From Pelagibacteraceae bacterium (GTDB taxonomy: Bacteria; Pseudomonadota; Alphaproteobacteria; Pelagibacterales; Pelagibacteraceae): DNA of 64,000 nt. The DNA lies in the NCBI GenBank assembly GCA_018402735.1, contig JAGYIF010000003.1, positions 1 through 64,000 on the forward strand, read 5' to 3'. The stretch's first letter is position 1; the number at the start of each line of letters is the position of its first letter. The translations under genes and the position numbers were made by a program. Below are positions 1 through 64,000 of this stretch, one piece after another. Under the pieces are notes generated by a model. That model made no database searches. It had not been told where the DNA came from and saw only the letters and a program-made list of their open reading frames with translations.

Positions 1-2077
1 TTTGCCAACTAAATTTTTTAGTAAATTTGTGATTCATTGTTTTTTTTATCATATAATCTCCAACAACTTTAGAATTAAATCTTTCTAAAGATGCTTTCTT
101 TCCATTTTTTGCAATTTCAATTCTTTTAGAAGGGTTGTTTTTATAAAAGTAAATTTTTTTAATTAAATCATTAACATCTTTGTAAAACACTGCTTCATTT
201 GAATTTATAATTTCATTTAATTTAGTTTTCTTATCAATAAACGTTAACACTCCATTACCCATAAGTTGAGCTATACGATCGCTACTATAATACTTTTTTG
301 ACGGGCCTCTACTTAAATTTAATCCCATGCTGCAGTCACTAAGTTTTTCTAAAAATTTACTACCCCAGACTGGTTGTTTATTTTTTAGTCCGTAAAAATC
401 AAAAACTATATTTTTTGACTTTTTTATAAGTGAGTTTAAAAAAATTTCTCGCTCATCGAATTTATATTTTTTTAAAACTCCTCTATGGACACCATGACTC
501 ATTGCGAAAAATAAGTCTTTTGAAGGCTTATTATTATAAACCTCTAGTGTTTCAAAAGATTCATCGGTAGGATTTGGAATAAAATATGCATTATGTAATT
601 TCGGCGATATACAATCTGGTGATGTTGTTAAGAAAGTAGCGTCAATCACATTTGCAAACTTATTAATTCTTTGAAAATTTTTATAATAATCTGGTCCGCC
701 AGGAATAATTGGGTCTAGAAACCACTGACAAATTTTTACATTATTAATTTTTTTTAAGGTGTTTATTGTATCAATTTTTATAGCATCAGCATGACCTAGA
801 ATGATAATATCAGCCTCGAAGTATGTGTGATTTTTAATAATTTTTGCATTTAAAGACTTTGATCCATCTAAATCAAATATGGACTTAGATTGTTGTAAAA
901 TATCTCTATCACTAATATTTAGAACATTATGTCCTAATTTAATCAGTCCTGATGAAATTTTTTTTCCAGTATTAAAATGCAATCTTCCATCAAATCTTTC
1001 GTTGAAATTTGTTATATGTATAATTTTTAGACATTTATTATTAATTTTTTTTGTAAAAGAAGATCTGATATTATCGAGAAATAGTGTTTGCGTTTTTAAA
1101 TCATATTTAAAATTTTTAAAAATATCTAAATGTCTCTTTTTCAAATTTTTTATATTGGAAGCAAGCATCACTAGATTTTTAGCTATCTCTTTAGGAGTAT
1201 TTTTTTTTAAAATAATTGAATTATGATCTATTGTCTCTATCAGACCGCCACTTTTAGAAACAATTGATATACAGCCCCTGCTCGAAGCTTCTATTGGCAA
1301 TCTTCCGAGAGGTTCAGGCCTCACTGAGTTAGCAACTGCTATAGACGCATTTTCATATAACTTTAAAACTTTACTGTTACTAATTTGTCCTAGTTCTTTT
1401 GTATTTTTATTTGCCTGAATTGTTCGTCTATTTTCTGAACCTGCAGATATAGATGCCCACTCTGGAAATTTTTTTAAAAAAATGTTTATTGCATTAAGAT
1501 AAATATCGTACCCTTTATCATGGTTTAATTTACCAACAAAAAGTACAATTTTTTTCTTTATTGGAAATTTACCAATTGTCTTAATGCCAGGATAAAAAAC
1601 AATAAGTGAAGGATTGTCATTAATATTAGTGTCTTTTAAAAACTGGCTTTTAATCCACTGACTTAAAAAAATAACTTTGTCACAATTTTTAGAAATAAAA
1701 TTTCTTTGATTAGGAGTGTGTGAACCTTTTAGAGTAGTGGGATCGTTATGAAAAAAAAGGATAAATTTTTTATTTGGAAATTTTTTTTTTAAATAAATTA
1801 AATATTCAGGCCGATTATGTATTTCTACTAAAGTATTAACATTATTATCTATAAAAGACTCAATTGATTTTATATAAGAGCTATTAGTGAACAGTCTTGC
1901 TTTTTTAATCGGGTGAAAAATATTTTTATCCATAGGATCGTTGATCTCAGAGCCAAAGATAACTGTAGATTTTTTATATCTTGAGTATTTTAGATGAGAA
2001 TTTACTAATATAGAAACAGCACCAGCCCTATGTTTGTTATATAATTCTTTAAATGGAAGTATAATTATAATTTTCAT
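1..2077 (-). CDS. Two-domain glycosyltransferase (GT4-like plus CgeB-like), 3' end off window
   Basis: The ORF track misses this gene because its stop lies beyond the left edge. Reading back from ATG at 2077 gives 692 codons with no stop. Residues about 1-335 look like a GT-B glycosyltransferase of family 4: a segment VEIHNRPEY near 84, then VLFVGKLNHDKGYD near 178, and an E-x7-E nucleotide-sugar motif (E255, E263 in PEPLGRLPIEA). Residues about 350-692 form a second GT-B unit resembling CgeB/Glyco_trans_1_2 proteins (HITNFNERFDGR near 354, SSDRIAQLMGNGVLTF near 598). It starts 3 nt after the tatD stop with no clear ribosome site, which suggests reinitiation. It probably builds a surface polysaccharide or glycolipid. 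The sugar and acceptor cannot be read from sequence, and neither can the C-terminus. Confidence 0.8.
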   Translation of the reverse strand, partial: MKIIIILPFKELYNKHRAGAVSILVNSHLKYSRYKKSTVIFGSEINDPMDKNIFHPIKKARLFTNSSYIKSIESFIDNNVNTLVEIHNRPEYLIYLKKKFPNKKFILFFHNDPTTLKGSHTPNQRNFISKNCDKVIFLSQWIKSQFLKDTNINDNPSLIVFYPGIKTIGKFPIKKKIVLFVGKLNHDKGYDIYLNAINIFLKKFPEWASISAGSENRRTIQANKNTKELGQISNSKVLKLYENASIAVANSVRPEPLGRLPIEASSRGCISIVSKSGGLIETIDHNSIILKKNTPKEIAKNLVMLASNIKNLKKRHLDIFKNFKYDLKTQTLFLDNIRSSFTKKINNKCLKIIHITNFNERFDGRLHFNTGKKISSGLIKLGHNVLNISDRDILQQSKSIFDLDGSKSLNAKIIKNHTYFEADIIILGHADAIKIDTINTLKKINNVKICQWFLDPIIPGGPDYYKNFQRINKFANVIDATFLTTSPDCISPKLHNAYFIPNPTDESFETLEVYNNKPSKDLFFAMSHGVHRGVLKKYKFDEREIFLNSLIKKSKNIVFDFYGLKNKQPVWGSKFLEKLSDCSMGLNLSRGPSKKYYSSDRIAQLMGNGVLTFIDKKTKLNEIINSNEAVFYKDVNDLIKKIYFYKNNPSKRIEIAKNGKKASLERFNSKVVGDYMIKKTMNHKFTKKFSWQ

Positions 2078-2080
2078 ATA

Positions 2081-2848
2081 CTAAATATTAAAAGCTTTAA
2101 AAAAATTTTCAGATGTTTTTATTCCAACCTCATCTAAGCTAATATTTTTTAATTTTGAAACTTTTTGAGCTACATAAATAACATTCTCAGGTGAATTTTT
2201 TTTACCTCTATATGGATCTGGTGACAAATATGGAGAATCAGTTTCAATTAACATACGATCTATTGGGACATATTTTACAACGTCTTGTAACTCTATAGTA
2301 TTTTTAAAGGTTATAATGCCACTAAAGGAAATATAACACCCCAAATCTAGCAGTGATTTAGCAAATTTTAAATTCCCAGTAAAACAATGAATTAAGAATC
2401 TTGTATCATTATTTTTTGAATTATTTTTAATAATGCTCAAAGTTTCATCGTCAGCATCTCTCGTGTGAACTATTATAGTAGCATTATCCTCTTTTGCGTA
2501 TTTAATATGTGTTTCGAAAAGATCGATTTGTCTACTCATGTGTTCTTTTGAACGAAAGAAATCTAATCCTGTTTCACCATAAGCAATATTCCTATTATTT
2601 TGATTATATAATTTTTTAATTTCGCCATCATTGTCCAAATCTAAGTGTGACTCTGAAGGATGAATTCCTATAGATGAATAGATATTTTGATATTGTTTAG
2701 AAATCTCGCTACACTGAATTGAGGACTTAATATTTGTTCCTATAGTTAAGAGATTTAAAACACCTGCGTCTTTGCATTTCCTTATAATTTCTGGAATATT
2801 ATTATTTAATGGCTCGTAGGTTAAATGACAGTGCGAATCTATAAACAT
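2081..2848 (-). CDS. tatD: TatD-family metal-dependent hydrolase
   Basis: A TIM-barrel metal-dependent deoxyribonuclease/hydrolase of the TatD/YcfH family, 255 aa, the usual length. The metal-site residues are visible in order: H6 and H8 (DSHCH), E92 (GETGLDF), H128 (VHTRD), H154 (HCFTG) and D204 (ETDSPY). The family shows 3'-5' nuclease activity and is linked to DNA repair or quality control, but the precise substrate in bacteria is unsettled. Its start codon overlaps the metG stop by one base, so the two are probably translationally coupled. The metG-tatD order is common in bacteria. Confidence 0.92.
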   Translation of the reverse strand: MFIDSHCHLTYEPLNNNIPEIIRKCKDAGVLNLLTIGTNIKSSIQCSEISKQYQNIYSSIGIHPSESHLDLDNDGEIKKLYNQNNRNIAYGETGLDFFRSKEHMSRQIDLFETHIKYAKEDNATIIVHTRDADDETLSIIKNNSKNNDTRFLIHCFTGNLKFAKSLLDLGCYISFSGIITFKNTIELQDVVKYVPIDRMLIETDSPYLSPDPYRGKKNSPENVIYVAQKVSKLKNISLDEVGIKTSENFFKAFNI

Positions 2849-4350
2849 TAAATATGCTTTTTAAATAATAGTCCTGGCATAGTTAACTCAGTATTACTTT
2901 CAAGATTTTTGCTAATGAGATCAATTGATATATTTTCTTTTGCAATTCCTATACAAGATAAAAATTTTTCTGATTTTGTAGGCATAATCGGATGTAGTAA
3001 AACAAAAATATTTTTTAAAGCATTGAGAGCTAAGTAAAGAATAGTCCCTACTCTATTGTCAAAATTCTTAATTTTTGCCCATGGTTCTTCATCGTTAACA
3101 TATTTATTAATTTTTGAAGAGTAAGCAACTACTTCTCTAACGTAATTATGTATTTCCAAATTATCCATAATTTTTTTTAGTAAATCAGGTGAGATTCGCA
3201 GCAAGTCCGACTCTTCTTTTGTTAATTTAGCATCCGGGACTTTATTGTTAAAATGCTTATTAATTAAAGTAAAAATTCTTTGACTTAAATTACCAATATT
3301 ATTAGCCAAATCACTATTTATACAATTTTTCAAATTATCAGTATTAATTTTTCCATCCAAGCCATAAATAACTTCTTTCATCAAGTAGTACCTAATTTCA
3401 TCAAGCCCAAATTCATCTATAATTTCAATTGGATCTAAAATATTTCCCTTAGATTTTGACATTTTTTCATCACCAGAAAGAATCCATCCATGACCAAAAA
3501 CTTTTTTTGGCAAAGGAATATCTGCTGCCATTAAAAAAGCTGGCCAATAAACTGCATGAAATCTTAAAATATCTTTACCAATTATATGAATATCGGTAGG
3601 CCAAAACGATTTTTTATCGAAAAAGTCTGCTGCGGTAAGATAATTGGTTAAAGCATCTAACCACACATACATAATATGTTTATCATTACCTGGAACTGGA
3701 ATGCCCCAATCAAAAGTAGTTCTTGATATTGATAGATCTTTCAAACCACTTTTTACAAAGCTAATGACTTCATTTTTTCTTGATTCTGGCTGTATAAAAT
3801 TAGGATTTTTTTCATAGAAAGTGAGTAATGGCTGTTGAAATTCAGATAATTTAAAAAAAAAAGACTCTTCCTCAACCCAATCAACAATACTACCAGTTGC
3901 GCGACAAATTTTTTTACCATTCTCTAAGTTTTCAATTTCTTCTTCAGAATAATAAGCCTCGTCAGAAACAGAATACCATCCACTATATTTTGATAAATAT
4001 ATTTTATTATTTTTTTCCAAAATTTTCCAAAGTTTCTGCACAGTTTCAACATGTCTTGTTTCAGTTGTTCTAATAAAGTCAGTATTACTTAAATTTAACT
4101 GTTTTGTTAAATCTAAAAAAACCTTAGATATTTTGTTGCAAAAGTCTATTGGTGATAAATTTTCTTTTATTGCTGACTTTTGAATTTTTTGTCCATGTTC
4201 GTCTGTACCAGTTAAGAATTTAACATCATAACCTTCAAGTCTTTTGTATCTAGCAATAACATCTGCAGATATACTTGAGTATGCATGACCCATATGTGGT
4301 TTGGCTGATGGGTAATAAATTGGTGTAGTTATATAAAAACTTTTTTTCAA
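2848..4350 (-). CDS. metG: Methionyl-tRNA synthetase
   Basis: Class I aminoacyl-tRNA synthetase that charges tRNA-Met in the cytoplasm. It shows the HIGH-type signature PHMGH at residues 18-22 and KMSKS at 296-300. At 500 aa it is the short form without the C-terminal EMAPII-like tRNA-binding domain. The region that carries zinc-binding cysteines in E. coli-type enzymes reads YSGWYSVSDEAYY here, without the cysteine knuckle, as in other short MetRS forms. The gene lies directly after holB (adjacent stop and start) and overlaps tatD by one base, inside a probable rpmF-plsX-holB-metG-tatD operon. Confidence 0.97.
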   Translation of the reverse strand: MKKSFYITTPIYYPSAKPHMGHAYSSISADVIARYKRLEGYDVKFLTGTDEHGQKIQKSAIKENLSPIDFCNKISKVFLDLTKQLNLSNTDFIRTTETRHVETVQKLWKILEKNNKIYLSKYSGWYSVSDEAYYSEEEIENLENGKKICRATGSIVDWVEEESFFFKLSEFQQPLLTFYEKNPNFIQPESRKNEVISFVKSGLKDLSISRTTFDWGIPVPGNDKHIMYVWLDALTNYLTAADFFDKKSFWPTDIHIIGKDILRFHAVYWPAFLMAADIPLPKKVFGHGWILSGDEKMSKSKGNILDPIEIIDEFGLDEIRYYLMKEVIYGLDGKINTDNLKNCINSDLANNIGNLSQRIFTLINKHFNNKVPDAKLTKEESDLLRISPDLLKKIMDNLEIHNYVREVVAYSSKINKYVNDEEPWAKIKNFDNRVGTILYLALNALKNIFVLLHPIMPTKSEKFLSCIGIAKENISIDLISKNLESNTELTMPGLLFKKHI

Positions 4351-5265
4351 TTAAGCTACCTTTTTAATAATATTTATTGCCGAAACAACATCAGCATTAA
4401 ATTTTAAAATTTCATTGATAGTTTTGGTAAATTTTTCGTATAACTTAAAAATTTTTTTATTTGGTGTAAAACTTTTATTATAAAAAATATTTTTTGCAAA
4501 CTCGGCAGCAAAAATTAAAGAATTACGATCCTTATTTTTCTTAAAATCATTTAAACAATAAAAAATAATATCAATTGGAGATGAGTTGGTTAAAGAATTG
4601 TCCACTAGGTACTTAATTCTATTTAGTTTAGAACCTTGAGTATCAAACCTATTAAATATGTCGAAATTATTAAAATCATATATGTCAAAATCATGTAAAA
4701 TTTTTTTAAATACTGTATTCTTTTCTGTTTCTGACATTTTAAGATTCATTTTAAAACACCTTGAAAGAATTGTGCTACTAATAATTTCATTTGAGTTTCT
4801 AGTTAAGAAAAAATAAGTGTTAGCAGGAGGTTGTTCTAATATTTTCAATAAGGAATTTGAGGCATTAACATTTAGATCTTCCACATTAAAAATACATATA
4901 AACTTCGGTCTTTCTTCAAGAGCACTGTATGAACAAAAATTTATTATATCTCTTATCTGATCAATGCTAATATTTTGCGATTTATCTAACTTTTTAACAA
5001 TTCTGATATTTGGTAGCTCATTATTAGCTATTTTGTTAATAACCTCAATGCTTTCAAGTGTGTAAGAATTTAGGTAATTTTTTTGTTGTTGTAAATTAAG
5101 TTGAATAAAATTTAAAAAATGTAACAAAAAAATTTTTTTACCAATGCCCTTTTCGCCTGAAAACAAAATTGAATTTGGTAAATTTTTTGAAAAAAATAAA
5201 TCTTTTATAAACACAAAATGCTTATTATAAGCATGTAGATTAGGATTTATATTATTCATTCTCAA
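4351..5265 (-). CDS. holB: DNA polymerase III delta' subunit-like clamp-loader protein
   Basis: AAA+ protein of 304 aa with a Walker A motif GEKGIGKK at about 37-44 and the clamp-loader segment LLKILEQPPANTYFFL near the middle. The family delta' subunit opens and loads the beta sliding clamp as part of the gamma complex. The C-terminal third is weakly conserved. The ORF overlaps the end of plsX by 14 nt. A start at the third codon (ATG at 5259) is also possible and would shorten the overlap to 8 nt. tmk, which often precedes holB in alphaproteobacteria, is not present here. Confidence 0.85.
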   Translation of the reverse strand: MRMNNINPNLHAYNKHFVFIKDLFFSKNLPNSILFSGEKGIGKKIFLLHFLNFIQLNLQQQKNYLNSYTLESIEVINKIANNELPNIRIVKKLDKSQNISIDQIRDIINFCSYSALEERPKFICIFNVEDLNVNASNSLLKILEQPPANTYFFLTRNSNEIISSTILSRCFKMNLKMSETEKNTVFKKILHDFDIYDFNNFDIFNRFDTQGSKLNRIKYLVDNSLTNSSPIDIIFYCLNDFKKNKDRNSLIFAAEFAKNIFYNKSFTPNKKIFKLYEKFTKTINEILKFNADVVSAINIIKKVA

Positions 5266-6268
5266 TATTTGACTTAATTCTTTTAATTAAATTTCCTCTT
5301 AAAATTTTTGCTGAAAGTTTTATAGAATAGTAAAAAGCTAATGCATCTGCACCGCCATGACTTTTAATTACCGGACTATTTAGACCAATAAAAATTCCAC
5401 CGTTATACTTTCTAGGATCTAAACTTTTCTTAATTTTCTTAAATAGAAAATAACTGACTAGGTAGCAAAATTTACCATATAAATTATTTGAAAAAATATT
5501 TTTTATTTCGTTCGTAATATAATTTGCAGTTCCTTCGGCAGTTTTTAAAGCTATATTACCAGTAAAACCATCAGTAATTATAATGTCAACATCACCATTT
5601 TTAATTTCATTTCCTTCAATATAGCCATGAAATGAAAAGTTATTTTTTTGATTTACAAGTTTGTTAAAGGAAGTTTTTAGCTCCTCGTGCCCTTTTACCT
5701 CTTCGGATCCAACATTTAATAAAGCTAGAGTTGGATTGGATTTATCAAAAATGACCTTGTAGAGTTCTGCACCAATTTTAGAAAACTGTAGATAGTTTTT
5801 TTCATTAAATTCTATATTTGCTCCTAAGTCTAAAAAAATACTCGTTCCTTTAAAATTTGGCCAAAGACCTGCTATAGCCGGTTTATCTACTCCCTCTATC
5901 ATTTTAATTAATAGTTTAGATATAACTAATAAAGCACCGGTGTTTCCTGAGGAGATTATGAGATCTGATTCGTTATTTTTTACGCTTTCAATAGCTTTCC
6001 ACATACTGCTATCCTTGCCAACTTTTATAGCATCTCTTACAGAGTTTTTATTTTCAATTTTTGTTTCACAATTGATTATTTTGTAATTATTTTCTGAAGT
6101 TATTCCAAATTTTTTTAAAGAATTGTTTACAGGATCAGCTTGTCCATAAATATTAAAAAAAATATTTTTATCTTCTTTTAAAAATAAAGATATTCCCTCA
6201 ATTATTTTGTCCGGGGAATTGTCGCCGCCCATTGCATCAATAGCAATGATGTGTTCAATGCTGGGCAT
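5252..6268 (-). CDS. plsX: Phosphate acyltransferase PlsX
   Basis: Converts acyl-ACP to acyl-phosphate, the first step of the PlsX/PlsY route to phosphatidic acid. The N-terminus IAIDAMGGDNSPDKII is the family hallmark. Later segments ISSGNTGALL and VIITDGFTGNIALK also match, and the length of 338 aa is normal. The gene follows rpmF by 11 nt, the classic rpmF-plsX pair linking ribosome and lipid synthesis. The partner acyltransferase plsY lies at 37815-38384 in this window. fabH, often next to plsX, is replaced here by holB. Confidence 0.96.
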   Translation of the reverse strand: MPSIEHIIAIDAMGGDNSPDKIIEGISLFLKEDKNIFFNIYGQADPVNNSLKKFGITSENNYKIINCETKIENKNSVRDAIKVGKDSSMWKAIESVKNNESDLIISSGNTGALLVISKLLIKMIEGVDKPAIAGLWPNFKGTSIFLDLGANIEFNEKNYLQFSKIGAELYKVIFDKSNPTLALLNVGSEEVKGHEELKTSFNKLVNQKNNFSFHGYIEGNEIKNGDVDIIITDGFTGNIALKTAEGTANYITNEIKNIFSNNLYGKFCYLVSYFLFKKIKKSLDPRKYNGGIFIGLNSPVIKSHGGADALAFYYSIKLSAKILRGNLIKRIKSNIENE

Positions 6269-6279
6269 AGTTAGGTATA

Positions 6280-6459
6280 TTAAACTTTTGGCTTAAAAAT
6301 TTGCTTTCCATTATACATGCCAGTCTTCGCGTCAACATGGTGTGGAAGCCTAAATTCACCACTTTTTTTATCTTCAATGATATTCTTAAATATAGCAGAT
6401 CTATGAGATCTTCTCATTCCTTTTCTTGATTTGGATGTCTTACGCTTTGGAACGGCCAT
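6280..6459 (-). CDS. rpmF: 50S ribosomal protein L32
   Basis: A 59-codon gene below the cut-off of the ORF track, found by translating the reverse strand between plsX and the BamE-like gene. It begins [19 protein letters not shown], the invariant N-terminus of bL32, and later has [15 protein letters not shown]. No zinc-binding cysteines are present, so this is the C-minus form. It ends 11 nt before the plsX start and probably heads the plsX-holB-metG-tatD transcript. The start is ATG at 6459, the only sensible choice. Confidence 0.96.
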
Positions 6460-6490
6460 ATTTTATTTTTTTTAAATAATCGTTTTTAAA

Positions 6491-6541
6491 TATCAATATC
6501 CCAATTAAAATCAATATAATAGTTATATTTCTATCAATATC
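6491..6541. repeat. Direct repeats in the rpmF/bamE divergent region
   Basis: The 10-mer TATCAATATC occurs exactly twice (6491-6500 and 6532-6541), 41 bp apart or about four helical turns. The core TCAATAT occurs a third time at 6511-6517. The copies lie in the 125-nt region between divergent rpmF and bamE-like genes. They could be binding sites for a regulator or a chance product of AT-rich sequence. No regulator is identifiable. Confidence 0.35.
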
Positions 6542-6573
6542 TAATAACATGAATATTAATTATAAATTTGGTA

Positions 6574-6579
6574 TATAAT
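6574..6579 (+). promoter_or_regulatory. -10 box for the BamE-like gene, implying a leaderless mRNA
   Basis: A perfect TATAAT sits 5 nt before the ATG at 6585, so transcription would start at or next to the A of the start codon. There is no Shine-Dalgarno sequence in front of the ATG. No good -35 box is seen at the right distance. The call rests on one hexamer in AT-rich DNA and is tentative. Confidence 0.35.
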
Positions 6580-6584
6580 TTTGT

Positions 6585-7043
6585 ATGAATATCAAAAATT
6601 ATACCACAATTATACTAGCTTCTTTTTTCTTATTTTCTTGTAGCTTGAAGGAAAATAGCAAAGTTCATGGATTGCTTAACTTAGAAAAAAGACAGGAATT
6701 ATTAAAAGTTGGATATACAAATCAGAACGACGTAATTGCTGAATTTGGAGAAACATTGCTTAAAGAATATCCTGAAGAGAATTTATGGGCTTACATAGAG
6801 GTTGTGGAAAAAAAAAATATTTATGGAAAAAAAGAAATGTTAAAGAATAATCTACTACTTCTTGAATTTAACTCTAAGGGCATTCTGGAAAACAAAGAGT
6901 TTCTAGATAATAAAAATTTTAAGAACATAAAGTTTGATAATAGCATAACTCAAGGTTTGGCTATTAACGAAACATTTAGCAAAAAGTTCTTTAGCAGCGT
7001 AAGAAAAAGATTAGATAATAAAGTCAAATCTCTCGAACAATAA
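6585..7043 (+). CDS. bamE: BamE/SmpA-like outer-membrane lipoprotein
   Basis: Predicted lipoprotein of 152 aa. A hydrophobic signal segment (TTIILASFFLFSC) ends in a lipobox with the acylated Cys at about residue 19. The mature part has the BamE-like segment RQELLKVGYTNQNDVIAEFGE, which resembles the family motif at the first helix and turn. BamE stabilises the BamA-BamD complex that inserts beta-barrel proteins into the outer membrane. A SmpA/OmlA gene divergent from rpmF-plsX is a common alphaproteobacterial arrangement and supports the call. The C-terminal half is poorly conserved. The upstream region suggests a leaderless transcript. Confidence 0.75.
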   Translation: MNIKNYTTIILASFFLFSCSLKENSKVHGLLNLEKRQELLKVGYTNQNDVIAEFGETLLKEYPEENLWAYIEVVEKKNIYGKKEMLKNNLLLLEFNSKGILENKEFLDNKNFKNIKFDNSITQGLAINETFSKKFFSSVRKRLDNKVKSLEQ

Positions 7044-7058
7044 AAAACTTTTTTATTG
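7038..7058. terminator. AT-rich inverted repeat between convergent genes
   Basis: CAATAAAAAA and TTTTTTATTG form perfect 10-nt arms around a single C, spanning the bamE stop codon and the gap before the hppA stop. With a realistic 3-nt loop it is still a 9-bp hairpin with a run of T on either strand. This could act as a weak bidirectional terminator for the two convergent genes. Confidence 0.4.
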
Positions 7059-7065
7059 ATAAAAA

Positions 7066-9168
7066 TTATCCAGCAATAATTGCTAATAGCAATAAAGCAA
7101 CTATATTTGTAATTTTAATCATAGGGTTTACAGCTGGACCAGCGGTATCCTTGTACGGGTCTCCGACAGTGTCTCCGGTAACAGCTGCTTTGTGAGCTTC
7201 TGAACCTTTTCCACCAAAATGACCATCTTCAATATATTTTTTTGCATTATCCCAAGCTCCACCACCAGCTGTCATCGAGATTGCTAAGAACAATCCTGTA
7301 ACAATAACTCCCAGTAGCATTGCTCCTAGAGCTGAAAGTGCAGCAACCTGTCCGGCAAAAGATAAAATAACATAATACAAAACAATCGGTGACAAGACTG
7401 GTAACATAGAAGGAATAATCATTTCCTTAATTGCAGCTTTTGTTAAAATATCTACACACTGTCTATAATCAGGTTTTTGCGTCCCCTTCATAATTCCAGG
7501 CATTTTTTTAAATTGTCTTCTTACTTCATTAACAACTGCTCCGCCCGCTCTGCCTACGGCTTGCATGCCCATTGATGCGAATAAGTATGGTAATAATCCA
7601 CCAATCAAAAGTCCAACAACAACATATGGATTTGAAAGATCAAAAGTCACCACGACACCTTTAAGTGAGGAACCGGCTTGAGCTGAAAAATGTTTAATGT
7701 CTTCAGTATAAGCGGCAAACAAAACTAAAGCTCCCAAACCTGCAGAACCGATTGCGTATCCTTTTGTTACAGCTTTAGTAGTATTTCCAACTGCATCGAG
7801 AGCATCAGTAGTTTTTCTAACACTTTTTGGCAATTTTGACATTTCAGCAATACCACCAGCATTATCAGTAACTGGGCCATAAGCATCTAAAGCAACAACC
7901 ATTCCAGTTAAAGCCAACATTGTAGTTACAGCAATAGCAATACCATAAAGACCAGCAATTAAATTAGTAGAAACAATCCCAACAACAATAATTAAAGCTG
8001 GAATTGCTGTTGCCTCCATAGAAATCGCAAGACCTTGAATTACGTTTGTTCCGTGTCCAGTAGTTGAAGCTTTTGCAACTGATTGAACAGGTCTATAATT
8101 TGTTCCTGTATAATATTCTGTTATCCAAATAAGAAGACCGGTGATAACCAATCCTATAACACCACAAAGGTACAAGCTCATTCCTGTGAATTGTAATCCC
8201 TTTAAAGAATAAACTTTAGTCAGACCAATAACGTAATCAGTAACAGGATAAAGCACTATTAAAGACAAAATTGCAGATACTAAAAAACCCTTATAAAGAG
8301 CGCCCATAATATTTTTACTTTTTCCTAATTTTACAAAAAAAGTTCCAATGATTGATGTTAATAAGCAAGCACCACCGATGCTTAATGGATAAATCATCAT
8401 GCCCATATCATTTTGAAAAAATATAGAAGACAAAACCATTGTAGCGACAATAGTCACTGCATAAGTTTCAAATAAATCTGCAGCCATACCAGCGCAGTCA
8501 CCAACGTTATCACCTACATTATCTGCAATAACTGCTGGGTTTCTAGGATCGTCTTCAGGAATCCCTGCTTCGACTTTTCCAACTAAGTCTGCCCCAACGT
8601 CTGCGCCTTTTGTAAATATTCCTCCGCCCAATCTAGCAAAAATAGAAATTAAAGAAGCACCAAAACCTAGAGCAACAAGAGCATTAACAATTTCTCTCTC
8701 CTCAATTTTAAATTTTAATAGAAAATAATAATAAACAGCAATAGCCAAAAGAGCCAAACCTGCGACTAACATTCCAGTAACTGCTCCAGATTTAAATGCA
8801 ATATTAAGTCCTTGTGCCAACCCTTTTCTAGAAGCTTCTGCAGTGCGCACGTTTGCCTGAACGGAGATCAACATTCCAACATAACCAGCAATACCTGACA
8901 AAGTTGCTCCAATTAAATAACCAAGACCAACCCAAGTGCTAAATAAAAAATAAATTAAAATTAAAACTACGAAACCAACAATAGCAATAGTTTTGTATTG
9001 CCTGTCCAAATATGCTTTTGCACCAATTTGAATTGCAGCAGCTATTTCTTGCATTTTTGCATTTCCCGGACTTGCACTTAAAATTTGTTTACTAGCTATA
9101 AAACCGTAAAGAACTGAAATAATACCGCAACCAATTACAAGATTTAGCACTAAACTTGGACTTAACAT
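7066..9168 (-). CDS. hppA: Membrane H+-translocating pyrophosphatase, K+-independent type
   Basis: A 700-aa integral membrane proton pump driven by hydrolysis of pyrophosphate. Catalytic-loop motifs are intact: [11 protein letters not shown] (190-200), the [19 protein letters not shown] segment, DNAGGIAEM near 435 and [13 protein letters not shown] near the C-terminus. The segment GNTTKA places Lys at position 465. In this family Lys here (rather than Ala) marks the K+-independent subclass. At least a dozen hydrophobic segments are visible. It follows nusB on the same strand but after a 121-nt gap holding an inverted repeat, and a good ribosome site (AAAGGA) precedes the ATG. It recovers energy from biosynthetic pyrophosphate. 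Confidence 0.97.
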
Positions 9169-9184
9169 AAATTGTTCCTTTATA

Positions 9185-9243
9185 TTTTGTTGATTTTAAA
9201 AAAAAATCATACATGCCAAAGATGACAAGCTAAATCAACAAAA
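9185..9243 (-). promoter_or_regulatory. 12-bp inverted repeat in the hppA leader
   Basis: TTTTGTTGATTT (9185-9196) and AAATCAACAAAA (9232-9243) are perfect reverse complements separated by 35 nt. The pair fills most of the 121-nt gap upstream of hppA and ends just before its ribosome site. It could be an operator pair or a long-loop RNA hairpin in the leader. A TATGAT hexamer lies inside the loop on the minus strand but has no good -35 partner. Confidence 0.4.
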
Positions 9244-9289
9244 ATTTAACTATTTAAACTAGAATTAAAATAGATATTTTATCTAAAAA

Positions 9290-9664
9290 TTACAGTTTAC
9301 TTTTGTAAACAGAGTCTAACACTCCATTTACCAAGGCTTTTTGACCTGAATCGTAATACATTTCAGTAACAGCCAGATATTCATCAATAACAACTTTGAA
9401 GGGAACTTTGGGTAAGTATTTAATTTCAAAAATAGCGGATTTTAAAATTATTTTTAGAATCATATCTAAATTTTTAAAACTTATTTTTTCTGACAAATTC
9501 TTGAATAAAATTTCATCAAGTTCTTTTTCTTTATCAAAAAAACCATTAAAAACTTTTTTTATAATTCTTATATATGAACTCTTGGGAAATGAGATTTGAT
9601 GTTGAGAATCGCTAATTCTTTCATAAATTTTTTGAACAACAACTAATCTAGAACTTCCTTTCAT
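9290..9664 (-). CDS. nusB: Transcription antitermination factor NusB
   Basis: Small all-helical RNA-binding protein, 124 aa, that joins NusE (S10), NusA and NusG in antitermination of rRNA operons. The C-terminal segment KVPFKVVIDEYLAVTEMYYDSGQKALVNGVLD matches the conserved helix that carries the family's vInEavelak...a.kfVNGvLd pattern. The N-terminal part is divergent, with the RLVVVQKIY helix still visible. It starts immediately after the ribH stop, the usual ribH-nusB order, and ends the riboflavin operon before the hppA leader. Confidence 0.92.
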   Translation of the reverse strand: MKGSSRLVVVQKIYERISDSQHQISFPKSSYIRIIKKVFNGFFDKEKELDEILFKNLSEKISFKNLDMILKIILKSAIFEIKYLPKVPFKVVIDEYLAVTEMYYDSGQKALVNGVLDSVYKSKL

Positions 9665-10081
9665 CTAAATATATTTCAATAAGGAAACAATTGCTTCAGC
9701 AGCCTCAATACCTTTATTTTTATTTTTAGATTTTGAGCTTCTTTCTGTTGCCTGCTTATAATTTAAAGAGTTAATTATTCCATTTGCAACAGGAATTTTG
9801 AAGGTTACAGAAAGATTTAGTAAAGAATTAACAATTGCAGAAGAGATAAATTCAAAATGTGGTGTTTTTCCTTTAATAATGCAACCTAAAGCAATAAAAA
9901 ATTTATATTTTTTTTTATTAATTTGATGAGCAATTAAAATTGGAATTTCCAAAGATCCTTTGACGGTTTTGATTTCTGCTTCAAGGCCATTATTTTTTAA
10001 AGTCGCAATACAATTTTTTATTAAATTATCTGATATTTCTTTATAATAGTCAGATACGACAATAAGACCAATTTTTTTCAT
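9665..10081 (-). CDS. ribH: 6,7-dimethyl-8-ribityllumazine synthase
   Basis: Condenses the ribityl-pyrimidine with dihydroxybutanone phosphate in the penultimate step of riboflavin synthesis. At 138 aa it is slightly short. The conserved core GCIIKGKTPHFEFI contains the catalytic histidine, and FKIPVANGII matches the segment that binds the substrate pyrimidine. It overlaps the end of the ribB-like gene by 4 nt and is followed directly by nusB, so its product works with its immediate neighbours ribD, ribE and ribBX. Confidence 0.95.
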   Translation of the reverse strand: MKKIGLIVVSDYYKEISDNLIKNCIATLKNNGLEAEIKTVKGSLEIPILIAHQINKKKYKFFIALGCIIKGKTPHFEFISSAIVNSLLNLSVTFKIPVANGIINSLNYKQATERSSKSKNKNKGIEAAEAIVSLLKYI

Positions 10082-11172
10082 TTCAGAATTTCTTGCTTGA
10101 TAATTTTAATTCCAAATCCATCTAAAGCAACTAGACGCTTTTGTTCACTAGAAACTAAAATCATTTTTTTAATTTTTAAGTTAATCAAAATTTGAGCTCC
10201 AACTCCATAATATCTTAAGGGAGCTCCTTTAATAGTATTTTTTTTTACATTTTTAGATGAGAAAGTATTGGGCATTTCTAAAAGGTTTCCTTCTCTAATT
10301 ATTAACAGAACGCAATTTTTTGTTTTTTTGAAATAGTTAAGAGTTTTTTTAACTTTAAAATTAATACTCTTGTTTAAAAAAATATCTATTGAATTTGAAG
10401 ATAAAACTCTGACTTTGGGTATTTTTTTTTCTGATATGGAACCCTTTATAATAGCCAGATGTTGAATGCCATCTAATTTGTTTATAAAGGTTTTGAGAAG
10501 ATATTGGGATTGATCAAAATTAAAAATTCTTTTTTCTTTTAAATAAATTTGAGTTTCTTTTCTTAATCTATAAGAAATAAGATCCTCAATTTTTGCAATT
10601 TTAAGATTATGTTTTTTTGCATATTTAATTAGCTGATCTCTTTTTGCCATCGAGCCGTCATCATTCATTATTTCACAAATGACCGCTGAACTTCCCATGT
10701 TAGATAGTTTTGCAATATCAACCGACGCCTCCGTATGACCAGCTCTCACAAGACAACCACCCTCTCTAGCGACCAACGGAAATATATGGCCAGGTGTAGC
10801 AATGTCTTTTTTGGAAGAATTTTTTTTAATCGCAGTTAAAATAGTTTTACATCTATCGTAAGCAGATATCCCAGTCGTAACGCCTTTTCTTGCTTCAATA
10901 CTTATAGTAAATGCAGTCTTTAATCTTGATTGATTTGAGCTAGGCATTAATTGCAAGCCTAGTTGATCTGCTTTTAATTTGTCCAGAGCAAGACAAATTA
11001 GGCCCCTGCCGTTTCTTGCCATAAAATTTATTTTTTCTGGTGTTGTTTTATTTGCTAAAAAGACCAAATCTCCTTCATTCTCTCTATTCTCATCATCAAC
11101 TAAAATAAAAATTTTACCTTTTCTAGCATCAGCAATAATAGTGTCGATTTTTGAAAATCTAAATTTTGTCAT
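10078..11172 (-). CDS. ribB: 3,4-dihydroxy-2-butanone-4-phosphate synthase with degenerate GTP cyclohydrolase II half (RibBX)
   Basis: Residues about 1-205 are a complete RibB domain that makes dihydroxybutanone phosphate from ribulose 5-phosphate (DDENRENEGDLVFLA near 26; RAGHTEASVDIAKL in the middle). Residues about 210-364 correspond in position to GTP cyclohydrolase II but lack the zinc-binding Cys cluster and the GDVFGS/RCDCG-type motifs. Only a loose match to the tail (LRYYGVGAQIL) remains. Such RibB proteins with a cryptic second half are known in alphaproteobacteria. GTP cyclohydrolase II activity must then come from another gene. Overlaps ribE and ribH by 4 nt each. Confidence 0.92.
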   Translation of the reverse strand: MTKFRFSKIDTIIADARKGKIFILVDDENRENEGDLVFLANKTTPEKINFMARNGRGLICLALDKLKADQLGLQLMPSSNQSRLKTAFTISIEARKGVTTGISAYDRCKTILTAIKKNSSKKDIATPGHIFPLVAREGGCLVRAGHTEASVDIAKLSNMGSSAVICEIMNDDGSMAKRDQLIKYAKKHNLKIAKIEDLISYRLRKETQIYLKEKRIFNFDQSQYLLKTFINKLDGIQHLAIIKGSISEKKIPKVRVLSSNSIDIFLNKSINFKVKKTLNYFKKTKNCVLLIIREGNLLEMPNTFSSKNVKKNTIKGAPLRYYGVGAQILINLKIKKMILVSSEQKRLVALDGFGIKIIKQEILK

Positions 11173-11756
11173 TTGTTACTTATTTTGCTTAAATACTTAA
11201 TTACAATGTCAAATTCGATATTAACTACATCATGCTTGTTTAAATTAATAATATTCGTCATTTTTAAAGTGTGAGGAATAATTACTAATGTAAATTTATT
11301 TTTTACAGCTTTAACAATTGTCAAGGAAACTCCATTAATACAAATAGATCCTTTATCAATAAGTAAGTTTGAAAATTTACTATTTACCAAGATATTAATA
11401 GTCCATGTTTTAGATAATTTAGAAACTGACAAAACCTTACCAACACAATCAACGTGACCTTGAACAAAATGACCGGCTATTTCATCTCCATATTTAAGAG
11501 ATTTTTCAATATTAACTATTGAATTTTTTTTTATTATTTTAAAATTTGTAATTTCAAAAGTTTTGTACGAGATAAAAAAAAATAATTTTTTTTTTGAAAA
11601 CTTAGTCAAGGTCAAACAAGCGCCGTTTACAGCTATTGAAGTTCCAATGTCTTTTTTTGAATGAGGAAGATTAGAAAAAATTTCTAAAACAAATCCTTTA
11701 TTTTGTTTTGATATACTTACAACTTTTCCTGTATTTTTTATAATTCCTGTAAACAT
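11169..11756 (-). CDS. ribE: Riboflavin synthase, alpha chain
   Basis: Dismutates two lumazine molecules to riboflavin. The protein starts with the family hallmark MFTGII and has two tandem lumazine-binding folds, each with its own conserved stretch: IAVNGACLTL in the first half and ICINGVSLTIV in the second, plus HFVQGHVDCVGKV at the junction. 195 aa is normal. It lies 3 nt after ribD and overlaps ribBX by 4 nt, in the riboflavin operon. The symbol ribC is also used for this enzyme in some organisms. Confidence 0.96.
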   Translation of the reverse strand: MFTGIIKNTGKVVSISKQNKGFVLEIFSNLPHSKKDIGTSIAVNGACLTLTKFSKKKLFFFISYKTFEITNFKIIKKNSIVNIEKSLKYGDEIAGHFVQGHVDCVGKVLSVSKLSKTWTINILVNSKFSNLLIDKGSICINGVSLTIVKAVKNKFTLVIIPHTLKMTNIINLNKHDVVNIEFDIVIKYLSKISNK

Positions 11757-11759
11757 TAT

Positions 11760-12830
11760 TTAAAAAGAAAATAGCTTATCATTTAATAAATTTATACTTT
11801 GCTTGTATCTAGATAACCGATTAACAGCCAAAGAGGAAATCAGCTGTTTAGCTGATAATTTACTGTTAATAGAGGTTAAATTTGAGAAAATAAAATGATA
11901 TTTATTGATATATTTTTTATTTTTAAAACATTCCAAAGTTTTTAAACCTCCTTCAATTAAAAGCCTTCTGCAACCATGTGTGTAAATTATTTTTAAAATC
12001 GAAGACACATCAATTAAATTTTCTAATTTTTTTAATTTAATTAGGTTAAAATAATTTTTATATTTTTTTATTTTACTTAAATCATTGCTAGCATGAAATA
12101 TTGTTATTTTTTTTTTGTACAAATTGTAATGCTTTGCTCTTATTGAAAGATCAGGATTTATAACAAAGATGTTTGGTGAGAATTTTTCTAGTCCTGACAA
12201 TCTACAATCTAATTTAGGAATATCCTTTAGAAATGTATTTTTTCCTACTAGAATAGAATCATTCATATATCTTAATAAATGAGCAAATTTTAAAGACTGA
12301 TTATTTGTAAAATACTTTTTTCCATTTAAAATAGTAGAGAAGTTTTTAGTTAGAGCAAGTTTTGATGTTACGTATGGAAATTTACTTTTAACGGAGTAAT
12401 CATACTCTTTATAAAAATTTTTATCACTCGAGTTTATTCTTGATACTAAAATTTTTTTTTCTTTTAATTGATTAATTCCATTGCCATTAACTATAGGATT
12501 AGTATCAATGTATGAATAATAAACTTCTTTAACTTTTTTTTTTTTAATTATTCGGGAGCATGGTGGTGTTTTTCCAAAATGTGAACATGGCTCCATTGTT
12601 ACAAAAATTCTTTTTTTAGTATTGCTTGTTAATCTTGATAATGCGTTATGCTCAGCGTGAGGTCTACCGTTTATAGATGTTATACCTACAGATATAATAT
12701 CATTAGTTAAATTTGTAACAACACAGCCAACAGATGGATTTGCGCCTGTAGTAAATTTATTCAATTTAGCTAGGCTAAAAGCCAACTCAGAAAAATATTT
12801 TTTGTAAAAATTATTTAATTTTTGGGACAT
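11760..12830 (-). CDS. ribD: Bifunctional riboflavin deaminase/reductase RibD
   Basis: Two-domain enzyme of 356 aa. The N-terminal deaminase domain has the zinc-site motifs HAEHNAL and [14 protein letters not shown]. The C-terminal reductase domain shows [12 protein letters not shown] and RLLIEGG. Together they convert the GTP-derived pyrimidine to 5-amino-6-ribitylamino-uracil phosphate. The start lies 20 nt inside the end of nrdR, so translation is probably coupled. The reductase half is divergent and Lys/Asn-rich, in keeping with the AT bias. Confidence 0.95.
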
Positions 12831-13272
12831 CTATTTTGTCCACAAATTCTTCGAAATCTTTAACTTCTTTAAAATTTGTATATACAGAAGCAAATCGTAC
12901 ATAAGCTACGGGATCAATTTCTTTCAAACCATCCATTACAAATTTTCCAATAGTTGTAGACATGACTTCGTTTTGACCAAGATCTTCAAGATTTCTATAA
13001 ATTTTAGAAATAAACTTTTCGATAGTATCCGTATCTACAGGTCTCTTTCTTAAGGAGATCATCACAGATCTTGTTAATTTATCTCTGTCGAATGGTGATT
13101 TTCTTCCATTCTTTTTTACAACAGTAATTTCTCTAAACTGAACTCTTTCAAAAGTAGTAAATCTTTGATTGCAACAACTACTAAGCCTTCGTCTTCTAAT
13201 AGCAGTACCATCTTCTGAAGCTCTAGAATCAATAACTGAAGTATCCTTTTCTTTACAAAATGGACAAATCAT
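12811..13272 (-). CDS. nrdR: Transcriptional repressor NrdR, altered zinc ribbon
   Basis: Regulator of ribonucleotide reductase genes, 153 aa, with an N-terminal zinc ribbon and an ATP-cone ([16 protein letters not shown] near 50). The ribbon starts MICPFC (C3, C6), but its second knuckle reads [17 protein letters not shown]. Where the family has Cys31-x2-Cys34, here residue 31 is Ser, Cys34 is kept, and an extra Cys sits at 33. Zinc binding might use Cys33 or be weakened. The gene sits between glyA and ribD, a frequent alphaproteobacterial order. Confidence 0.95.
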
Positions 13273-13277
13273 TAATG

Positions 13278-14564
13278 TTAATAAATAGGAAATCTAGCAC
13301 AAAGTTCTTTTACTTTTATTTGAACCTTTTTTTCAACTTCACTATTGTTATCTTTGTTGTTTTTAAGACCAATAAGAACTTCATTGATATAATCAGCAAC
13401 TAACTTAAATTCAGCTAAACCAAGTCCTCTTGTGGTGCAAGCAGGAGTCCCCAATCTTATTCCTGAAGTGATCCAAGGCTTTTGTTCATCGTAAGGTATT
13501 CCATTTTTGTTGCATGTTAGATTAGCCTTTCCAAGAGAAATTTCTGCCTCTTTACCAGTCAGACCGTGAGGACGAAGATCTAATAGTACAAGGTGTGTAT
13601 CCGTTCCACCTGAAAAAATTTCATGTCCATGATTTTTTAATGTTTCAGATAAAATTTTTGCATTAGATACAACATTTTTTGCATACATTTTAAAATCGTC
13701 AGAAAGTGCTTCTTTAAAACAAACAGCCTTTGCTGCAATCACATGCATTAATGGTCCTCCTTGCAAACCTGGAAATACAGCCGAATTAAATTTTTTAGAA
13801 AGCTCTTCATCATTAGTAAGTATTATTCCTCCCCTAGGACCTCTTAAAACTTTATGCGTCGTTGAAGTTACAACGTCAGCATAATCGCAAGGGTTTGGAT
13901 AAACTTTTCCAGCCACAAGGCCTGAAAAATGGGCCATATCAACCAAGAGCTTTGCTCCTACCTGATCAGTAATATCTCTAAATTTTTTGAAATCAATAAT
14001 TCTAGAATACGCACTACCGCCAGCAATAATTAATTTTGGATTATTTTTTTTTGCTAAATCCATAACATTATCATAGTCAATTAGACCAGTAGTCTTGTCC
14101 ACGCCATAGGCAATAGCATTAAACCATTTACCTGATTGTGATGGTGGCGCTCCATGGGTCAAGTGCCCACCCTGATCTATTCCCATACCCAAAATTGTAT
14201 CTCCAGGATTTAACAATGCTAAAAATACAGCTCCATTAGCTTGAGCTCCGGAGTGTGGCTGAACATTAGCAAATTTTACGTTGTATAATTCTTTTACTCT
14301 TTCTAATGCTAAATTTTCTGCAACATCGACAAATTCACAGCCTCCATAATATCTTTTGCCAGGATAACCTTCTGCATATTTGTTGGTTAAAACAGATCCT
14401 TGAGCATCTAGAACAGCCTTGGAAACAATATTCTCAGAAGCAATAAGCTCAAGATGTGTTTTTTGTCTTTCCAATTCATTGACAAGCGAACCATTTACTT
14501 CTGGATCACTGTCTTGAAGAGATTGGTTAAAAAATGTATTTAAAAAAATATTTTCTACAGACAT
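13278..14564 (-). CDS. glyA: Serine hydroxymethyltransferase
   Basis: PLP enzyme of 428 aa that interconverts serine and glycine and supplies one-carbon units on tetrahydrofolate. The PLP lysine lies in the signature [16 protein letters not shown]. The N-terminal [16 protein letters not shown] and [11 protein letters not shown] segments are also characteristic. It follows rpiB by 2 nt and precedes nrdR by 5 nt on the same strand. No glycine riboswitch could fit in these gaps, so control must be at an upstream promoter before rpiB. Confidence 0.98.
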
Positions 14565-14566
14565 AA

Positions 14567-15016
14567 CTAATTTATTAGCTTAACTCTTCTAGAATGTCTA
14601 CCGCCTTCAAATTCAGTAGTTAAAAAATTCATCACACATTGAAGGGCTATTTTTTTGTTTATTAGTCTGGAACCCAAACAAATGACATTTGCATTATTAT
14701 GCTGTCTAGATAGTTTAGAAGCTTTCACCGTCCCAATTAAAGCAGATCTGATGTTTTTAAATCTATTGGAAGCTATAGACATACCTATACCAGATCCACA
14801 AATTAAAATTCCAAAATTTTTTGAATTAACTTTTTTAGATAATTTTTTTGCATAAGTTGGATAATCAACTGATATATTTTCTCTCTTAGTTCCAACGTCT
14901 GATACGTTTAAATTTTTATATTTTAGAGCTTTTTTAATTATTTCTTTTAATTTGTATCCAGCGTGATCAGATCCGATTACAACAGATTTTGTTAGAAAAT
15001 TTTGTTTTTTAATCAT
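14567..15016 (-). CDS. rpiB: Ribose-5-phosphate isomerase B
   Basis: Interconverts ribose 5-phosphate and ribulose 5-phosphate in the pentose phosphate pathway. The 149-aa protein has the RpiB pattern [13 protein letters not shown] at the N-terminus, the catalytic-cysteine region [17 protein letters not shown] in the middle, and the C-terminal GGRHSRRV. It heads the glyA-nrdR-rib-nusB run. This is sensible because its product ribulose 5-phosphate is the substrate of RibB downstream. Confidence 0.96.
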
Positions 15017-15027
15017 GAATTGCTACA

Positions 15028-15056
15028 TATATATAAGAAACATATTTAAACTACAA
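15028..15056 (-). promoter_or_regulatory. Possible promoter for rpiB-glyA-nrdR-rib operon
   Basis: On the minus strand TTGTAG (15056-15051) and TATATA (15033-15028) are 17 nt apart, a sigma70-like pair. The start would fall near 15021, only a few bases before the rpiB ATG, giving an almost leaderless mRNA. AT-rich sequence makes such matches common, so this is weak. Confidence 0.3.
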
Positions 15057-15121
15057 TATCTGGTATGTATTATGAGTTGGTTTAAATTTATAAGATCACT
15101 TAAAATTCAAAGTAGACAATA

Positions 15122-16102
15122 ATGTTTCCAAATACGCGACTTAGAAGAACCCGAATGCATGATTGGTCAAGAAGACTAATTCAAGAAAATTACATTTCAA
15201 GTTCAGATCTTATTTTGCCAATATTTATTAAAGAAGGAAAAAACGTAATAGAAGAAATCAAGTCTATGCCAGATGTATACAAGTATAGCATTGACACATT
15301 AAAAAAAAAAATAAAAGAAGCTATAAAATACAAAATCCCAGCAGTGGCCCTATTTCCTGAAATTAATAATAATAAAAAAAATGAAACTGGTAGTGAGGCT
15401 TTAAATAAAAATAATCTAATTTGTAATGCTGTAAGAGAAATTAAAAGAAGTTTTGGAAATAGCATAGGTGTTATATGCGATGTTGCTTTAGACCCTTACA
15501 CATCACATGGCCATGATGGAATAGTAAAAAAAAATATTGTTGATAATGACGAAACAATAAAGATTTTAATTGAACAATCACTGAATCAAGCAGAGGCTGG
15601 TTGTGATATTTTAGCTCCATCGGATATGATGGACGGTAGAATTGGTGAAATTAGAAAATCATTAGAAAAAAATAATTATAAAAATATACAATTATTATCC
15701 TATGCTGCTAAATATGCTTCTAATTTTTATGGACCCTTTAGAAATGCTGTTGGTAGTCAATCTAAATTAAAAAGTGATAAAAAAAATTATCAAATGGATT
15801 TCAAAAACTCTAACGAGGCTTTGAGAGAAATTGGTATGGATATAAATGAGGGAGCAGATATGGTAATAGTAAAACCCGCGCTCACCTACTTAGATATTAT
15901 CTCAAAAGCTAAACAAGAATTTAACATACCAATTGTTGCCTACAATGTTTCCGGTGAATACTCGATGATAAAAAATGCAATTAAAAATAACATACTCCCT
16001 GAAGATGCTGTTAATGAAATGATGATTTCATTTAAACGTGCTGGAGCAAACTCAGTTATTACTTATTTTGCCATGGAGTTGGCAAGAAAATTAGATAATT
16101 AA
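15122..16102 (+). CDS. hemB: Delta-aminolevulinic acid dehydratase (porphobilinogen synthase)
   Basis: Condenses two 5-aminolevulinate molecules to porphobilinogen in heme synthesis, 326 aa. The Schiff-base lysine region is VIVKPALTYLDII, and the other active-site lysine precedes FYGPF in SYAAKYASNFYGPF. The metal-site loop reads DVALDPYTSHGHDG with Asp where zinc-type enzymes have Cys, so this is the magnesium/zinc-independent type. It stands alone on the plus strand between divergent rpiB and a convergent flavin reductase gene, whose stop it overlaps by 4 nt. Confidence 0.97.
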   Translation: MFPNTRLRRTRMHDWSRRLIQENYISSSDLILPIFIKEGKNVIEEIKSMPDVYKYSIDTLKKKIKEAIKYKIPAVALFPEINNNKKNETGSEALNKNNLICNAVREIKRSFGNSIGVICDVALDPYTSHGHDGIVKKNIVDNDETIKILIEQSLNQAEAGCDILAPSDMMDGRIGEIRKSLEKNNYKNIQLLSYAAKYASNFYGPFRNAVGSQSKLKSDKKNYQMDFKNSNEALREIGMDINEGADMVIVKPALTYLDIISKAKQEFNIPIVAYNVSGEYSMIKNAIKNNILPEDAVNEMMISFKRAGANSVITYFAMELARKLDN

Positions 16103-16542
16103 GAGTTATATTTTCTATTATAATAAATTAATGGCAGTTTTGGTGAAAGAATTTTGCATTTAATCACCTTGTGCAAAATTATATAATGATCCCCTGCAGA
16201 AATTTTTTTGTACATAGCACAATCTAGATAACCTAAAGAGTTAGAAATTATTTCTTTATAAAATTTCTTATCAAACTTATTATTTGAACTAGCAAGTTGA
16301 TTTGATATTTTTTTTTGTTTACGTGACAAAAAAATTATCATGTATTTATTTTTATTTTTTACAAAATCTTGAATGGAAGAGGATTTTTTATCAATACACC
16401 ACATCACAAGTGGAGGGTTTAACGAAACTGAGGAAAATGAATTTACAGTAATTCCAATAAATTTTGATTTATTTTTGGTAACAATCGAAGTTATTCCAGT
16501 TGCAAATAAAGATAGGCATTTTCTTAGTTGAATTGAGTTCAT
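16099..16542 (-). CDS. Flavin reductase-like (FMN-binding split-barrel) protein
   Basis: A 147-aa protein with the flavin-reductase-like domain: LRKCLSLFATGITSIVT at the start, GITVNSFSSVSLNPPLVMWCI with the typical SvSldPPl pattern, and GDHYIILHKVIKC near the end. The family reduces free FMN/FAD with NAD(P)H, often supplying a partner monooxygenase; no partner is next to it. The ORF-track start at 16590 would overlap the DUF2061 gene by 44 nt. ATG at 16542 (MNSIQLRK) begins exactly where family homology begins and leaves a 4-nt gap, so it is preferred. Confidence 0.8.
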   Translation of the reverse strand: MNSIQLRKCLSLFATGITSIVTKNKSKFIGITVNSFSSVSLNPPLVMWCIDKKSSSIQDFVKNKNKYMIIFLSRKQKKISNQLASSNNKFDKKFYKEIISNSLGYLDCAMYKKISAGDHYIILHKVIKCKILSPKLPLIYYNRKYNS

Positions 16543-16546
16543 AAAA

Positions 16547-16753
16547 TTAGTTTTTTTTTGCCCATGAAACTTTATTCCGCAATCTTTCATGGAAATAATA
16601 TAAAAAAACTTTAGTAAAAGATTCTATGCCAGCTATCCAAGAACTAGTACTTACACTTCCTCTAATTAGCCATACTATTAAAAAAGTATCAATGGAGGCA
16701 AAAATTCTCCAACTCACGGCTTTTAGAATGCTTCTTCTTTTACTTTCATTCAT
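16547..16753 (-). CDS. DUF2061 small membrane protein
   Basis: 68 aa, matching DUF2061 proteins: RRSILKAVSWRIFASIDTFLIVWLI contains the conserved SWR-x(5)-DT core and a membrane segment, and ESFTKVFLYYFHERLRNKV is the family's E-x2-TK-x3-YY-HER ending. Two membrane helices are likely. The biochemical role is unknown. It overlaps parC by 4 nt and precedes the flavin reductase gene by 4 nt, so all three are probably on one mRNA. A functional link with topoisomerase IV is doubtful. Confidence 0.85.
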   Translation of the reverse strand: MNESKRRSILKAVSWRIFASIDTFLIVWLIRGSVSTSSWIAGIESFTKVFLYYFHERLRNKVSWAKKN

Positions 16754-19017
16754 ATTAGTAATTTGTAGTTGTTATCAAAGCCTCTGTATAGACTATTGAA
16801 ATTGGCATCTAATTTTAAAACTTTTCCAGCCTTCGCTCTTGGTAGAATATATTTTTTTAAATCTAGCTTATTCATAATTTTATTTGAATAATTATCAAAA
16901 ACATCCATTTTTTTATTAATAGGACTAGATGCTAATAGTGAATATCCTTTTGATTTAAATAATATGATACCGCTACCCTTCTCTTGTTCAGGGATTTCTT
17001 TAGTTTCAAGAATCATACCTTTTGTATCTTCCTTATTTTTTATTAGCAAAAATAAATGTTCATACAAATCTTCAAATTTAGTGGCTGAATGTAAAAAATC
17101 ATTTTTTTTTAGCTTAAAAACTTTTTTTCCGCTTTTCTTATTTGAAATTAAATTATTAGAATTTATAAAAAAACCAAAACCGCTTAATGAACATAATAAA
17201 ATTTTTTTGTTTTCTTCTAATAAAAAAACGTCAATAATCTGTTCATTATCAGTTAAAGTAAAATAAGATGAGAAGGGTCTGCCTTTTGGCAAACCGAAAA
17301 TAAAGGAGTCTCCGTCAATAGTGTAGGATTTTCCAAATGATGAAAGAAATATAAATTTGTCTGATTTTTTTCCATTTACAATAATTTGCTCATACACTGC
17401 AAAATCTCGACTACTTTTATATTGAGAGTAACCAATTCTAGCTTTTAAAAATCCATTATTTGAAATAACCACAGATATTGGATCATTAGATTTTAATTCT
17501 TCAATAAGTTCATCAGGGTCCATTTGGTTAAATTTTTCAATTAAAGTCTTTCTGGGTCCGTAACTTGACTTTTCACCAAAGGCAAAAATTACTTCATCAA
17601 TTTCCCTGTCAATTTCTTTTTTTTGTAAAGCTTTGGAAGCTAGTAGCTTGGTCAAAAATTTCTTATTACTTACAAGTTTATTGTTCTCATCTTCAATTTC
17701 CTTCTGTTCTATTTTTCTTAAACTTCGTAACTTCATATCTAAAATGGCATTTACTTGATTTTCACTAAAGCGATATTTTTTCATTAATTCACTTTTAGGG
17801 TTGTTTGAATTTCGTATAGTTTTAATAATGTTATTAAGATGTTTAAATACAATCAAAAATCCTTTTAAAATTTCTAACCTAAGGTTTATTTTGTTTAAAT
17901 CGTATCTAGATTTTCGATCCAGAATTACATATCTATGTTTTAAAAAATTAGATAATACCTCTTTAAGAGACATTACTTTTGGTTCTAGTCTGTGGTTTAA
18001 CACATTCATGTTTAGAAAAAATTTTACTTGGAGTTCAGTTTGTTGATAAAGACTATTCATTAAGATAATTGGATCCACATTTCTATTTTTTGGTCGTATT
18101 ACAACTCTAATATTTTCATCTGATTCATCAATAACGTTATCTATTAATTTATTTGTTTTATTTATTATTAAATCTGCAATTTTTTCTATTAATTTTGATT
18201 TATTTACTTGGAAAGGAATTTGAGTAATGGAAATTTGATACTGACCTTTTCCAAGATCTTCTATTTTATATTTAGCTCTCAATTCAAAGAAGCCTCTACC
18301 AGTTGAGTAAGCTTTAAAAATCTCATTTTTATCATAATTAAGTATTCCTCCTGTTGGGAAATCTGGTCCTTTTATTATTTTTAACAAATCTTTAATTGAA
18401 CAATCTTTGTGATTATTTAAATATTTGAGACCTAAACATATTTCTTCTAAATTATGAGGAGGGATATTAGTTGCCATCCCAACGGCAATTCCGGAGGAGC
18501 CGTTTGCTAATAAATTTGGAAAGGCTGAGGGAAGAACGGTCGGTTCACTTAATTCACCATCATAAGTTTTTCTAAAATCAACTGTGTCAGAGTCTATGTC
18601 TTTAAGTAAAAATTCTGAGACCTCGGTAAGTTTAGTTTCAGTATATCTCATAGCTGCTGCATTATCGCCGTCAATATTACCGAAGTTTCCTTGTCCATTA
18701 ATTAGAGGATATTTAGTTGCAAAATCTTGTGCCAATCTTACCAGGGCATCATATACGGACTGATCGCCATGAGGATGAAATTTACCAATTACATCACCAA
18801 CAACTCTTGCCGATTTTTTAAAACTAGATTTTGGACTTAGATCCAATAAGTACATTGCGTAAATTAATCGTCGATGCACTGGTTTTAAGCCATCCCTTAC
18901 ATCAGGTAAGGCTCTTTGAGTAATTGTAGATAAAGCGTATGCTAAATATTTTTTCGCAAACTGATTTTTAAGTTGGTCTTCAGTAATATTATTTTGTTTC
19001 ATTTGCTTTTTTTTCAA
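16750..19017 (-). CDS. parC: DNA topoisomerase IV subunit A
   Basis: Type IIA topoisomerase breakage-reunion subunit, 755 aa. It has [14 protein letters not shown] at 37-50, the winged-helix segment [15 protein letters not shown] and the catalytic Tyr125 in [11 protein letters not shown]. The C-terminal half has beta-pinwheel-like repeats without a clear GyrA box, which favours ParC over GyrA. It decatenates daughter chromosomes with ParE. The annotated start overlaps recO by 29 nt. ATG at codon 6 would cut this to 14 nt and is equally plausible. Confidence 0.93.
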
Positions 19018-19675
19018 TTCTTTCTCTTACTTCTGGAAATCTTATTTTATTCGGCTCAAAAACAAATTTCTTTAAAACAAATTTATTAAGGACTAATCCC
19101 TTGTACAAGTCCCTATTGTCATAATTAGAAGAACTGTCAATTAAAAAATGGGGGTAAAAAAATTTTTTGTTATCTATTTCAAAAATCCATTCTGATAAAT
19201 TATTTTTATAGAAATTAAAATTTTTATTATCTGGATTGATTTCAAAACCAATACTTTTTAACAATTCCTGTTCCCACTCGATATAAAGTTTTAAAGAATT
19301 ATTACCGTCTATATTTTGTAGAAAATGTTCGGAATTATAATATAGATCATAGTAGTCATGTCTTTCGGCTAGTAATTTACAACAAAGTTCTGATAAAGAT
19401 TGTATTAAATTTAATATATCTGGTTTGTCAAAAAATTTCGCTGTTATTGCATCTTTAAGTTCTAGATTATAATAGCCCAAATCATCTTCAGATTTAGATT
19501 TCCAATTAAGCGTAAATTTGTTGCCTATTTGTAAATAATTTTTTTTCTTCTTAGAAGATGCACCATACACAATTCCATTATGAAGGCCGTGTGCGCTAGT
19601 AATAAAAGTAGCAACAGATGAGTTTTCGGAATAATTATTAATTTTTAACAAATAACCAGAATCTTGCCAAATCAT
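18989..19675 (-). CDS. recO: DNA repair protein RecO
   Basis: Mediator of RecF-pathway recombination that helps load RecA on SSB-coated DNA. The 228-aa sequence has the OB-fold start MIWQDSGYLLKI with SSVATFITSAHGLHNGIVYGAS, followed by a helical part. The C-terminal four-cysteine zinc finger found in many RecO proteins is absent; no Cys pair is visible after the helical region. Divergent overall, but the position after era (1-nt overlap) in the rnc-era-recO order is diagnostic. Confidence 0.85.
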   Translation of the reverse strand: MIWQDSGYLLKINNYSENSSVATFITSAHGLHNGIVYGASSKKKKNYLQIGNKFTLNWKSKSEDDLGYYNLELKDAITAKFFDKPDILNLIQSLSELCCKLLAERHDYYDLYYNSEHFLQNIDGNNSLKLYIEWEQELLKSIGFEINPDNKNFNFYKNNLSEWIFEIDNKKFFYPHFLIDSSSNYDNRDLYKGLVLNKFVLKKFVFEPNKIRFPEVRERIEKKANETK

Positions 19676-20502
19676 TAATTTTTTTTTAATACAACTGTTA
19701 GAAAAAGATTACACTTACATTTTAAAACTTTTTCCATTTCATTTCTAGCGTACGTACCAATTGCTTTTATAGATCTGCCATCTTTACCTAGAATAATTTT
19801 TTTATGACTAAGTGTTGAGGCGATAATTTTTTGATGAATCGTATAACTTTGCGATTTTACAAGTTTATCTGTAACTATTGAAATTTGATATGGTATTTCT
19901 TGATTTAAATATTTAAGAATACTCTCTCTTGTTATTTCAGCTAAAAAAATCTCTTTAGATATATTTGTCGTGTTATTTTTTTTATAAATCCATTCTTGAA
20001 CCGGAAGTAAATCTGATATTTTATCTAGGAGTTTTTTTATATTTTTCTTCTTTAACGCAGATAAATAAAAAATAGCATCAAATGATTCGATAAATTTGAT
20101 TTCTGAAATTTTTTTTAAAATATAATCATTATCTACTAAATCAATTTTATTAATAATTAAAAATTTTTTTTTTTTGTATTTATTAATAATTTTTTCAATT
20201 TGATCTAAATAATAAAATTTTGAAGTTACGTCTAAGATAACTAACAGCAAATCTGAGCGATCTATACTTGCCAAAACATCCTTAAAATAATTTGCATCAT
20301 TTTTTTTTTGATAAAATCCTGGAGTATCAATAAATACTATTTGAGTATCATTGTAGTTTTTTACTGCATCAAGTGATTTTAGTGTTGTTTGCACTTTGTG
20401 AGAAACAATAGAAATTTTTTTATCAAAAATTGCATTCACCAAGGTAGATTTTCCAGAATTTGTAGGTCCAGAAATAGCCACATACCCACATTTTTTTGTC
20501 AT
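19675..20502 (-). CDS. era: GTPase Era
   Basis: Ribosome-assembly GTPase that binds the 3' end of 16S rRNA. The G1 loop is GPTNSGKST (12-20), G3 is DTPG and G4 is NKID. The C-terminal KH domain shows IILGKDGRSIKAIGTYARNEMEK. 275 aa is slightly short for the family. It overlaps rnc by 4 nt and recO by 1 nt, so rnc, era and recO are translationally coupled, with RNase III and Era both acting on rRNA maturation. Confidence 0.97.
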   Translation of the reverse strand: MTKKCGYVAISGPTNSGKSTLVNAIFDKKISIVSHKVQTTLKSLDAVKNYNDTQIVFIDTPGFYQKKNDANYFKDVLASIDRSDLLLVILDVTSKFYYLDQIEKIINKYKKKKFLIINKIDLVDNDYILKKISEIKFIESFDAIFYLSALKKKNIKKLLDKISDLLPVQEWIYKKNNTTNISKEIFLAEITRESILKYLNQEIPYQISIVTDKLVKSQSYTIHQKIIASTLSHKKIILGKDGRSIKAIGTYARNEMEKVLKCKCNLFLTVVLKKN

Positions 20503-21176
20503 ATCAAATTTAAAGATATCAATAACTTTTCAGCTGCAGATTGTTCTGCTTTTTGTTTTGAGGCACCCTCGCCAACGAAAGTTTTACTATTAGGTATTTT
20601 GACTGAAACTTTAAATATAGGCTTGTGTGAAGGGCCTTGATGAGAAAGACTTTTATAAACTGGTAACTCTTTATATTTTTTTAGCGAAAATTCCTGAAGT
20701 TTTGTTTTTCCATCAATTTCAATATTAATTGATCTTTTAAAGTTATCTTTCCATAATTTTAAAACAAACTTACTAGCTTCCTCAAAACCATGATCTAGGT
20801 AAAATGCGCCAATAAGACTCTCGCACAAATCACCGAAAATTTTCCCATGCCCAATTTTATTTTTTTTTTGCGAACCACTTAATAGTATATATTTTCCTAA
20901 ATTTAAATTTTCAACAATCCGGGCACAAACTTTTTTATTCACTAGAGAAGCTAATTTCTTATCCAAAACACCTTCTTCATCTAATGGATATAATCGGGAA
21001 AGTTCTGTTGCTATTACAAGACCTAAAACACGATCTCCTATAAATTCTAATCTTTCATTATTAGTTTCTGATAATTTTGAAATACTTTTATGAGTTAAGG
21101 CTTTTTCTAAAAGGTTAATATTTTTAAATTTTACACCTAATATTTTTTCAACTTTAAGTAAAATATTCTTATTCAT
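20499..21176 (-). CDS. rnc: Ribonuclease III
   Basis: Double-strand-specific endoribonuclease for rRNA processing, 225 aa. The catalytic signature NERLEFIGDRVLGL lies at about 40-53, a second acidic cluster is in FGDLCESLIGAFYLD, and a double-stranded RNA-binding domain fills about residues 150-225 (ending GEGASKQKAEQSAAEKLL). It overlaps lepB by one base and era by four, the standard lepB-rnc-era order. Confidence 0.97.
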   Translation of the reverse strand: MNKNILLKVEKILGVKFKNINLLEKALTHKSISKLSETNNERLEFIGDRVLGLVIATELSRLYPLDEEGVLDKKLASLVNKKVCARIVENLNLGKYILLSGSQKKNKIGHGKIFGDLCESLIGAFYLDHGFEEASKFVLKLWKDNFKRSINIEIDGKTKLQEFSLKKYKELPVYKSLSHQGPSHKPIFKVSVKIPNSKTFVGEGASKQKAEQSAAEKLLISLNLI

Positions 21177-21904
21177 TAAATAAGTTTTTTAAAAATTCTA
21201 TTAAATCTTATAGACTCGTGCCATTTCCAAAAAGTAAATACATTTGCTATTTTTGTATCGTTTGAGAAAAATAAAAATTGCGCCTTACCTACTAGATTAT
21301 CCTTATGCACATAACCAACACTGGTTAAAAACCTGCTATCTTTTGAGCAATCTCTATTATCGCCAAGAAAAAAATAGTGGTCATTTGGAATTGTATAAAC
21401 GTCAGTATTTTTCATCGAATTTTGAGTTGCATAAAAAATATTATATGTTTTATTTTCGCTTACTTGTTCAGAAAATTCATTTACTTCCAATAATTGATCA
21501 CCGCAAAAAACTTCAGTTTTTTTTATAAAGTCTTTTTTTAATTTTTTATTATTTAAATAAAGATCACTATCTTTAAATTGAATTGTATCTCCAGGAATTC
21601 CTATTAATCTTTTTATATAGTCTGTTCTGTTATCGGATGGTGTCTTGAAAACAATAATATCACCTCTTTTAGGTTGTGAGAAAAAAATTCTATCAGGTAT
21701 AATTTTAATGCTAAATGGAAATGAATGTCTACTATATCCATAAGAAAATTTTGTAACAAAAAGTCTATCACCAACTAAAAGTGTTTTTTCCATAGATGAT
21801 GATGGAATATAAAATGGTTGAAGCAAAATAGATCTAATTATTACTGCTAAGAATAGTGCAACAATAATTGTTTTTAAATTATCAATAATTCTTTCCTTGA
21901 GCAT
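21176..21904 (-). CDS. lepB: Signal peptidase I
   Basis: Inner-membrane serine protease that removes signal peptides from exported proteins. One N-terminal membrane anchor (residues about 10-30) precedes the nucleophile Ser37 in PSSSMEKTL. The general-base Lys98 lies in DYIKRLIGIPGD, and GDNRDCSKDSR is the third conserved box. Total 242 aa. It comes directly after acpS and overlaps rnc by one base. Confidence 0.97.
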   Translation of the reverse strand: MLKERIIDNLKTIIVALFLAVIIRSILLQPFYIPSSSMEKTLLVGDRLFVTKFSYGYSRHSFPFSIKIIPDRIFFSQPKRGDIIVFKTPSDNRTDYIKRLIGIPGDTIQFKDSDLYLNNKKLKKDFIKKTEVFCGDQLLEVNEFSEQVSENKTYNIFYATQNSMKNTDVYTIPNDHYFFLGDNRDCSKDSRFLTSVGYVHKDNLVGKAQFLFFSNDTKIANVFTFWKWHESIRFNRIFKKLI

Positions 21905-21907
21905 GGC

Positions 21908-22273
21908 TTATTTACTTGCAATAACAAAAGCTACAGCCCAAGGATAGTCATCTGACATGCTTAAATTAAATTTCATTTTTTTTAATTTTTGCATCCTAGA
22001 TTGAATGTAAGGTTGCCCAGACTTTTTATTTAGTACTTCAAAATCCAAGAATGATAACTCCTCTCCTATACCTGTTCCTATTGATTTAGCAAAAGCTTCT
22101 TTAGCAGCAAATCGCATGGCTATTTTCGATGATATATTTAATTTAAAATCACGAATTAACGAAATTTCGTTACTCGTAAAAATTTTTTTTAAAAACATAG
22201 ATTTGTTTTGCTTAAGAATTTTTTCTACTCTTTTAATGTTAACAATATCAGTTCCTATACCGATAATTTTCAT
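21908..22273 (-). CDS. acpS: Holo-[acyl-carrier-protein] synthase
   Basis: Transfers phosphopantetheine from CoA to ACP, needed for fatty-acid synthesis. The 121-aa protein starts with MKIIGIGTDIV, where Asp9 binds the metal, and has RFAAKEAFAKSIGTGIG, the second conserved box. It lies one nt after pdxJ and 3 nt before lepB. The pdxJ-acpS-lepB-rnc-era order is widespread in proteobacteria. Its substrate CoA depends on pantothenate from panC elsewhere in this window. Confidence 0.96.
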   Translation of the reverse strand: MKIIGIGTDIVNIKRVEKILKQNKSMFLKKIFTSNEISLIRDFKLNISSKIAMRFAAKEAFAKSIGTGIGEELSFLDFEVLNKKSGQPYIQSRMQKLKKMKFNLSMSDDYPWAVAFVIASK

Positions 22274-22274
22274 A

Positions 22275-23006
22275 TTAATTTTTTATAATCTTAGATAATT
22301 TTTTTACCACATTGCTCAAACCATCAAAAACAGATTGGGATATTACAAAATGACCTATATTATACTCGGATATCTCTTTAATTGTTCTAATATTTTTAGT
22401 ACTTGTATAATTTAAACCATGTCCACAATGCACACCTAATTTATTCTTAAAAGCAAATCTTGCCGCTAATTTTATTTTATTAAATTCTGACTTAGACTTG
22501 TTTTTATCTTCATTATTTAAAAAATTACAATACGATCCAGTATGAATTTCTACATTATCTGCTTTTAATTTAATAGCTTGCTTAACCATTTTTATTTCAG
22601 GATCAATAAACAATGAAACTGATATATTGAATGACTTCAGTTTTGATATTGACTTTTTAAGTAATGGAAGATTATAAAATAAATTTAATCCACCTTCTGT
22701 AGTTAATTCTTTTCTTTTTTCTGGTACTAAGCAAACGAACTCTGGCTTAACTTTTATGGCAAAAGAAATCATTTTTTTTGTTAAAGCCATCTCAAGATTG
22801 AGTGGTTTATTTAATTTTTTTTTTAATAACAGGACATCGTTAGGTTTTATATGTCTTTGATCTTCTCTTAAATGAACGGTTATAGAATCTGCACCCGAAC
22901 TTAAAGAAACTAGTGCTGCTTTTAAAACAGAGGGAAAAGTATTACCTCTAATATTTCTAAGAGTTGCTACATGATCAATATTAATTCCTAATTTACGCTT
23001 AAGCAT
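22275..23006 (-). CDS. pdxJ: Pyridoxine 5'-phosphate synthase
   Basis: Closes the pyridine ring in the DXP-dependent route to vitamin B6 from 3-amino-2-oxopropyl phosphate and deoxyxylulose phosphate. The family start LGINIDHVATLRNIRG is followed by ADSITVHLREDQRHI, which carries active-site residues, and by VEIHTGSYCNF in the second half. 243 aa is normal. It follows pyrE by 2 nt and precedes acpS by 1 nt. PLP is used by GlyA encoded nearby. Confidence 0.97.
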   Translation of the reverse strand: MLKRKLGINIDHVATLRNIRGNTFPSVLKAALVSLSSGADSITVHLREDQRHIKPNDVLLLKKKLNKPLNLEMALTKKMISFAIKVKPEFVCLVPEKRKELTTEGGLNLFYNLPLLKKSISKLKSFNISVSLFIDPEIKMVKQAIKLKADNVEIHTGSYCNFLNNEDKNKSKSEFNKIKLAARFAFKNKLGVHCGHGLNYTSTKNIRTIKEISEYNIGHFVISQSVFDGLSNVVKKLSKIIKN

Positions 23007-23008
23007 AA

Positions 23009-23593
23009 CTAAAATACCTCTCTACTTCCTGGCTTTATGGCTTTAATATTTTTTAGTTTTTCTGGTAAATTTTCTGGTGAGTAAGTGGGTATATCAAAAG
23101 AAATTTGTGAGATTATTTTGTTTTTTATTAATGATTTTCCAGAAGAGCGATCAATAATACATGCATATCCCGATACTTTAGTGCCGAGACTTTCAATAAC
23201 ATTTGCGCACTCTAAACTAGATTTTCCTGTTGTAATAACGTCTTCAACGATTAATATTTTTTTAATTTGATTTAAATTAAACCCTCTTCTTAAAGTAAAA
23301 ATACCATTTACTCTTTCAACAAAAATACTTGGTACATTAAGATGTCTTGAGACTTCATAACCAGCTAAAATCGCTCCAATAGCTGGAGATACAATTGCAT
23401 CAAATTCTAGTTCGGAGGTTTTGATTTTATCAGCGAGAGACTTACAAACAACCTCTGCTTTTTCTGGGAACATTAATAACTTGGCACACTGAACATATTT
23501 TTCACTTCTCAATCCAGAGGATAAAATAAAATGCCCTTCTAATAATGCCCCAGTTTCTTTTAGTAGTTTTGTTGTTTCAGTTTCAGTTAACAT
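23009..23593 (-). CDS. pyrE: Orotate phosphoribosyltransferase
   Basis: Joins orotate to PRPP to form OMP in pyrimidine synthesis. The PRPP-binding signature ILIVEDVITTGKSS is clear, and the N-terminal half has GHFILSSGLRSEKYVQCAKLL, typical of PyrE. Total 194 aa. The first 11 nt overlap the end of rsh, implying coupled translation. The pyrB-pyrX pair for earlier steps of the pathway lies at 35582-37815. Confidence 0.96.
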   Translation of the reverse strand: MLTETETTKLLKETGALLEGHFILSSGLRSEKYVQCAKLLMFPEKAEVVCKSLADKIKTSELEFDAIVSPAIGAILAGYEVSRHLNVPSIFVERVNGIFTLRRGFNLNQIKKILIVEDVITTGKSSLECANVIESLGTKVSGYACIIDRSSGKSLIKNKIISQISFDIPTYSPENLPEKLKNIKAIKPGSREVF

Positions 23594-25292
23594 CTTTATT
23601 CATTTTTCTATTACGTATTATTTTGAAATTTAACGATCTTGCTTTTAATTCAGAAATTAAATTAGTAAAATCTTTTAAATTACTAATTTCAACATCAAAA
23701 ATAAAACTTAAAAAATCTTCTTTTTTATCTACAAGTTCTACGTTAAATATATTGCACTTGTTTTCTCCTATTAAACTGCAAATTTCCCCTAATGTTCCAG
23801 CCTTGTGGCTTAATAGTACCCAAATACTAGATTTATGAATCTTGGTTTCCTTGTTTGCTGGCATTTTGTCGTGCCAATACTTTCTAATAGCAGCCCGAGC
23901 TTTTCCAGTTTTGGCAAAAGCAAGCCAGTGTAATGAAGGTGATTTTTTTGTAGAGGTAATAATCTCTACCTGATCTCCATTAGCTAATTGAGTTTGTAAG
24001 GGATAATTTTTTCCGTTGATTTTTACTCCAATACAAGCGTCTCCAATATCTGAATGAACAGAGTAAGCAAAATCAATTGCTGAAGCATTAGATGGAAGTC
24101 TTATTACCGCTCCTTTTGGTGTAAAGCAAAAAACCTGGTCTTGAAAAAGTTGCATTTTTGTATACTCAAAATAATGCTCTGGGTTTTCACCGCTTTCAAG
24201 CAGCTCAACCAAATCTTGCAGCCAATTGTAAGTTTGTGTATCAGCGCTTGATTTTTCATTACTTTTGTAACTCCAGTGCGATGCAACTCCTCGCTCCGCA
24301 AAGTCATGCATCTTTTTAGTTCTTATTTGTATTTCAATTCTTTGTTTAAAAGGACCTATAAGGGTTGTATGCAGAGAGGAATAATTATTTGATTTTGGTG
24401 TAGAAATATAATCTTTAAATCTACCAGGAACCATCTTCCATTTTTGATGAAAAATTCCAAGAACTTTATAGCAATCATTTACATTCTCTAAAATAATCCT
24501 AAAACCTACAATATCTGTAATTTGCTCTAATGAAATTCTTTTAGAATTAATTTTTTTCCATATAGAAAAACAGGATTTTTCTCTTCCAGTAATGGTAGCA
24601 TCTATATTATTATCTATTAGTGCTTTTTGAAGTTCTTGAGATATTTTAGAAAAGAGTTTTTGAGTATTTGGATTTATACTCTCTAGTCGATCTAAAATTA
24701 ATTTTCTAGCATCAAAATTTAACACCTTAAAGGACAAGTCTTCAAGTTCATCTCTAATGTTGTGCATACCCATACGCTCTGCTAGCGGAGCGTAAATTTC
24801 CATTGTCTCTTTAGCAATTCTGTCTTTTCTTTCTTTTAAAGTGACTGCATCAATAGTTCTCATATTATGTAGACGATCTGCTAATTTAACGAGTAAAACT
24901 CTAATATCTTTAGATGTGGCTAAAATTAATTTTCTAAAATTTTCTGCTATAGTAAATTCCTTATTTGTATTCTCTAATCTAGATAATTTTGTAACACCCT
25001 CAACCAAATCTGCAATTTCGCTTCCAAATTTTTTTTTGACATCATTATATGTAGTGATTGTATCTTCAAGTGTATCGTGGAGTAGTGCAGTAGTTATTGT
25101 TGGTCCATCTAATTTTAATTCAGCTAAAATATTAGCTACAGCTATCGGATGGCTTATGTAGGGATCTCCAGAATCTCTTTTTTGTTGAGCATGGACTTTT
25201 TCAGCAAAACTATAAGCTTCCTTAAGTTTTTCAACGTCAACAAAATCATTATAGCCTTTGATTTTGCTAATTAATTGTTCCTGATTTAGCAT
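23583..25292 (-). CDS. rsh: RelA/SpoT homologue, short form (bifunctional (p)ppGpp synthetase/hydrolase)
   Basis: Controls the stringent-response alarmone. The hydrolase domain (about 27-180) has the HD motif at H72-D73 in LLHDTLEDT. The synthetase domain (about 225-345) has GRFKDYI, with the RXKD form (291-294) usual for bifunctional enzymes. A TGS domain spans about 385-447 and an ACT domain about 489-560. Only some 40 residues lie between TGS and ACT, where full-length RSH proteins carry a long helical plus zinc-finger region. At 569 aa it is therefore well over 100 residues shorter than typical. rpoZ, often just upstream, is not here. Confidence 0.93.
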   Translation of the reverse strand: MLNQEQLISKIKGYNDFVDVEKLKEAYSFAEKVHAQQKRDSGDPYISHPIAVANILAELKLDGPTITTALLHDTLEDTITTYNDVKKKFGSEIADLVEGVTKLSRLENTNKEFTIAENFRKLILATSKDIRVLLVKLADRLHNMRTIDAVTLKERKDRIAKETMEIYAPLAERMGMHNIRDELEDLSFKVLNFDARKLILDRLESINPNTQKLFSKISQELQKALIDNNIDATITGREKSCFSIWKKINSKRISLEQITDIVGFRIILENVNDCYKVLGIFHQKWKMVPGRFKDYISTPKSNNYSSLHTTLIGPFKQRIEIQIRTKKMHDFAERGVASHWSYKSNEKSSADTQTYNWLQDLVELLESGENPEHYFEYTKMQLFQDQVFCFTPKGAVIRLPSNASAIDFAYSVHSDIGDACIGVKINGKNYPLQTQLANGDQVEIITSTKKSPSLHWLAFAKTGKARAAIRKYWHDKMPANKETKIHKSSIWVLLSHKAGTLGEICSLIGENKCNIFNVELVDKKEDFLSFIFDVEISNLKDFTNLISELKARSLNFKIIRNRKMNKDVN

Positions 25293-25312
25293 AGCTAAAC
25301 TATATCAAATAA

Positions 25313-25816
25313 TCAGAGCTTAGTAATCTTATTGTCTCCAAAATTTCCGATTTTGGCTATTAATTTATCTATTTGTTTTCCTGAACTAGGATTTTTCCAT
25401 TTTGAATTTATTTCAAATAATGGCCCCAAAACAAATAGCCTGCTATCAATATTTGGATGTGGCAAATTTAATTCTATATTTTGGTAAGATGCATTAATGC
25501 ATCTTGATGAGTAATCAATAATATCAATATCTAGAGTTCTGGGATCATTTTTTATCATACGTTTCCGACCAAATTTTTTTTCTACAGCCAGAATAATGTT
25601 CAACAATTTTCTTGGATTTGCACTAGTTTTTATCAATGCAACAGAATTTATAAATTCTGGATCCTTGGGGTTTGGATATGCTTTGCTTTTGTAAAATGAT
25701 GATTTTTTTATAATTTCAACTCCATGTTTTTCTAACTCACAATAGGATTTTTGTATAGTTGTTAACGAATTACCAAATCTTGATTTAAGATTTGAACCAA
25801 ATGCCAGATAAATCAT
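25313..25816 (-). CDS. folK: 7,8-dihydro-6-hydroxymethylpterin pyrophosphokinase
   Basis: Transfers pyrophosphate from ATP to hydroxymethyl-dihydropterin in folate synthesis. The N-terminal IYLAFGSNLKSRFGN and the signature RKRMIKNDPRTLDIDIIDY (with the metal-binding DIDI) are clear, as is NLPHPNIDSRLFVLGPL. 167 aa is standard. It lies 8 nt after smpB and 20 nt before rsh on the same strand. Folate made here feeds GlyA. Confidence 0.95.
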   Translation of the reverse strand: MIYLAFGSNLKSRFGNSLTTIQKSYCELEKHGVEIIKKSSFYKSKAYPNPKDPEFINSVALIKTSANPRKLLNIILAVEKKFGRKRMIKNDPRTLDIDIIDYSSRCINASYQNIELNLPHPNIDSRLFVLGPLFEINSKWKNPSSGKQIDKLIAKIGNFGDNKITKL

Positions 25817-25824
25817 TTTATGTA

Positions 25825-26298
25825 TTAACTTGTTTTTCTAAAAATTCTTGATTTTTCACGATCCCAATCTCTATTTTTTTTCGTATTCCTTTTGTCGTAA
25901 TTTTTTTTTCCCTTAGCCAAAGCAATTTGTACTTTTGCAATACCCTTTTTATTAAAATAAATTTTTAAAGGAATTATGCTATAACCATCTCTATTAACTT
26001 TTCCAATAAATTTATTAATTTCTTTTTTTTTTAATAAAAGTTTTCTTAATCTTCTTGGATCGTGATTGTTATAACTAGATTGTGAATATAGAGGAATATA
26101 TGAATTAAATAAAAAAATTTCACCTTCTTGATCAACAGCATATGATTCTGCAATATTTGCTCTGCCTGATCTTAATGATTTAACTTCTGGTCCAAGCAAT
26201 TCTAAACCGGACTCTAAAATTTCTTCAAAAAAATAGTTAAAACTTGCTTTCCTGTTTTGACAAACAATGTTGTCTACAGATTTATTCTTTGTATTCAT
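25825..26298 (-). CDS. smpB: SsrA-binding protein SmpB
   Basis: Binds tmRNA and brings it to stalled ribosomes for trans-translation. The conserved core is intact: [34 protein letters not shown], and the tail [20 protein letters not shown] is the basic helix that enters the mRNA channel. 157 aa. It begins immediately after the dapA stop. The tmRNA gene ssrA itself is not in this window. Confidence 0.96.
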
Positions 26299-27171
26299 TT
26301 AAATAATAGATAACTGCTCTAAAACTTTTCTAATTTTTAATTTTGAATTCTCAGAAGCTGTTACAAGCGGTAATCTTACTTCCTCTCTCATTAGTTTTAG
26401 TATGTGCAATGAATATTTTGCTGGAACAGGATTACTTTCTACAAACATTACATTGTGCAAATCTATCAATTTATTGAAGAGATTTAAAGCTTCCATATCT
26501 TTTCCGCTTAACGATAAATTTTGAAAATCAGAGCATAGTTTAGGCGCAACATTAGATGAAACTGAAATGCAACCTGAACCACCTCTTTTATTAAATTCAT
26601 ATGCATTTTCGTCATTACCAGTAAGCATTAGAAAATCTTTTCCCATAGCTTTTAATTGCTCATCAACTCTATTCAAATCTCCAGTAGCATCTTTTACTCC
26701 TATAATATTTTTTAATTCAAATAGTCTGCTCATTGTTTCTACGCTCATATCGATGACGCATCTTCCAGGTATGTTGTAAATAATGATAGGAATTCCGCAG
26801 CTATCGTTTATCGCCTTGTAGTGTTGATACAAACCTTCCTGGGTAGGTTTATTATAATAAGGTGTAACAACTAATGCAGCGTCCACTTTAGCCTTTTCTG
26901 CATAGCGCGTTAATTCTATAGCTTCTTTAGTTGAATTAGAACCTGTACCGGCAATGACGGGAATTCTACCTTTAGAAATGCTTACTGTTACATCTATAAT
27001 TTTTTTATGTTCAGAAAAATCTAAAGTAGGAGATTCTCCAGTCGTACCACCTGGTACAAGCCCCGCTGTCCCGTTAGAAATTTGAAATTCAATGAATTTT
27101 TCAAAGCTAGATATGTCTAATTCGCCATCTTTAAATGGGGTGACCATGGCTGTAATAGATCCTTTAAACAT
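26299..27171 (-). CDS. dapA: 4-hydroxy-tetrahydrodipicolinate synthase
   Basis: Condenses pyruvate with aspartate semialdehyde at the start of lysine and diaminopimelate synthesis. The Schiff-base Lys160 is in IIGVKDATGDL, the catalytic Tyr132 in IIYNIPGR, and GLVPGGTTGESPTL binds pyruvate. 290 aa is the usual size. It is the first gene of a long minus-strand run through smpB, folK, rsh and on to parC, and is divergent from the lytic transglycosylase gene. Confidence 0.97.
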   Translation of the reverse strand: MFKGSITAMVTPFKDGELDISSFEKFIEFQISNGTAGLVPGGTTGESPTLDFSEHKKIIDVTVSISKGRIPVIAGTGSNSTKEAIELTRYAEKAKVDAALVVTPYYNKPTQEGLYQHYKAINDSCGIPIIIYNIPGRCVIDMSVETMSRLFELKNIIGVKDATGDLNRVDEQLKAMGKDFLMLTGNDENAYEFNKRGGSGCISVSSNVAPKLCSDFQNLSLSGKDMEALNLFNKLIDLHNVMFVESNPVPAKYSLHILKLMREEVRLPLVTASENSKLKIRKVLEQLSII

Positions 27172-27216
27172 AATAACTAATTGTGTAATTAATTTAAATA
27201 TAACATAAAAAAAAAT

Positions 27217-27234
27217 ATTAATAAGCTTATTAAT
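27217..27234. repeat. 18-bp perfect palindrome over the slt start codon
   Basis: ATTAATAAGCTTATTAAT is its own reverse complement and ends inside the ATG at 27233. It lies in the 61-nt divergent gap between dapA and slt. It could be an operator or could fold to hide the start codon. In DNA this AT-rich, about one such palindrome is expected by chance in a 64-kb window, so the position is the only support. Confidence 0.35.
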
Positions 27235-29515
27235 GAAAGAAATTCATAAAATATTACTAATCGCTATATTATTAATACTAACAACTGATATTAGTTATTC
27301 AAAATTAATTTCTCCAAAAGAAAAGCCATTACAGTTTCAAACATTAGAAAATGACGAGAAAATTATTGAAAAAAAAATTATAAAAGAAAAAAAAATAGTC
27401 AATAATACAAAAGAAATAGTAACTAAAATTACCGATGAACCTAAAAAAATTGAAAAAATTTCTTCTGTTGAGGATTTAAAAAATAATGATTCAAGACCTA
27501 TAGAGAATAATAATAAAATCCCCGAAAATGAAAATAAAGTCGTAGAACAAATTATTCCTCCTTCAAAACCATTACTATTCAGTAAAAATAATGACAAACA
27601 ATTATCTTCTGTTCTCAACTTAAAAGATTTTGAAATTGCAAAAAAAACTTTTGCTCATATAAAAAATAGATCTTGGAAATCAGCTTTTGAGACAGCCAAA
27701 CGCTCTTCAGATAAATTATTGTTAAAAACTGCTAGGTGGATTTATTTGAAAGAGCCCACTAATAGTGCAAGTTTTTATGATTATGTTGAATTTTTAGAAA
27801 ATAATAAAGATTGGCCGAGAATTAACAGATTAAGATATTTAGCCGAACATAGAATAGATTATAAAAATGTTGCGCCAAATGATGTTGTTAATTTTTTTGC
27901 AAACATATCCCCTACAAGTGGATATGGTACTTTAAAATTAGGAGAGGCATATTTAATTAAAGGGGACATAACAAAAGGAATTCCTCTGATCAAAGAGGGT
28001 TTTAAAAATGCATCATTAGATCAAAATGATTTAAAATACATTTCAAGTAAGTTTAAAGATATACTTGGTCCTGAAGATTTTATTGAAAGGGCTAATTTTA
28101 TGGCCTGGGAACAAGAGTATTGGGAACTCAATAGAACTATTCCATATTTACCAAAGGATTATAAAGAATTGTATCATGCACGTTTTTCTCTAATGACAAG
28201 ATCCTATGGTGTGGATAGTGCAATTTCTAAGGTTCCAGCAAAGTTCATAGATGATGTTGGCTTGCAATTTGACAGAATGAAATGGAGAAGAAAAAGAGGA
28301 AGACATGATTCTGCATTAGAAATAATTGAAAAATTTTCGGCTAAGCCTGATCTTTTGGTTAAGCCGGAGCTGTGGATGAAAGAGAAATTTATCATAGCAA
28401 GAAAAAATATTGACGAAAAAAAATATAAAGAAGCGTACGAGCTATTTATAAATCATGGAATTACAAATAAGGAAGATTTAGTTGATGCTGAATGGAATGC
28501 TGGGTGGTTAGCTTTGACATTTTTAAACAAACCTAATGAAGCTGTTAATCATTTTAAAACTATGTATGAATCAGTTAGTTATCCGATAAGTAAGTCAAGA
28601 GGTGCATTTTGGATTGGAAAATCTTTTGACAAAATGAATAACAAAATTGAAGCTGAGAATTGGTATTCGATTGCCAGTAATTACAATACCACTTTTTATG
28701 GGCAGTTAGCGGCTACAAAAATTAATAAAAAAAATATTCAGGTTAAAAATGATTATTTATTAAATGAAGAAAATTATAATAGATTTTTAAAAAGTGAATT
28801 AGCAAGATCTATAATTCTTTTAGCAGAATTAGACCAAACCTCTCTAGCAAAAGATTTAATAAAACATTACGATGATAAAAGTTCAACTCCAGAATTAAGA
28901 ATGTTTTTAGGAACTCTATCTCAGACAATAAATAGACTCGATTATGCAATACAAATAGCAAAAGAAGCCTCGTATGAAGGTATTAATTTACTAGAACTAA
29001 ACTATCCAGTCATTGAAACACCAGAAATCGTTTCGGATACCAAAATTTTAGATCAATCCTTTATATTAGCCCTAATAAGACAAGAAAGTGAATTTGATGC
29101 TTCGGCAAATAGTCATGCGGGAGCAAGAGGTTTGATGCAAATTATGCCGGCAACAGGTAAGTTACTAGGCAAAAAAACTGGTCTTAGCTACAGCCCTGAA
29201 AAATTGACACAGAATGAATTTTTCAATCTACAGCTTGGTTCTTATTACCTAACAGATTTATTTAAAAATTTTGATAATAATATTTATTTAGCATTAGCAG
29301 CATATAATGCTGGTCCACAACGTGTAAATAGATGGATTGCAAAGTTTGGAGATCCTAGAAAAAAAGAAATAGACACTATTGATTTTATCGAACATATACC
29401 TTTTAGTGAAACAAGAAATTACGTTCAAAGAGTAATAGAAAATATAAACGTTTATAAATTCATACTTTCAAAAAAATCTGTTGAAAATAATATAGATAAA
29501 TTGTTGTATAACTAA
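27233..29515 (+). CDS. slt: Soluble lytic murein transglycosylase (Slt70-like)
   Basis: Periplasmic enzyme that cleaves peptidoglycan glycan strands with 1,6-anhydro bond formation. A signal peptide (KILLIAILLILTTDISYS) is followed by a Lys/Glu/Asn-rich linker to about residue 125, then a long alpha-helical superhelix and a C-terminal SLT lysozyme-like domain. The catalytic Glu618 is in ALIRQESEFDASA, followed by GARGLMQIMPATG and LALAAYNAGPQRV. 760 aa. It stands alone on the plus strand, and its stop is 4 nt from that of the convergent TIGR03643 gene. The low-complexity linker is longer than usual. Confidence 0.94.
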   Translation: MKEIHKILLIAILLILTTDISYSKLISPKEKPLQFQTLENDEKIIEKKIIKEKKIVNNTKEIVTKITDEPKKIEKISSVEDLKNNDSRPIENNNKIPENENKVVEQIIPPSKPLLFSKNNDKQLSSVLNLKDFEIAKKTFAHIKNRSWKSAFETAKRSSDKLLLKTARWIYLKEPTNSASFYDYVEFLENNKDWPRINRLRYLAEHRIDYKNVAPNDVVNFFANISPTSGYGTLKLGEAYLIKGDITKGIPLIKEGFKNASLDQNDLKYISSKFKDILGPEDFIERANFMAWEQEYWELNRTIPYLPKDYKELYHARFSLMTRSYGVDSAISKVPAKFIDDVGLQFDRMKWRRKRGRHDSALEIIEKFSAKPDLLVKPELWMKEKFIIARKNIDEKKYKEAYELFINHGITNKEDLVDAEWNAGWLALTFLNKPNEAVNHFKTMYESVSYPISKSRGAFWIGKSFDKMNNKIEAENWYSIASNYNTTFYGQLAATKINKKNIQVKNDYLLNEENYNRFLKSELARSIILLAELDQTSLAKDLIKHYDDKSSTPELRMFLGTLSQTINRLDYAIQIAKEASYEGINLLELNYPVIETPEIVSDTKILDQSFILALIRQESEFDASANSHAGARGLMQIMPATGKLLGKKTGLSYSPEKLTQNEFFNLQLGSYYLTDLFKNFDNNIYLALAAYNAGPQRVNRWIAKFGDPRKKEIDTIDFIEHIPFSETRNYVQRVIENINVYKFILSKKSVENNIDKLLYN

Positions 29516-29519
29516 GAAA

Positions 29520-29807
29520 CTATTCAAATTTTTGTTTAATTTCTTTTCTGGAATATTCAAATTTTTTTCTATGTTTAATAGATTTTTCTCTAACTCTTTT
29601 CCTCCATAATTTAAACGACGATGGAGATAAATTTGATCGCATTACTTTAATTACTTCCGATTCTGCTTTGCCTGTTTTTTCTCTTATTTCTTCAAAGGTA
29701 ATTCTATCAGCCCAAGCAGCCCAAATAATCCAATCTATTGATTGTTCATTTTTTGGTTCCGGATTTTTTGATTTAGTTACTGGACGATCAATTTTGTTTT
29801 TAAGCAT
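29520..29807 (-). CDS. TIGR03643/DUF2805 family protein
   Basis: A 95-aa protein of unknown function. The core IDWIIWAAWADRITFEEIREKTGKAESEVIKVMR and LSPSSFKLWRKRV match the DUF2805/TIGR03643 family, which looks like a small helix-turn-helix-like fold. The tail is very basic (REKSIKHRKKFEYSRKE), suggesting nucleic-acid contact; this is inference only. It overlaps the end of the peroxiredoxin gene by 8 nt and closes the gatCAB-OMT-trhO-prx run. Confidence 0.8.
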   Translation of the reverse strand: MLKNKIDRPVTKSKNPEPKNEQSIDWIIWAAWADRITFEEIREKTGKAESEVIKVMRSNLSPSSFKLWRKRVREKSIKHRKKFEYSRKEIKQKFE

Positions 29808-30282
29808 TTAAAGATTTTAGAAAATTTATCATTGTGCCGGCATCACTCACATCAAATTTTCCATTATCATCTTTAAAAACCTTCACAATTTCTTTATTAA
29901 CTACATACATAGAGTATCTAAAGGATCTCATTCCCATTCCGGCCTCAGATCTATCAGTAAGCATATCCATTCCTTTAGTAAAATCACCGTTACCATCAGG
30001 AATAAAGTTAACTTTTGCAATATTAAAATTATTTTTCCAGACGTTTTGAACAAAGGGATCGTTCATGCTTAAGCAAAACACACCATCAACTCCATGTTTA
30101 ATAATTTCATCATATCTCTCCTCATAGGATGGTAGGTGATAGTCTGAGCATGTTGGCGTAAAAGCTCCAGGTAGAGCAAAAATGACTATTTTTTTATTTG
30201 CAAAAATATCATTCGTATTTTTTGAAACATACTTGCCATCTATTCTATAGATAAAATTTACTTCAGGAACCTTGTTCACCAT
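29800..30282 (-). CDS. Peroxiredoxin, Prx5 (AhpE/hybrid-Prx5-like) family
   Basis: Thiol peroxidase of 160 aa. The peroxidatic Cys45 sits in the Prx5 signature ALPGAFTPTCSDYHLPSYEE, and the conserved Arg region is in DRSEAGMGMRSFRYSMYV. No separate glutaredoxin domain is fused and no obvious resolving cysteine precedes the C-terminus, so it probably relies on an external thiol. Start lies 20 nt inside the end of trhO, suggesting coupled synthesis. It would reduce hydrogen or alkyl peroxides in the cytoplasm. Confidence 0.92.
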   Translation of the reverse strand: MVNKVPEVNFIYRIDGKYVSKNTNDIFANKKIVIFALPGAFTPTCSDYHLPSYEERYDEIIKHGVDGVFCLSMNDPFVQNVWKNNFNIAKVNFIPDGNGDFTKGMDMLTDRSEAGMGMRSFRYSMYVVNKEIVKVFKDDNGKFDVSDAGTMINFLKSLNA

Positions 30283-31165
30283 TATTATTCTCCCTATTTT
30301 TATTATACTCTCTCATAGCAAAACGTTTTTTTTTATCAATTGTTAGTTTGTCAAAGCAATGGTGGCAACTTACACCCTGTTCATATTTGGCAGACTTTTT
30401 ATCATTATTATTTATGGGCATTCTACATCCATAACACATACTATAAGAGCCAGGTTTTGAACCGTGTTTAACCGCAACCCTTTTATCGAAAACGAAGCAC
30501 TCACCTTTCCATAAACTATCTTCTTCTGGAATATTGTTTATATAATTTAATATTCCACCATCTAATTGATAGACATCATCTATACCTTTTTCGTTTAAGT
30601 ATTCTGAAGCCTTTTCGCAACGAATTCCTCCCGTACAAAAAATTGCTAATTTTTTATTATTTTTTGTTATTAAATTATCAAAATAACCTTTGAATTCTCT
30701 AAAATTACTTACGTTAGGATTTTTAGCACCAATAAAAGTTCCAATTTCATATTCAAATGGTTTTCGAATATCAATCAATAAAACATCATCTTTTTTAACA
30801 AAATCATTCCATTCACGTGGAGAAATGTGCTTACCTTTTCTTTCTAAAATTTTTTTATCTAAAGGAACGACTTCTTTTTTTATTTTAACCTTAGGCCTTT
30901 CAAATGGTGAAAAAATAGATTTAGATAAATTATTAGAATCAAATTGATTAAATTCAAAAACTGAAAAAATGAAATTACTAAATTCAGGAACAAAACCATT
31001 AATACCTGAAATTGTTCCATTAATACCTTCGGGTGATAAAATGATTGTTCCTTTTAATTTATTATCAATTAAAAATTTTTTAAGAATAATTTGATATTTA
31101 ATTAAATTTTTTAAAACAATAAACTTATAAAAACTTATGATCTCGAAGTTTGTTTTTTTTTGCAT
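30263..31165 (-). CDS. trhO: tRNA U34 hydroxylase TrhO (rhodanese-domain protein)
   Basis: Rhodanese-type protein of the YceA/TrhO family, which uses oxygen to convert U34 of certain tRNAs to 5-hydroxyuridine. An N-terminal domain (KGTIILSPEGINGTISG near 38) precedes the rhodanese domain with the active-site loop AIFCTGGIRCEKAS (Cys177, Cys183). The C-terminal region has paired cysteines (MCYGCRMP, SCHHCF) that look zinc-binding. 300 aa. It overlaps the O-methyltransferase gene upstream by 31 nt and the peroxiredoxin downstream by 20 nt. No later start preserves the N-terminal fold, so the overlap is real. Confidence 0.92.
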   Translation of the reverse strand: MQKKTNFEIISFYKFIVLKNLIKYQIILKKFLIDNKLKGTIILSPEGINGTISGINGFVPEFSNFIFSVFEFNQFDSNNLSKSIFSPFERPKVKIKKEVVPLDKKILERKGKHISPREWNDFVKKDDVLLIDIRKPFEYEIGTFIGAKNPNVSNFREFKGYFDNLITKNNKKLAIFCTGGIRCEKASEYLNEKGIDDVYQLDGGILNYINNIPEEDSLWKGECFVFDKRVAVKHGSKPGSYSMCYGCRMPINNNDKKSAKYEQGVSCHHCFDKLTIDKKKRFAMREYNKNRENNNGEQGS

Positions 31166-31806
31166 AAAGTCATTCCATCGCCTATGGAAATCATTGTTGT
31201 TGTAATTCTTTTATCATTTTTTATATAGTTATTAAACTCTCTTATCGCTTTTGTTTTGCTATCGTTAATAGATTGATCAAAAACCTTTCCCTTCCAGAGA
31301 ACATTATCAAAAACTATCAGGCCATTGTCTGCCAACAAGTTCAAACAAGTCTCAAAGTAATACTTATAACTAGATTTGTCTGCATCGATAAAAATAAAAT
31401 CAAAGATTTTTTGTTCGTTTATCAAATTTTGTAAAACAATTTTCGCATCTCCATTTATTAAAGAAATTTTATTCGCATAAGGAGTACTTTTCCAAAAGTT
31501 AGCTGCTATAGAAGTTGTTTTAATATCTTTATCTACTGAGGTAACATGACCGCTATCGCCGACGGCAATTGCCATAGCTAATGTGCTATAGCCCATAAAG
31601 GTACCAAGCTCTAAAATATTTTTATAGTTTCCTATTTTAATTAAAAAACTTAAAAAAGAAGATTGCTCAGGAGTAACTTGCATATTTGCAATATTTCCAA
31701 AAGTTTTATATGACAATTCTCTTAAATCTTTTTGCTCTTTTGTTTCGGAATTATTTTTAAATAAATATTCAATTAATGAAATATTTTCGTTAATATTTTT
31801 AAACAC
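31135..31806 (-). CDS. Class I SAM-dependent O-methyltransferase (Methyltransf_3; candidate TrmR-like)
   Basis: 223 aa with the SAM-binding motif ILELGTFMGYSTLAMA near 64-79 and metal-site acids typical of cation-dependent O-methyltransferases: D141 and D143 in FIDADKSSY and D167-N168 in VFDNVLWKG. It ends MISIGDGMTLCKKK. The same fold and size include catechol/caffeoyl-CoA methyltransferases and the tRNA 5-hydroxyuridine methyltransferase TrmR (YrrM) of Bacillus. The 31-nt overlap with trhO, whose product is 5-hydroxyuridine in tRNA, makes a TrmR-like role attractive, but this is inference. The gene starts 3 nt after gatB. Confidence 0.85.
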   Translation of the reverse strand: MFKNINENISLIEYLFKNNSETKEQKDLRELSYKTFGNIANMQVTPEQSSFLSFLIKIGNYKNILELGTFMGYSTLAMAIAVGDSGHVTSVDKDIKTTSIAANFWKSTPYANKISLINGDAKIVLQNLINEQKIFDFIFIDADKSSYKYYFETCLNLLADNGLIVFDNVLWKGKVFDQSINDSKTKAIREFNNYIKNDKRITTTMISIGDGMTLCKKKQTSRS

Positions 31807-31809
31807 TGC

Positions 31810-33288
31810 CTATTTTAACTTCTTTGAGAGAATGTTGTTTATTAACTGAGGATTTCCTTTGCCAGCAGTATCTTTCATCGCTTGGCCAACAAAGAAACTA
31901 AATAATTTAATTTTTCCGGATTTGTATTCAATAACTTTATCTTGATTATTTTTAATAATATTATCTATTATTATTTCTAGTTCTTTTGGATCTGATTGTT
32001 GTTTAAGACCACTTTTTTCAATAATAACTTCTGGATTCTCGTTTCTTTGAACCATTTGTTCAAAAACTGTTTTTGCTATTTTCCCAGAAATAGTACCATT
32101 TTTGATTAAGTTAATTAGTTTTGAAAGATTGACGGCTGATACTGGTGAGTCTTTAATCTCTTTTCCTTCCTTATTTAGAATTCCAAATAACTCTACTATC
32201 ATCCAGTTAGCTGCCAATTTGTAATCAGAATTTTTAGCAACATCTTCATAATAATCCGAAATATCTTTTTCAGAGATTATTATACTAGCGTCGTAAGAAG
32301 AAAGACCAAAATCATTCATTAATCTATGTTTTTTTTCATCTGGTAATTCCGGTAAAGTTTTTTTTATATTTTCAATAAATTCTGAGTCTAATACTAAAGG
32401 AAGCAAATCTGGATCTGGAAAATATCTATAATCATGAGCATCTTCTTTGCTTCTCATAGATCTGGTTTCGTTTTTTTTTGTATCATAAAGTCTTGTTTCT
32501 TGATTGATTGTGCCTCCATCCTCAATAATGTCTATTTGTCTTTTAGCTTCATATTCTATTGCCTGCTGCATAAATTTAATTGAGTTTACATTCTTAATTT
32601 CGCATCTTGTTCCAAGTTGTTGAGATCCCTGTTTTCTAACTGAAACATTTACATCTGCTCTCAAAGAACCCTCATCCATATTTCCATCGCAAGTATTTAA
32701 ATACCTCATAATAGATCTTAATTTTTTTACATACTGCCCTACTTCTTCTGGTGATCTTAGATCAGGCTTACCTACAATTTCCATTAAAGCTATTCCTGAT
32801 CTGTTTAAATCAACAAAAGAATTTTCTGGATCCTGATCATGCAAACTTTTACCGGCATCCTGTTCTAAGTGTAGTCTTTCTATACCAACAACTTTTGTTC
32901 CATATGGCATATCTAAAACAATTTCACCTTCTCCTACGATAGGAAATTTAAATTGAGAAATTTGATATCCTTGTGGCAAATCTGCATAAAAATAATTTTT
33001 TCTATCAAATTTTGAAAATCTATTAATTTTTGCTTTTAAGCCAAGACCTGTTTTTACAGCCTGCTCAATACAAAATTTATTTATAACCGGTAGCATTCCA
33101 GGCATGGCTGCATCCACTAAACTAACTTGAGTATTAGGGTCCGATCCAAATTTTGTTGATGATCCGGAAAATAATTTAGCTCTAGATGTTACTTGAGCGT
33201 GAACTTCTAGCCCAATTATAACCTCCCACTTTCCTGTTTTTCCATCCAAATAGTAATCAAATTTATTATCAGCCATTACATCCACCAA
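31810..33288 (-). CDS. gatB: Aspartyl/glutamyl-tRNA amidotransferase subunit B
   Basis: Kinase/transamidase subunit of GatCAB, which corrects Glu-tRNA-Gln (and Asp-tRNA-Asn) to the amide form. The signature [13 protein letters not shown] is at the start, with [13 protein letters not shown] and [19 protein letters not shown] further on, and a YqeY-like helical tail at the C-terminus. 492 aa. The ORF overlaps gatA by 13 nt; ATG at codon 5 (33276) is an alternative start. The presence of GatCAB implies that GlnRS or AsnRS is missing in this organism. Confidence 0.97.
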
Positions 33289-34739
33289 TCTTTAACTTGT
33301 GATTTAAAACCTATTTTTTCCTCTAGTGCATAAGCAGAATTTAAAACTGTTTGTTCATCAAAAGGTTTCCCAATAATCTGAAGACCCAATGGTAATCCTG
33401 ACTGGTCAAATCCAGCTGGGATAGAGATTGCTGGTAATCCCGCTAGATTTATAGGTACAGTGAAAACATCGTTTAAATACATTGAAATTGGATCATCTTT
33501 TTTTTCACCAATTTTAAAAGCAGACGAAGGTGCTGTGGGTGTTAAAATTGCATCTACATCTTTAAATACTAAATCAAAATCATTTTTTATCAATCTCCTA
33601 ACTTGCTGCGCTTTAAGATAATAAGCATCATAATAACCAGATGACAAAACATATGTACCGATCATAATTCTTCTTTTTACCTCGTTACCAAATCCAAGTG
33701 ACCTGGTATTTTCATACATTTCATTTAAATCTTTACCAGACGCTCTAAATCCATATCTTACTCCATCATACCTAGCTAAATTTGAAGATGCTTCTGCTGG
33801 AGCTATTATATAGTAAGTTGGTAGTGCGTATTTTGTGTGTGGAAGTGAAATGTCTTTAATAATTGCACCCGATTCTTTCATCCATGAAATACCTTTATCC
33901 CAAAGATCTTGTATTTCTTTTGGCATATCGTCTACAATATATTCCTTAGGTATGCCTATTTTTAATCCTTTAATATTTCTATTTAAATTTTTTAAAAATT
34001 CTTCTTTTTTAGTATTAGCTGAAGTAGAATCTTTTTCATCGAAACCAGAAATGGCATCAAGCATCAAAGCACAATCGGAAACATTTTTCGTCATAGGTCC
34101 TGCTTGGTCTAATGAAGAAGCAAAAGCTACAATTCCCCATCTTGAACATCTACCGTAGGTTGGTTTCAAACCAACAATACCTGTAAACGCAGCAGGTTGT
34201 CTTATTGAACCTCCGGTATCCGTTCCAACAGTTGCTACAGTTAAGTCTGCGGCAACAGCTGCTGAACATCCTCCAGAAGATCCTCCTGGAACTATGTTTT
34301 CATCATTTACTTTATATGGATTAATAACATTGCCAAATGCGCTGGTTTCATTAGACGAGCCCATTGCAAACTCATCGCAATTTAATTTTCCTAAAAGAAC
34401 AGCTCCCCTTTCCCATAATTTAGAAGTTACGGTAGATTCGTATGTAGGCACAAATCCCTTTAAAATCTTACTAGAAGCTGTTGTTTCTACATTTTTTGTA
34501 CAAAACAAATCTTTAACCGCAATAGGAGCTCCGGACAAAATACCTTCTTTAAGATTATTATCGTCAATTTTTTTTGCAAAACTAATTGCTTGCTCCAGAG
34601 TTTCGGTAACAAAAGTATTTAATTTTTTTGATTTTACAATTCTATTAACATAATCACTACAGGCATCTAATGCTGAAATCTCTTTAGATTTAATTTTGCT
34701 AACTAAATTAACAAGTGTTAATTTTGTAATTTCTCCCAT
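33276..34739 (-). CDS. gatA: Aspartyl/glutamyl-tRNA amidotransferase subunit A
   Basis: Amidase-signature subunit that releases ammonia from glutamine. The Ser-cisSer-Lys triad region is visible: [37 protein letters not shown], with the catalytic Lys in [11 protein letters not shown] near residue 70. 487 aa. The gatC-gatA-gatB order is kept, with 3 nt after gatC and an overlap with gatB, so the three subunits are made from one message. Confidence 0.97.
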
Positions 34740-34742
34740 ATG

Positions 34743-35030
34743 CTATTCAATAATTTTTGGTACAACGAAATAATTTTCGTTTTTAACGGGTGAATTTTGC
34801 AAAATATCTTTCTTTTCATTAATTTTTTTTTCAACATCATCCCTTTGATATAATTTTTGATCAACTACCGACGACAAGGGTTCGGTATTAGAGATATTCA
34901 ATTCATTTAGCTGTTCTACGAATTTCAAAATAGAATTCAGATCTTTTATCATGGAATTCTCAAATTCTTCATTTGAAGCTATCCTTGATAGTTTGGAAAT
35001 TTTCTTTACTGTTTCTTTATTAATTGTCAT
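34743..35030 (-). CDS. gatC: Aspartyl/glutamyl-tRNA amidotransferase subunit C
   Basis: Small clamp subunit that wraps around GatA and contacts GatB. From ATG at 35030 the protein is 95 aa, starting MTINKETVKKISKLSRIA, exactly where the family's N-terminal helix begins. EQLNELNISNTEPLSSV is the conserved middle. The ORF-track start at 35063 adds 11 residues unrelated to the family and leaves only 4 nt to the divergent ruvX gene, so the shorter form is preferred. First gene of the gatCAB-OMT-trhO-prx run. Confidence 0.92.
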   Translation of the reverse strand: MTINKETVKKISKLSRIASNEEFENSMIKDLNSILKFVEQLNELNISNTEPLSSVVDQKLYQRDDVEKKINEKKDILQNSPVKNENYFVVPKIIE

Positions 35031-35067
35031 TAGACTAGATGAAAAATTAGGGTAAATTAACATTTTA

Positions 35068-35541
35068 ATGAAAACTTACAACCTTTTAGAAAATTCTGAG
35101 TTTACAAAACAAGTGGGCGAGAGCTCTCGCTTATTAGGTATTGATCCTGGTAAAAGAAATGTAGGAATATCCGTTTGCGATCCAGCTCACTTAGTTGCAA
35201 CTCCTTATGAAACTATTCATATAGAAAAACTAAGTGATCTAATAAACGGATTAAACAAAATTATTTTAGAAAATAATATTAAGGGCATGGTAGTTGGTCA
35301 CCCCATAAATATGGATGGTTCAGAAGGTGCCCGCTCACAATCAACTAAAGATTTTGTAAAAAATATTCTTAAATATATCAATTTACCAATTACACTTTGG
35401 GACGAAAGACTTTCGACTGAAGGAGCTTTTAGAGGAATGGAGGCTTTAAATTCTAATAGTTCTTCAAAAAAAGAAAAATTGGATGAGAATTCAGCTGCTT
35501 TTATTCTTCAAGGCTTTATAGATTTTATGAGAAAGAAATAA
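35068..35541 (+). CDS. ruvX: Putative pre-16S rRNA nuclease YqgF/RuvX
   Basis: RNase H-fold protein of 157 aa. The core shows RLLGIDPGKRNVGISVCD with the first catalytic Asp, MVVGHPINMDGSEG, and WDERLSTEGAFRGM with a second acidic site. In E. coli the homologue trims the 5' end of pre-16S rRNA; a Holliday-junction resolvase role was proposed earlier. About 15 extra residues precede the usual start. It is divergent from gatC and lies 40 nt ahead of pyrB. Confidence 0.92.
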   Translation: MKTYNLLENSEFTKQVGESSRLLGIDPGKRNVGISVCDPAHLVATPYETIHIEKLSDLINGLNKIILENNIKGMVVGHPINMDGSEGARSQSTKDFVKNILKYINLPITLWDERLSTEGAFRGMEALNSNSSSKKEKLDENSAAFILQGFIDFMRKK

Positions 35542-35556
35542 CTTGCTATAAGATCT

Positions 35557-35579
35557 AAATCAGCCTATAGACCTGATTT
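35557..35579 (+). promoter_or_regulatory. Hairpin directly before the pyrB start codon
   Basis: AAATCAG (35557-35563) and CTGATTT (35573-35579) form a perfect 7-bp stem with a 9-nt loop, ending 2 nt before the pyrB ATG. It occupies the place of a ribosome site and could reduce translation, act as a terminator after ruvX, or be chance. No Shine-Dalgarno sequence is seen for pyrB. Confidence 0.3.
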
Positions 35580-35581
35580 TA

Positions 35582-36532
35582 ATGGCAATAAATCTAAAAT
35601 CAGCTGTTAAATTCACTCACAAACACTTATTAGGTATTCAATATTTATCCATTCCAGAAGTTAATCTAATCCTGGATGAGTCTTTAGCTTTTGTAGAGTT
35701 AAATAGACAAGAAAATAAAAAATTAAAAATATTAAACGGAAAAACTCAAATCAACTTATTTTTTGAAAACTCTACAAGAACCTTAAGCTCTTTTGAGCTT
35801 GCAGGTAAAAGACTTGGCGCAGATGTCATGAACATGAATGTAGCCCACTCATCAATTAAAAAAGGTGAAACATTAATTGATACGGCAATGACACTAAATG
35901 CCATGCATCCTGATATATTAGTAATAAGGCATCAGGACTCTGGAGCGGCAAACTTATTATCTCAAAAAGTTAATTGCTCAGTCATTAATGCTGGAGATGG
36001 AACGAGAGAACATCCTACACAAGCATTACTGGATGCTATGACAATAAAAATGAAAAAAGGAAAAATTGAAGGATTAAGAGTTGCGATCTGTGGTGACATA
36101 ATGCATTCGAGAGTGGCTCGTTCTAACATTTATTTACTTAACATGCTTGGAGCTGAAGTCAGAGTTATTGGACCATCTACTTTAATGCCGAAATATATAG
36201 AATCTTTTGGAGTTAAAGCATTTACAGATATGGAAAAAGGATTGGAGGGTTCTGATATTATTATGATGTTAAGAATGCAAACCGAAAGGATGGATGGTTC
36301 TTATGTTCCCTCTACAAGAGAATATTATGAATTTTTTGCTTTAGATTATAAAAAAATTAAAAATGCTAAAGCAGATGCTTTGATTATGCATCCTGGTCCT
36401 ATGAATAGAGGAATTGAAATAGACACTAGTTTAGCTGATGACATTAATAGAAGTATTATTATTCAACAAGTGGAAATGGGTGTTGCTGTTCGTATGGCTG
36501 TTCTTAAAATTTTAATGGAAAATACAAAATGA
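35582..36532 (+). CDS. pyrB: Aspartate carbamoyltransferase, catalytic subunit
   Basis: Forms carbamoyl-aspartate, the committed step of pyrimidine synthesis. The carbamoyl-phosphate motif [20 protein letters not shown] is intact. [17 protein letters not shown] and [11 protein letters not shown] are the other active-site segments. 316 aa. No regulatory subunit gene pyrI follows. Instead the next gene, overlapping by 4 nt, is a metal-site-deficient DHOase homologue of the kind that forms complexes with PyrB in other bacteria. Confidence 0.97.
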
Positions 36533-37815
36533 AAAAGCAATGCATTGTTAACACTAGAATAATTGATCCAGGTAATAATATAGATCAAATTGGGGGGGTG
36601 CTAATTAATGAAGAAGGAAAAATTGAAGCTATTGGAACGAAGGTAACTAAAGACAATGTTTCAGATGTAATTATATACGATTGCAAAAATAAAATCACTA
36701 TTCCTGGTATTGTTGATATGAGAGTTTTTGTAGGTGAGCCAGGTTTTGAGTATAAAGAAAATTTTAGAACACTTAGTCAAGCAGCTGTTTCTGGTGGTGT
36801 GACCGCTGCAGCAACCATGCCTAATACAAATCCTGTCATTGATAATGTTTCTACATTGGATTTTGTTAAAAGAAGATCTAGAGACAAATCAACAATAAAA
36901 ATTTTTCCACTAGCAACTTTAACAAAAAATGCTGATGGCAAAGAGATAACAGAGTTTGGACTTCTAAAATTAAGAGGTGCTTGGGGTTTTACTGATGGTT
37001 TAAGTTGCGTTCAAAGCAACAAAGTTATGGATAGAATATTTAATTACGGAAAAAACAAAGAAATTCTAATTGTACAATTTACACAAGATAATGAATTATC
37101 TGAAAATGGAGTTATTAATGATAGTTTATTAGCTACTAAATTGGGATTAAAAAGTATCCCCGCCATAGCTGAACAAATAATTATTGAGAGAGACTTGTTG
37201 TTATTAGAACAATATCACACCAAATATCACATAGCTCTAATATCATCAAAAGAATCAATAGATATTATTAAAAAAGCAAAGGCAAAAGGTCTAAAATTTA
37301 CAGTGGGGGTTTCAATAAACAACCTATCTTTAAATGATAATGACATAGGCGATTTTAAAACTTTTCTTAAACTTTCTCCCCCACTCAGATCTGAGCAGGA
37401 TAGATTGGCTTTAATAAAGGCAGTAAAGGAAGGAGTTATTGACGTTATAGTTTCAGACCATAAACCAGAAGATGAGGAATCAAAAAGGTTAACGTTTCAA
37501 CAGGCAGCTACAGGAGCTTCTGGCATTGAAACTTTGTTACCCCTTGCTCTTGAATTGTTTCATAATGGAACTTGTGAACTAAATTTGTTAATAAAAAACT
37601 TAACATCAAATCCTGCAAAAATTTTAGGAATTAGAAATGGAACTTTGTCTGTAGGAAGCGAAGCTGATATTGCAGTATTTGATCTTAATAAACCGTGGGT
37701 TCTTAAAAAGGAAAACATATTATCCAAATCTAAAAACACAGCCATAGAAAATAGAAAGCTACAGGGAAAAGTTAGCAAAACTTTTATTAATGGCAAATTA
37801 GTCTTCTCAGAATAA
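36529..37815 (+). CDS. pyrX: Dihydroorotase-like protein lacking metal ligands (PyrX/PyrC'-type)
   Basis: 428 aa with the full amidohydrolase length and fold pattern of class I DHOase ([32 protein letters not shown]). Yet the metal-binding residues are gone. The D-x-H-x-H motif reads DMRVF (63-67). The His of the family's DHCED-type segment is Phe184 (LIVQFTQD), and the His before the VST motif is Leu237 (HIALISS). Only Asp310 in VSDHKPE remains. It should be inactive. In Pseudomonas-type enzymes such a protein is needed to assemble active PyrB. A working DHOase must be encoded elsewhere. Confidence 0.9.
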
Positions 37816-38384
37816 TGGATATTGCTTACGTTTTATTCTATTCTTATATTTTAGGTAGCATACCCTCTGGACTTATATTCTCAAAAATTCTCGGTTATGG
37901 AGATATAAGAAAAATAGGATCCGGAAATATTGGAGCAACTAATGCACTCAGAACTGGAAGCAAACTATTAGCACTTCTAACGCTTTTATCCGACGTTTTT
38001 AAGGGATCATTAGCTGTATTTTTGACACTTAAATTTTATCCAGAATATTATTATTTATCATCAATAATTGTTTATTTAGGTCACATCTTTCCAGTGTGGT
38101 TAAATTTCAAAGGTGGCAAAGGTGTCGCTACATTTATCGGAATAATTTTGGTTTTAAATCAAGTAGCATTTGGGATATTCATTATTAGTTGGCTATTAAT
38201 TTCTAAATTATTTAAAATTTCTTCTTTATCAGCACTCCTTTCTTTTGTTATTTTAATTATAGCGTCATTATTATTATTCAAGATGGAAGAAGCTATTTTT
38301 TATTTTTTCTTTTTTGTTTTTTCAATATTTACACACAAGGAAAATATTGCACGTCTAGTATCAGGCAAAGAAAAAAAATTGTAA
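37815..38384 (+). CDS. plsY: Glycerol-3-phosphate acyltransferase PlsY
   Basis: Integral membrane enzyme that moves the acyl group from acyl-phosphate (made by PlsX) to glycerol-3-phosphate. 189 aa with about five membrane segments. The three family motifs are present: GSIPSGLIFSK, GSGNIGATNALRTG and FKGGKGVATFIG. It overlaps the stop of pyrX by one base. In many alphaproteobacteria dprA separates plsY from topA; here it is missing. Confidence 0.95.
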   Translation: MDIAYVLFYSYILGSIPSGLIFSKILGYGDIRKIGSGNIGATNALRTGSKLLALLTLLSDVFKGSLAVFLTLKFYPEYYYLSSIIVYLGHIFPVWLNFKGGKGVATFIGIILVLNQVAFGIFIISWLLISKLFKISSLSALLSFVILIIASLLLFKMEEAIFYFFFFVFSIFTHKENIARLVSGKEKKL

Positions 38385-38480
38385 AAAGTTCAGTATTGCT
38401 TGAGTTTTTTTATAATAACAGTTAAGTAATTTGACAAATACAGACTTTTTTGACAGGTCTTAAATCTTTAAAATAAATCA
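38385..38480 (+). promoter_or_regulatory. plsY-topA gap with a possible topA promoter
   Basis: The 96-nt gap holds a perfect TATAAT at 38411-38416, which would give a leader of about 58 nt before topA but has no good -35 partner. TTTGACA occurs twice (38430-38436 and 38449-38455), neither with a -10 box that leaves room before the ATG. A small AGAC/GTCT inverted repeat is also present. A separate topA promoter is plausible but not defined. Confidence 0.25.
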
Positions 38481-41072
38481 ATGAATCTTTTAATAGTAGA
38501 AAGTCCAGCCAAAGCTAAAACTATCAATAAATATCTAGGCTCTGATTATATTGTATTAGCTAGTTTTGGACATGTAAGAGATTTGCCCTCTAAAAATGGC
38601 TCTGTTGATACTGAAAACAATTTTAATATGATATGGGAAATCGACAGTACATCGAAAAAACATATAAAAGAAATTACAGACGCAGCTAAAAATAGTAACA
38701 AAATTATTTTAGCAACAGATCCTGATCGCGAAGGTGAGGCAATTGCGTGGCACGTTAAACATATTTTGGATGATTTAAAATTAACAAAAGACAAAAAAGT
38801 TGAAAGAGTTGTTTTTAATGAAATTACAAAAAAAGCAGTATTGAATGGCATTGAAAATCCTAGAGATATAAATATTGAACTTGTAAATGCGTATTTGGCA
38901 AGGCGGGCCTTAGATTATTTAGTAGGTTTCAATATTTCCCCAATATTATGGACTAAGTTACCTGGGTCTAAGTCTGCTGGCCGTGTTCAGTCAGTAGCTT
39001 TAAAGATCATAGTTGAAAGAGAACATGAGGTTGAATTATTTAAACCAGAAGAGTTTTGGACTATTGGAGCAATTTTCAAAAATAAAGAATATAAAAATAT
39101 AAACGCAAAACTAAATATATTTGATAATAAAAAAATTGAAAAATTTTCTTTTATCAATCAAGAAACAGCCGATAATACTGTTAAAATCATAAATAAAGAT
39201 TCTTATCAAGTTGCCAGTATTGAGAGCAAGCCATTTAAAAGAAATCCTTATGCTCCGTTTAGAACTTCTACAATGCAACAGGATGCTTCCAGAAAACTAA
39301 GCTTTGGCGCTTCTAGGACCATGCAAATTGCTCAAAAACTTTACCAAGGTATTGATATTAAAGGTGAAACTATTGGCTTGATTACATACATGAGAACAGA
39401 TGGTACGGACATATCAATTGACGCAATTACCGATTGCAGAAAATACATTGAAGAAAATATTGGAAAGCAATATCTACCGGCTGAGGCAAGAAATTATTCT
39501 GGTAAAAAAGCAAAAAATGCACAGGAAGCTCATGAAGCAATAAGACCAACCGATATAAATCGCACACCTGAAATGATGGGGTCGGTTCTCGATAAAGACC
39601 AGTTTAGATTATATGAATTAATATGGAATCGAACAGTGGCTTCTCAAATGGAAAGTGCTGAGTTTGAAAGAACAGCTATAGATTTTTCTAATAAAGACAG
39701 AAGCATAATCTTTAGAGCTAATGGTTCTGTACAAAAATTTGATGGTTTTTTAAAATTATATCAAGAAGTTAAAGAAGTAGATGACACTGAAGATAAAGAT
39801 AAAGAAGATTCTGATGAGGATAATATTCTTCCAGAAGTAACAAAAAATGAAATAATTGAGTTAGCCGAAGTCGTTAATGAGCAACATTATACACAACCAC
39901 CACCAAGATATTCGGAGGCAAGTTTAGTAAAAAAATTAGAAGAACTTGGAATAGGAAGACCTTCTACTTACGCCAGTATAATTTCAGTACTTTCAACAAG
40001 AAACTACGTTGAAGTAATTAATAAAAAATTTATTCCAACCGATAGAGGAAAACTAATTACTGCTTTTTTAAATCAATTATTTACTCAATATGTAGATTAT
40101 AATTTTACAGCTGGTCTAGAAGAGAGTCTTGATGACATCACTAGTGGAAAAATAGATTGGATTGAAGTTCTTTCAAAATTTTGGGAAGAATTTAATAAAA
40201 ATGTTTCTAAAGTTAAAGAGTTAAGAACTAGAGAAATACTAGATATGATGAATGTTAGTTTAGGAGAAATTATCTTTGATAAAGATGATGCAGGAAAAAT
40301 TAAAAGAAACTGTGGATGTGGTGGTGAACTTAGTTTAAAAATTGGTCGATTTGGCGCATTTATTGGCTGCTCAAAATACCCAGAATGTAAATTTACAAGA
40401 CCACTATCAAGAATTAAAGCAGCAGAACAAGATTATCTTGCTGAACCAAAAGAAATTGGAAAAACTGAAGATGATAAAAATATTGTTTTAAAAAAAGGAA
40501 GGTTTGGTCCTTATTTACAAGTTGGCAATGAAGAGAAGGAAATGAAAAATATTTCAATACCAAAAGGTATTTCGCTAGATGATATAAACTTAGAAAAGGC
40601 AAGATTTTTAGCAACCTTGCCTAAAGTTTTAGGTCTATATCCAGAGAACAATATGGATATCACGTTAAACAACGGAAGATATGGCCCATATGTTAAATGT
40701 GATAAAAAATCAGCTACTCTAGAGACACCTGAGGACATTTTTACTATAGGTATCAACAAAGCTGTTACAATGATTGCAGAGGCAAAACCTGGCAGGAGAT
40801 CTTCTAATGAAATTAAGACAATTGGTGAACATCCTGAAGATAAAAAACCTATTAAAATAATGAAAGGTTCTTACGGGCCTTATGTTAAATACAAAACAAT
40901 TAATGCAACTATACCAGATGATAAAGATCCTGAAAGTATCACTATGGAAGAGGCTCTTGACTTAATAGAAAAAAGACTTGAGTATGATGCTTCAAAGAAA
41001 GGTAAAACTTTAAAAAAAAAATCTTTAAAAAAGAAAAAAAAATATAATAAGAAAACAGATCAAGATGTCTGA
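38481..41072 (+). CDS. topA: DNA topoisomerase I
   Basis: Type IA topoisomerase that relaxes negative supercoils, 863 aa. The Toprim start is LLIVESPAKAKTINKYLG with ATDPDREGEAIAWH for magnesium. The catalytic Tyr303 is in LITYMRTDGTDIS. Near the C-terminus are a zinc-ribbon-like segment (CGCGGELSLKIGRFGAFIGCSKYPEC) and repeated KxGRFGPYLQ / NGRYGPYVK / KGSYGPYVK units typical of proteobacterial TopA. It ends in a lysine-rich tail (KKSLKKKKKYNKK). The end overlaps the RidA-like gene by 8 nt. Confidence 0.97.
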   Translation: MNLLIVESPAKAKTINKYLGSDYIVLASFGHVRDLPSKNGSVDTENNFNMIWEIDSTSKKHIKEITDAAKNSNKIILATDPDREGEAIAWHVKHILDDLKLTKDKKVERVVFNEITKKAVLNGIENPRDINIELVNAYLARRALDYLVGFNISPILWTKLPGSKSAGRVQSVALKIIVEREHEVELFKPEEFWTIGAIFKNKEYKNINAKLNIFDNKKIEKFSFINQETADNTVKIINKDSYQVASIESKPFKRNPYAPFRTSTMQQDASRKLSFGASRTMQIAQKLYQGIDIKGETIGLITYMRTDGTDISIDAITDCRKYIEENIGKQYLPAEARNYSGKKAKNAQEAHEAIRPTDINRTPEMMGSVLDKDQFRLYELIWNRTVASQMESAEFERTAIDFSNKDRSIIFRANGSVQKFDGFLKLYQEVKEVDDTEDKDKEDSDEDNILPEVTKNEIIELAEVVNEQHYTQPPPRYSEASLVKKLEELGIGRPSTYASIISVLSTRNYVEVINKKFIPTDRGKLITAFLNQLFTQYVDYNFTAGLEESLDDITSGKIDWIEVLSKFWEEFNKNVSKVKELRTREILDMMNVSLGEIIFDKDDAGKIKRNCGCGGELSLKIGRFGAFIGCSKYPECKFTRPLSRIKAAEQDYLAEPKEIGKTEDDKNIVLKKGRFGPYLQVGNEEKEMKNISIPKGISLDDINLEKARFLATLPKVLGLYPENNMDITLNNGRYGPYVKCDKKSATLETPEDIFTIGINKAVTMIAEAKPGRRSSNEIKTIGEHPEDKKPIKIMKGSYGPYVKYKTINATIPDDKDPESITMEEALDLIEKRLEYDASKKGKTLKKKSLKKKKKYNKKTDQDV

Positions 41073-41529
41073 AATCGAACACTTAATCAAAAAGCTAGGG
41101 ATGGAAATTCCAAATCCTCCATCACCCGTTGGAAATTATGCTGCCTACACTAGATCAAACAGCTTAATTTATATATCCGGACAACTTCCATTAAACAGTG
41201 AGGGTACATTAATTATTGGCAAAGTTGGATTAGACTTAACAATTGAACAAGGCAAAGAGGCTGCAAAACTGTGCATCTTAAATTGCATCGGACAGTTAAA
41301 AAGTGCTGTTTTAAACTTAGATACAATTAAAAAATGCATTAAAATTAATGGATACATAAACTGTACAAAAGATTTTAAAGAGCATCCTAAGTTATTAAAT
41401 GCTGCATCTGACATTATTGTTAAAATATTTGGAAATAAAGGTATTCATGCGAGAGTTGTTATAGGTGTAGAAAGTCTACCCCTTGGCGCAGCTGTTGAAA
41501 TAGAATCGATATTTGAAATTGAAAGTTAA
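41065..41529 (+). CDS. RidA/YjgF-family protein, longer subtype
   Basis: 154-aa protein of the YjgF/YER057c/UK114 fold. IYISGQLPLNSEG and HARVVIGVESLPLGAAVEIE are the family signatures, the latter with the Arg that in RidA binds the substrate carboxylate. Classic RidA (about 130 aa) removes reactive enamines from PLP enzymes. This longer subtype, with an N-terminal EHLIKKLGMEIP extension, has a less certain function. It overlaps topA by 8 nt and its stop overlaps the clpA stop by 4 nt from the other strand. Confidence 0.88.
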   Translation: MSEIEHLIKKLGMEIPNPPSPVGNYAAYTRSNSLIYISGQLPLNSEGTLIIGKVGLDLTIEQGKEAAKLCILNCIGQLKSAVLNLDTIKKCIKINGYINCTKDFKEHPKLLNAASDIIVKIFGNKGIHARVVIGVESLPLGAAVEIESIFEIES

Positions 41530-43808
41530 TTTGAAAATTGTTTAGAAAGTCTTTTAATCTCAAGCTTCTTTATCTTAAAAACAAATTCTTGCTTTGCAAC
41601 ATCAACGATAACCAATCCACCTTCTACTAATTTTCCATGAATAATTTCATTTGCTAATATTTTTTTAATTTTGTCATCAATTAAGCGAGCAACAGGTCTA
41701 GCGCCCATCGTTTTACTATAACCGAGTTCACATATTAAATCACAAGCTGATTCTGATAATTCTATTGTCACATCTCTAGCATTTAATTGAGTTTCTAATT
41801 CCAATACGAATTTACTTACAATTTTTTTAATTACAGATTTGTCTAAATGGTTGAATCTTATTAAAGAATCTAGTCGATTTCTAAACTCAGGTGAAAAAAT
41901 TTTATTTATAGTTTCTATATCAATTTGCTGATCTTTGTTTTTTACAAAACCGATTTCATTTTTTTCTAGATCTGTAGCTCCAGCGTTAGTGGTTAATATT
42001 AGTACAATATTTCTAAAATCTATTTTTTTACCATTTTGATCTGTTAAAATTCCATAATCCATTATTTGCAATAGTATATTATAAATATCCTGATGTGCTT
42101 TTTCTATTTCATCTATTAGCAAAATTGCGTGAGGATTTTTTTCAACCGACTCAGAAAGCAATCCTCCTTGATCAAAACCAACATAACCAGGAGGTGCTCC
42201 AATAAGTTTTGATATAGTATGCCTTTCAGAGTATTCAGACATGTCAAAACGAATTAGTTCTACACCAAGTGTATTAGCGAGTTGTTTTGCCAATTCTGTT
42301 TTTCCCACACCGGTTGGACCACTAAATAAGTAGCTACCAATTGTTTTTCTGGAATCTCTCAATCCAGATCTTGATAATTTAATTGAACTAGTTAGCGCCT
42401 CAATAGCGTGATCTTGACCATATATTAATCTTTTTAAATTCTTATCTAAATCTTTAAGATAATTTCTATCGTCCAGCGTGATGTTTTTTTCTGGTATTTT
42501 GGTCATTTTAGAAACAATTTTTTCCACATCCCCTTCTGTTAAAATTTCTTTTTTTTGATCATGTGGTTTTAATGACTCAAATGAACCAAGTTCATCAATA
42601 ATATCTATGGATTTATCTGGTAGTTTTTTATTTCCGATATATTTAAAAGAAAGATCAACTGATGCTCGGATAGCTTCATCTGAATATTTAACTTTATGAA
42701 ATGACTCATATTTATTTTTTAAACCATACATAATTTTATAAGCCTCTTCTACAGTGGGTTCTGCTACATCAATCTTTTGAAATCTTCTTTGTAATGCTCG
42801 GTCTTTTTCAAAATGTTGTCTATATTCAACAAAGGTAGTGGAGCCTACGCATCTGATTTGGCCTGATTGCAAAGCTGGTTTCAACATGTTAGCTGCGTCC
42901 ATAGAATTGCCGGATGTAGAACCCGTTCCAATTAATGAGTGAATCTCATCAATAAAAAGTATAAATTTTTTATTTTTTTCAATTTCATTTATGATAGCTT
43001 TTAATCTCTCTTCAAAATCACCTCGATAACGCGTTCCAGCAATTAGAACTCCCATATCTAATGAATATATAACGTTATCTTTTAAAACATCTGGGACTTG
43101 GTTGTGAAAAATTTTATTAGCCAATCCTTCGACAATGGCTGTTTTTCCAACTCCAGGATCACCAACTAATAAAGGGTTATTTTTGGTTCTTCTGCATAGA
43201 ATTTGCGTTATCCGTTCGATCTCTTGTGCTCTTCCTACTAAAGCATCTATATTATTTTTTTCAGCTTTTTGGATTAGATTAATACAATACGTGTCTAAAG
43301 CAGAGTTTTTAACTGAATTACTTGTTTTATGCGAGGGGTTAAAATGGTCTGTATAAGAAAAATTATCAATTTTAGTAATACCATGTGATATAAAATTAAC
43401 TACATCATACCTTGTTACTTCCTGTTCTTGTAAAAAATATGTGGCATGACTTTCGCGTTCAGCAAATAAAGAAACTAAAATATTAGCTCCTGTTACTTCG
43501 TTTTTTCCAGAAGATTGCACATGAACTATGGACCTTTGGATTACTCTTTGAAATCCAGCTGTTGGCTGTGGCTCTGCTTCTTTTTCAGAATTAATAATAT
43601 TATCTAATTCATTATCTATATAAAACTCTAAATTTTCTTTTAACAAAGCGGTATCTACACTACATGCCTTCATGACATTAAGGGCGTCAGGTTCATCAGT
43701 TAATGACAACAGTAAATGCTCTAATGTGACATACTGATGATTTTTTTCTGATGCAATTTTAAATGCTTGTGAAATAGCTTTTTCTAAAGTTTTAGTAAAA
43801 GTTGCCAT
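41526..43808 (-). CDS. clpA: ATP-dependent Clp protease ATP-binding subunit ClpA
   Basis: Hsp100 unfoldase, 760 aa, that feeds substrates to ClpP. It has an N-terminal double Clp_N domain, D1 with Walker A GDPGVGKTAIVEG and D2 with GPTGVGKTELAKQ. In D2 the loop NEIGFVKNK matches the IGL/IGF tripeptide that docks on ClpP, so it should work with protease. No ClpB middle coiled-coil is present. It follows clpS directly, the standard adaptor-unfoldase pair. ClpP is not in this window. Confidence 0.97.
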   Translation of the reverse strand: MATFTKTLEKAISQAFKIASEKNHQYVTLEHLLLSLTDEPDALNVMKACSVDTALLKENLEFYIDNELDNIINSEKEAEPQPTAGFQRVIQRSIVHVQSSGKNEVTGANILVSLFAERESHATYFLQEQEVTRYDVVNFISHGITKIDNFSYTDHFNPSHKTSNSVKNSALDTYCINLIQKAEKNNIDALVGRAQEIERITQILCRRTKNNPLLVGDPGVGKTAIVEGLANKIFHNQVPDVLKDNVIYSLDMGVLIAGTRYRGDFEERLKAIINEIEKNKKFILFIDEIHSLIGTGSTSGNSMDAANMLKPALQSGQIRCVGSTTFVEYRQHFEKDRALQRRFQKIDVAEPTVEEAYKIMYGLKNKYESFHKVKYSDEAIRASVDLSFKYIGNKKLPDKSIDIIDELGSFESLKPHDQKKEILTEGDVEKIVSKMTKIPEKNITLDDRNYLKDLDKNLKRLIYGQDHAIEALTSSIKLSRSGLRDSRKTIGSYLFSGPTGVGKTELAKQLANTLGVELIRFDMSEYSERHTISKLIGAPPGYVGFDQGGLLSESVEKNPHAILLIDEIEKAHQDIYNILLQIMDYGILTDQNGKKIDFRNIVLILTTNAGATDLEKNEIGFVKNKDQQIDIETINKIFSPEFRNRLDSLIRFNHLDKSVIKKIVSKFVLELETQLNARDVTIELSESACDLICELGYSKTMGARPVARLIDDKIKKILANEIIHGKLVEGGLVIVDVAKQEFVFKIKKLEIKRLSKQFSN

Positions 43809-44114
43809 TTACTTAGGCTCCAATATACACTTCAGGGGGAAATTATTTTGTTTTGAATAATTGCTAACTTGGTAAATAAGGGTCTCGGCAACATCTTTGG
43901 GATAAGTTCCTACCACAGCAGATCCCTCGTTATGTATTTTCAATGTGATAATACTAGCTTTGTTAGTAGTTAAATTAAAAAACATAACTAAAATTTTAAC
44001 AACAAATTCCATAGTTGTAAAATCATCATTCAAAATTATTACATTATAAAAACTTGGAATTTTTTCTATTGTGGATAATTCAAGTTTCCTTGATTTATCA
44101 TGGGCTTTAGACAT
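43809..44114 (-). CDS. clpS: ATP-dependent Clp protease adaptor ClpS
   Basis: Adaptor that delivers N-end-rule substrates to ClpA. The N-degron pocket region VIILNDDFTTMEFVVKILVMFF matches the family closely, with the NDD-x(1-2)-T and M-x2-V-x2-L pattern. THE second conserved stretch is KIHNEGSAVVGTYPKDVAETL. 101 aa. The first 8 nt overlap the end of ugd, which is unusual company, and clpA follows without a gap. Confidence 0.96.
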   Translation of the reverse strand: MSKAHDKSRKLELSTIEKIPSFYNVIILNDDFTTMEFVVKILVMFFNLTTNKASIITLKIHNEGSAVVGTYPKDVAETLIYQVSNYSKQNNFPLKCILEPK

Positions 44115-45417
44115 TAAATGGCCTTCCTATGGAATAATATTTTATTTTTTTATTTGAAAAATATTTATCTTCATATAAATTTCTTAGATCAAAAATTTTT
44201 AAATTTTTATTTTTTGTTATTTTATCAAAATTCATATTTTTAAATTCGTCCCATTCTGTATGAATGACTAATAAATCTGAATTTTTTATAACTTCATTGG
44301 CATTTTTATAAAAATGCACTGATTTATAAGCATCAAAATTAGTTTTATTACCTGTGGGATCGTAATAATTAACTACGCATCCTTTTTTTATTAATGCTGG
44401 AATTATTTTAAGACTAGAAGAGTCTCTCATATCATCTGTATTAGCTTTAAAAGTAACACCTAAAAAACCCACGATTTTCTTCTTCGGTTTTTTTAAAATC
44501 TTAATTATTTTAGAGGTAATTAATGAACTTCGAGATTCATTTGATTTTATTACTGCATTAACTAATTGCAAATGAACTTTGTGATTACTAGCTGTTCTGG
44601 TTAATGCCTTTGTATCTTTAGGAAAACAAGATCCTCCGTAAGCGGGTCCAGCCCTTAGAAATCTGGAGCCAATTCTGGTGTCGGTTCCTATTCCAAGAGC
44701 AATATCTTCGACATTAATTCCCGTTTGTTCACAAAGATTTGCAATCTCGTTAATAAATGTAATTTTTGTCGCAAGAAAAGCATTTGCAGCATACTTTATT
44801 AGTTCTGCTGCCCTTCTTTTAACAATCAGAAATTTCGCTCCCTTATTAATTATTGGCGCATAAAGTTTTTCCATTATAGGTGTAACTTTTTTTGAATTAT
44901 TAGTTCCTATTACAACTCGATCTGGATATCTAAAATCCCGAATTGCTTCTCCTTCACGTAAAAATTCAGGATTTGATACAACATCAAACTTTTTTCTATT
45001 ATTACTTTTTAATAAAATAGCCTCAATTTTATCTCCCGTTCCAAGAGGTACTGTAGATTTTGTAATAATGATTTTATAAGAGTTTAGGTTTTTTGAAATA
45101 ATATTTGCCACATTAAATACACCAGTTAAATCAGCTGAAGATCCATCTTTTGAACTGGGAGTTCCGACTGCTATAAATACTACGTCGGAAGATCTAATTG
45201 CCTGATTTATATCTGATGTAAATTTAACTCTACCAGCCTCAAAATTTCTAATAACAATTTCTTCTAAACCAGGTTCGTATATTGGTATTATTCCTTGTTC
45301 TAAGTTTTTAATTTTTTCGCTATCCTTATCAACGCAATATACATTATTACCCAAATCCGAGAAAAGAACGCCAGATACAAGTCCAACATAGCCAGTACCG
45401 ATAAAGCAAATATTCAT
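44107..45417 (-). CDS. ugd: UDP-glucose 6-dehydrogenase
   Basis: Oxidises UDP-glucose to UDP-glucuronate in two steps with NAD. The Rossmann start MNICFIGTGYVGLVSGVLFSD and the catalytic cysteine in YGGSCFPKDTKAL (around residue 260) are clear. GVTFKANTDDMRDSSSLKII belongs to the C-terminal domain. 436 aa. Its start overlaps the galU stop, so UDP-glucose formation and oxidation are coupled. UDP-glucuronate would feed surface polysaccharide or glycolipid synthesis. Confidence 0.96.
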   Translation of the reverse strand: MNICFIGTGYVGLVSGVLFSDLGNNVYCVDKDSEKIKNLEQGIIPIYEPGLEEIVIRNFEAGRVKFTSDINQAIRSSDVVFIAVGTPSSKDGSSADLTGVFNVANIISKNLNSYKIIITKSTVPLGTGDKIEAILLKSNNRKKFDVVSNPEFLREGEAIRDFRYPDRVVIGTNNSKKVTPIMEKLYAPIINKGAKFLIVKRRAAELIKYAANAFLATKITFINEIANLCEQTGINVEDIALGIGTDTRIGSRFLRAGPAYGGSCFPKDTKALTRTASNHKVHLQLVNAVIKSNESRSSLITSKIIKILKKPKKKIVGFLGVTFKANTDDMRDSSSLKIIPALIKKGCVVNYYDPTGNKTNFDAYKSVHFYKNANEVIKNSDLLVIHTEWDEFKNMNFDKITKNKNLKIFDLRNLYEDKYFSNKKIKYYSIGRPFNV

Positions 45418-46223
45418 TAGCGTGATCCGATTAATCTAAATGATTTAATATAGCCATCCATAGTTCCACAATCTAAATATGAACCTTTGAAAATGCAACC
45501 TTTGAAGGACTGACCAGCATTTAGCATCATAGACATGGCATCTGTTATTTGAATTTCACCAAGAGAGCCTTTTTGGGTCTTGGAAAGATACTCAAAAATT
45601 TTTCTACTCAATATATATCTACCAATAATTACTAATGAAGATGGACTTTGTTTAATATTTGGTTTTTCTATTAATTTGTTAATATTAATAATATTTTTAA
45701 ATTTTTTATCAAAACCAACCACACCGTATCTATTTACTATGTTTTTTGGAACTTTTTTTACAGCTAATATTGATGCTTTACTTTTGTTATGAATATTTAT
45801 CAATTCTTTAGAGCAATTATTATTAATAATAATATCATCAGGCAAAATTAGCAAAAAATGAGATGATTTTATAAAATTTTTACAAGTATTAACAGCATCG
45901 CCAAGACCTTTTGCAGAATTTTGATAAATGAATTTTATTTTTTTTTTATATTTACTTAAGGAATTTAGTCTATTTAATAAATCGTGATTATTTTTTATTT
46001 TTTTTTCAAGAAAAAAATCTTTGTCGAAAAAATTTTTGATAATATTTTTTCTTTTAGATATAATTAAATAAATTTTTTTAATTTTAGCATCTTCACACTC
46101 TTGAAGAATTCTTTCTAAAATTGATAACTTTCCAAGGGGCCATAATTCTTTTGGTATAACCTTTGTTAGAGGTAACATCCTTGTTCCTAATCCTGCTAGT
46201 GGTATAATTGCTTCTTTAATCAT
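45417..46223 (-). CDS. galU: UTP-glucose-1-phosphate uridylyltransferase
   Basis: Makes UDP-glucose from UTP and glucose 1-phosphate. The nucleotidyltransferase start IKEAIIPLAGLGTRMLPLTKVIPKELWPLG is diagnostic, with LLILPDDIII in the middle and KGSLGEIQITDAMSMML near the end. 268 aa is on the short side (about 290 is usual). It is the first gene of galU-ugd-clpS-clpA and divergent from panC across only 25 nt. Confidence 0.94.
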   Translation of the reverse strand: MIKEAIIPLAGLGTRMLPLTKVIPKELWPLGKLSILERILQECEDAKIKKIYLIISKRKNIIKNFFDKDFFLEKKIKNNHDLLNRLNSLSKYKKKIKFIYQNSAKGLGDAVNTCKNFIKSSHFLLILPDDIIINNNCSKELINIHNKSKASILAVKKVPKNIVNRYGVVGFDKKFKNIININKLIEKPNIKQSPSSLVIIGRYILSRKIFEYLSKTQKGSLGEIQITDAMSMMLNAGQSFKGCIFKGSYLDCGTMDGYIKSFRLIGSR

Positions 46224-46248
46224 AAATAAAGTAAAGAAATTGTCTTAA

Positions 46249-47055
46249 ATGAAAATTATAAAAAAATCTAATCAAATTAATAGTATTTTAGATCAATATA
46301 ACAATACAGGCTTTGTACCGACTATGGGAACGTTACATGATGGTCATATATCCCTAATTAAAAGAAGTAAAAAGGAAAATTCAAAAACAGTGGTAAGTAT
46401 TTTTGTTAATCCAAAACAATTCAATAAAAAAAAAGATTTCATAAATTATCCAACAAAAATAAAAAACGATATTATTTTGTGTAAGAAATACAAAGTTGAC
46501 TATTTGTTTCTTCCTTCTTTTAATGAAGTGTATGGATGGAAATCATTAAAATTTAAATATCCTAAAATGACAAAATTTATGGAACATAAATTTAGAAAAA
46601 ACCATTTTAAAGGAGTGTTAGATGTAATGTCTAAATTGCTTTCAATTGTAAAAAATACAAAAGTTTACATGGGCGAAAAAGATTACCAACAACTATATAT
46701 CATAAAACAATTTTGTAAAATTAACGAAATTACATCAGAAATTATTGCATGCAAAACTGTAAGATCAAGACGAGGATACGCTTTGTCTTCAAGAAATATA
46801 TTGCTGAATGAAAAATATAAAAAAATTATGAGCCTAGTCTACAAAATAATATTAAATTATAAATTATCTAATAAAGGTAAAATATTTGATGTTAGTTTTT
46901 TGATGAAACAAATAAAAAAAACTGGAGTTAATAAAATTGATTATATTGAGAATGTTAATCTAGAAAGTTTTTTGAAATCGAAAAAAGTTACTAACCATTC
47001 AAATATATTTATTGCCTATTACCTGGATGGGGTTAGATTAATAGATAATATTTAG
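46249..47055 (+). CDS. panC: Pantothenate synthetase
   Basis: Joins pantoate and beta-alanine with ATP to form pantothenate, the CoA precursor. The HxGH-type motif is TMGTLHDGHISLI (ending near residue 35). VYMGEKDYQQLYIIKQF and RRGYALSSRNILLN are further active-site segments. 268 aa. It stands alone on the plus strand with its stop overlapping the mgtE stop by 4 nt. panB and panD are not seen. The sequence is Lys-rich and divergent at the C-terminus. Confidence 0.94.
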   Translation: MKIIKKSNQINSILDQYNNTGFVPTMGTLHDGHISLIKRSKKENSKTVVSIFVNPKQFNKKKDFINYPTKIKNDIILCKKYKVDYLFLPSFNEVYGWKSLKFKYPKMTKFMEHKFRKNHFKGVLDVMSKLLSIVKNTKVYMGEKDYQQLYIIKQFCKINEITSEIIACKTVRSRRGYALSSRNILLNEKYKKIMSLVYKIILNYKLSNKGKIFDVSFLMKQIKKTGVNKIDYIENVNLESFLKSKKVTNHSNIFIAYYLDGVRLIDNI

Positions 47056-48434
47056 ATATTGAGTATATAACTTGCTAATCCTAAAAATGACAAAAATCCA
47101 AAAACATCAGTTACAGTAGTAACAAAAACACTTGATGAGATTGCAGGGTCAATTTTAAATTTATTCAAACCTACTGGAATTAATATTCCAAAAAAACCTG
47201 CAACGGTCATATTAATAATCATGGCCACAGCGATAAGAGCTGATAACCTAATATCTTGAAACCAAATAAAAATAGCTGCTCCAGAGATGAATGCAAAGAT
47301 CAAGCCATTAAAAAATCCCACTAAAAATTCTTTAGAGATAATTTTTCTAACGTTACTTGATACAAGTTCTTTCGTAGCTAATAATCTTACTGTCACTGTT
47401 AAGGTTTGGGTCCCGGCGTTACCGCCCATGGATGCAACAATAGGCATTAAAATAGCAAGAGCAACAACCTTTTCTATACTTTCATTAAATGCACTTATAA
47501 CTGTTGATGCCAAAATTGCGGTTAATAAATTTATAGTTAACCAAATAAATCTTTTTTTGGTAATACTAAAAGCGCTGTCTGATATCTTTTCGACACTAAC
47601 TCCTGCTAGTCTGAATGTATCTTCCTCTGCTTCTTCTTTAATGACGGTTACAATGTCATCACCCGTAATCATGCCAATCAAATGATTATTTTTGTCAACC
47701 ACGCCTGCTGAAAACAAACTGTATTGTTCAAAATTATAAGCGACCTGTTCTTTATCCATCTCCGCAGGTATTAAAAATTTATTACTCTTCATAATCTCGC
47801 TCATTTTAACTTCTCTTTCCGTTCGAAGTATTCTTGATGAGGCTACAGAACCAACTGGAACATTGAGTTGATTGATAATAAAAATTTCAAAAAAGTCTTT
47901 TGGCAATTCCTGTGTTTCTCTTAAATAATCTATGGTCTGACCGACAGTCCACCCTTGTGGCACTGCAGCAAATTCTCGTTGCATTATTCTGGCTGCAGAA
48001 TCTTCTGGGTAAGTACTAAATGTTTGCTCTAGTATATTCTTGTCCTCTAATGGAATTTTAGTAAGTACTTCTTCTTTTTTTTGTTCGGAAAGATTTTCTA
48101 CAATTTGCAGAGCATTATCAGACTCAAGACTATTAACAATTCGCACTATTCTGTCTGATGTGATTCTTTCTAAAATTTCTTTTTGTAGTTCATTCTTAAG
48201 CTCAACTATGACATTGGGGTTGATATTAAAATTCTCTAAATCAAATAACTCAAATCTTTTTTTTTCAGGTAAATTAGACACAACTTCAGCAACATCTGAA
48301 ATATGTAGCTTTGAAAGTAACAAATTGACTTCCGCAACATTTTTATTGTCAATTTTGTTAATTAAATCTTCTAGAAAAATATTGCTTATATTAAACTCTA
48401 CTTTTGTTGACTTTATTTGCTTATTGTTTTCCAT
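47052..48434 (-). CDS. mgtE: Magnesium transporter MgtE
   Basis: Magnesium channel gated by cytoplasmic Mg. The protein (460 aa) has an N-terminal helical domain to about residue 130, tandem CBS domains (GVVDKNNHLIGMITGDDIVTVI in the second), a connecting helix and about five membrane segments with LMPIVASMGGNAGTQTLTVTVR, the conserved pore region, and the C-terminal DPAISSSVFVTTVTDVFGF. Divergent from lipB by 27 nt. Confidence 0.95.
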   Translation of the reverse strand: MENNKQIKSTKVEFNISNIFLEDLINKIDNKNVAEVNLLLSKLHISDVAEVVSNLPEKKRFELFDLENFNINPNVIVELKNELQKEILERITSDRIVRIVNSLESDNALQIVENLSEQKKEEVLTKIPLEDKNILEQTFSTYPEDSAARIMQREFAAVPQGWTVGQTIDYLRETQELPKDFFEIFIINQLNVPVGSVASSRILRTEREVKMSEIMKSNKFLIPAEMDKEQVAYNFEQYSLFSAGVVDKNNHLIGMITGDDIVTVIKEEAEEDTFRLAGVSVEKISDSAFSITKKRFIWLTINLLTAILASTVISAFNESIEKVVALAILMPIVASMGGNAGTQTLTVTVRLLATKELVSSNVRKIISKEFLVGFFNGLIFAFISGAAIFIWFQDIRLSALIAVAMIINMTVAGFFGILIPVGLNKFKIDPAISSSVFVTTVTDVFGFLSFLGLASYILNI

Positions 48435-48461
48435 AATAATAAAAGTATTTTTCTTTATATA

Positions 48462-49109
48462 ATGAATATTGAAATTAAAATCAGCAAAAAACCAATTTTA
48501 TATCAAGCTGCAATCGATTTCTTAGAAGAAAGAGTTCTTAATATTCAGATGAATAAAGAACGCGAACTTATTTGGATTCTTGAACATGAGGATATTTATA
48601 CGTGCGGAACAAGTGGAAAAGATATTGAATTACTTGATAAAAACTTTTTTCCTACTGCCAAAACAAACAGAGGTGGAAAATGGACGTATCACGGCAAAGG
48701 GCAGAAAATCGTTTATTTTGTTTTAGATTTAAGCAAACGTGGCAGAGAAATTAAACAATTAGTCAGAAATGTAGAAAATTGGATCATAGAGACTTTAAAA
48801 GTTTTTAAAATAAACTCATATAACGATCCAAACAATATTGGCATATGGATAAAGAAAAATAATTTAGAATACAAAATAGCGGCTATAGGCATTAAAGTAA
48901 AAAAATGGGTAGCTTATCATGGCTTTGCTCTAAATTTAAATGTCGATATGAATAATTACAAAGCAATCATTCCTTGCGGTATCATGGATAAAGGTTTAAT
49001 CAATTTTTCTGAAATTACAAAACTACCTTCTGATGAAACTATCAATAAAGCGATTTTAGATAATTTTGAAAAAATTTTTACAAACCAGATTCTTTCAAAA
49101 AAACTTTAA
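48462..49109 (+). CDS. lipB: Octanoyl-[acyl-carrier-protein]:protein N-octanoyltransferase
   Basis: Transfers octanoate from ACP to lipoyl domains, the first step of lipoate synthesis. RGGKWTYHGKGQKIVYFVLDL is the substrate-binding signature, the catalytic Lys is in KIAAIGIKV and the catalytic Cys in AIIPCGI. The ORF-track start at 48417 would overlap the divergent mgtE start region. ATG at 48462 gives 215 aa beginning MNIEIKISKKP, the usual start position, and is preferred. Its 3' end overlaps the pseudouridine synthase gene on the other strand by 32 nt. Confidence 0.93.
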   Translation: MNIEIKISKKPILYQAAIDFLEERVLNIQMNKERELIWILEHEDIYTCGTSGKDIELLDKNFFPTAKTNRGGKWTYHGKGQKIVYFVLDLSKRGREIKQLVRNVENWIIETLKVFKINSYNDPNNIGIWIKKNNLEYKIAAIGIKVKKWVAYHGFALNLNVDMNNYKAIIPCGIMDKGLINFSEITKLPSDETINKAILDNFEKIFTNQILSKKL

Positions 49110-49971
49110 ATTGAGAAGGAGCTTCTATTTTGTAGGTTTTTTTTTTACCTAAGTACTCAAATATTACTTCATGACTATGTAACATTAAATATTTATTGTT
49201 ATTTTTATAATGAGGAATGAAATATTTATCATCACCGACTATAGGATGATTAATATGAAAAAATTGACGTCTTAACTGATGTTTTCTGCCAGTTATTGGG
49301 TTTGCTTGTACGTATGAAAAGTCTTTATTCTTTGATAATACAAAAAAATCTGTTTCTGCTTTAAATGTTTTAACTTTAGATTTATCTTTAAAAGTTAAAT
49401 TATGATCAAGTGTGCCCTCGTTAACTGGTAGACAGCCATACAATATAGCTAGGTAATTTTTTTTAACTACTTTATTTCTAAATTGCTCAGATAAGACTTG
49501 AGCAAAAGTTCTGTTACATGCAAGAATAATTAAACCAGAAGTTTCTTTGTCAATTCTATGGACTAAATAAAATTTTTTTTCATCAGAAAATTTATTCAAA
49601 ATATCAATTATATTTTTAGGAGATTTGCTTCCTGATTGGACTGCAATACCTGCTGGTTTATTTAAAATCATGTAGTCTTTATTTTCAAAGATAATATTAT
49701 TTTTTATTTCTTTATATTCATACATACTAGCTTGATATGAAAATTTTTTATTTTCTTCCTGTTTCTCATAATCAATATTTATAGCAACATTATCTCCAAT
49801 CTGGAGTTTGTAAGAACTTTTAACTTTTTTTTTGTTTACTTTTATTTTTCCTGATCTTAGAGATTTTTCAATAAATGACTGGTGAAATTTATAAACTTTA
49901 TTTTTAAGCCATCTATCAATTCTAGAATTTTCGTAATCTGCCTCAATTACAAAATATTCACTTATTATCAT
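49078..49971 (-). CDS. rluC: RluA-family 23S rRNA pseudouridine synthase (RluC/RluD-like)
   Basis: Converts uridines in 23S rRNA to pseudouridine. An S4-like RNA-binding domain is at about 18-65 (RIDRWLKNKVYKFHQSFIEKSLRSGKIKVN). The catalytic Asp141 is in LVHRIDKETSGLIILA, and GRKHQLRRQFFHINHPIVGDDKY is the other conserved part. 297 aa. The neighbour crcB, overlapping by one base, is the usual alphaproteobacterial partner of rluC, which favours RluC over RluD. The exact target uridines are not certain. Confidence 0.87.
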   Translation of the reverse strand: MIISEYFVIEADYENSRIDRWLKNKVYKFHQSFIEKSLRSGKIKVNKKKVKSSYKLQIGDNVAINIDYEKQEENKKFSYQASMYEYKEIKNNIIFENKDYMILNKPAGIAVQSGSKSPKNIIDILNKFSDEKKFYLVHRIDKETSGLIILACNRTFAQVLSEQFRNKVVKKNYLAILYGCLPVNEGTLDHNLTFKDKSKVKTFKAETDFFVLSKNKDFSYVQANPITGRKHQLRRQFFHINHPIVGDDKYFIPHYKNNNKYLMLHSHEVIFEYLGKKKTYKIEAPSQFKVFLKESGL

Positions 49972-50342
49972 TAAAGTAAATTTGATAATTTATAACCTAG
50001 AATAAAAAATAATAAGCCAAAAAATACAGAGACAAAAATATAGGTTACAGTTTGCATATATAAAGATTTATTTATTAAATTAAACAAATCCATAGAAAAA
50101 GTTGAAAAAGTTGTAAAGCCACCCAATAATCCTATAACTATAGAAATTCTAACAGTCTCACTAATTATTCCTTTGTCAAATAACGAAATAAAAACACCAA
50201 TAAAAAATGAGCCAAGAAGATTTACAATTACTGTGCTAATTGGAAAATTTGAGTAGAAAAATTTAGGAGTAATAACAAAAAAAGAATATCTTAAAACACT
50301 TCCAGCTGCTCCAAATAAAGCAACCAGTAGATAGAGTTTCAT
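49971..50342 (-). CDS. crcB: Fluoride channel CrcB/FluC
   Basis: Small membrane protein of 123 aa with four hydrophobic helices that exports fluoride as a dual-topology dimer. FGAAGSVLRYSFF near the start and the conserved GLLGGFTTFSTFSMD, with the phenylalanines that line the pore, identify it. Only one copy is present, as expected for a dual-topology homodimer. Its ATG overlaps the rplQ stop (TAATG on the minus strand), so it is the tail of the ribosomal alpha operon. There is no room for a fluoride riboswitch. Confidence 0.95.
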   Translation of the reverse strand: MKLYLLVALFGAAGSVLRYSFFVITPKFFYSNFPISTVIVNLLGSFFIGVFISLFDKGIISETVRISIVIGLLGGFTTFSTFSMDLFNLINKSLYMQTVTYIFVSVFFGLLFFILGYKLSNLL

Positions 50343-50818
50343 TATTTTTTGCTTGTTTTTTTTACTTCTTTAGAATCAGTAACTAAGTTTTTTGACTCTG
50401 GATTTTCCTTATCATTTACTTTTTTTTGAACAGGCCCAGAATCTTGACCCTTTGCATTAAAATCTTTATCTACTAATTCAATATAAGCAGTTGGTGCATT
50501 GTCACCAAAGCGAAAACCAGATTTTACAACTCTGCAATATCCACCTTTTCTATTCTCATATCTTTTTAATAAAGTAGTAGTTAATTTTATTACAGAAGAT
50601 TTATCTTGCAATTTCGAAAAAAGAGTTTTTTTTGCAGCTAAAGTGTTTTTCTTACCGATCGTGATAACTTTATCAATGATCGATTTCAATTCTTTAGCTT
50701 TTGGAACGGTCGTTTGAATTTGCTCATGCTTAATTAAAGAATTTAGCATATTTTGGAACATAGCTTTTCTGTGTTCAGATGTTCTATTTAGTTTTCTATG
50801 TCCGTGCCCGTGTCTCAT
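50342..50818 (-). CDS. rplQ: 50S ribosomal protein L17
   Basis: bL17 starts [25 protein letters not shown], the invariant family N-terminus. [28 protein letters not shown] marks the end of the conserved domain at about residue 120. A further 35 or so residues form a Lys/Asp/Ser-rich tail ([20 protein letters not shown]) not found in E. coli. It follows rpoA by 3 nt as in other bacteria and is coupled to crcB downstream. Confidence 0.97.
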
Positions 50819-50821
50819 GGT

Positions 50822-51838
50822 TTATTTGTATTCTTCCTCTAATTTTTTAGATAATTCAGCAATATTTTCAGGTGGCCAATTAGGAATTTCAATTCCTAAG
50901 TATAACGACATTCCGGATAGTACTTCTTTAATTTCATTTAAAGATTTTCTTCCAAAATTAGGAGTTCTAAGCATCTCTCCTTCTGTTTTTTGCACAAGAT
51001 CACCGATATAGATAATATTGTCATTCTTTAAGCAATTCATGGATCGAACAGAAAGCTCCAGTTCATCTACTCTTCTAAGAAGATTTTTATTAAATTCAGG
51101 CTCACTTTGAGTAGGCTGAACAATAACCTCTTTTGGTTCGTCAAAATTAATAAATAAAGACAACTGATCCTGAAGTATTCTCGCTGCAAAAGCTAAACAA
51201 TCGTCTGCAGCTACAGATCCATTAGTTTCAATTTCCATTGTTAATTTATCGTAATCTATCGACAAACCTTCCCTTGTGTTTGAGACATTATAAGAAACTC
51301 GTTTAACCGGACTGTAAACTGAATCGATAGGAATGAGACCTAATGGTGAATCTTTTTCTCTATTTTTGTCAGCAGAGACATATCCTTTTCCAGTATTAAC
51401 AACTAGTTCCATGTAGATTTTTGTATTTTCATCTAAATTACAAATAACTTGTTCAGGATTTAAAATCTCAATATCAGGATTCGAGTTAAGCATTTTAGCA
51501 GTTATCTCGCCTGGTCCTTTTGCATCTAAAATTAATTTTTTGGGTCCATTAGAATTTAATTTTAAAGATAGGGATTTAACATTTAACACAATGTCAGTAA
51601 CATCTTCTCTAACGCCATTAATTGAAGAAAATTCATGGAGTACGCCGTCAATTTGAATAGCTGTAACAGCCGTGCCTTGAATTGATGATAACAAAACTCT
51701 TCTTAATGCATTACCAAGTGTTAGTGCAAAACCTCTTTCTAAAGGCTCAACTACTATTTTGGCAAATTTTTTATCTTCACTTGCTTGAATATCTATTTTA
51801 GAAGGTTTGATTAATTCTTTCCAATTTTTGTCTATCAA
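50822..51838 (-). CDS. rpoA: DNA-directed RNA polymerase subunit alpha
   Basis: Alpha subunit, 338 aa, which nucleates polymerase assembly. The N-terminal domain has [22 protein letters not shown], the dimer interface. The C-terminal domain (about 250-338) has [47 protein letters not shown], which binds UP elements and regulators. It lies 24 nt after rpsK and 3 nt before rplQ in the alpha operon. No rpsD is present between rpsK and rpoA, as is usual in alphaproteobacteria. Confidence 0.98.
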
Positions 51839-51862
51839 TGTTAGCTCCTGTATTATTAGTGG

Positions 51863-52321
51863 TTAAACTCTTCGTTTCTTTGGCGGTCTGCATCCATTGT
51901 GAGCAATGGGACTAGTGTCTTTAATTGACAAAATTTTAAATCCTCTTGCCTGTAATGCTCTTAATGCTGTTTCTCTCCCAGAACCTGGACCTTTTACTTC
52001 AACATCAATATTTTTAAGACCATATTCTGCTGCTTTTATCGCCGCATCATCCGCTGCAACTTGTGCCGCATATGGTGTAGACTTTCTTGAACCCTTGAAT
52101 CCCTTAGAACCAGCAGAAGACCATGAAAGAACATTGCCATCCTTGTCGGTAATAGAAACAATGGTATTATTAAAAGTAGCATTTACATAAGCTTTGCCGT
52201 TAATAACAGTTTTCTTTTCTTTCTTTTTTAATCTGAATTTGCTTTTCTTTTTAGAATCTTGCTTTTTGGTGTCAGCAACTTTTGCATCTTCAGGTTTCTT
52301 TTTAATATCTTCAGCGCTCAT
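51863..52321 (-). CDS. rpsK: 30S ribosomal protein S11
   Basis: uS11 of the small-subunit platform. The conserved body begins near residue 38 ([20 protein letters not shown]) and ends [10 protein letters not shown]. The protein is 152 aa against about 129 in E. coli. The extra length is an N-terminal Lys-rich extension ([19 protein letters not shown]). It follows rpsM by 2 nt. Alphaproteobacterial S11 often carries a short extension, but this one is unusually basic. Confidence 0.97.
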
Positions 52322-52323
52322 AA

Positions 52324-52707
52324 TTATTTTTTCATTACTGTTAATTTTTTACCTGCAATTGCAATAGCTTTTCCTTTTCTAGTTCTTGCATTGGAATGAG
52401 TTCTCTGTCCTCTTACTGGTAATTTTTTTCTATGTCTTGTTCCTCTGTATGTACCCAAATCTCTAAGTCTCTTTATATTTAATGAAATATCTCTTCTCAA
52501 ATCACCTTCGACTTTATAATTCTTATCTATTAATTCCCTGACTTTAAGAACTTCATCTTCTGTTAGGTTATTAACTCGTTTAGACTTGTCTATTTTTAAT
52601 TCTTCGCAAATTTTTTCAGCATAATGATCACCAATTCCATAAATATACTGCAGAGCAATATGCACCTGTTTGTTTAATGGAAGATTGATTCCTGATATAC
52701 GAGCCAT
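52324..52707 (-). CDS. rpsM: 30S ribosomal protein S13
   Basis: uS13 of the small-subunit head, 127 aa, contacting the P-site tRNA. It starts [26 protein letters not shown] and ends in the basic [23 protein letters not shown] segment. It is the first gene of rpsM-rpsK-rpoA-rplQ. The 62-nt gap from adk and a good promoter-like sequence suggest that this group can be transcribed separately from the spc cluster. Confidence 0.98.
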
Positions 52708-52745
52708 AGTAAGTGATTGTAATTATTAATTTTAAAAACTGTCGG

Positions 52746-52773
52746 AGTATATGAATCCTTCTTTTAAAGTCAA
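52746..52773 (-). promoter_or_regulatory. Promoter for the rpsM-rpsK-rpoA-rplQ group
   Basis: On the minus strand TTGACT (52773-52768) and TATACT (52751-52746) are separated by 16 nt, a good sigma70 pair. The -35 box overlaps the last codons and stop of adk. Transcription would start near 52739, leaving a leader of about 30 nt before rpsM. This lies in one of the few real gaps in a 15-kb ribosomal cluster, which adds weight. Confidence 0.55.
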
Positions 52774-53423
52774 CGTTTTAAGTCCTTGATTATGCTAGAT
52801 ATTTGTTTTGATACGCTCTCAATATCCTCCATAGCATCAACATCTTTAACTATATTTTTCGACGAATAATAGCCAAGAATAGGTAAAGTTGACTCATCGT
52901 ATGTTTTTAGTCTCTTTGAAACAGTTTCCACATTATCATCAGACCTTTTGTTCAATACTCTGTCTGCACATTTAGAATTTTCACATGATACAGGTGGATC
53001 AAAAAATTCGTTAAAAGTTTTTTTACATACCGAACAAGATACTCTTCCCGATATTCTTTTAGTAAGAACTGAATAATCAACTTTTAGATTCAATACTAAT
53101 GAAATAGATTGAGAATACTTTGATAAAAGACTATCTAAGGTTTTTGCTTGCTCGATATTTCTAGGAAAGCCATCAAAAATAATTCTATTAGCAATACTTA
53201 CATCACTAAGTTTTTTTTCAATTAAATTATTAATAATAGTATCAGAGACCAATTTTCCAGCATTCATTAAGCTTTCAATTTCTGAAGCTAGTGCTGATTT
53301 ACTCTTAAGTTCATCTCTTAATAAATCACCAGTTGATAACTGAAATAGATTAAAATTATGGATTAGATAGGATGATTGTGTGCCCTTTCCTGCTCCTGGA
53401 GGTCCAAAAATTACAATATTCAT
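52770..53423 (-). CDS. adk: Adenylate kinase
   Basis: Balances ATP, ADP and AMP. The P-loop is GPPGAGKGT at 7-15, and FDGFPRNIEQAKTL is the second signature. The long LID domain has four cysteines, C130-x2-C133 and C147-x4-C152, a likely structural zinc site with an unusual x4 spacing in the second pair. 217 aa. Located between secY (1-nt overlap) and rpsM, the common secY-adk-rpsM order. Confidence 0.97.
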   Translation of the reverse strand: MNIVIFGPPGAGKGTQSSYLIHNFNLFQLSTGDLLRDELKSKSALASEIESLMNAGKLVSDTIINNLIEKKLSDVSIANRIIFDGFPRNIEQAKTLDSLLSKYSQSISLVLNLKVDYSVLTKRISGRVSCSVCKKTFNEFFDPPVSCENSKCADRVLNKRSDDNVETVSKRLKTYDESTLPILGYYSSKNIVKDVDAMEDIESVSKQISSIIKDLKR

Positions 53424-54730
53424 TATTTAGAAAATTTAGTTTTTTTTATTAAGGAAGCGTACTGTGCACTCATCATTCTAGTTTGTACTTGCGTAATTGT
53501 ATCCATTGCTACTACTACAACAATTAGTAATGAGGTTCCTCCTAAATAAAATGGAATAGGATATTTAGATATTAAGAATTCTGGTAACAAACAAATTAAA
53601 ACTAAATAAGCAGATCCAATAACGGTTAACTTAGTTAGCAAGCCTTGTATAAATTCAGATGTTTTTTCTCCAGGTCTAATTCCAGGTACAAACCCTCCAT
53701 GCTTTTTTAAATTATCAGAAGTTTCTACAGGATTAAAAATAATGGATGTATAAAAAAAAGCAAAAAAAACAATGCCTGATGCGTAAAAAAGCATGTAGAG
53801 GGGCTTTCCTTGACCCAACATTGAGGTGACTGACAGTATCCAGGAATTTGCACTAGTAGAAAAGTTTGACAACGTAACTGGTAACAATAATAAAGCAGAT
53901 GCAAAAATTGCTGGGATAACTCCTGCGGTATTAACTTTTAATGGCAAGTAAGATGACTCACCTCCATACATCTTATTTCCCATCTGACGTTTTGGATATT
54001 GAATTAATATTCTGCGCTGTGCTCTTTCAACAAAAACTATGAAATATATCGCACCCAATAATAATAATAAGATGGACAAAATTGCTATGGTAGAAATGGC
54101 ACCCGTCCTGCCCAGTTCGAACGTCGAAGCCAAGGCTCCTGGAATTTCTGCAACAATTCCTGAAAATATAATTAGGGAAATACCATTGCCCACACCTCTT
54201 GCTGTAATTTGTTCTCCGAGCCACATAATTAATATGGTTCCTGTGAGCAAAGTAATGGTAGTAACAAATCTAAAATACCAACCCGCTTCCAAAACTAGCC
54301 CAGGAGAATTTTCTAAACTGACCGATACGCCATAACCCTGAATTAATGCCAATAACACAGTACCATACCTTGTGTACTGAGTAATTTTGCGTCTTCCATA
54401 TTCACCTTGGTTTTTTAAATTTTTAAAATATTCAGTTACTCCAGTTAACAACTGAATAATAATTGATGAAGAAATATAAGGCATAATACCTAAAGTTAAA
54501 ATTGCCATTCGCTGCACTGCTCCTCCAGCAAACAGGTTAAACATACCTAAAAGACTTCGCTCATTACCAGTAATTAAATTTTTAAGAGAATCAGGATCAA
54601 TGCCTGGCAATGGCACATAGGTACAAAATCGGTAAATAATTAATATAAATAAGGTATATACAATTCTTTTTGTTAGATCGCTTGATTGAGAGCCTGATCC
54701 ACTAGTAGAAATATCTGAAAAATTAGACAT
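53423..54730 (-). CDS. secY: Protein translocase subunit SecY
   Basis: Ten-helix pore of the Sec translocon, 435 aa. The start region KRIVYTLFILIIYRFCTYVPLPGID, then LGIMPYISSSIIIQLL, QYPKRQMGNKMYGGESSYLPLKVN and VETSDNLKKHGGFVPGIRPGEKT are typical of SecY. It lies 2 nt after rplO in the spc cluster and overlaps adk by one base. It works with signal peptidase LepB, also in this window, in protein export. Confidence 0.98.
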   Translation of the reverse strand: MSNFSDISTSGSGSQSSDLTKRIVYTLFILIIYRFCTYVPLPGIDPDSLKNLITGNERSLLGMFNLFAGGAVQRMAILTLGIMPYISSSIIIQLLTGVTEYFKNLKNQGEYGRRKITQYTRYGTVLLALIQGYGVSVSLENSPGLVLEAGWYFRFVTTITLLTGTILIMWLGEQITARGVGNGISLIIFSGIVAEIPGALASTFELGRTGAISTIAILSILLLLLGAIYFIVFVERAQRRILIQYPKRQMGNKMYGGESSYLPLKVNTAGVIPAIFASALLLLPVTLSNFSTSANSWILSVTSMLGQGKPLYMLFYASGIVFFAFFYTSIIFNPVETSDNLKKHGGFVPGIRPGEKTSEFIQGLLTKLTVIGSAYLVLICLLPEFLISKYPIPFYLGGTSLLIVVVVAMDTITQVQTRMMSAQYASLIKKTKFSK

Positions 54731-54732
54731 TA

Positions 54733-55191
54733 CTATTTTACTATTTCTATTGATCCGCCTAAATTTTCTATCTTACTTTTAGCACTCTGACTAAATGAAT
54801 GTGCAAGTAAATTTACCTTATGCTTAATTTCTCCTGTACCTAGTATTTTTACTTTTACATATTTAGAATTTGTTTTGTCTTTCGGAAACAATAAGCTACT
54901 CAAGTCAACTTTTTCTGAAATATTGATTTTTTTCTTATCAATTAAATTTGAAATATCTCTCAAATTTATCACTAAATTATTAGCTCTATTTCTAATTGCG
55001 TTAAATCCACGTTTTGGTAATCTTCTGTATAAAGGCATTTGACCTCCTTCAAAACTCTTAACAGCCACCCCAGAACGAGCTTTTTGTCCTTTAACACCTC
55101 GACCAGCAGTTTTTCCTTTTCCAGAGCCTATACCTCTTCCAACTCTTTTTGATTTTTTAAAAATTTTAATACCTATACTATTTAATTTCAT
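54733..55191 (-). CDS. rplO: 50S ribosomal protein L15
   Basis: uL15, 152 aa. The glycine-rich start KRVGRGIGSGKGKTAGRGVKGQKARSG and FEGGQMPLYRRLPKRGF are hallmarks, and the C-terminus IKHKVNLLAHSFSQSAKSKIENLGG completes the domain. Only 3 nt separate it from rpsE, so rpmD (L30), normally between the two, is absent here. SecY follows after 2 nt. Confidence 0.97.
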   Translation of the reverse strand: MKLNSIGIKIFKKSKRVGRGIGSGKGKTAGRGVKGQKARSGVAVKSFEGGQMPLYRRLPKRGFNAIRNRANNLVINLRDISNLIDKKKINISEKVDLSSLLFPKDKTNSKYVKVKILGTGEIKHKVNLLAHSFSQSAKSKIENLGGSIEIVK

Positions 55192-55194
55192 AAA

Positions 55195-55692
55195 TTATCT
55201 CCTTGAAACAATATCTTTAATTTTTTTACCTCTAATTAAAGAAATATCTTTGGGTGTTTGTTGACTAGACAAAGCAGCAAAAGAAGCTCTAACAACGTTA
55301 TAAGGATTGGCAGATCCAATAGATTTTCCTACAACATCTTGAATACCTGACATTTCACAAATAGCTCGAACAGCACCGCCAGCTATAATACCTGTTCCAG
55401 CAGGTGCACTTCTTAAAATTACCTTTCCAGCACCACTTTTTCCTTTAACATCATGATGCAATGTTCTTCCATCTCGCAATGGTATTTTAATCAAAGATTT
55501 TTTTGCTGAGTCTGATGCTTTTTTAATTGCATCTGGTACTTGTTTTGCTTTTCCTTGTCCAAAACCTACTAGACCTTTTTGATTACCTGCTACTACTAAA
55601 GCAGCAAATCCAAATCTTCTTCCCCCTTTAACAACTTTGGTAATTCTATTAATGGCAACTAATTTTTCTTTAATTTCGGATACTTTGCTCAT
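55195..55692 (-). CDS. rpsE: 30S ribosomal protein S5
   Basis: uS5, 165 aa, needed for decoding accuracy. The core [23 protein letters not shown] and [15 protein letters not shown]-like segment are present, as is [23 protein letters not shown] in the C-terminal fold. The N-terminus is short compared with many alphaproteobacterial S5 proteins. It follows rplR by 3 nt. The next gene is rplO rather than rpmD. Confidence 0.97.
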
Positions 55693-55695
55693 AAT

Positions 55696-56037
55696 TTAAA
55701 ATTTTAATCCCCCGCTTCTTGCTGCTTCTGCAAGTGATTTAACTCTGCCATGGTACTTATAGCTTCCTCTATCAAAGTAAACTTCTTTAATTCCTTTTGC
55801 TATGCTTCTTTCCGCAATCAATTTTCCTACAATTTTAGATAATTCTGTTTTATTATTTTTTTCAATGCTTTTTTCTTTAGAAGATGCGCTTGCAATAGTA
55901 GTGCGTTTACTATCATCTATTAACTGAGCATAAATATTCTTAGCAGATCTAAATACAGTTAATCTAGGCTTGTCCGTGTTTACTCTTTTGAGCTTAGCTC
56001 TGTTTCTTTTTTGTCTGATAGCAGTTTTATTTCTCAT
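55696..56037 (-). CDS. rplR: 50S ribosomal protein L18
   Basis: uL18, a 5S rRNA-binding protein of 113 aa. Matching segments are [35 protein letters not shown] and the C-terminal [28 protein letters not shown], which is nearly invariant. Its start overlaps the rplF stop by one base, and it ends 3 nt before rpsE. Standard position in the spc cluster. Confidence 0.98.
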
Positions 56038-56573
56038 TATTTTTTCTTACCTTCTTTTTTAAGAATAAATTGTCCTTCGCTGGTAATACCTTTTTGCTTG
56101 TAAGGTTCAACAGGTTTTAAGAATTTAATATCTGCAGCAACTTTACCTATTAACTGCTTATCGTTTCCGTTAAGTGTAATTTTTGTTTGTTTATCAATTT
56201 TGACAGTAATTCCGTCTGGTATATCAAACAAAATATCATGACTAAAACCCAGTTGAAATTGAATTTGTTTATCTTTGAGATTGGCTCTAAAACCAACTCC
56301 ATTTAAATTCAAAATAATTTCATATCCTTTTGATATGCCAATAATTGCATTATTAATTAAGCTTCTTTGCAAACCCCAAAAAACTTTATTTTGATCTGAA
56401 GCATTTTTTAATACTACGGAAATTTTATTGTTTTCAAATTTAGTTTCTAAAGCCTCTGTATTTAAAGTTAATTCTTTTTTGCCTTTAGGACCTTCCATGG
56501 AAATTTTATTTCCATTGATAACCACTTTGACGTCAGATGGTACAAGAATATGTTTTTTTCCAATTTTTGACAT
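56037..56573 (-). CDS. rplF: 50S ribosomal protein L6
   Basis: uL6, 178 aa, near the GTPase centre of the large subunit. It begins [17 protein letters not shown] and has two tandem L6 folds; the second ends [23 protein letters not shown], close to the family's EPYKGKGIky signature. It lies 5 nt after rpsH and overlaps rplR by one base. Confidence 0.97.
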
Positions 56574-56578
56574 AAAGA

Positions 56579-56974
56579 TTAAGAAATATTACAGATTATT
56601 TCTCCTCCAAGTTTTTTATCTCTAGCCTCGTTGTCGGAAAAAATTCCTTTGGATGTTGAGATGATAGAAATACCAAGTCCATTTAAAACTCTTGGCAGAC
56701 TTTCAAATCTTGAATAAATTCTTCTACCTGGTTTAGAAATTCTTCTAATCTCTCTAATGACTGGAGTACCGTGCACATATTTTAAATTTACTTTCAATTC
56801 TTCAAAAGTCGAATCTTTAACTACTTCATAACTTGCGATAAAGCCTTCTCTTTCCATCGCGTCTAGAACTTGTTTTTTAAAATTTGAAGCTGGAATTAGT
56901 ACAGTAGGGTGTTGCTTCATTTGAGCATTTCTTATTCTAGTAAGCATATCGCCAATTGGATCTGATATTGTCAT
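56579..56974 (-). CDS. rpsH: 30S ribosomal protein S8
   Basis: uS8, 131 aa, a central-domain 16S rRNA binder and, in E. coli, the feedback repressor of the spc operon. It starts DPIGDMLTRIRNAQMKQH and ends GLGISIISTSKGIFSDNEARDKKLGGEIICNI. It follows rpsN by 15 nt. A repressor-binding RNA site near rplE could not be recognised by eye because rplX and rplE overlap directly. Confidence 0.98.
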   Translation of the reverse strand: MTISDPIGDMLTRIRNAQMKQHPTVLIPASNFKKQVLDAMEREGFIASYEVVKDSTFEELKVNLKYVHGTPVIREIRRISKPGRRIYSRFESLPRVLNGLGISIISTSKGIFSDNEARDKKLGGEIICNIS

Positions 56975-56989
56975 AATATTATTCCTTTC

Positions 56990-57295
56990 CTACCAACTTG
57001 ATTTTGTCATGCCTGGAATTTTTCCCATGGAAGCCAATTTCCTAAGTGCAATTCTAGACATTTTTAGTTTACGGTAATACCCATGTGGTCTACCTGTTAT
57101 TTCGCATCGATTTCTAATTCTATTTCTGGATGAATTTTTAGGAAGTTTTGCAAGTTTTAAACTAGCGGCGAATCTTTCATTTAAATTAATTTTTTTATCC
57201 ATAACAATAGCCTTGAGATTTTTTCTTTTATTAGCAAACTTTTTTGACATACGAACTCTCTTAAGATTTCTATGTATTGCCGATGTTTTAGCCAT
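56990..57295 (-). CDS. rpsN: 30S ribosomal protein S14 (zinc-free type)
   Basis: uS14, 101 aa, the long form without zinc cysteines. The basic N-terminal half precedes [39 protein letters not shown], which ends [11 protein letters not shown] as in other alphaproteobacteria. It overlaps rplE by one base and precedes rpsH by 15 nt in the standard order. Confidence 0.97.
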
Positions 57296-57849
57296 TAATT
57301 AGATCCTTTCTTATAAAATGGAAAATTAAAACTATCTAGTAAAGCTTTAGAAGCTTCTTTGTTTTTCGTTGAGGTTACAACAGTAATATCTAATCCTCTC
57401 ATTTTTTCTATCTTATCAAAGTTTACTTCAGGAAAAATAACATGCTCTTTAATACCAAAGCTATAATTAGCTTCTTGATCAAAACTATCAGGGTTAAGAC
57501 CTCTAAAATCTTTAATTCTTGGAAGTGCAGTATTGATCAATCTATCTAAGAAGTAATACATATTATTTTTTCTCAAGGTTACTTTCAAACCAAGTGGAAT
57601 ATCTTTTCTAGTTTTAAAATTTGCTACAGCTTTTTTAGATTTAGTCACGACTGGCAATTGACCAGTTAAGTTACCAAGGTCAGTTTGTATACTTTTTAAG
57701 ATTTTACTATCACTAGCATCTAAACCCAATCCCATATTTAAAACTATTTTTTCAAGTTTTGGAACCTGCATAGTATTTTTTATAGACAAAGTTTTTGTTA
57801 AACTTGGCAGAATTTCTTCTTGATATATTTTTTTTAATCTCGGTATCAT
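57295..57849 (-). CDS. rplE: 50S ribosomal protein L5
   Basis: uL5, 184 aa, which binds 5S rRNA in the central protuberance. Typical segments are [36 protein letters not shown] and [20 protein letters not shown], followed by [27 protein letters not shown]. The start ATG overlaps the rplX stop by one base and the end overlaps rpsN by one base. Confidence 0.98.
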
Positions 57850-58253
57850 TATGTGGCTTTTTTATCTTTTTTTTTTGGTTTGGTTATTTTTTTTGTGTCT
57901 TTCTTTTCAGGATGCTTTTTTACTTTTTTATTTTCATTTTTAACTTTTATAGTTTTGGCTTTTATTTCTTTTGCTACTTTTTCTTTTTTTGATTCAGCAG
58001 GTTTGTTATCTCCTGCGACAAGCTGTAAATTAGATAAGTGTATTGATTTTTCTATATTAACAATTCCGCCTTTGTTTTCTTTAGTTGCCTTTTGATGTTT
58101 TTTTACAATATTTAAGCCCTTCACAATTGCTCTTTTATTTAAAATACCAGATTTAGAAGTTAATTGAATAATTTCAATAATTTCACCGGTCTTACCTCGT
58201 TCATCACCGGCAAGTACTTTGACTGTATTTCCTTTTTTTAATTGCGCTTTCAT
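57849..58253 (-). CDS. rplX: 50S ribosomal protein L24 with lysine-rich tail
   Basis: uL24, an assembly-initiating large-subunit protein. The KOW domain is clear (KKGNTVKVLAGDERGKTGEI) and continues through GLNIVKKHQKATKENKGGIVNIEKSIHLSNLQLV to about residue 85. From there the usual segment with TRVGFK and KVRVAKKSG is missing and is replaced by about 50 residues of Lys-rich sequence (KKHPEKKDTKKITKPKKK). Total 134 aa against about 104. Overlaps rplN and rplE by one base each. Confidence 0.96.
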   Translation of the reverse strand: MKAQLKKGNTVKVLAGDERGKTGEIIEIIQLTSKSGILNKRAIVKGLNIVKKHQKATKENKGGIVNIEKSIHLSNLQLVAGDNKPAESKKEKVAKEIKAKTIKVKNENKKVKKHPEKKDTKKITKPKKKDKKAT

Positions 58254-58621
58254 TACAAAACCTCTGGAGCTAGAGAAATAATCTTCATGTGATTTTTTGC
58301 TCTTAGTTCTCTTGTTACTGGTCCAAAAATACGAGTACCTATTGGCTCATTATTAGCGGCAATTAATACTGCTGCGTTTGTGTCAAATTTTATTGAAGAT
58401 CCATCTATTCTGTAAATTTGTTTTCTGGTTCTAACCACTACAGCTTTATGCACATCTCCTTTTTTAACTTTTCCTTTTGGCATGGCATCTTTAATACTGA
58501 CCACGATAATATCTCCTATAGAAGCGTACCTTCTCTTAGAACCACCCAAAACCTTGATGCATTCAATACGCTTTGCACCTGTATTGTCAGCCACTTCCAT
58601 TTCTGTATGTACTTGTATCAT
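58253..58621 (-). CDS. rplN: 50S ribosomal protein L14
   Basis: uL14, 122 aa, highly conserved. [37 protein letters not shown] is the family start, and [30 protein letters not shown] is the nearly invariant end. It sits at a subunit bridge. The gene overlaps rpsQ and rplX by one base on either side, so the three are made in a coupled series. Confidence 0.98.
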
Positions 58622-58854
58622 TATTTAGATCCTACAACTTTCCATCTTTTTAATTTTGATATGGGAGCAGATTCTATGATTTTGACACTATCGCCAACTG
58701 CATAAACACCTTCTTCATAATGTGCGTGGTATTTTTTTGTTTTTTTTATCACTTTTAAAAGAACAGGGTGTCTAAACTTTCTCTCAACATTTACCACTAA
58801 TGTTTTTAGATTTTTAGTACTAACTACTTTTCCTTGTAAAACTCTTTTTGTCAT
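58621..58854 (-). CDS. rpsQ: 30S ribosomal protein S17
   Basis: uS17, 77 aa, an OB-fold early-assembly protein. Conserved stretches are [40 protein letters not shown] and [22 protein letters not shown]. Its ATG overlaps the rpmC stop by one base and its stop overlaps the rplN start. Normal size for alphaproteobacteria. Confidence 0.97.
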
Positions 58855-59045
58855 TACGCTTTCTTTTTCTGATTAATAAATGTTAAAATCTTAGCAATAG
58901 TTCTACGTACTATAGTAATTCTAGCGCTATTAGTAATTTGAGAATTCATTTTTTGTATTCTTAAATTAAATTGTTCTTTTTTAAAGTTACCCAATTCTTT
59001 TTCTAACTGAGTGACAGACAAATTTTTGATATCTTTAGTTTTCAT
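58854..59045 (-). CDS. rpmC: 50S ribosomal protein L29
   Basis: uL29, 63 aa, near the peptide exit tunnel where signal recognition particle and trigger factor dock. LSVTQLEKELGNFKKEQFNLRIQKMNSQITNSARITIVRRTIAKILTF contains the family's FnLRfQ-like motif and the R-x-IARi-like helix. It follows rplP by one nt and overlaps rpsQ by one base. Confidence 0.95.
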   Translation of the reverse strand: MKTKDIKNLSVTQLEKELGNFKKEQFNLRIQKMNSQITNSARITIVRRTIAKILTFINQKKKA

Positions 59046-59046
59046 A

Positions 59047-59463
59047 TTAAATATTTATATTTCTTTTAATTACTTTTGTTTTAATCGGTAATTTAGAGGC
59101 AGCTCTATCAAAAGCTTCTTTTGCAACCGTGTCTGAAACACCATCAATTTCAAACAAAATTCTACCTGGCTTTACTCTACAAATATAATACTCAACATTT
59201 CCCTTGCCTTTTCCCATCCTTACCTCAATTGGTTTTTTAGAAACGGGAATGTTTGGAAAAATTCTGAGCCATACACGACCAGCTCTTTTCATATGTCTAG
59301 TTAGAGCAATCCTTGCGGCCTCTATTTGTCTAGATGTAACTCTTTCTGGCTGCAAAGCTTGAAGTCCATGAGATCCAAAGTTAAGAGTTGCTCCACGCTC
59401 AGCATGACCGTTAATCCTGCCCTTGTGTGCTTTTCTAAATTTGGTTCTAGCTGGTTGCAACAT
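59047..59463 (-). CDS. rplP: 50S ribosomal protein L16
   Basis: uL16, 138 aa, at the peptidyl transferase centre and A-site tRNA path. It starts [62 protein letters not shown] and [32 protein letters not shown] follow, all near-invariant. It overlaps rpsC by one base and precedes rpmC. Confidence 0.98.
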
Positions 59464-60140
59464 TATTTTTTCTCTTCCTCTTTTTCGCTATCAATTTTTT
59501 TCTGTAAATCTTTTTGGAATAATACACCTTTATAAATATAAACTTTAATTCCAATAATTCCGTACGTAGTCATAGCTTCACACTCTGCATAATCAACCTC
59601 AGCTCTTAATGTATGCAAAGGAACACTTCCTTCTCTCAACCATTCTGTTCTTGCGATTTCATTTCCAGCTAATCTGCCACTAATCATTACTTTAATTCCC
59701 TTGGCGCCAATCCTCATAGTTGATTGCATAGCTCTTTTCATTGCTTTTCTGTAAGCAATCCTTTTTTCAATTTGTTGAGCTATATTTTCAGCTACTAAAT
59801 AAGCATCTAATTCAGGTTTTCTAATTTCTTTAATGTTTACAGAAACCTCGTCTGTTGCAATTTTGGCAATATTGGTTTTAATTTTTTCAATATCAGAACC
59901 TTTTTTTCCGATCACAAACCCTGGTCTCGAAGTAAAGATTGTTACGTTACACTTTTTAGTCGGTCTTTCGATTAGAATTTTTGAAATACCTGAATTTTTA
60001 ATAGTATCATTGATGTACTTTCTAATTTTAAAATCTTGAATTAGATAAGTTCCATAATTTTCTTTTTTAGCAAACCAAACAGAATCCCAAGTTCTGTTAA
60101 TTTTTAATCTCATTCCAATTGGATTAATCTTTTGACCCAT
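59463..60140 (-). CDS. rpsC: 30S ribosomal protein S3
   Basis: uS3, 225 aa, at the mRNA entry channel. [24 protein letters not shown] is the family start. A KH domain has [19 protein letters not shown], and the C-terminal domain has [26 protein letters not shown]. It ends in a short Lys/Glu-rich tail ([12 protein letters not shown]). It lies 3 nt after rplV and overlaps rplP by one base. Confidence 0.98.
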
Positions 60141-60143
60141 TTC

Positions 60144-60527
60144 TTACGCTCCTTGCACCGCTGCTGTTTCTTTTTTTTCAGAAACAATAATTGTTAAATT
60201 ACTATAGTGTTTTTTAATACTAGCTGCTCTCCCTTTGGCTCTAGGTCTAAATCTTTTTAAAGTAATTCCTTTACCAACATATGCTTCTTTCACAAACAAC
60301 GAGTCTATGTCCAATTGATTATTATTTTCAGCATTTGCAACTGCTGACTTTATTGTCTTAATAATTTCTTTTGAAACTCTTTTGTTATTAAACTGCAAAT
60401 CTCTTAAAACTAAATCTACTTTTTTTCCTCGAATAGATTGTAAAATTTCATTAATCTTTCGAGTTCCCGATCGCAAATTGTTGTAAACTGCTTTTACAGT
60501 TGATAAATCTTTTTTAGTTTTTGCCAT
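60144..60527 (-). CDS. rplV: 50S ribosomal protein L22
   Basis: uL22, 127 aa, whose hairpin lines the peptide exit tunnel. The core RSGTRKINEILQSIRGKKVDLVLRDLQFNNKRVSKEIIKTIKSAVANAENN is followed by the hairpin region ITLKRFRPRAKGRAASIKKHYSNLTIIVSE. It lies 2 nt after rpsS and 3 nt before rpsC in the S10 cluster. Confidence 0.97.
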   Translation of the reverse strand: MAKTKKDLSTVKAVYNNLRSGTRKINEILQSIRGKKVDLVLRDLQFNNKRVSKEIIKTIKSAVANAENNNQLDIDSLFVKEAYVGKGITLKRFRPRAKGRAASIKKHYSNLTIIVSEKKETAAVQGA

Positions 60528-60529
60528 AA

Positions 60530-60826
60530 TTATTTCTTATCTTCTTTCTTCGGTTCAGCTTTTTTCTCTGCTGGTGTATGACCTAAGAATTGTCTAGTCG
60601 GTGCAAATTCTCCTAATTTATGTCCTATCATTTCTTCGGAAACAGTAATTGGTATAAATTTTTTTCCATTATGTATTTCAAATTTTTGTCCAATAAATTC
60701 AGGAATTATAGTTGAATTTCTAGACCATGTTTTAATTGGTCTTTTAGAATCTGAAACTTTTTGCTTCTCCACTTTTTTAATTAAACTCGGATGAACAAAG
60801 GGACCTTTCCAAATAGAACGAGCCAT
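60530..60826 (-). CDS. rpsS: 30S ribosomal protein S19
   Basis: uS19 of the small-subunit head, 98 aa. [22 protein letters not shown], then [29 protein letters not shown] and [18 protein letters not shown] are near-invariant. The C-terminus runs on as a short charged tail ([13 protein letters not shown]). It follows rplB by 3 nt. Confidence 0.98.
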
Positions 60827-60829
60827 AAA

Positions 60830-61657
60830 TTACCTTTTTTTCTTTCTTGAAATAATAAATTGATCTGTTTTTTTATTATTTCTTGTTTTTAGACCCTTAG
60901 TTCCTTGGCCCCATGGTGTAACAGGATGTCTTCCTCCAGAAGTTTTTCCTTCACCTCCGCCGTGCGGGTGATCAACTGGGTTCATCACAACGCCGCGTGA
61001 TTGAGGTCTAATACCTAGCCATCTATTTCGTCCTGCTTTTCCAATTTTAACGTTTTTGTTATCGACATTAGACAATTGACCAATAGTAGCTCTACAATCT
61101 GATCTGACTTTTCTAACTTCGCCTGAAGCTAAACGAACAAGAGTGTAATCACCGTCAATACCCATTACTTGAGCTGCTGTTCCTGCTGACCTAACCATAA
61201 TTCCACCTTTGCCAGGGGTTAATTCAATATTGTGAACATTGGTACCACCTGGAATATCTTTAATTTTCATACAATTACCTGGCTTAATTTCTAATTGCGA
61301 ACCAGAGTAAATTTTATCTCCAATGTTAACTCCATCCGGAGCTAATAAATAAGATATTGTTTTATCTTCATACTCAACCAGCATTATGTTTGCGCTTCTA
61401 AATGGATCATGCTCAAATCTTTTAATCTCAGCTGCCATTTCAAATTTGTTTCTCTTAAAATCTATAATTCTGTAACGTTTTTTATGACCAGCACTTCTGT
61501 GTCTAGATGTAATTCTACCTTGGTTATTTCTACCAATGGAACGCTTGATTTGTTTTGTAAGAGTCTTTTCTGCTTTTCCTTTCCATAGGTGTGAACGATC
61601 AACCAGGATCGTTCCTCTCATAGATTTTGTGTACGGTTTATAACTTCTAAGTGCCAT
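60830..61657 (-). CDS. rplB: 50S ribosomal protein L2
   Basis: uL2, 275 aa, essential for subunit joining and peptidyl transfer. It starts MALRSYKPYTKSMRGTILVD and has GRNNQGRITSRHRSAGHKKRYRIIDF. The invariant C-terminal signature GVVMNPVDHPHGGGEGKTSGGRHPVTPWGQGTKGLKTR is intact, including the functionally important histidine. It lies 2 nt after rplW and 3 nt before rpsS. Confidence 0.99.
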   Translation of the reverse strand: MALRSYKPYTKSMRGTILVDRSHLWKGKAEKTLTKQIKRSIGRNNQGRITSRHRSAGHKKRYRIIDFKRNKFEMAAEIKRFEHDPFRSANIMLVEYEDKTISYLLAPDGVNIGDKIYSGSQLEIKPGNCMKIKDIPGGTNVHNIELTPGKGGIMVRSAGTAAQVMGIDGDYTLVRLASGEVRKVRSDCRATIGQLSNVDNKNVKIGKAGRNRWLGIRPQSRGVVMNPVDHPHGGGEGKTSGGRHPVTPWGQGTKGLKTRNNKKTDQFIISRKKKR

Positions 61658-61659
61658 AA

Positions 61660-61956
61660 TTAAATTCCTGCTGCGATATCAATACTTTGACCTTCTTTCA
61701 AAGTAATAATAGCTTTTTTGTATCCTGATTTTTTTGCAATTCTTCCTCTAACTAACTTGCTTCTTTCTTTAGAGTTAAGAGTATTAATTTTAATAACGTT
61801 AACTTTATAAAGTTTTTCTATACTTTTCTTGATCAATTTTTTTGATGCTGTTTTTGATACTTTAAATGTAACTTTATTTAAACTGCTCATATTAGTACTT
61901 TTCTCAGTAATAATGGGAGCTAAAATAATATCATACGCAAAGTTTTGATTTCTCAT
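61660..61956 (-). CDS. rplW: 50S ribosomal protein L23
   Basis: uL23, 98 aa, at the tunnel exit, the docking site for trigger factor and SRP. YDIILAPIITEKSTNMSSLNKVTFKVSKTASKKLIKKSIEKLYKVNVIKINTLN is the family core, with KKAIITLKEGQSIDI near the end. It overlaps the rplD stop by 4 nt and precedes rplB by 2 nt. Confidence 0.97.
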   Translation of the reverse strand: MRNQNFAYDIILAPIITEKSTNMSSLNKVTFKVSKTASKKLIKKSIEKLYKVNVIKINTLNSKERSKLVRGRIAKKSGYKKAIITLKEGQSIDIAAGI

Positions 61957-62582
61957 TTTGTTAGCCTGTCTTGTAAAGTTTTTAAAGCTTCTTTGGTAAA
62001 AAGAACTTTTTGAAATTTAATTAAATCATAAACATTTGTTCCTACAACTTTAAGTCTTTTTGTATTAGGAACATTTTTAATACTTTTTAAAAACTTCTCA
62101 GAAGCACCATCATGATGAATAATCAAAGCTGATTTTGTTTCTAGTTTAGTAAGAAAATTATCAAAAGATTTAGTTTTGAAGTTATCAAGTTTTGGCTCAT
62201 CAAATACATTAACCTGATTATTCATTACTTTTGAAGAAAGCGCACTAATTAATCCAAGGTTTCTAACTTTTTTATTAAGCTTAGTTAATCTAGTTTGACC
62301 TCTGTGTCTTGGACCGTGAGCAATACCACCGCCCACAAATATCGGAGCGGTAATGTTACCATGTCGAGCTCCTCCCGATCCTTTTTGTTGCACGATTTTT
62401 CTTCTGGATCCTTTAACTTCTCCTCTAGATTTTGTATGACCTTTTTTCTTTCTTTGGTTGTTTATTTGCCAATTAATAACCAATTGAATTAAATCTCTTC
62501 TGGGCTTGAAAGAGAAAACTTTATCTGAAACTTCGTGAGTTCCTATTTTTTTTCCTTCAATATTAATTTCTTCTAATTTCAT
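61953..62582 (-). CDS. rplD: 50S ribosomal protein L4
   Basis: uL4, 209 aa, with a long loop reaching into the exit tunnel. The loop region KSRGEVKGSRRKIVQQKGSGGARHGNITAPIFVGGGIAHGPRHR is nearly invariant. The globular part follows (KKVRNLGLISALSSKV). In E. coli L4 represses its own S10 operon; the 3-nt spacing before rpsJ leaves no room for such a leader here. It follows rplC by one nt. Confidence 0.97.
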   Translation of the reverse strand: MKLEEINIEGKKIGTHEVSDKVFSFKPRRDLIQLVINWQINNQRKKKGHTKSRGEVKGSRRKIVQQKGSGGARHGNITAPIFVGGGIAHGPRHRGQTRLTKLNKKVRNLGLISALSSKVMNNQVNVFDEPKLDNFKTKSFDNFLTKLETKSALIIHHDGASEKFLKSIKNVPNTKRLKVVGTNVYDLIKFQKVLFTKEALKTLQDRLTK

Positions 62583-62583
62583 A

Positions 62584-63378
62584 TTAATCTTTTTTTGCCT
62601 CAGTTTTTGGAGCTGCAGCTTCTTTTTCAGCTTTTGCAGTTTCTTTAGCCTCTTTTGCTAAATTCTTCTTATCTTTTTTATCAGTTTTAGCGGTTTCCAA
62701 AACTTCAAAATATGATTTTAATCTATCTTGAACACTTATTTTATTTTTATGCTTGATTGCTTCTGTAATTTCTACATAGGTATTTTTACTTCCTGGAATA
62801 GATCCTCTTAAATACAAAAGATTATTTGTAAGATCTGCTTCAACTATTTCTAGTCCTTGAGTAGTTCTGAATTTATCACCCATATGACCAGCCATTTTTT
62901 TTCCTTTAAATACTTTACCTGGATCTTGTCTTTGACCAGTTGAACCGTGGGAACGATGAGAAACGGAAACACCGTGGGTAGCTCTCAATCCACCAAAATT
63001 CCATCGCTTCATAACACCTGCAAAACCCTTACCTATGGTTTTAGATCTGATATCCACGTATTTCTTATCTTTTAAAATATCTAGCGTAACATCTGAACCA
63101 GCTTTAAATTGCTCTGTATTTTCAATTCTATATTCTTTCAAAAATTTCTTTGCTTCTAATGATTTTTTAGCAAAAAAACCTTTCATAGCTTTTGTTAGTT
63201 TTGAGCTTTTAACGTGTCCATAACCTACTAAAAGAGCTGAGTAGCCTCTTTTTTCTTTATCAATTACTTCTACTATTTTTCCAGGTTCAACTTGCAATAC
63301 GGTTACAGGTACAGCTTCTCCGCTTTCGAAGAATTTTTGAGTCATTCCAATTTTTTTTCCTATTAGCCCTAAAGTCAT
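62584..63378 (-). CDS. rplC: 50S ribosomal protein L3 with charged tail
   Basis: uL3, 264 aa, an assembly-initiator protein. It starts LGLIGKKIGMTQKFFESGEAVPVTVLQVEPGKIV and has the invariant GFAGVMKRWNFGGLRATHGVSVSHRSHGSTGQRQDPGKVFKGKKMAGHMGD. E. coli L3 has 209 residues. The extra length is mainly a C-terminal Lys/Ala/Glu tail (KKNLAKEAKETAKAEKEAAA). It follows rpsJ by 2 nt. Confidence 0.98.
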   Translation of the reverse strand: MTLGLIGKKIGMTQKFFESGEAVPVTVLQVEPGKIVEVIDKEKRGYSALLVGYGHVKSSKLTKAMKGFFAKKSLEAKKFLKEYRIENTEQFKAGSDVTLDILKDKKYVDIRSKTIGKGFAGVMKRWNFGGLRATHGVSVSHRSHGSTGQRQDPGKVFKGKKMAGHMGDKFRTTQGLEIVEADLTNNLLYLRGSIPGSKNTYVEITEAIKHKNKISVQDRLKSYFEVLETAKTDKKDKKNLAKEAKETAKAEKEAAAPKTEAKKD

Positions 63379-63380
63379 AA

Positions 63381-63689
63381 TTAAATTTTAATCTCCACGT
63401 CTACACCTGCTGCCAAATCAAGCTTCATTAATGCTTCAATTGTTTGCGGAGTAGGTTCTAAAATGTCTATAAGTCTTTTGTGAGTTCTCGTTTCAAATTG
63501 TTCTCTACTTTTTTTGTCGATATGAGGTGATCTTAAAACAGTAAAAATTTCCTTTGTCGTTGGAAGTGGAATTGGCCCTTTAATTTGAGCACCGGTTCTT
63601 TTAGCAGTATTTACGATTTCAATAGTAGATTGATCTAGTATTTTATGGTCGTACGCTTGTAATCTAATTCTTATTTGTTGCTTTTCCAT
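63381..63689 (-). CDS. rpsJ: 30S ribosomal protein S10 (NusE)
   Basis: uS10, 102 aa, a small-subunit head protein that also acts as NusE with NusB (encoded at 9290-9664) in antitermination. [41 protein letters not shown] and [23 protein letters not shown] are conserved. It starts only 3 nt after fusA, so tuf, usually between the two, is absent at this place. Confidence 0.99.
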
Positions 63690-63692
63690 AAT

Positions 63693-64000
63693 TTAGGCTA
63701 ATTTCTTTGTTACTTCGTCTTGAACATTTTGAGGAACTTTTTCATAATGATCAAAAGACATTGTGTATTGAGCTCTACCTTGCGACATAGATCTTAATGT
63801 GTTCACATAACCAAACATATTAGCAAGTGGTACCATCGCATTAATAACGGTTGCATTGCCTCGTTTGTCTGTTGATCCAATTTGTCCTCTTCGACTGTTT
63901 AAATCTCCAATAACATCACCCATATGATCTTCAGGTGTCACTACTTCAACCTTCATAATTGGTTCTAAAAGTTTTAATCCAGCTTTTGTACAAGCTTCTT
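63693..64000 (-). CDS. fusA: Elongation factor G, C-terminal end (5' part off window)
   Basis: The reading frame stays open to the right edge, giving about 102 residues of EF-G. Before the internal ATG used by the ORF track the frame reads KLLEPIM, directly continuing into [25 protein letters not shown], the domain V signature. It ends [23 protein letters not shown] drives ribosomal translocation by GTP hydrolysis. rpsL and rpsG probably lie beyond the edge. rpsJ follows after 3 nt. Confidence 0.97.

Follow-up and report, generated by a model that had tools for sequence, protein, structure and literature searches.

An O-methyltransferase gene coupled to trhO in SAR11 bacteria as a candidate for the second step toward 5-methoxyuridine at tRNA position 34

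The gatCAB-OMT-trhO gene run in SAR11

The window, a stretch of 64,000 nucleotides from a SAR11 (Pelagibacteraceae) genome of 1.32 Mb in 27 contigs, carries on its minus strand a single run of genes in the order gatC, gatA, gatB, a cation-dependent O-methyltransferase gene (OMT), trhO, a redoxin-family gene and a DUF2805 gene (Table 1), with spacings of -31 to +3 nt over the whole run and of -13 to +3 nt for the three gat genes upstream of the OMT. The nearest relative of the window OMT comes from a 'Pelagibacteraceae bacterium' genome and is 95% identical across the protein. The original prediction had read this locus as a candidate two-step pathway to 5-methoxyuridine at tRNA position 34 (mo5U34), and its description of the layout was exact: the overlap of trhO with the OMT, the location of the pair behind gatCAB, and the metal-site residues D141-A142-D143-K144 and D167-N168 all proved to be as it had given them. 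The overlap is likely to couple the translation of the OMT and trhO. Tight packing alone is weak evidence here because same-strand genes are generally close in the complete genome G326 of the same genus (median same-strand gap 5 nt); only about 5% of neighbours in that genome overlap by at least 20 nt, as judged from a crude gene call. The overlap between the DUF2805/TIGR03643 gene and the redoxin gene recurs in several genera of SAR11.

Table 1. Genes of the minus-strand run and the overlap within it, in window coordinates
Feature	Position	Strand	Remarks
gatC, first gene of the run	34743..35063	-	ORF
gatA	33276..34739	-	ORF
gatB, regularly found directly upstream of the SAR11 OMT	31810..33288	-	ORF and family comparison
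OMT, cation-dependent O-methyltransferase (PF01596, COMT/CCoAOMT fold), proposed ho5U34 tRNA O-methyltransferase	31135..31806	-	223 aa, GTG start; metal ligands D141, D167, N168
Overlap of OMT 3' end and trhO 5' end	31135..31165	-	31 nt, from ORF coordinates
trhO, oxygen-dependent tRNA uridine-34 hydroxylase (predicted product ho5U34)	30263..31165	-	300 aa, ATG start; CTGGIR motif C177-R182
prx, redoxin/peroxiredoxin-family gene, 20-nt overlap with trhO; neighbour in some genera only	29800..30282	-	Profile match and family comparison
DUF2805/TIGR03643 gene, last of the run, 8-nt overlap with the redoxin-family gene	29520..29807	-	Profile match

The assignment of trhO withstood scrutiny. The window protein scores 255.8 bits against the NCBIfam TrhO equivalog model NF001133, whose cut-off is 170, and in an alignment to the K-12 protein the residues C200, T201, G203 and R205 of Escherichia coli TrhO correspond to C177, T178, G180 and R182, while the basic residues K112 and R114 correspond to K94 and K96. 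According to the mutation data of Sakai 2019, the former four are essential in E. coli, and the basic pair likewise comes from those data (PMC6599085). We regard it as secure that the window protein is a true member of the TrhO family, predicted to form 5-hydroxyuridine at position 34 (ho5U34) in an O2-dependent manner.

We then compared this neighbourhood across 60 Pelagibacteraceae genomes, judging gene order from coordinates. The OMT is present in 51 and TrhO in 46-48 of them, and in 46 of the 47 genomes with both genes assembled the OMT comes first and trhO second in the same orientation, the two either sharing bases or almost touching. The pair is conserved family-wide, its adjacency spanning about 13 genera and OMT identities down to about 40%; in the single exception, G299, trhO lies close by, inverted and separated by another gene. 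Upstream, gatB accompanies the OMT nearly everywhere in SAR11, and downstream the link of trhO to prx is confined to some genera. The joint absence of OMT and trhO from nine genomes might be taken for co-loss; as gatB, an essential gene, is likewise missing in eight of the nine, the region is simply absent from those assemblies and we do not count it.

The original prediction had named the presence of cmoA and cmoB as an argument against its pathway. Neither gene was found in the source genome, and CmoB was found in none of 289 alphaproteobacteria, which leaves no other known enzyme to use ho5U. As regards decoding, we took the tRNA gene set from G326, the complete genome of the same genus; the Ala and Ile tRNAs linked to the rRNA genes probably lie within its 5000 masked bases. 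Its only proline tRNA is tRNA-Pro(UGG), and for Val, Thr, Ser, Leu(CUN) and Gly it has GNN and UNN tRNAs with no CNN tRNA. Such a set is a setting in which an xo5U-type modification is useful, without implying that the modification is present.

Placement of the methyltransferase within the COMT family

The OMT is a full match to PF01596 (219 bits) and the sole PF01596 protein of the source genome. Its best solved relatives, at 139-156 bits, are the Legionella protein 3r3h, SynOMT (3cbg), 5lhm, 8gxo and LiOMT (2hnk), with CCoAOMT also in that range, as against 76 bits to Bacillus subtilis TrmR (5zw3); the TrmR and alfalfa CCoAOMT queries were residue for residue those of the PDB chains 5zw3 and 1sui. 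The metal ligands D141, D167 and N168 align with the same residues of TrmR, these ligands being common to all the aligned OMTs. In a maximum-likelihood tree under a mixture model all SAR11 OMTs form one clade (100/99) within the part of the tree that holds SynOMT, LiOMT and CCoAOMT, and the TrmR clade (100/97) is free of them. A quick tree had seemed to allow the SAR11 OMTs to group with TrmR; the careful tree sets the two apart, although forcing them together, at a cost of 14 log units, is not formally rejected (p-AU 0.116). Hence, the label 'TrmR-like', if understood as membership, is not supported: judged by sequence, the OMT appears not to be a TrmR orthologue but to belong to another branch of the COMT family. 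Protein charge gave no clue to RNA binding: the OMT does not stand out as basic within the source proteome, SAR11 proteins as a whole are basic, and TrmR is itself an acidic protein.

This position in the tree speaks for the foremost alternative, namely that the OMT is a small-molecule methyltransferase of the catechol type, like SynOMT, LiOMT or CCoAOMT, which shares no more than an operon with trhO and leaves ho5U34 unmethylated. Its closest relatives (SynOMT, LiOMT, 3r3h and the plant CCoAOMT 1sui), which have the same metal and catalytic residues, belong to a type studied on small aromatics; further, SAR11 genomes are so densely packed that neighbours need not be related, and most alphaproteobacterial OMTs of this family occur in genomes without TrhO. 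The original prediction had held that a clear grouping with small-molecule methyltransferases would tell against it. The nearby characterised relatives are indeed such enzymes, but the same branch holds many enzymes of unknown substrate, and the natural substrates of the solved relatives have mostly been assigned from in-vitro promiscuity. Moreover, a small-molecule role sits poorly with the nearly invariant coupling to trhO in a family of streamlined genomes, with the placement of the SAR11 OMT outside a large clade of OMTs from genomes mostly devoid of TrhO, and with the survival of the OMT in genomes that lack trhO and have a U32-family protein (see below). We consider this alternative unlikely, while giving it more weight than any other.

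The clade structure just invoked emerged from a survey of 289 alphaproteobacteria, of which 116 have relatives of the OMT and about 100 have TrhO. There is no plain co-occurrence of the two across the class (17 shared genomes versus about 29 expected): TrhO is present in 17 of the approximately 83 genomes with a strong OMT, and TrhO genomes mostly have no such OMT. A link becomes visible solely when the OMTs are split by clade. One large clade covers about 67 genomes, and TrhO is present in 3 of them. Among the 23 genomes beyond this clade, which represent about 18 families and do not include SAR11, 20 have TrhO; the base rate is about 35%. Fisher tests of TrhO by OMT clade give p values of about 5e-14 (outside versus inside) and about 1e-7, from which relatedness is not removed, and the clustering of the TrhO label on the careful OMT tree exceeds that in all of 500 shuffles; the limits of the large clade vary slightly from tree to tree. 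In another family, the genome G032, one of those beyond the large clade, has an independent pairing, with trhO and the OMT divergent and back to back on opposite strands (L017, 600-2127). About 30 alphaproteobacteria have TrhP-like U32 proteins and neither CmoB nor a related PF01596 OMT. As most genomes with TrhO and nearly all of those with TrhP-like proteins have no such OMT, ho5U would often be made without it, and in those genomes it may be the end product or be finished by another enzyme.

Exchange of trhO for a U32-family gene

Three related genomes, G328, G315 and G297, have the gatB-OMT arrangement with trhO neither adjacent nor elsewhere; the gene directly after the OMT is of the MATE family in both G315 and G328. 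Exactly two proteins of the U32 family (PF01136), to which the oxygen-independent hydroxylase TrhP belongs, occur among the 60 SAR11 genomes, and these belong to G315 and G328. They are 413 aa long, 86% identical and furnished with the U32 cysteine motif. Their genes (L213 on G315:C2 and L214 on G328:C25; 1195-2436, minus strand) lie at differing genome positions. Contamination is an unlikely source of either gene because core-type SAR11 genes are found on the same contigs: in G315 the U32 gene and the OMT share one contig of 131 kb with core SAR11 genes around, and the U32 contig of G328 carries a long rpoD-like gene and a dnaG-like gene (the names being our own reading) that match the SAR11 genome G326. 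G297 is a 71%-complete MAG with an OMT nearly identical to that of G328, and it is plausible that a U32 gene was overlooked there for that reason. On the OMT tree the exchange of trhO for the U32 gene amounts to a single evolutionary event.

The best NCBIfam match of the U32 protein is TrhP, at 178-185 bits where 534 are needed, and no curated cut-off is passed. It is 27-31% identical to each of E. coli TrhP (YegQ), UbiU and RlhA, resembling them in its U32 domain, in the cysteine motif and in having a C-terminal extension, and in a tree it forms its own long branch beside all three; B. subtilis YrrO was compared as an approximate sequence and is a lead only. Neither the cut-offs nor the tree assign the protein to TrhP, UbiU or RlhA. 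The reading as UbiU is further made less likely by the length of the protein (413 aa versus about 330 aa) and by the absence of a UbiV partner, there being a single U32 gene per genome. We posit that the protein is possibly an oxygen-independent hydroxylase of an unnamed subfamily; that it produces ho5U is a guess, given its isolated branch and its scores below every curated threshold.

Among the 60 SAR11 genomes, G328 alone has a full-length narG (1333 bits), which would fit the loss of an O2-dependent step. This gene (L225 / L294, G328:C29) lies on a 10-kb contig of higher GC (37.5%) without any core SAR11 gene, and we treat it as merely supportive on that account. Nitrate-reducing SAR11 are known from oxygen minimum zones (Tsementzi 2016, as cited in PMC12816887).

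That the OMT persists in genomes with a U32 protein in place of trhO is most simply read as a need of the OMT for a maker of ho5U, of either kind, and we consider this exchange the strongest evidence for a pairing of functions. It also bears on the possibility that the OMT targets some other RNA position or another hydroxylated base instead of ho5U34. An adjoining RNA hydroxylase would be compatible with other RNA substrates, but no other hydroxylated base is known in these genomes, and as U32 proteins are restricted to two trhO-less genomes of the 60, the remaining genomes have no RlhA (23S ho5C); we deem such a target very improbable.

A candidate route to mo5U34

We propose that the OMT is most likely the ho5U34 O-methyltransferase acting after TrhO, the pair making mo5U34, a reading to which we assign a probability of roughly 0.65. 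TrhO would hydroxylate U34 in an O2-dependent reaction to give ho5U34, and the co-translated, divalent-metal-dependent OMT would use SAM to methylate the 5-hydroxyl, giving mo5U34, which would widen codon reading by the lone UNN tRNA of each family box. In low-oxygen SAR11 that have lost TrhO, a U32 hydroxylase of the TrhP kind would probably make ho5U, and the same OMT would complete the modification. On this reading, SAR11 tRNA would carry ho5U and mo5U. What lifts this proposal above a plain guess from operon structure is the family-wide pairing, together with the exchange of trhO for U32 with the OMT kept. It is also favoured because the OMT is the sole protein of its Pfam family in a streamlined genome, and because the OMTs outside the large clade come from TrhO genomes in most cases. 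The chemistry is feasible for the COMT fold since TrmR acts on tRNA, as Sakai 2019 describes (PMC6599085), and Mycobacterium Rv0187 acts on free ho5U (PMC6543040). The latter does not methylate ho5U-tRNA, a behaviour that counsels caution in inferring the substrate of the OMT; Mycobacterium has a TrmR homologue and no known hydroxylase (PMC10531406). The proposal is weakened because the OMT is nearer to catechol, flavonoid and caffeoyl enzymes than to TrmR, and because a class-wide link of OMT and TrhO is absent overall and the exchange occurred only once.

Sakai 2019 describes how in B. subtilis TrhO (YbfQ) or TrhP1-TrhP2 (YrrN, YrrO) forms ho5U34, which TrmR (YrrM) converts to mo5U34 (PMC6599085). 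The route proposed for SAR11 is alike in that TrhO or U32 proteins would make ho5U34, a metal- and SAM-dependent COMT-fold enzyme would follow, and CmoA/CmoB have no part. It differs in that trmR shares an operon with the U32 genes in Bacillus whereas the OMT is coupled to trhO in SAR11, in that Bacillus has both types of hydroxylase whereas each SAR11 genome has only one, and in the branch of PF01596 from which the methyltransferase is drawn. The original prediction had considered TrhO with a TrmR-like enzyme a new combination in an alphaproteobacterium. As an idea this pairing is not new: the discovery of trhO in Sakai 2019 relied in part on genomes that have trmR and lack trhP, Ehrlichia canis included, and the same work reported trhO-trmR fusions in the oomycete Phytophthora and the diatom Phaeodactylum (PMC6599085). 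In these organisms the combination is the same as that proposed for SAR11 and was put forward from gene content only; the main-text passages concerned make no mention of SAR11, of an overlapping operon or of a U32 swap. Within the library searched, Pelagibacter and methoxyuridine are not named together in any paper. In sum, the two-step pathway first envisaged keeps the identity of TrhO, the absence of CmoA/CmoB and the conserved pair, and gains from the OMT being kept with U32, but its TrmR membership is not supported and its claim to novelty had been anticipated.

A role as protein methyltransferase, like that of the Anaplasma phagocytophilum OMT reported to methylate glutamates of Msp4 (PMC4636158), can draw on the shared Pfam family and on matches to the Anaplasma structures at 1e-23, but it is scarcely credible, as it leaves the coupling to trhO without a reason, the Anaplasma OMT (Aphag_4oa5) lies on a branch separate from SAR11 where its nearest relatives (L182, L183 and L186) are likewise OMTs of TrhO-bearing genomes, and the related Ehrlichia is counted as trmR-bearing by Sakai 2019 (PMC6599085).

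A more far-reaching and more tentative proposal, which we put at somewhat below even odds, is that SAR11 attain mo5U34 through a non-TrmR OMT, ho5U methylation having arisen more than once in the COMT fold, and that low-oxygen members have substituted an unnamed O2-independent U32 hydroxylase for TrhO while keeping the OMT.

SAR11 are among the most abundant bacterial groups on Earth. If our reading is true, a near-universal SAR11 gene would be assigned a function, the formation of mo5U in tRNA by TrhO or U32 together with the OMT, and annotation by similarity to TrmR would be seen to overlook real ho5U methyltransferases. The findings also suggest a fresh look at the OMTs of other alphaproteobacteria that have TrhO, among them enzymes currently labelled as catechol or protein methyltransferases; given the company it keeps in the tree, a tRNA role is worth considering for the Anaplasma OMT. 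Finally, SAR11 would clearly exemplify the replacement of an O2-dependent RNA hydroxylase in low-oxygen lineages, and thus of a tRNA-modification pathway that exchanges its oxygen-requiring step to follow the oxygen of the ocean.
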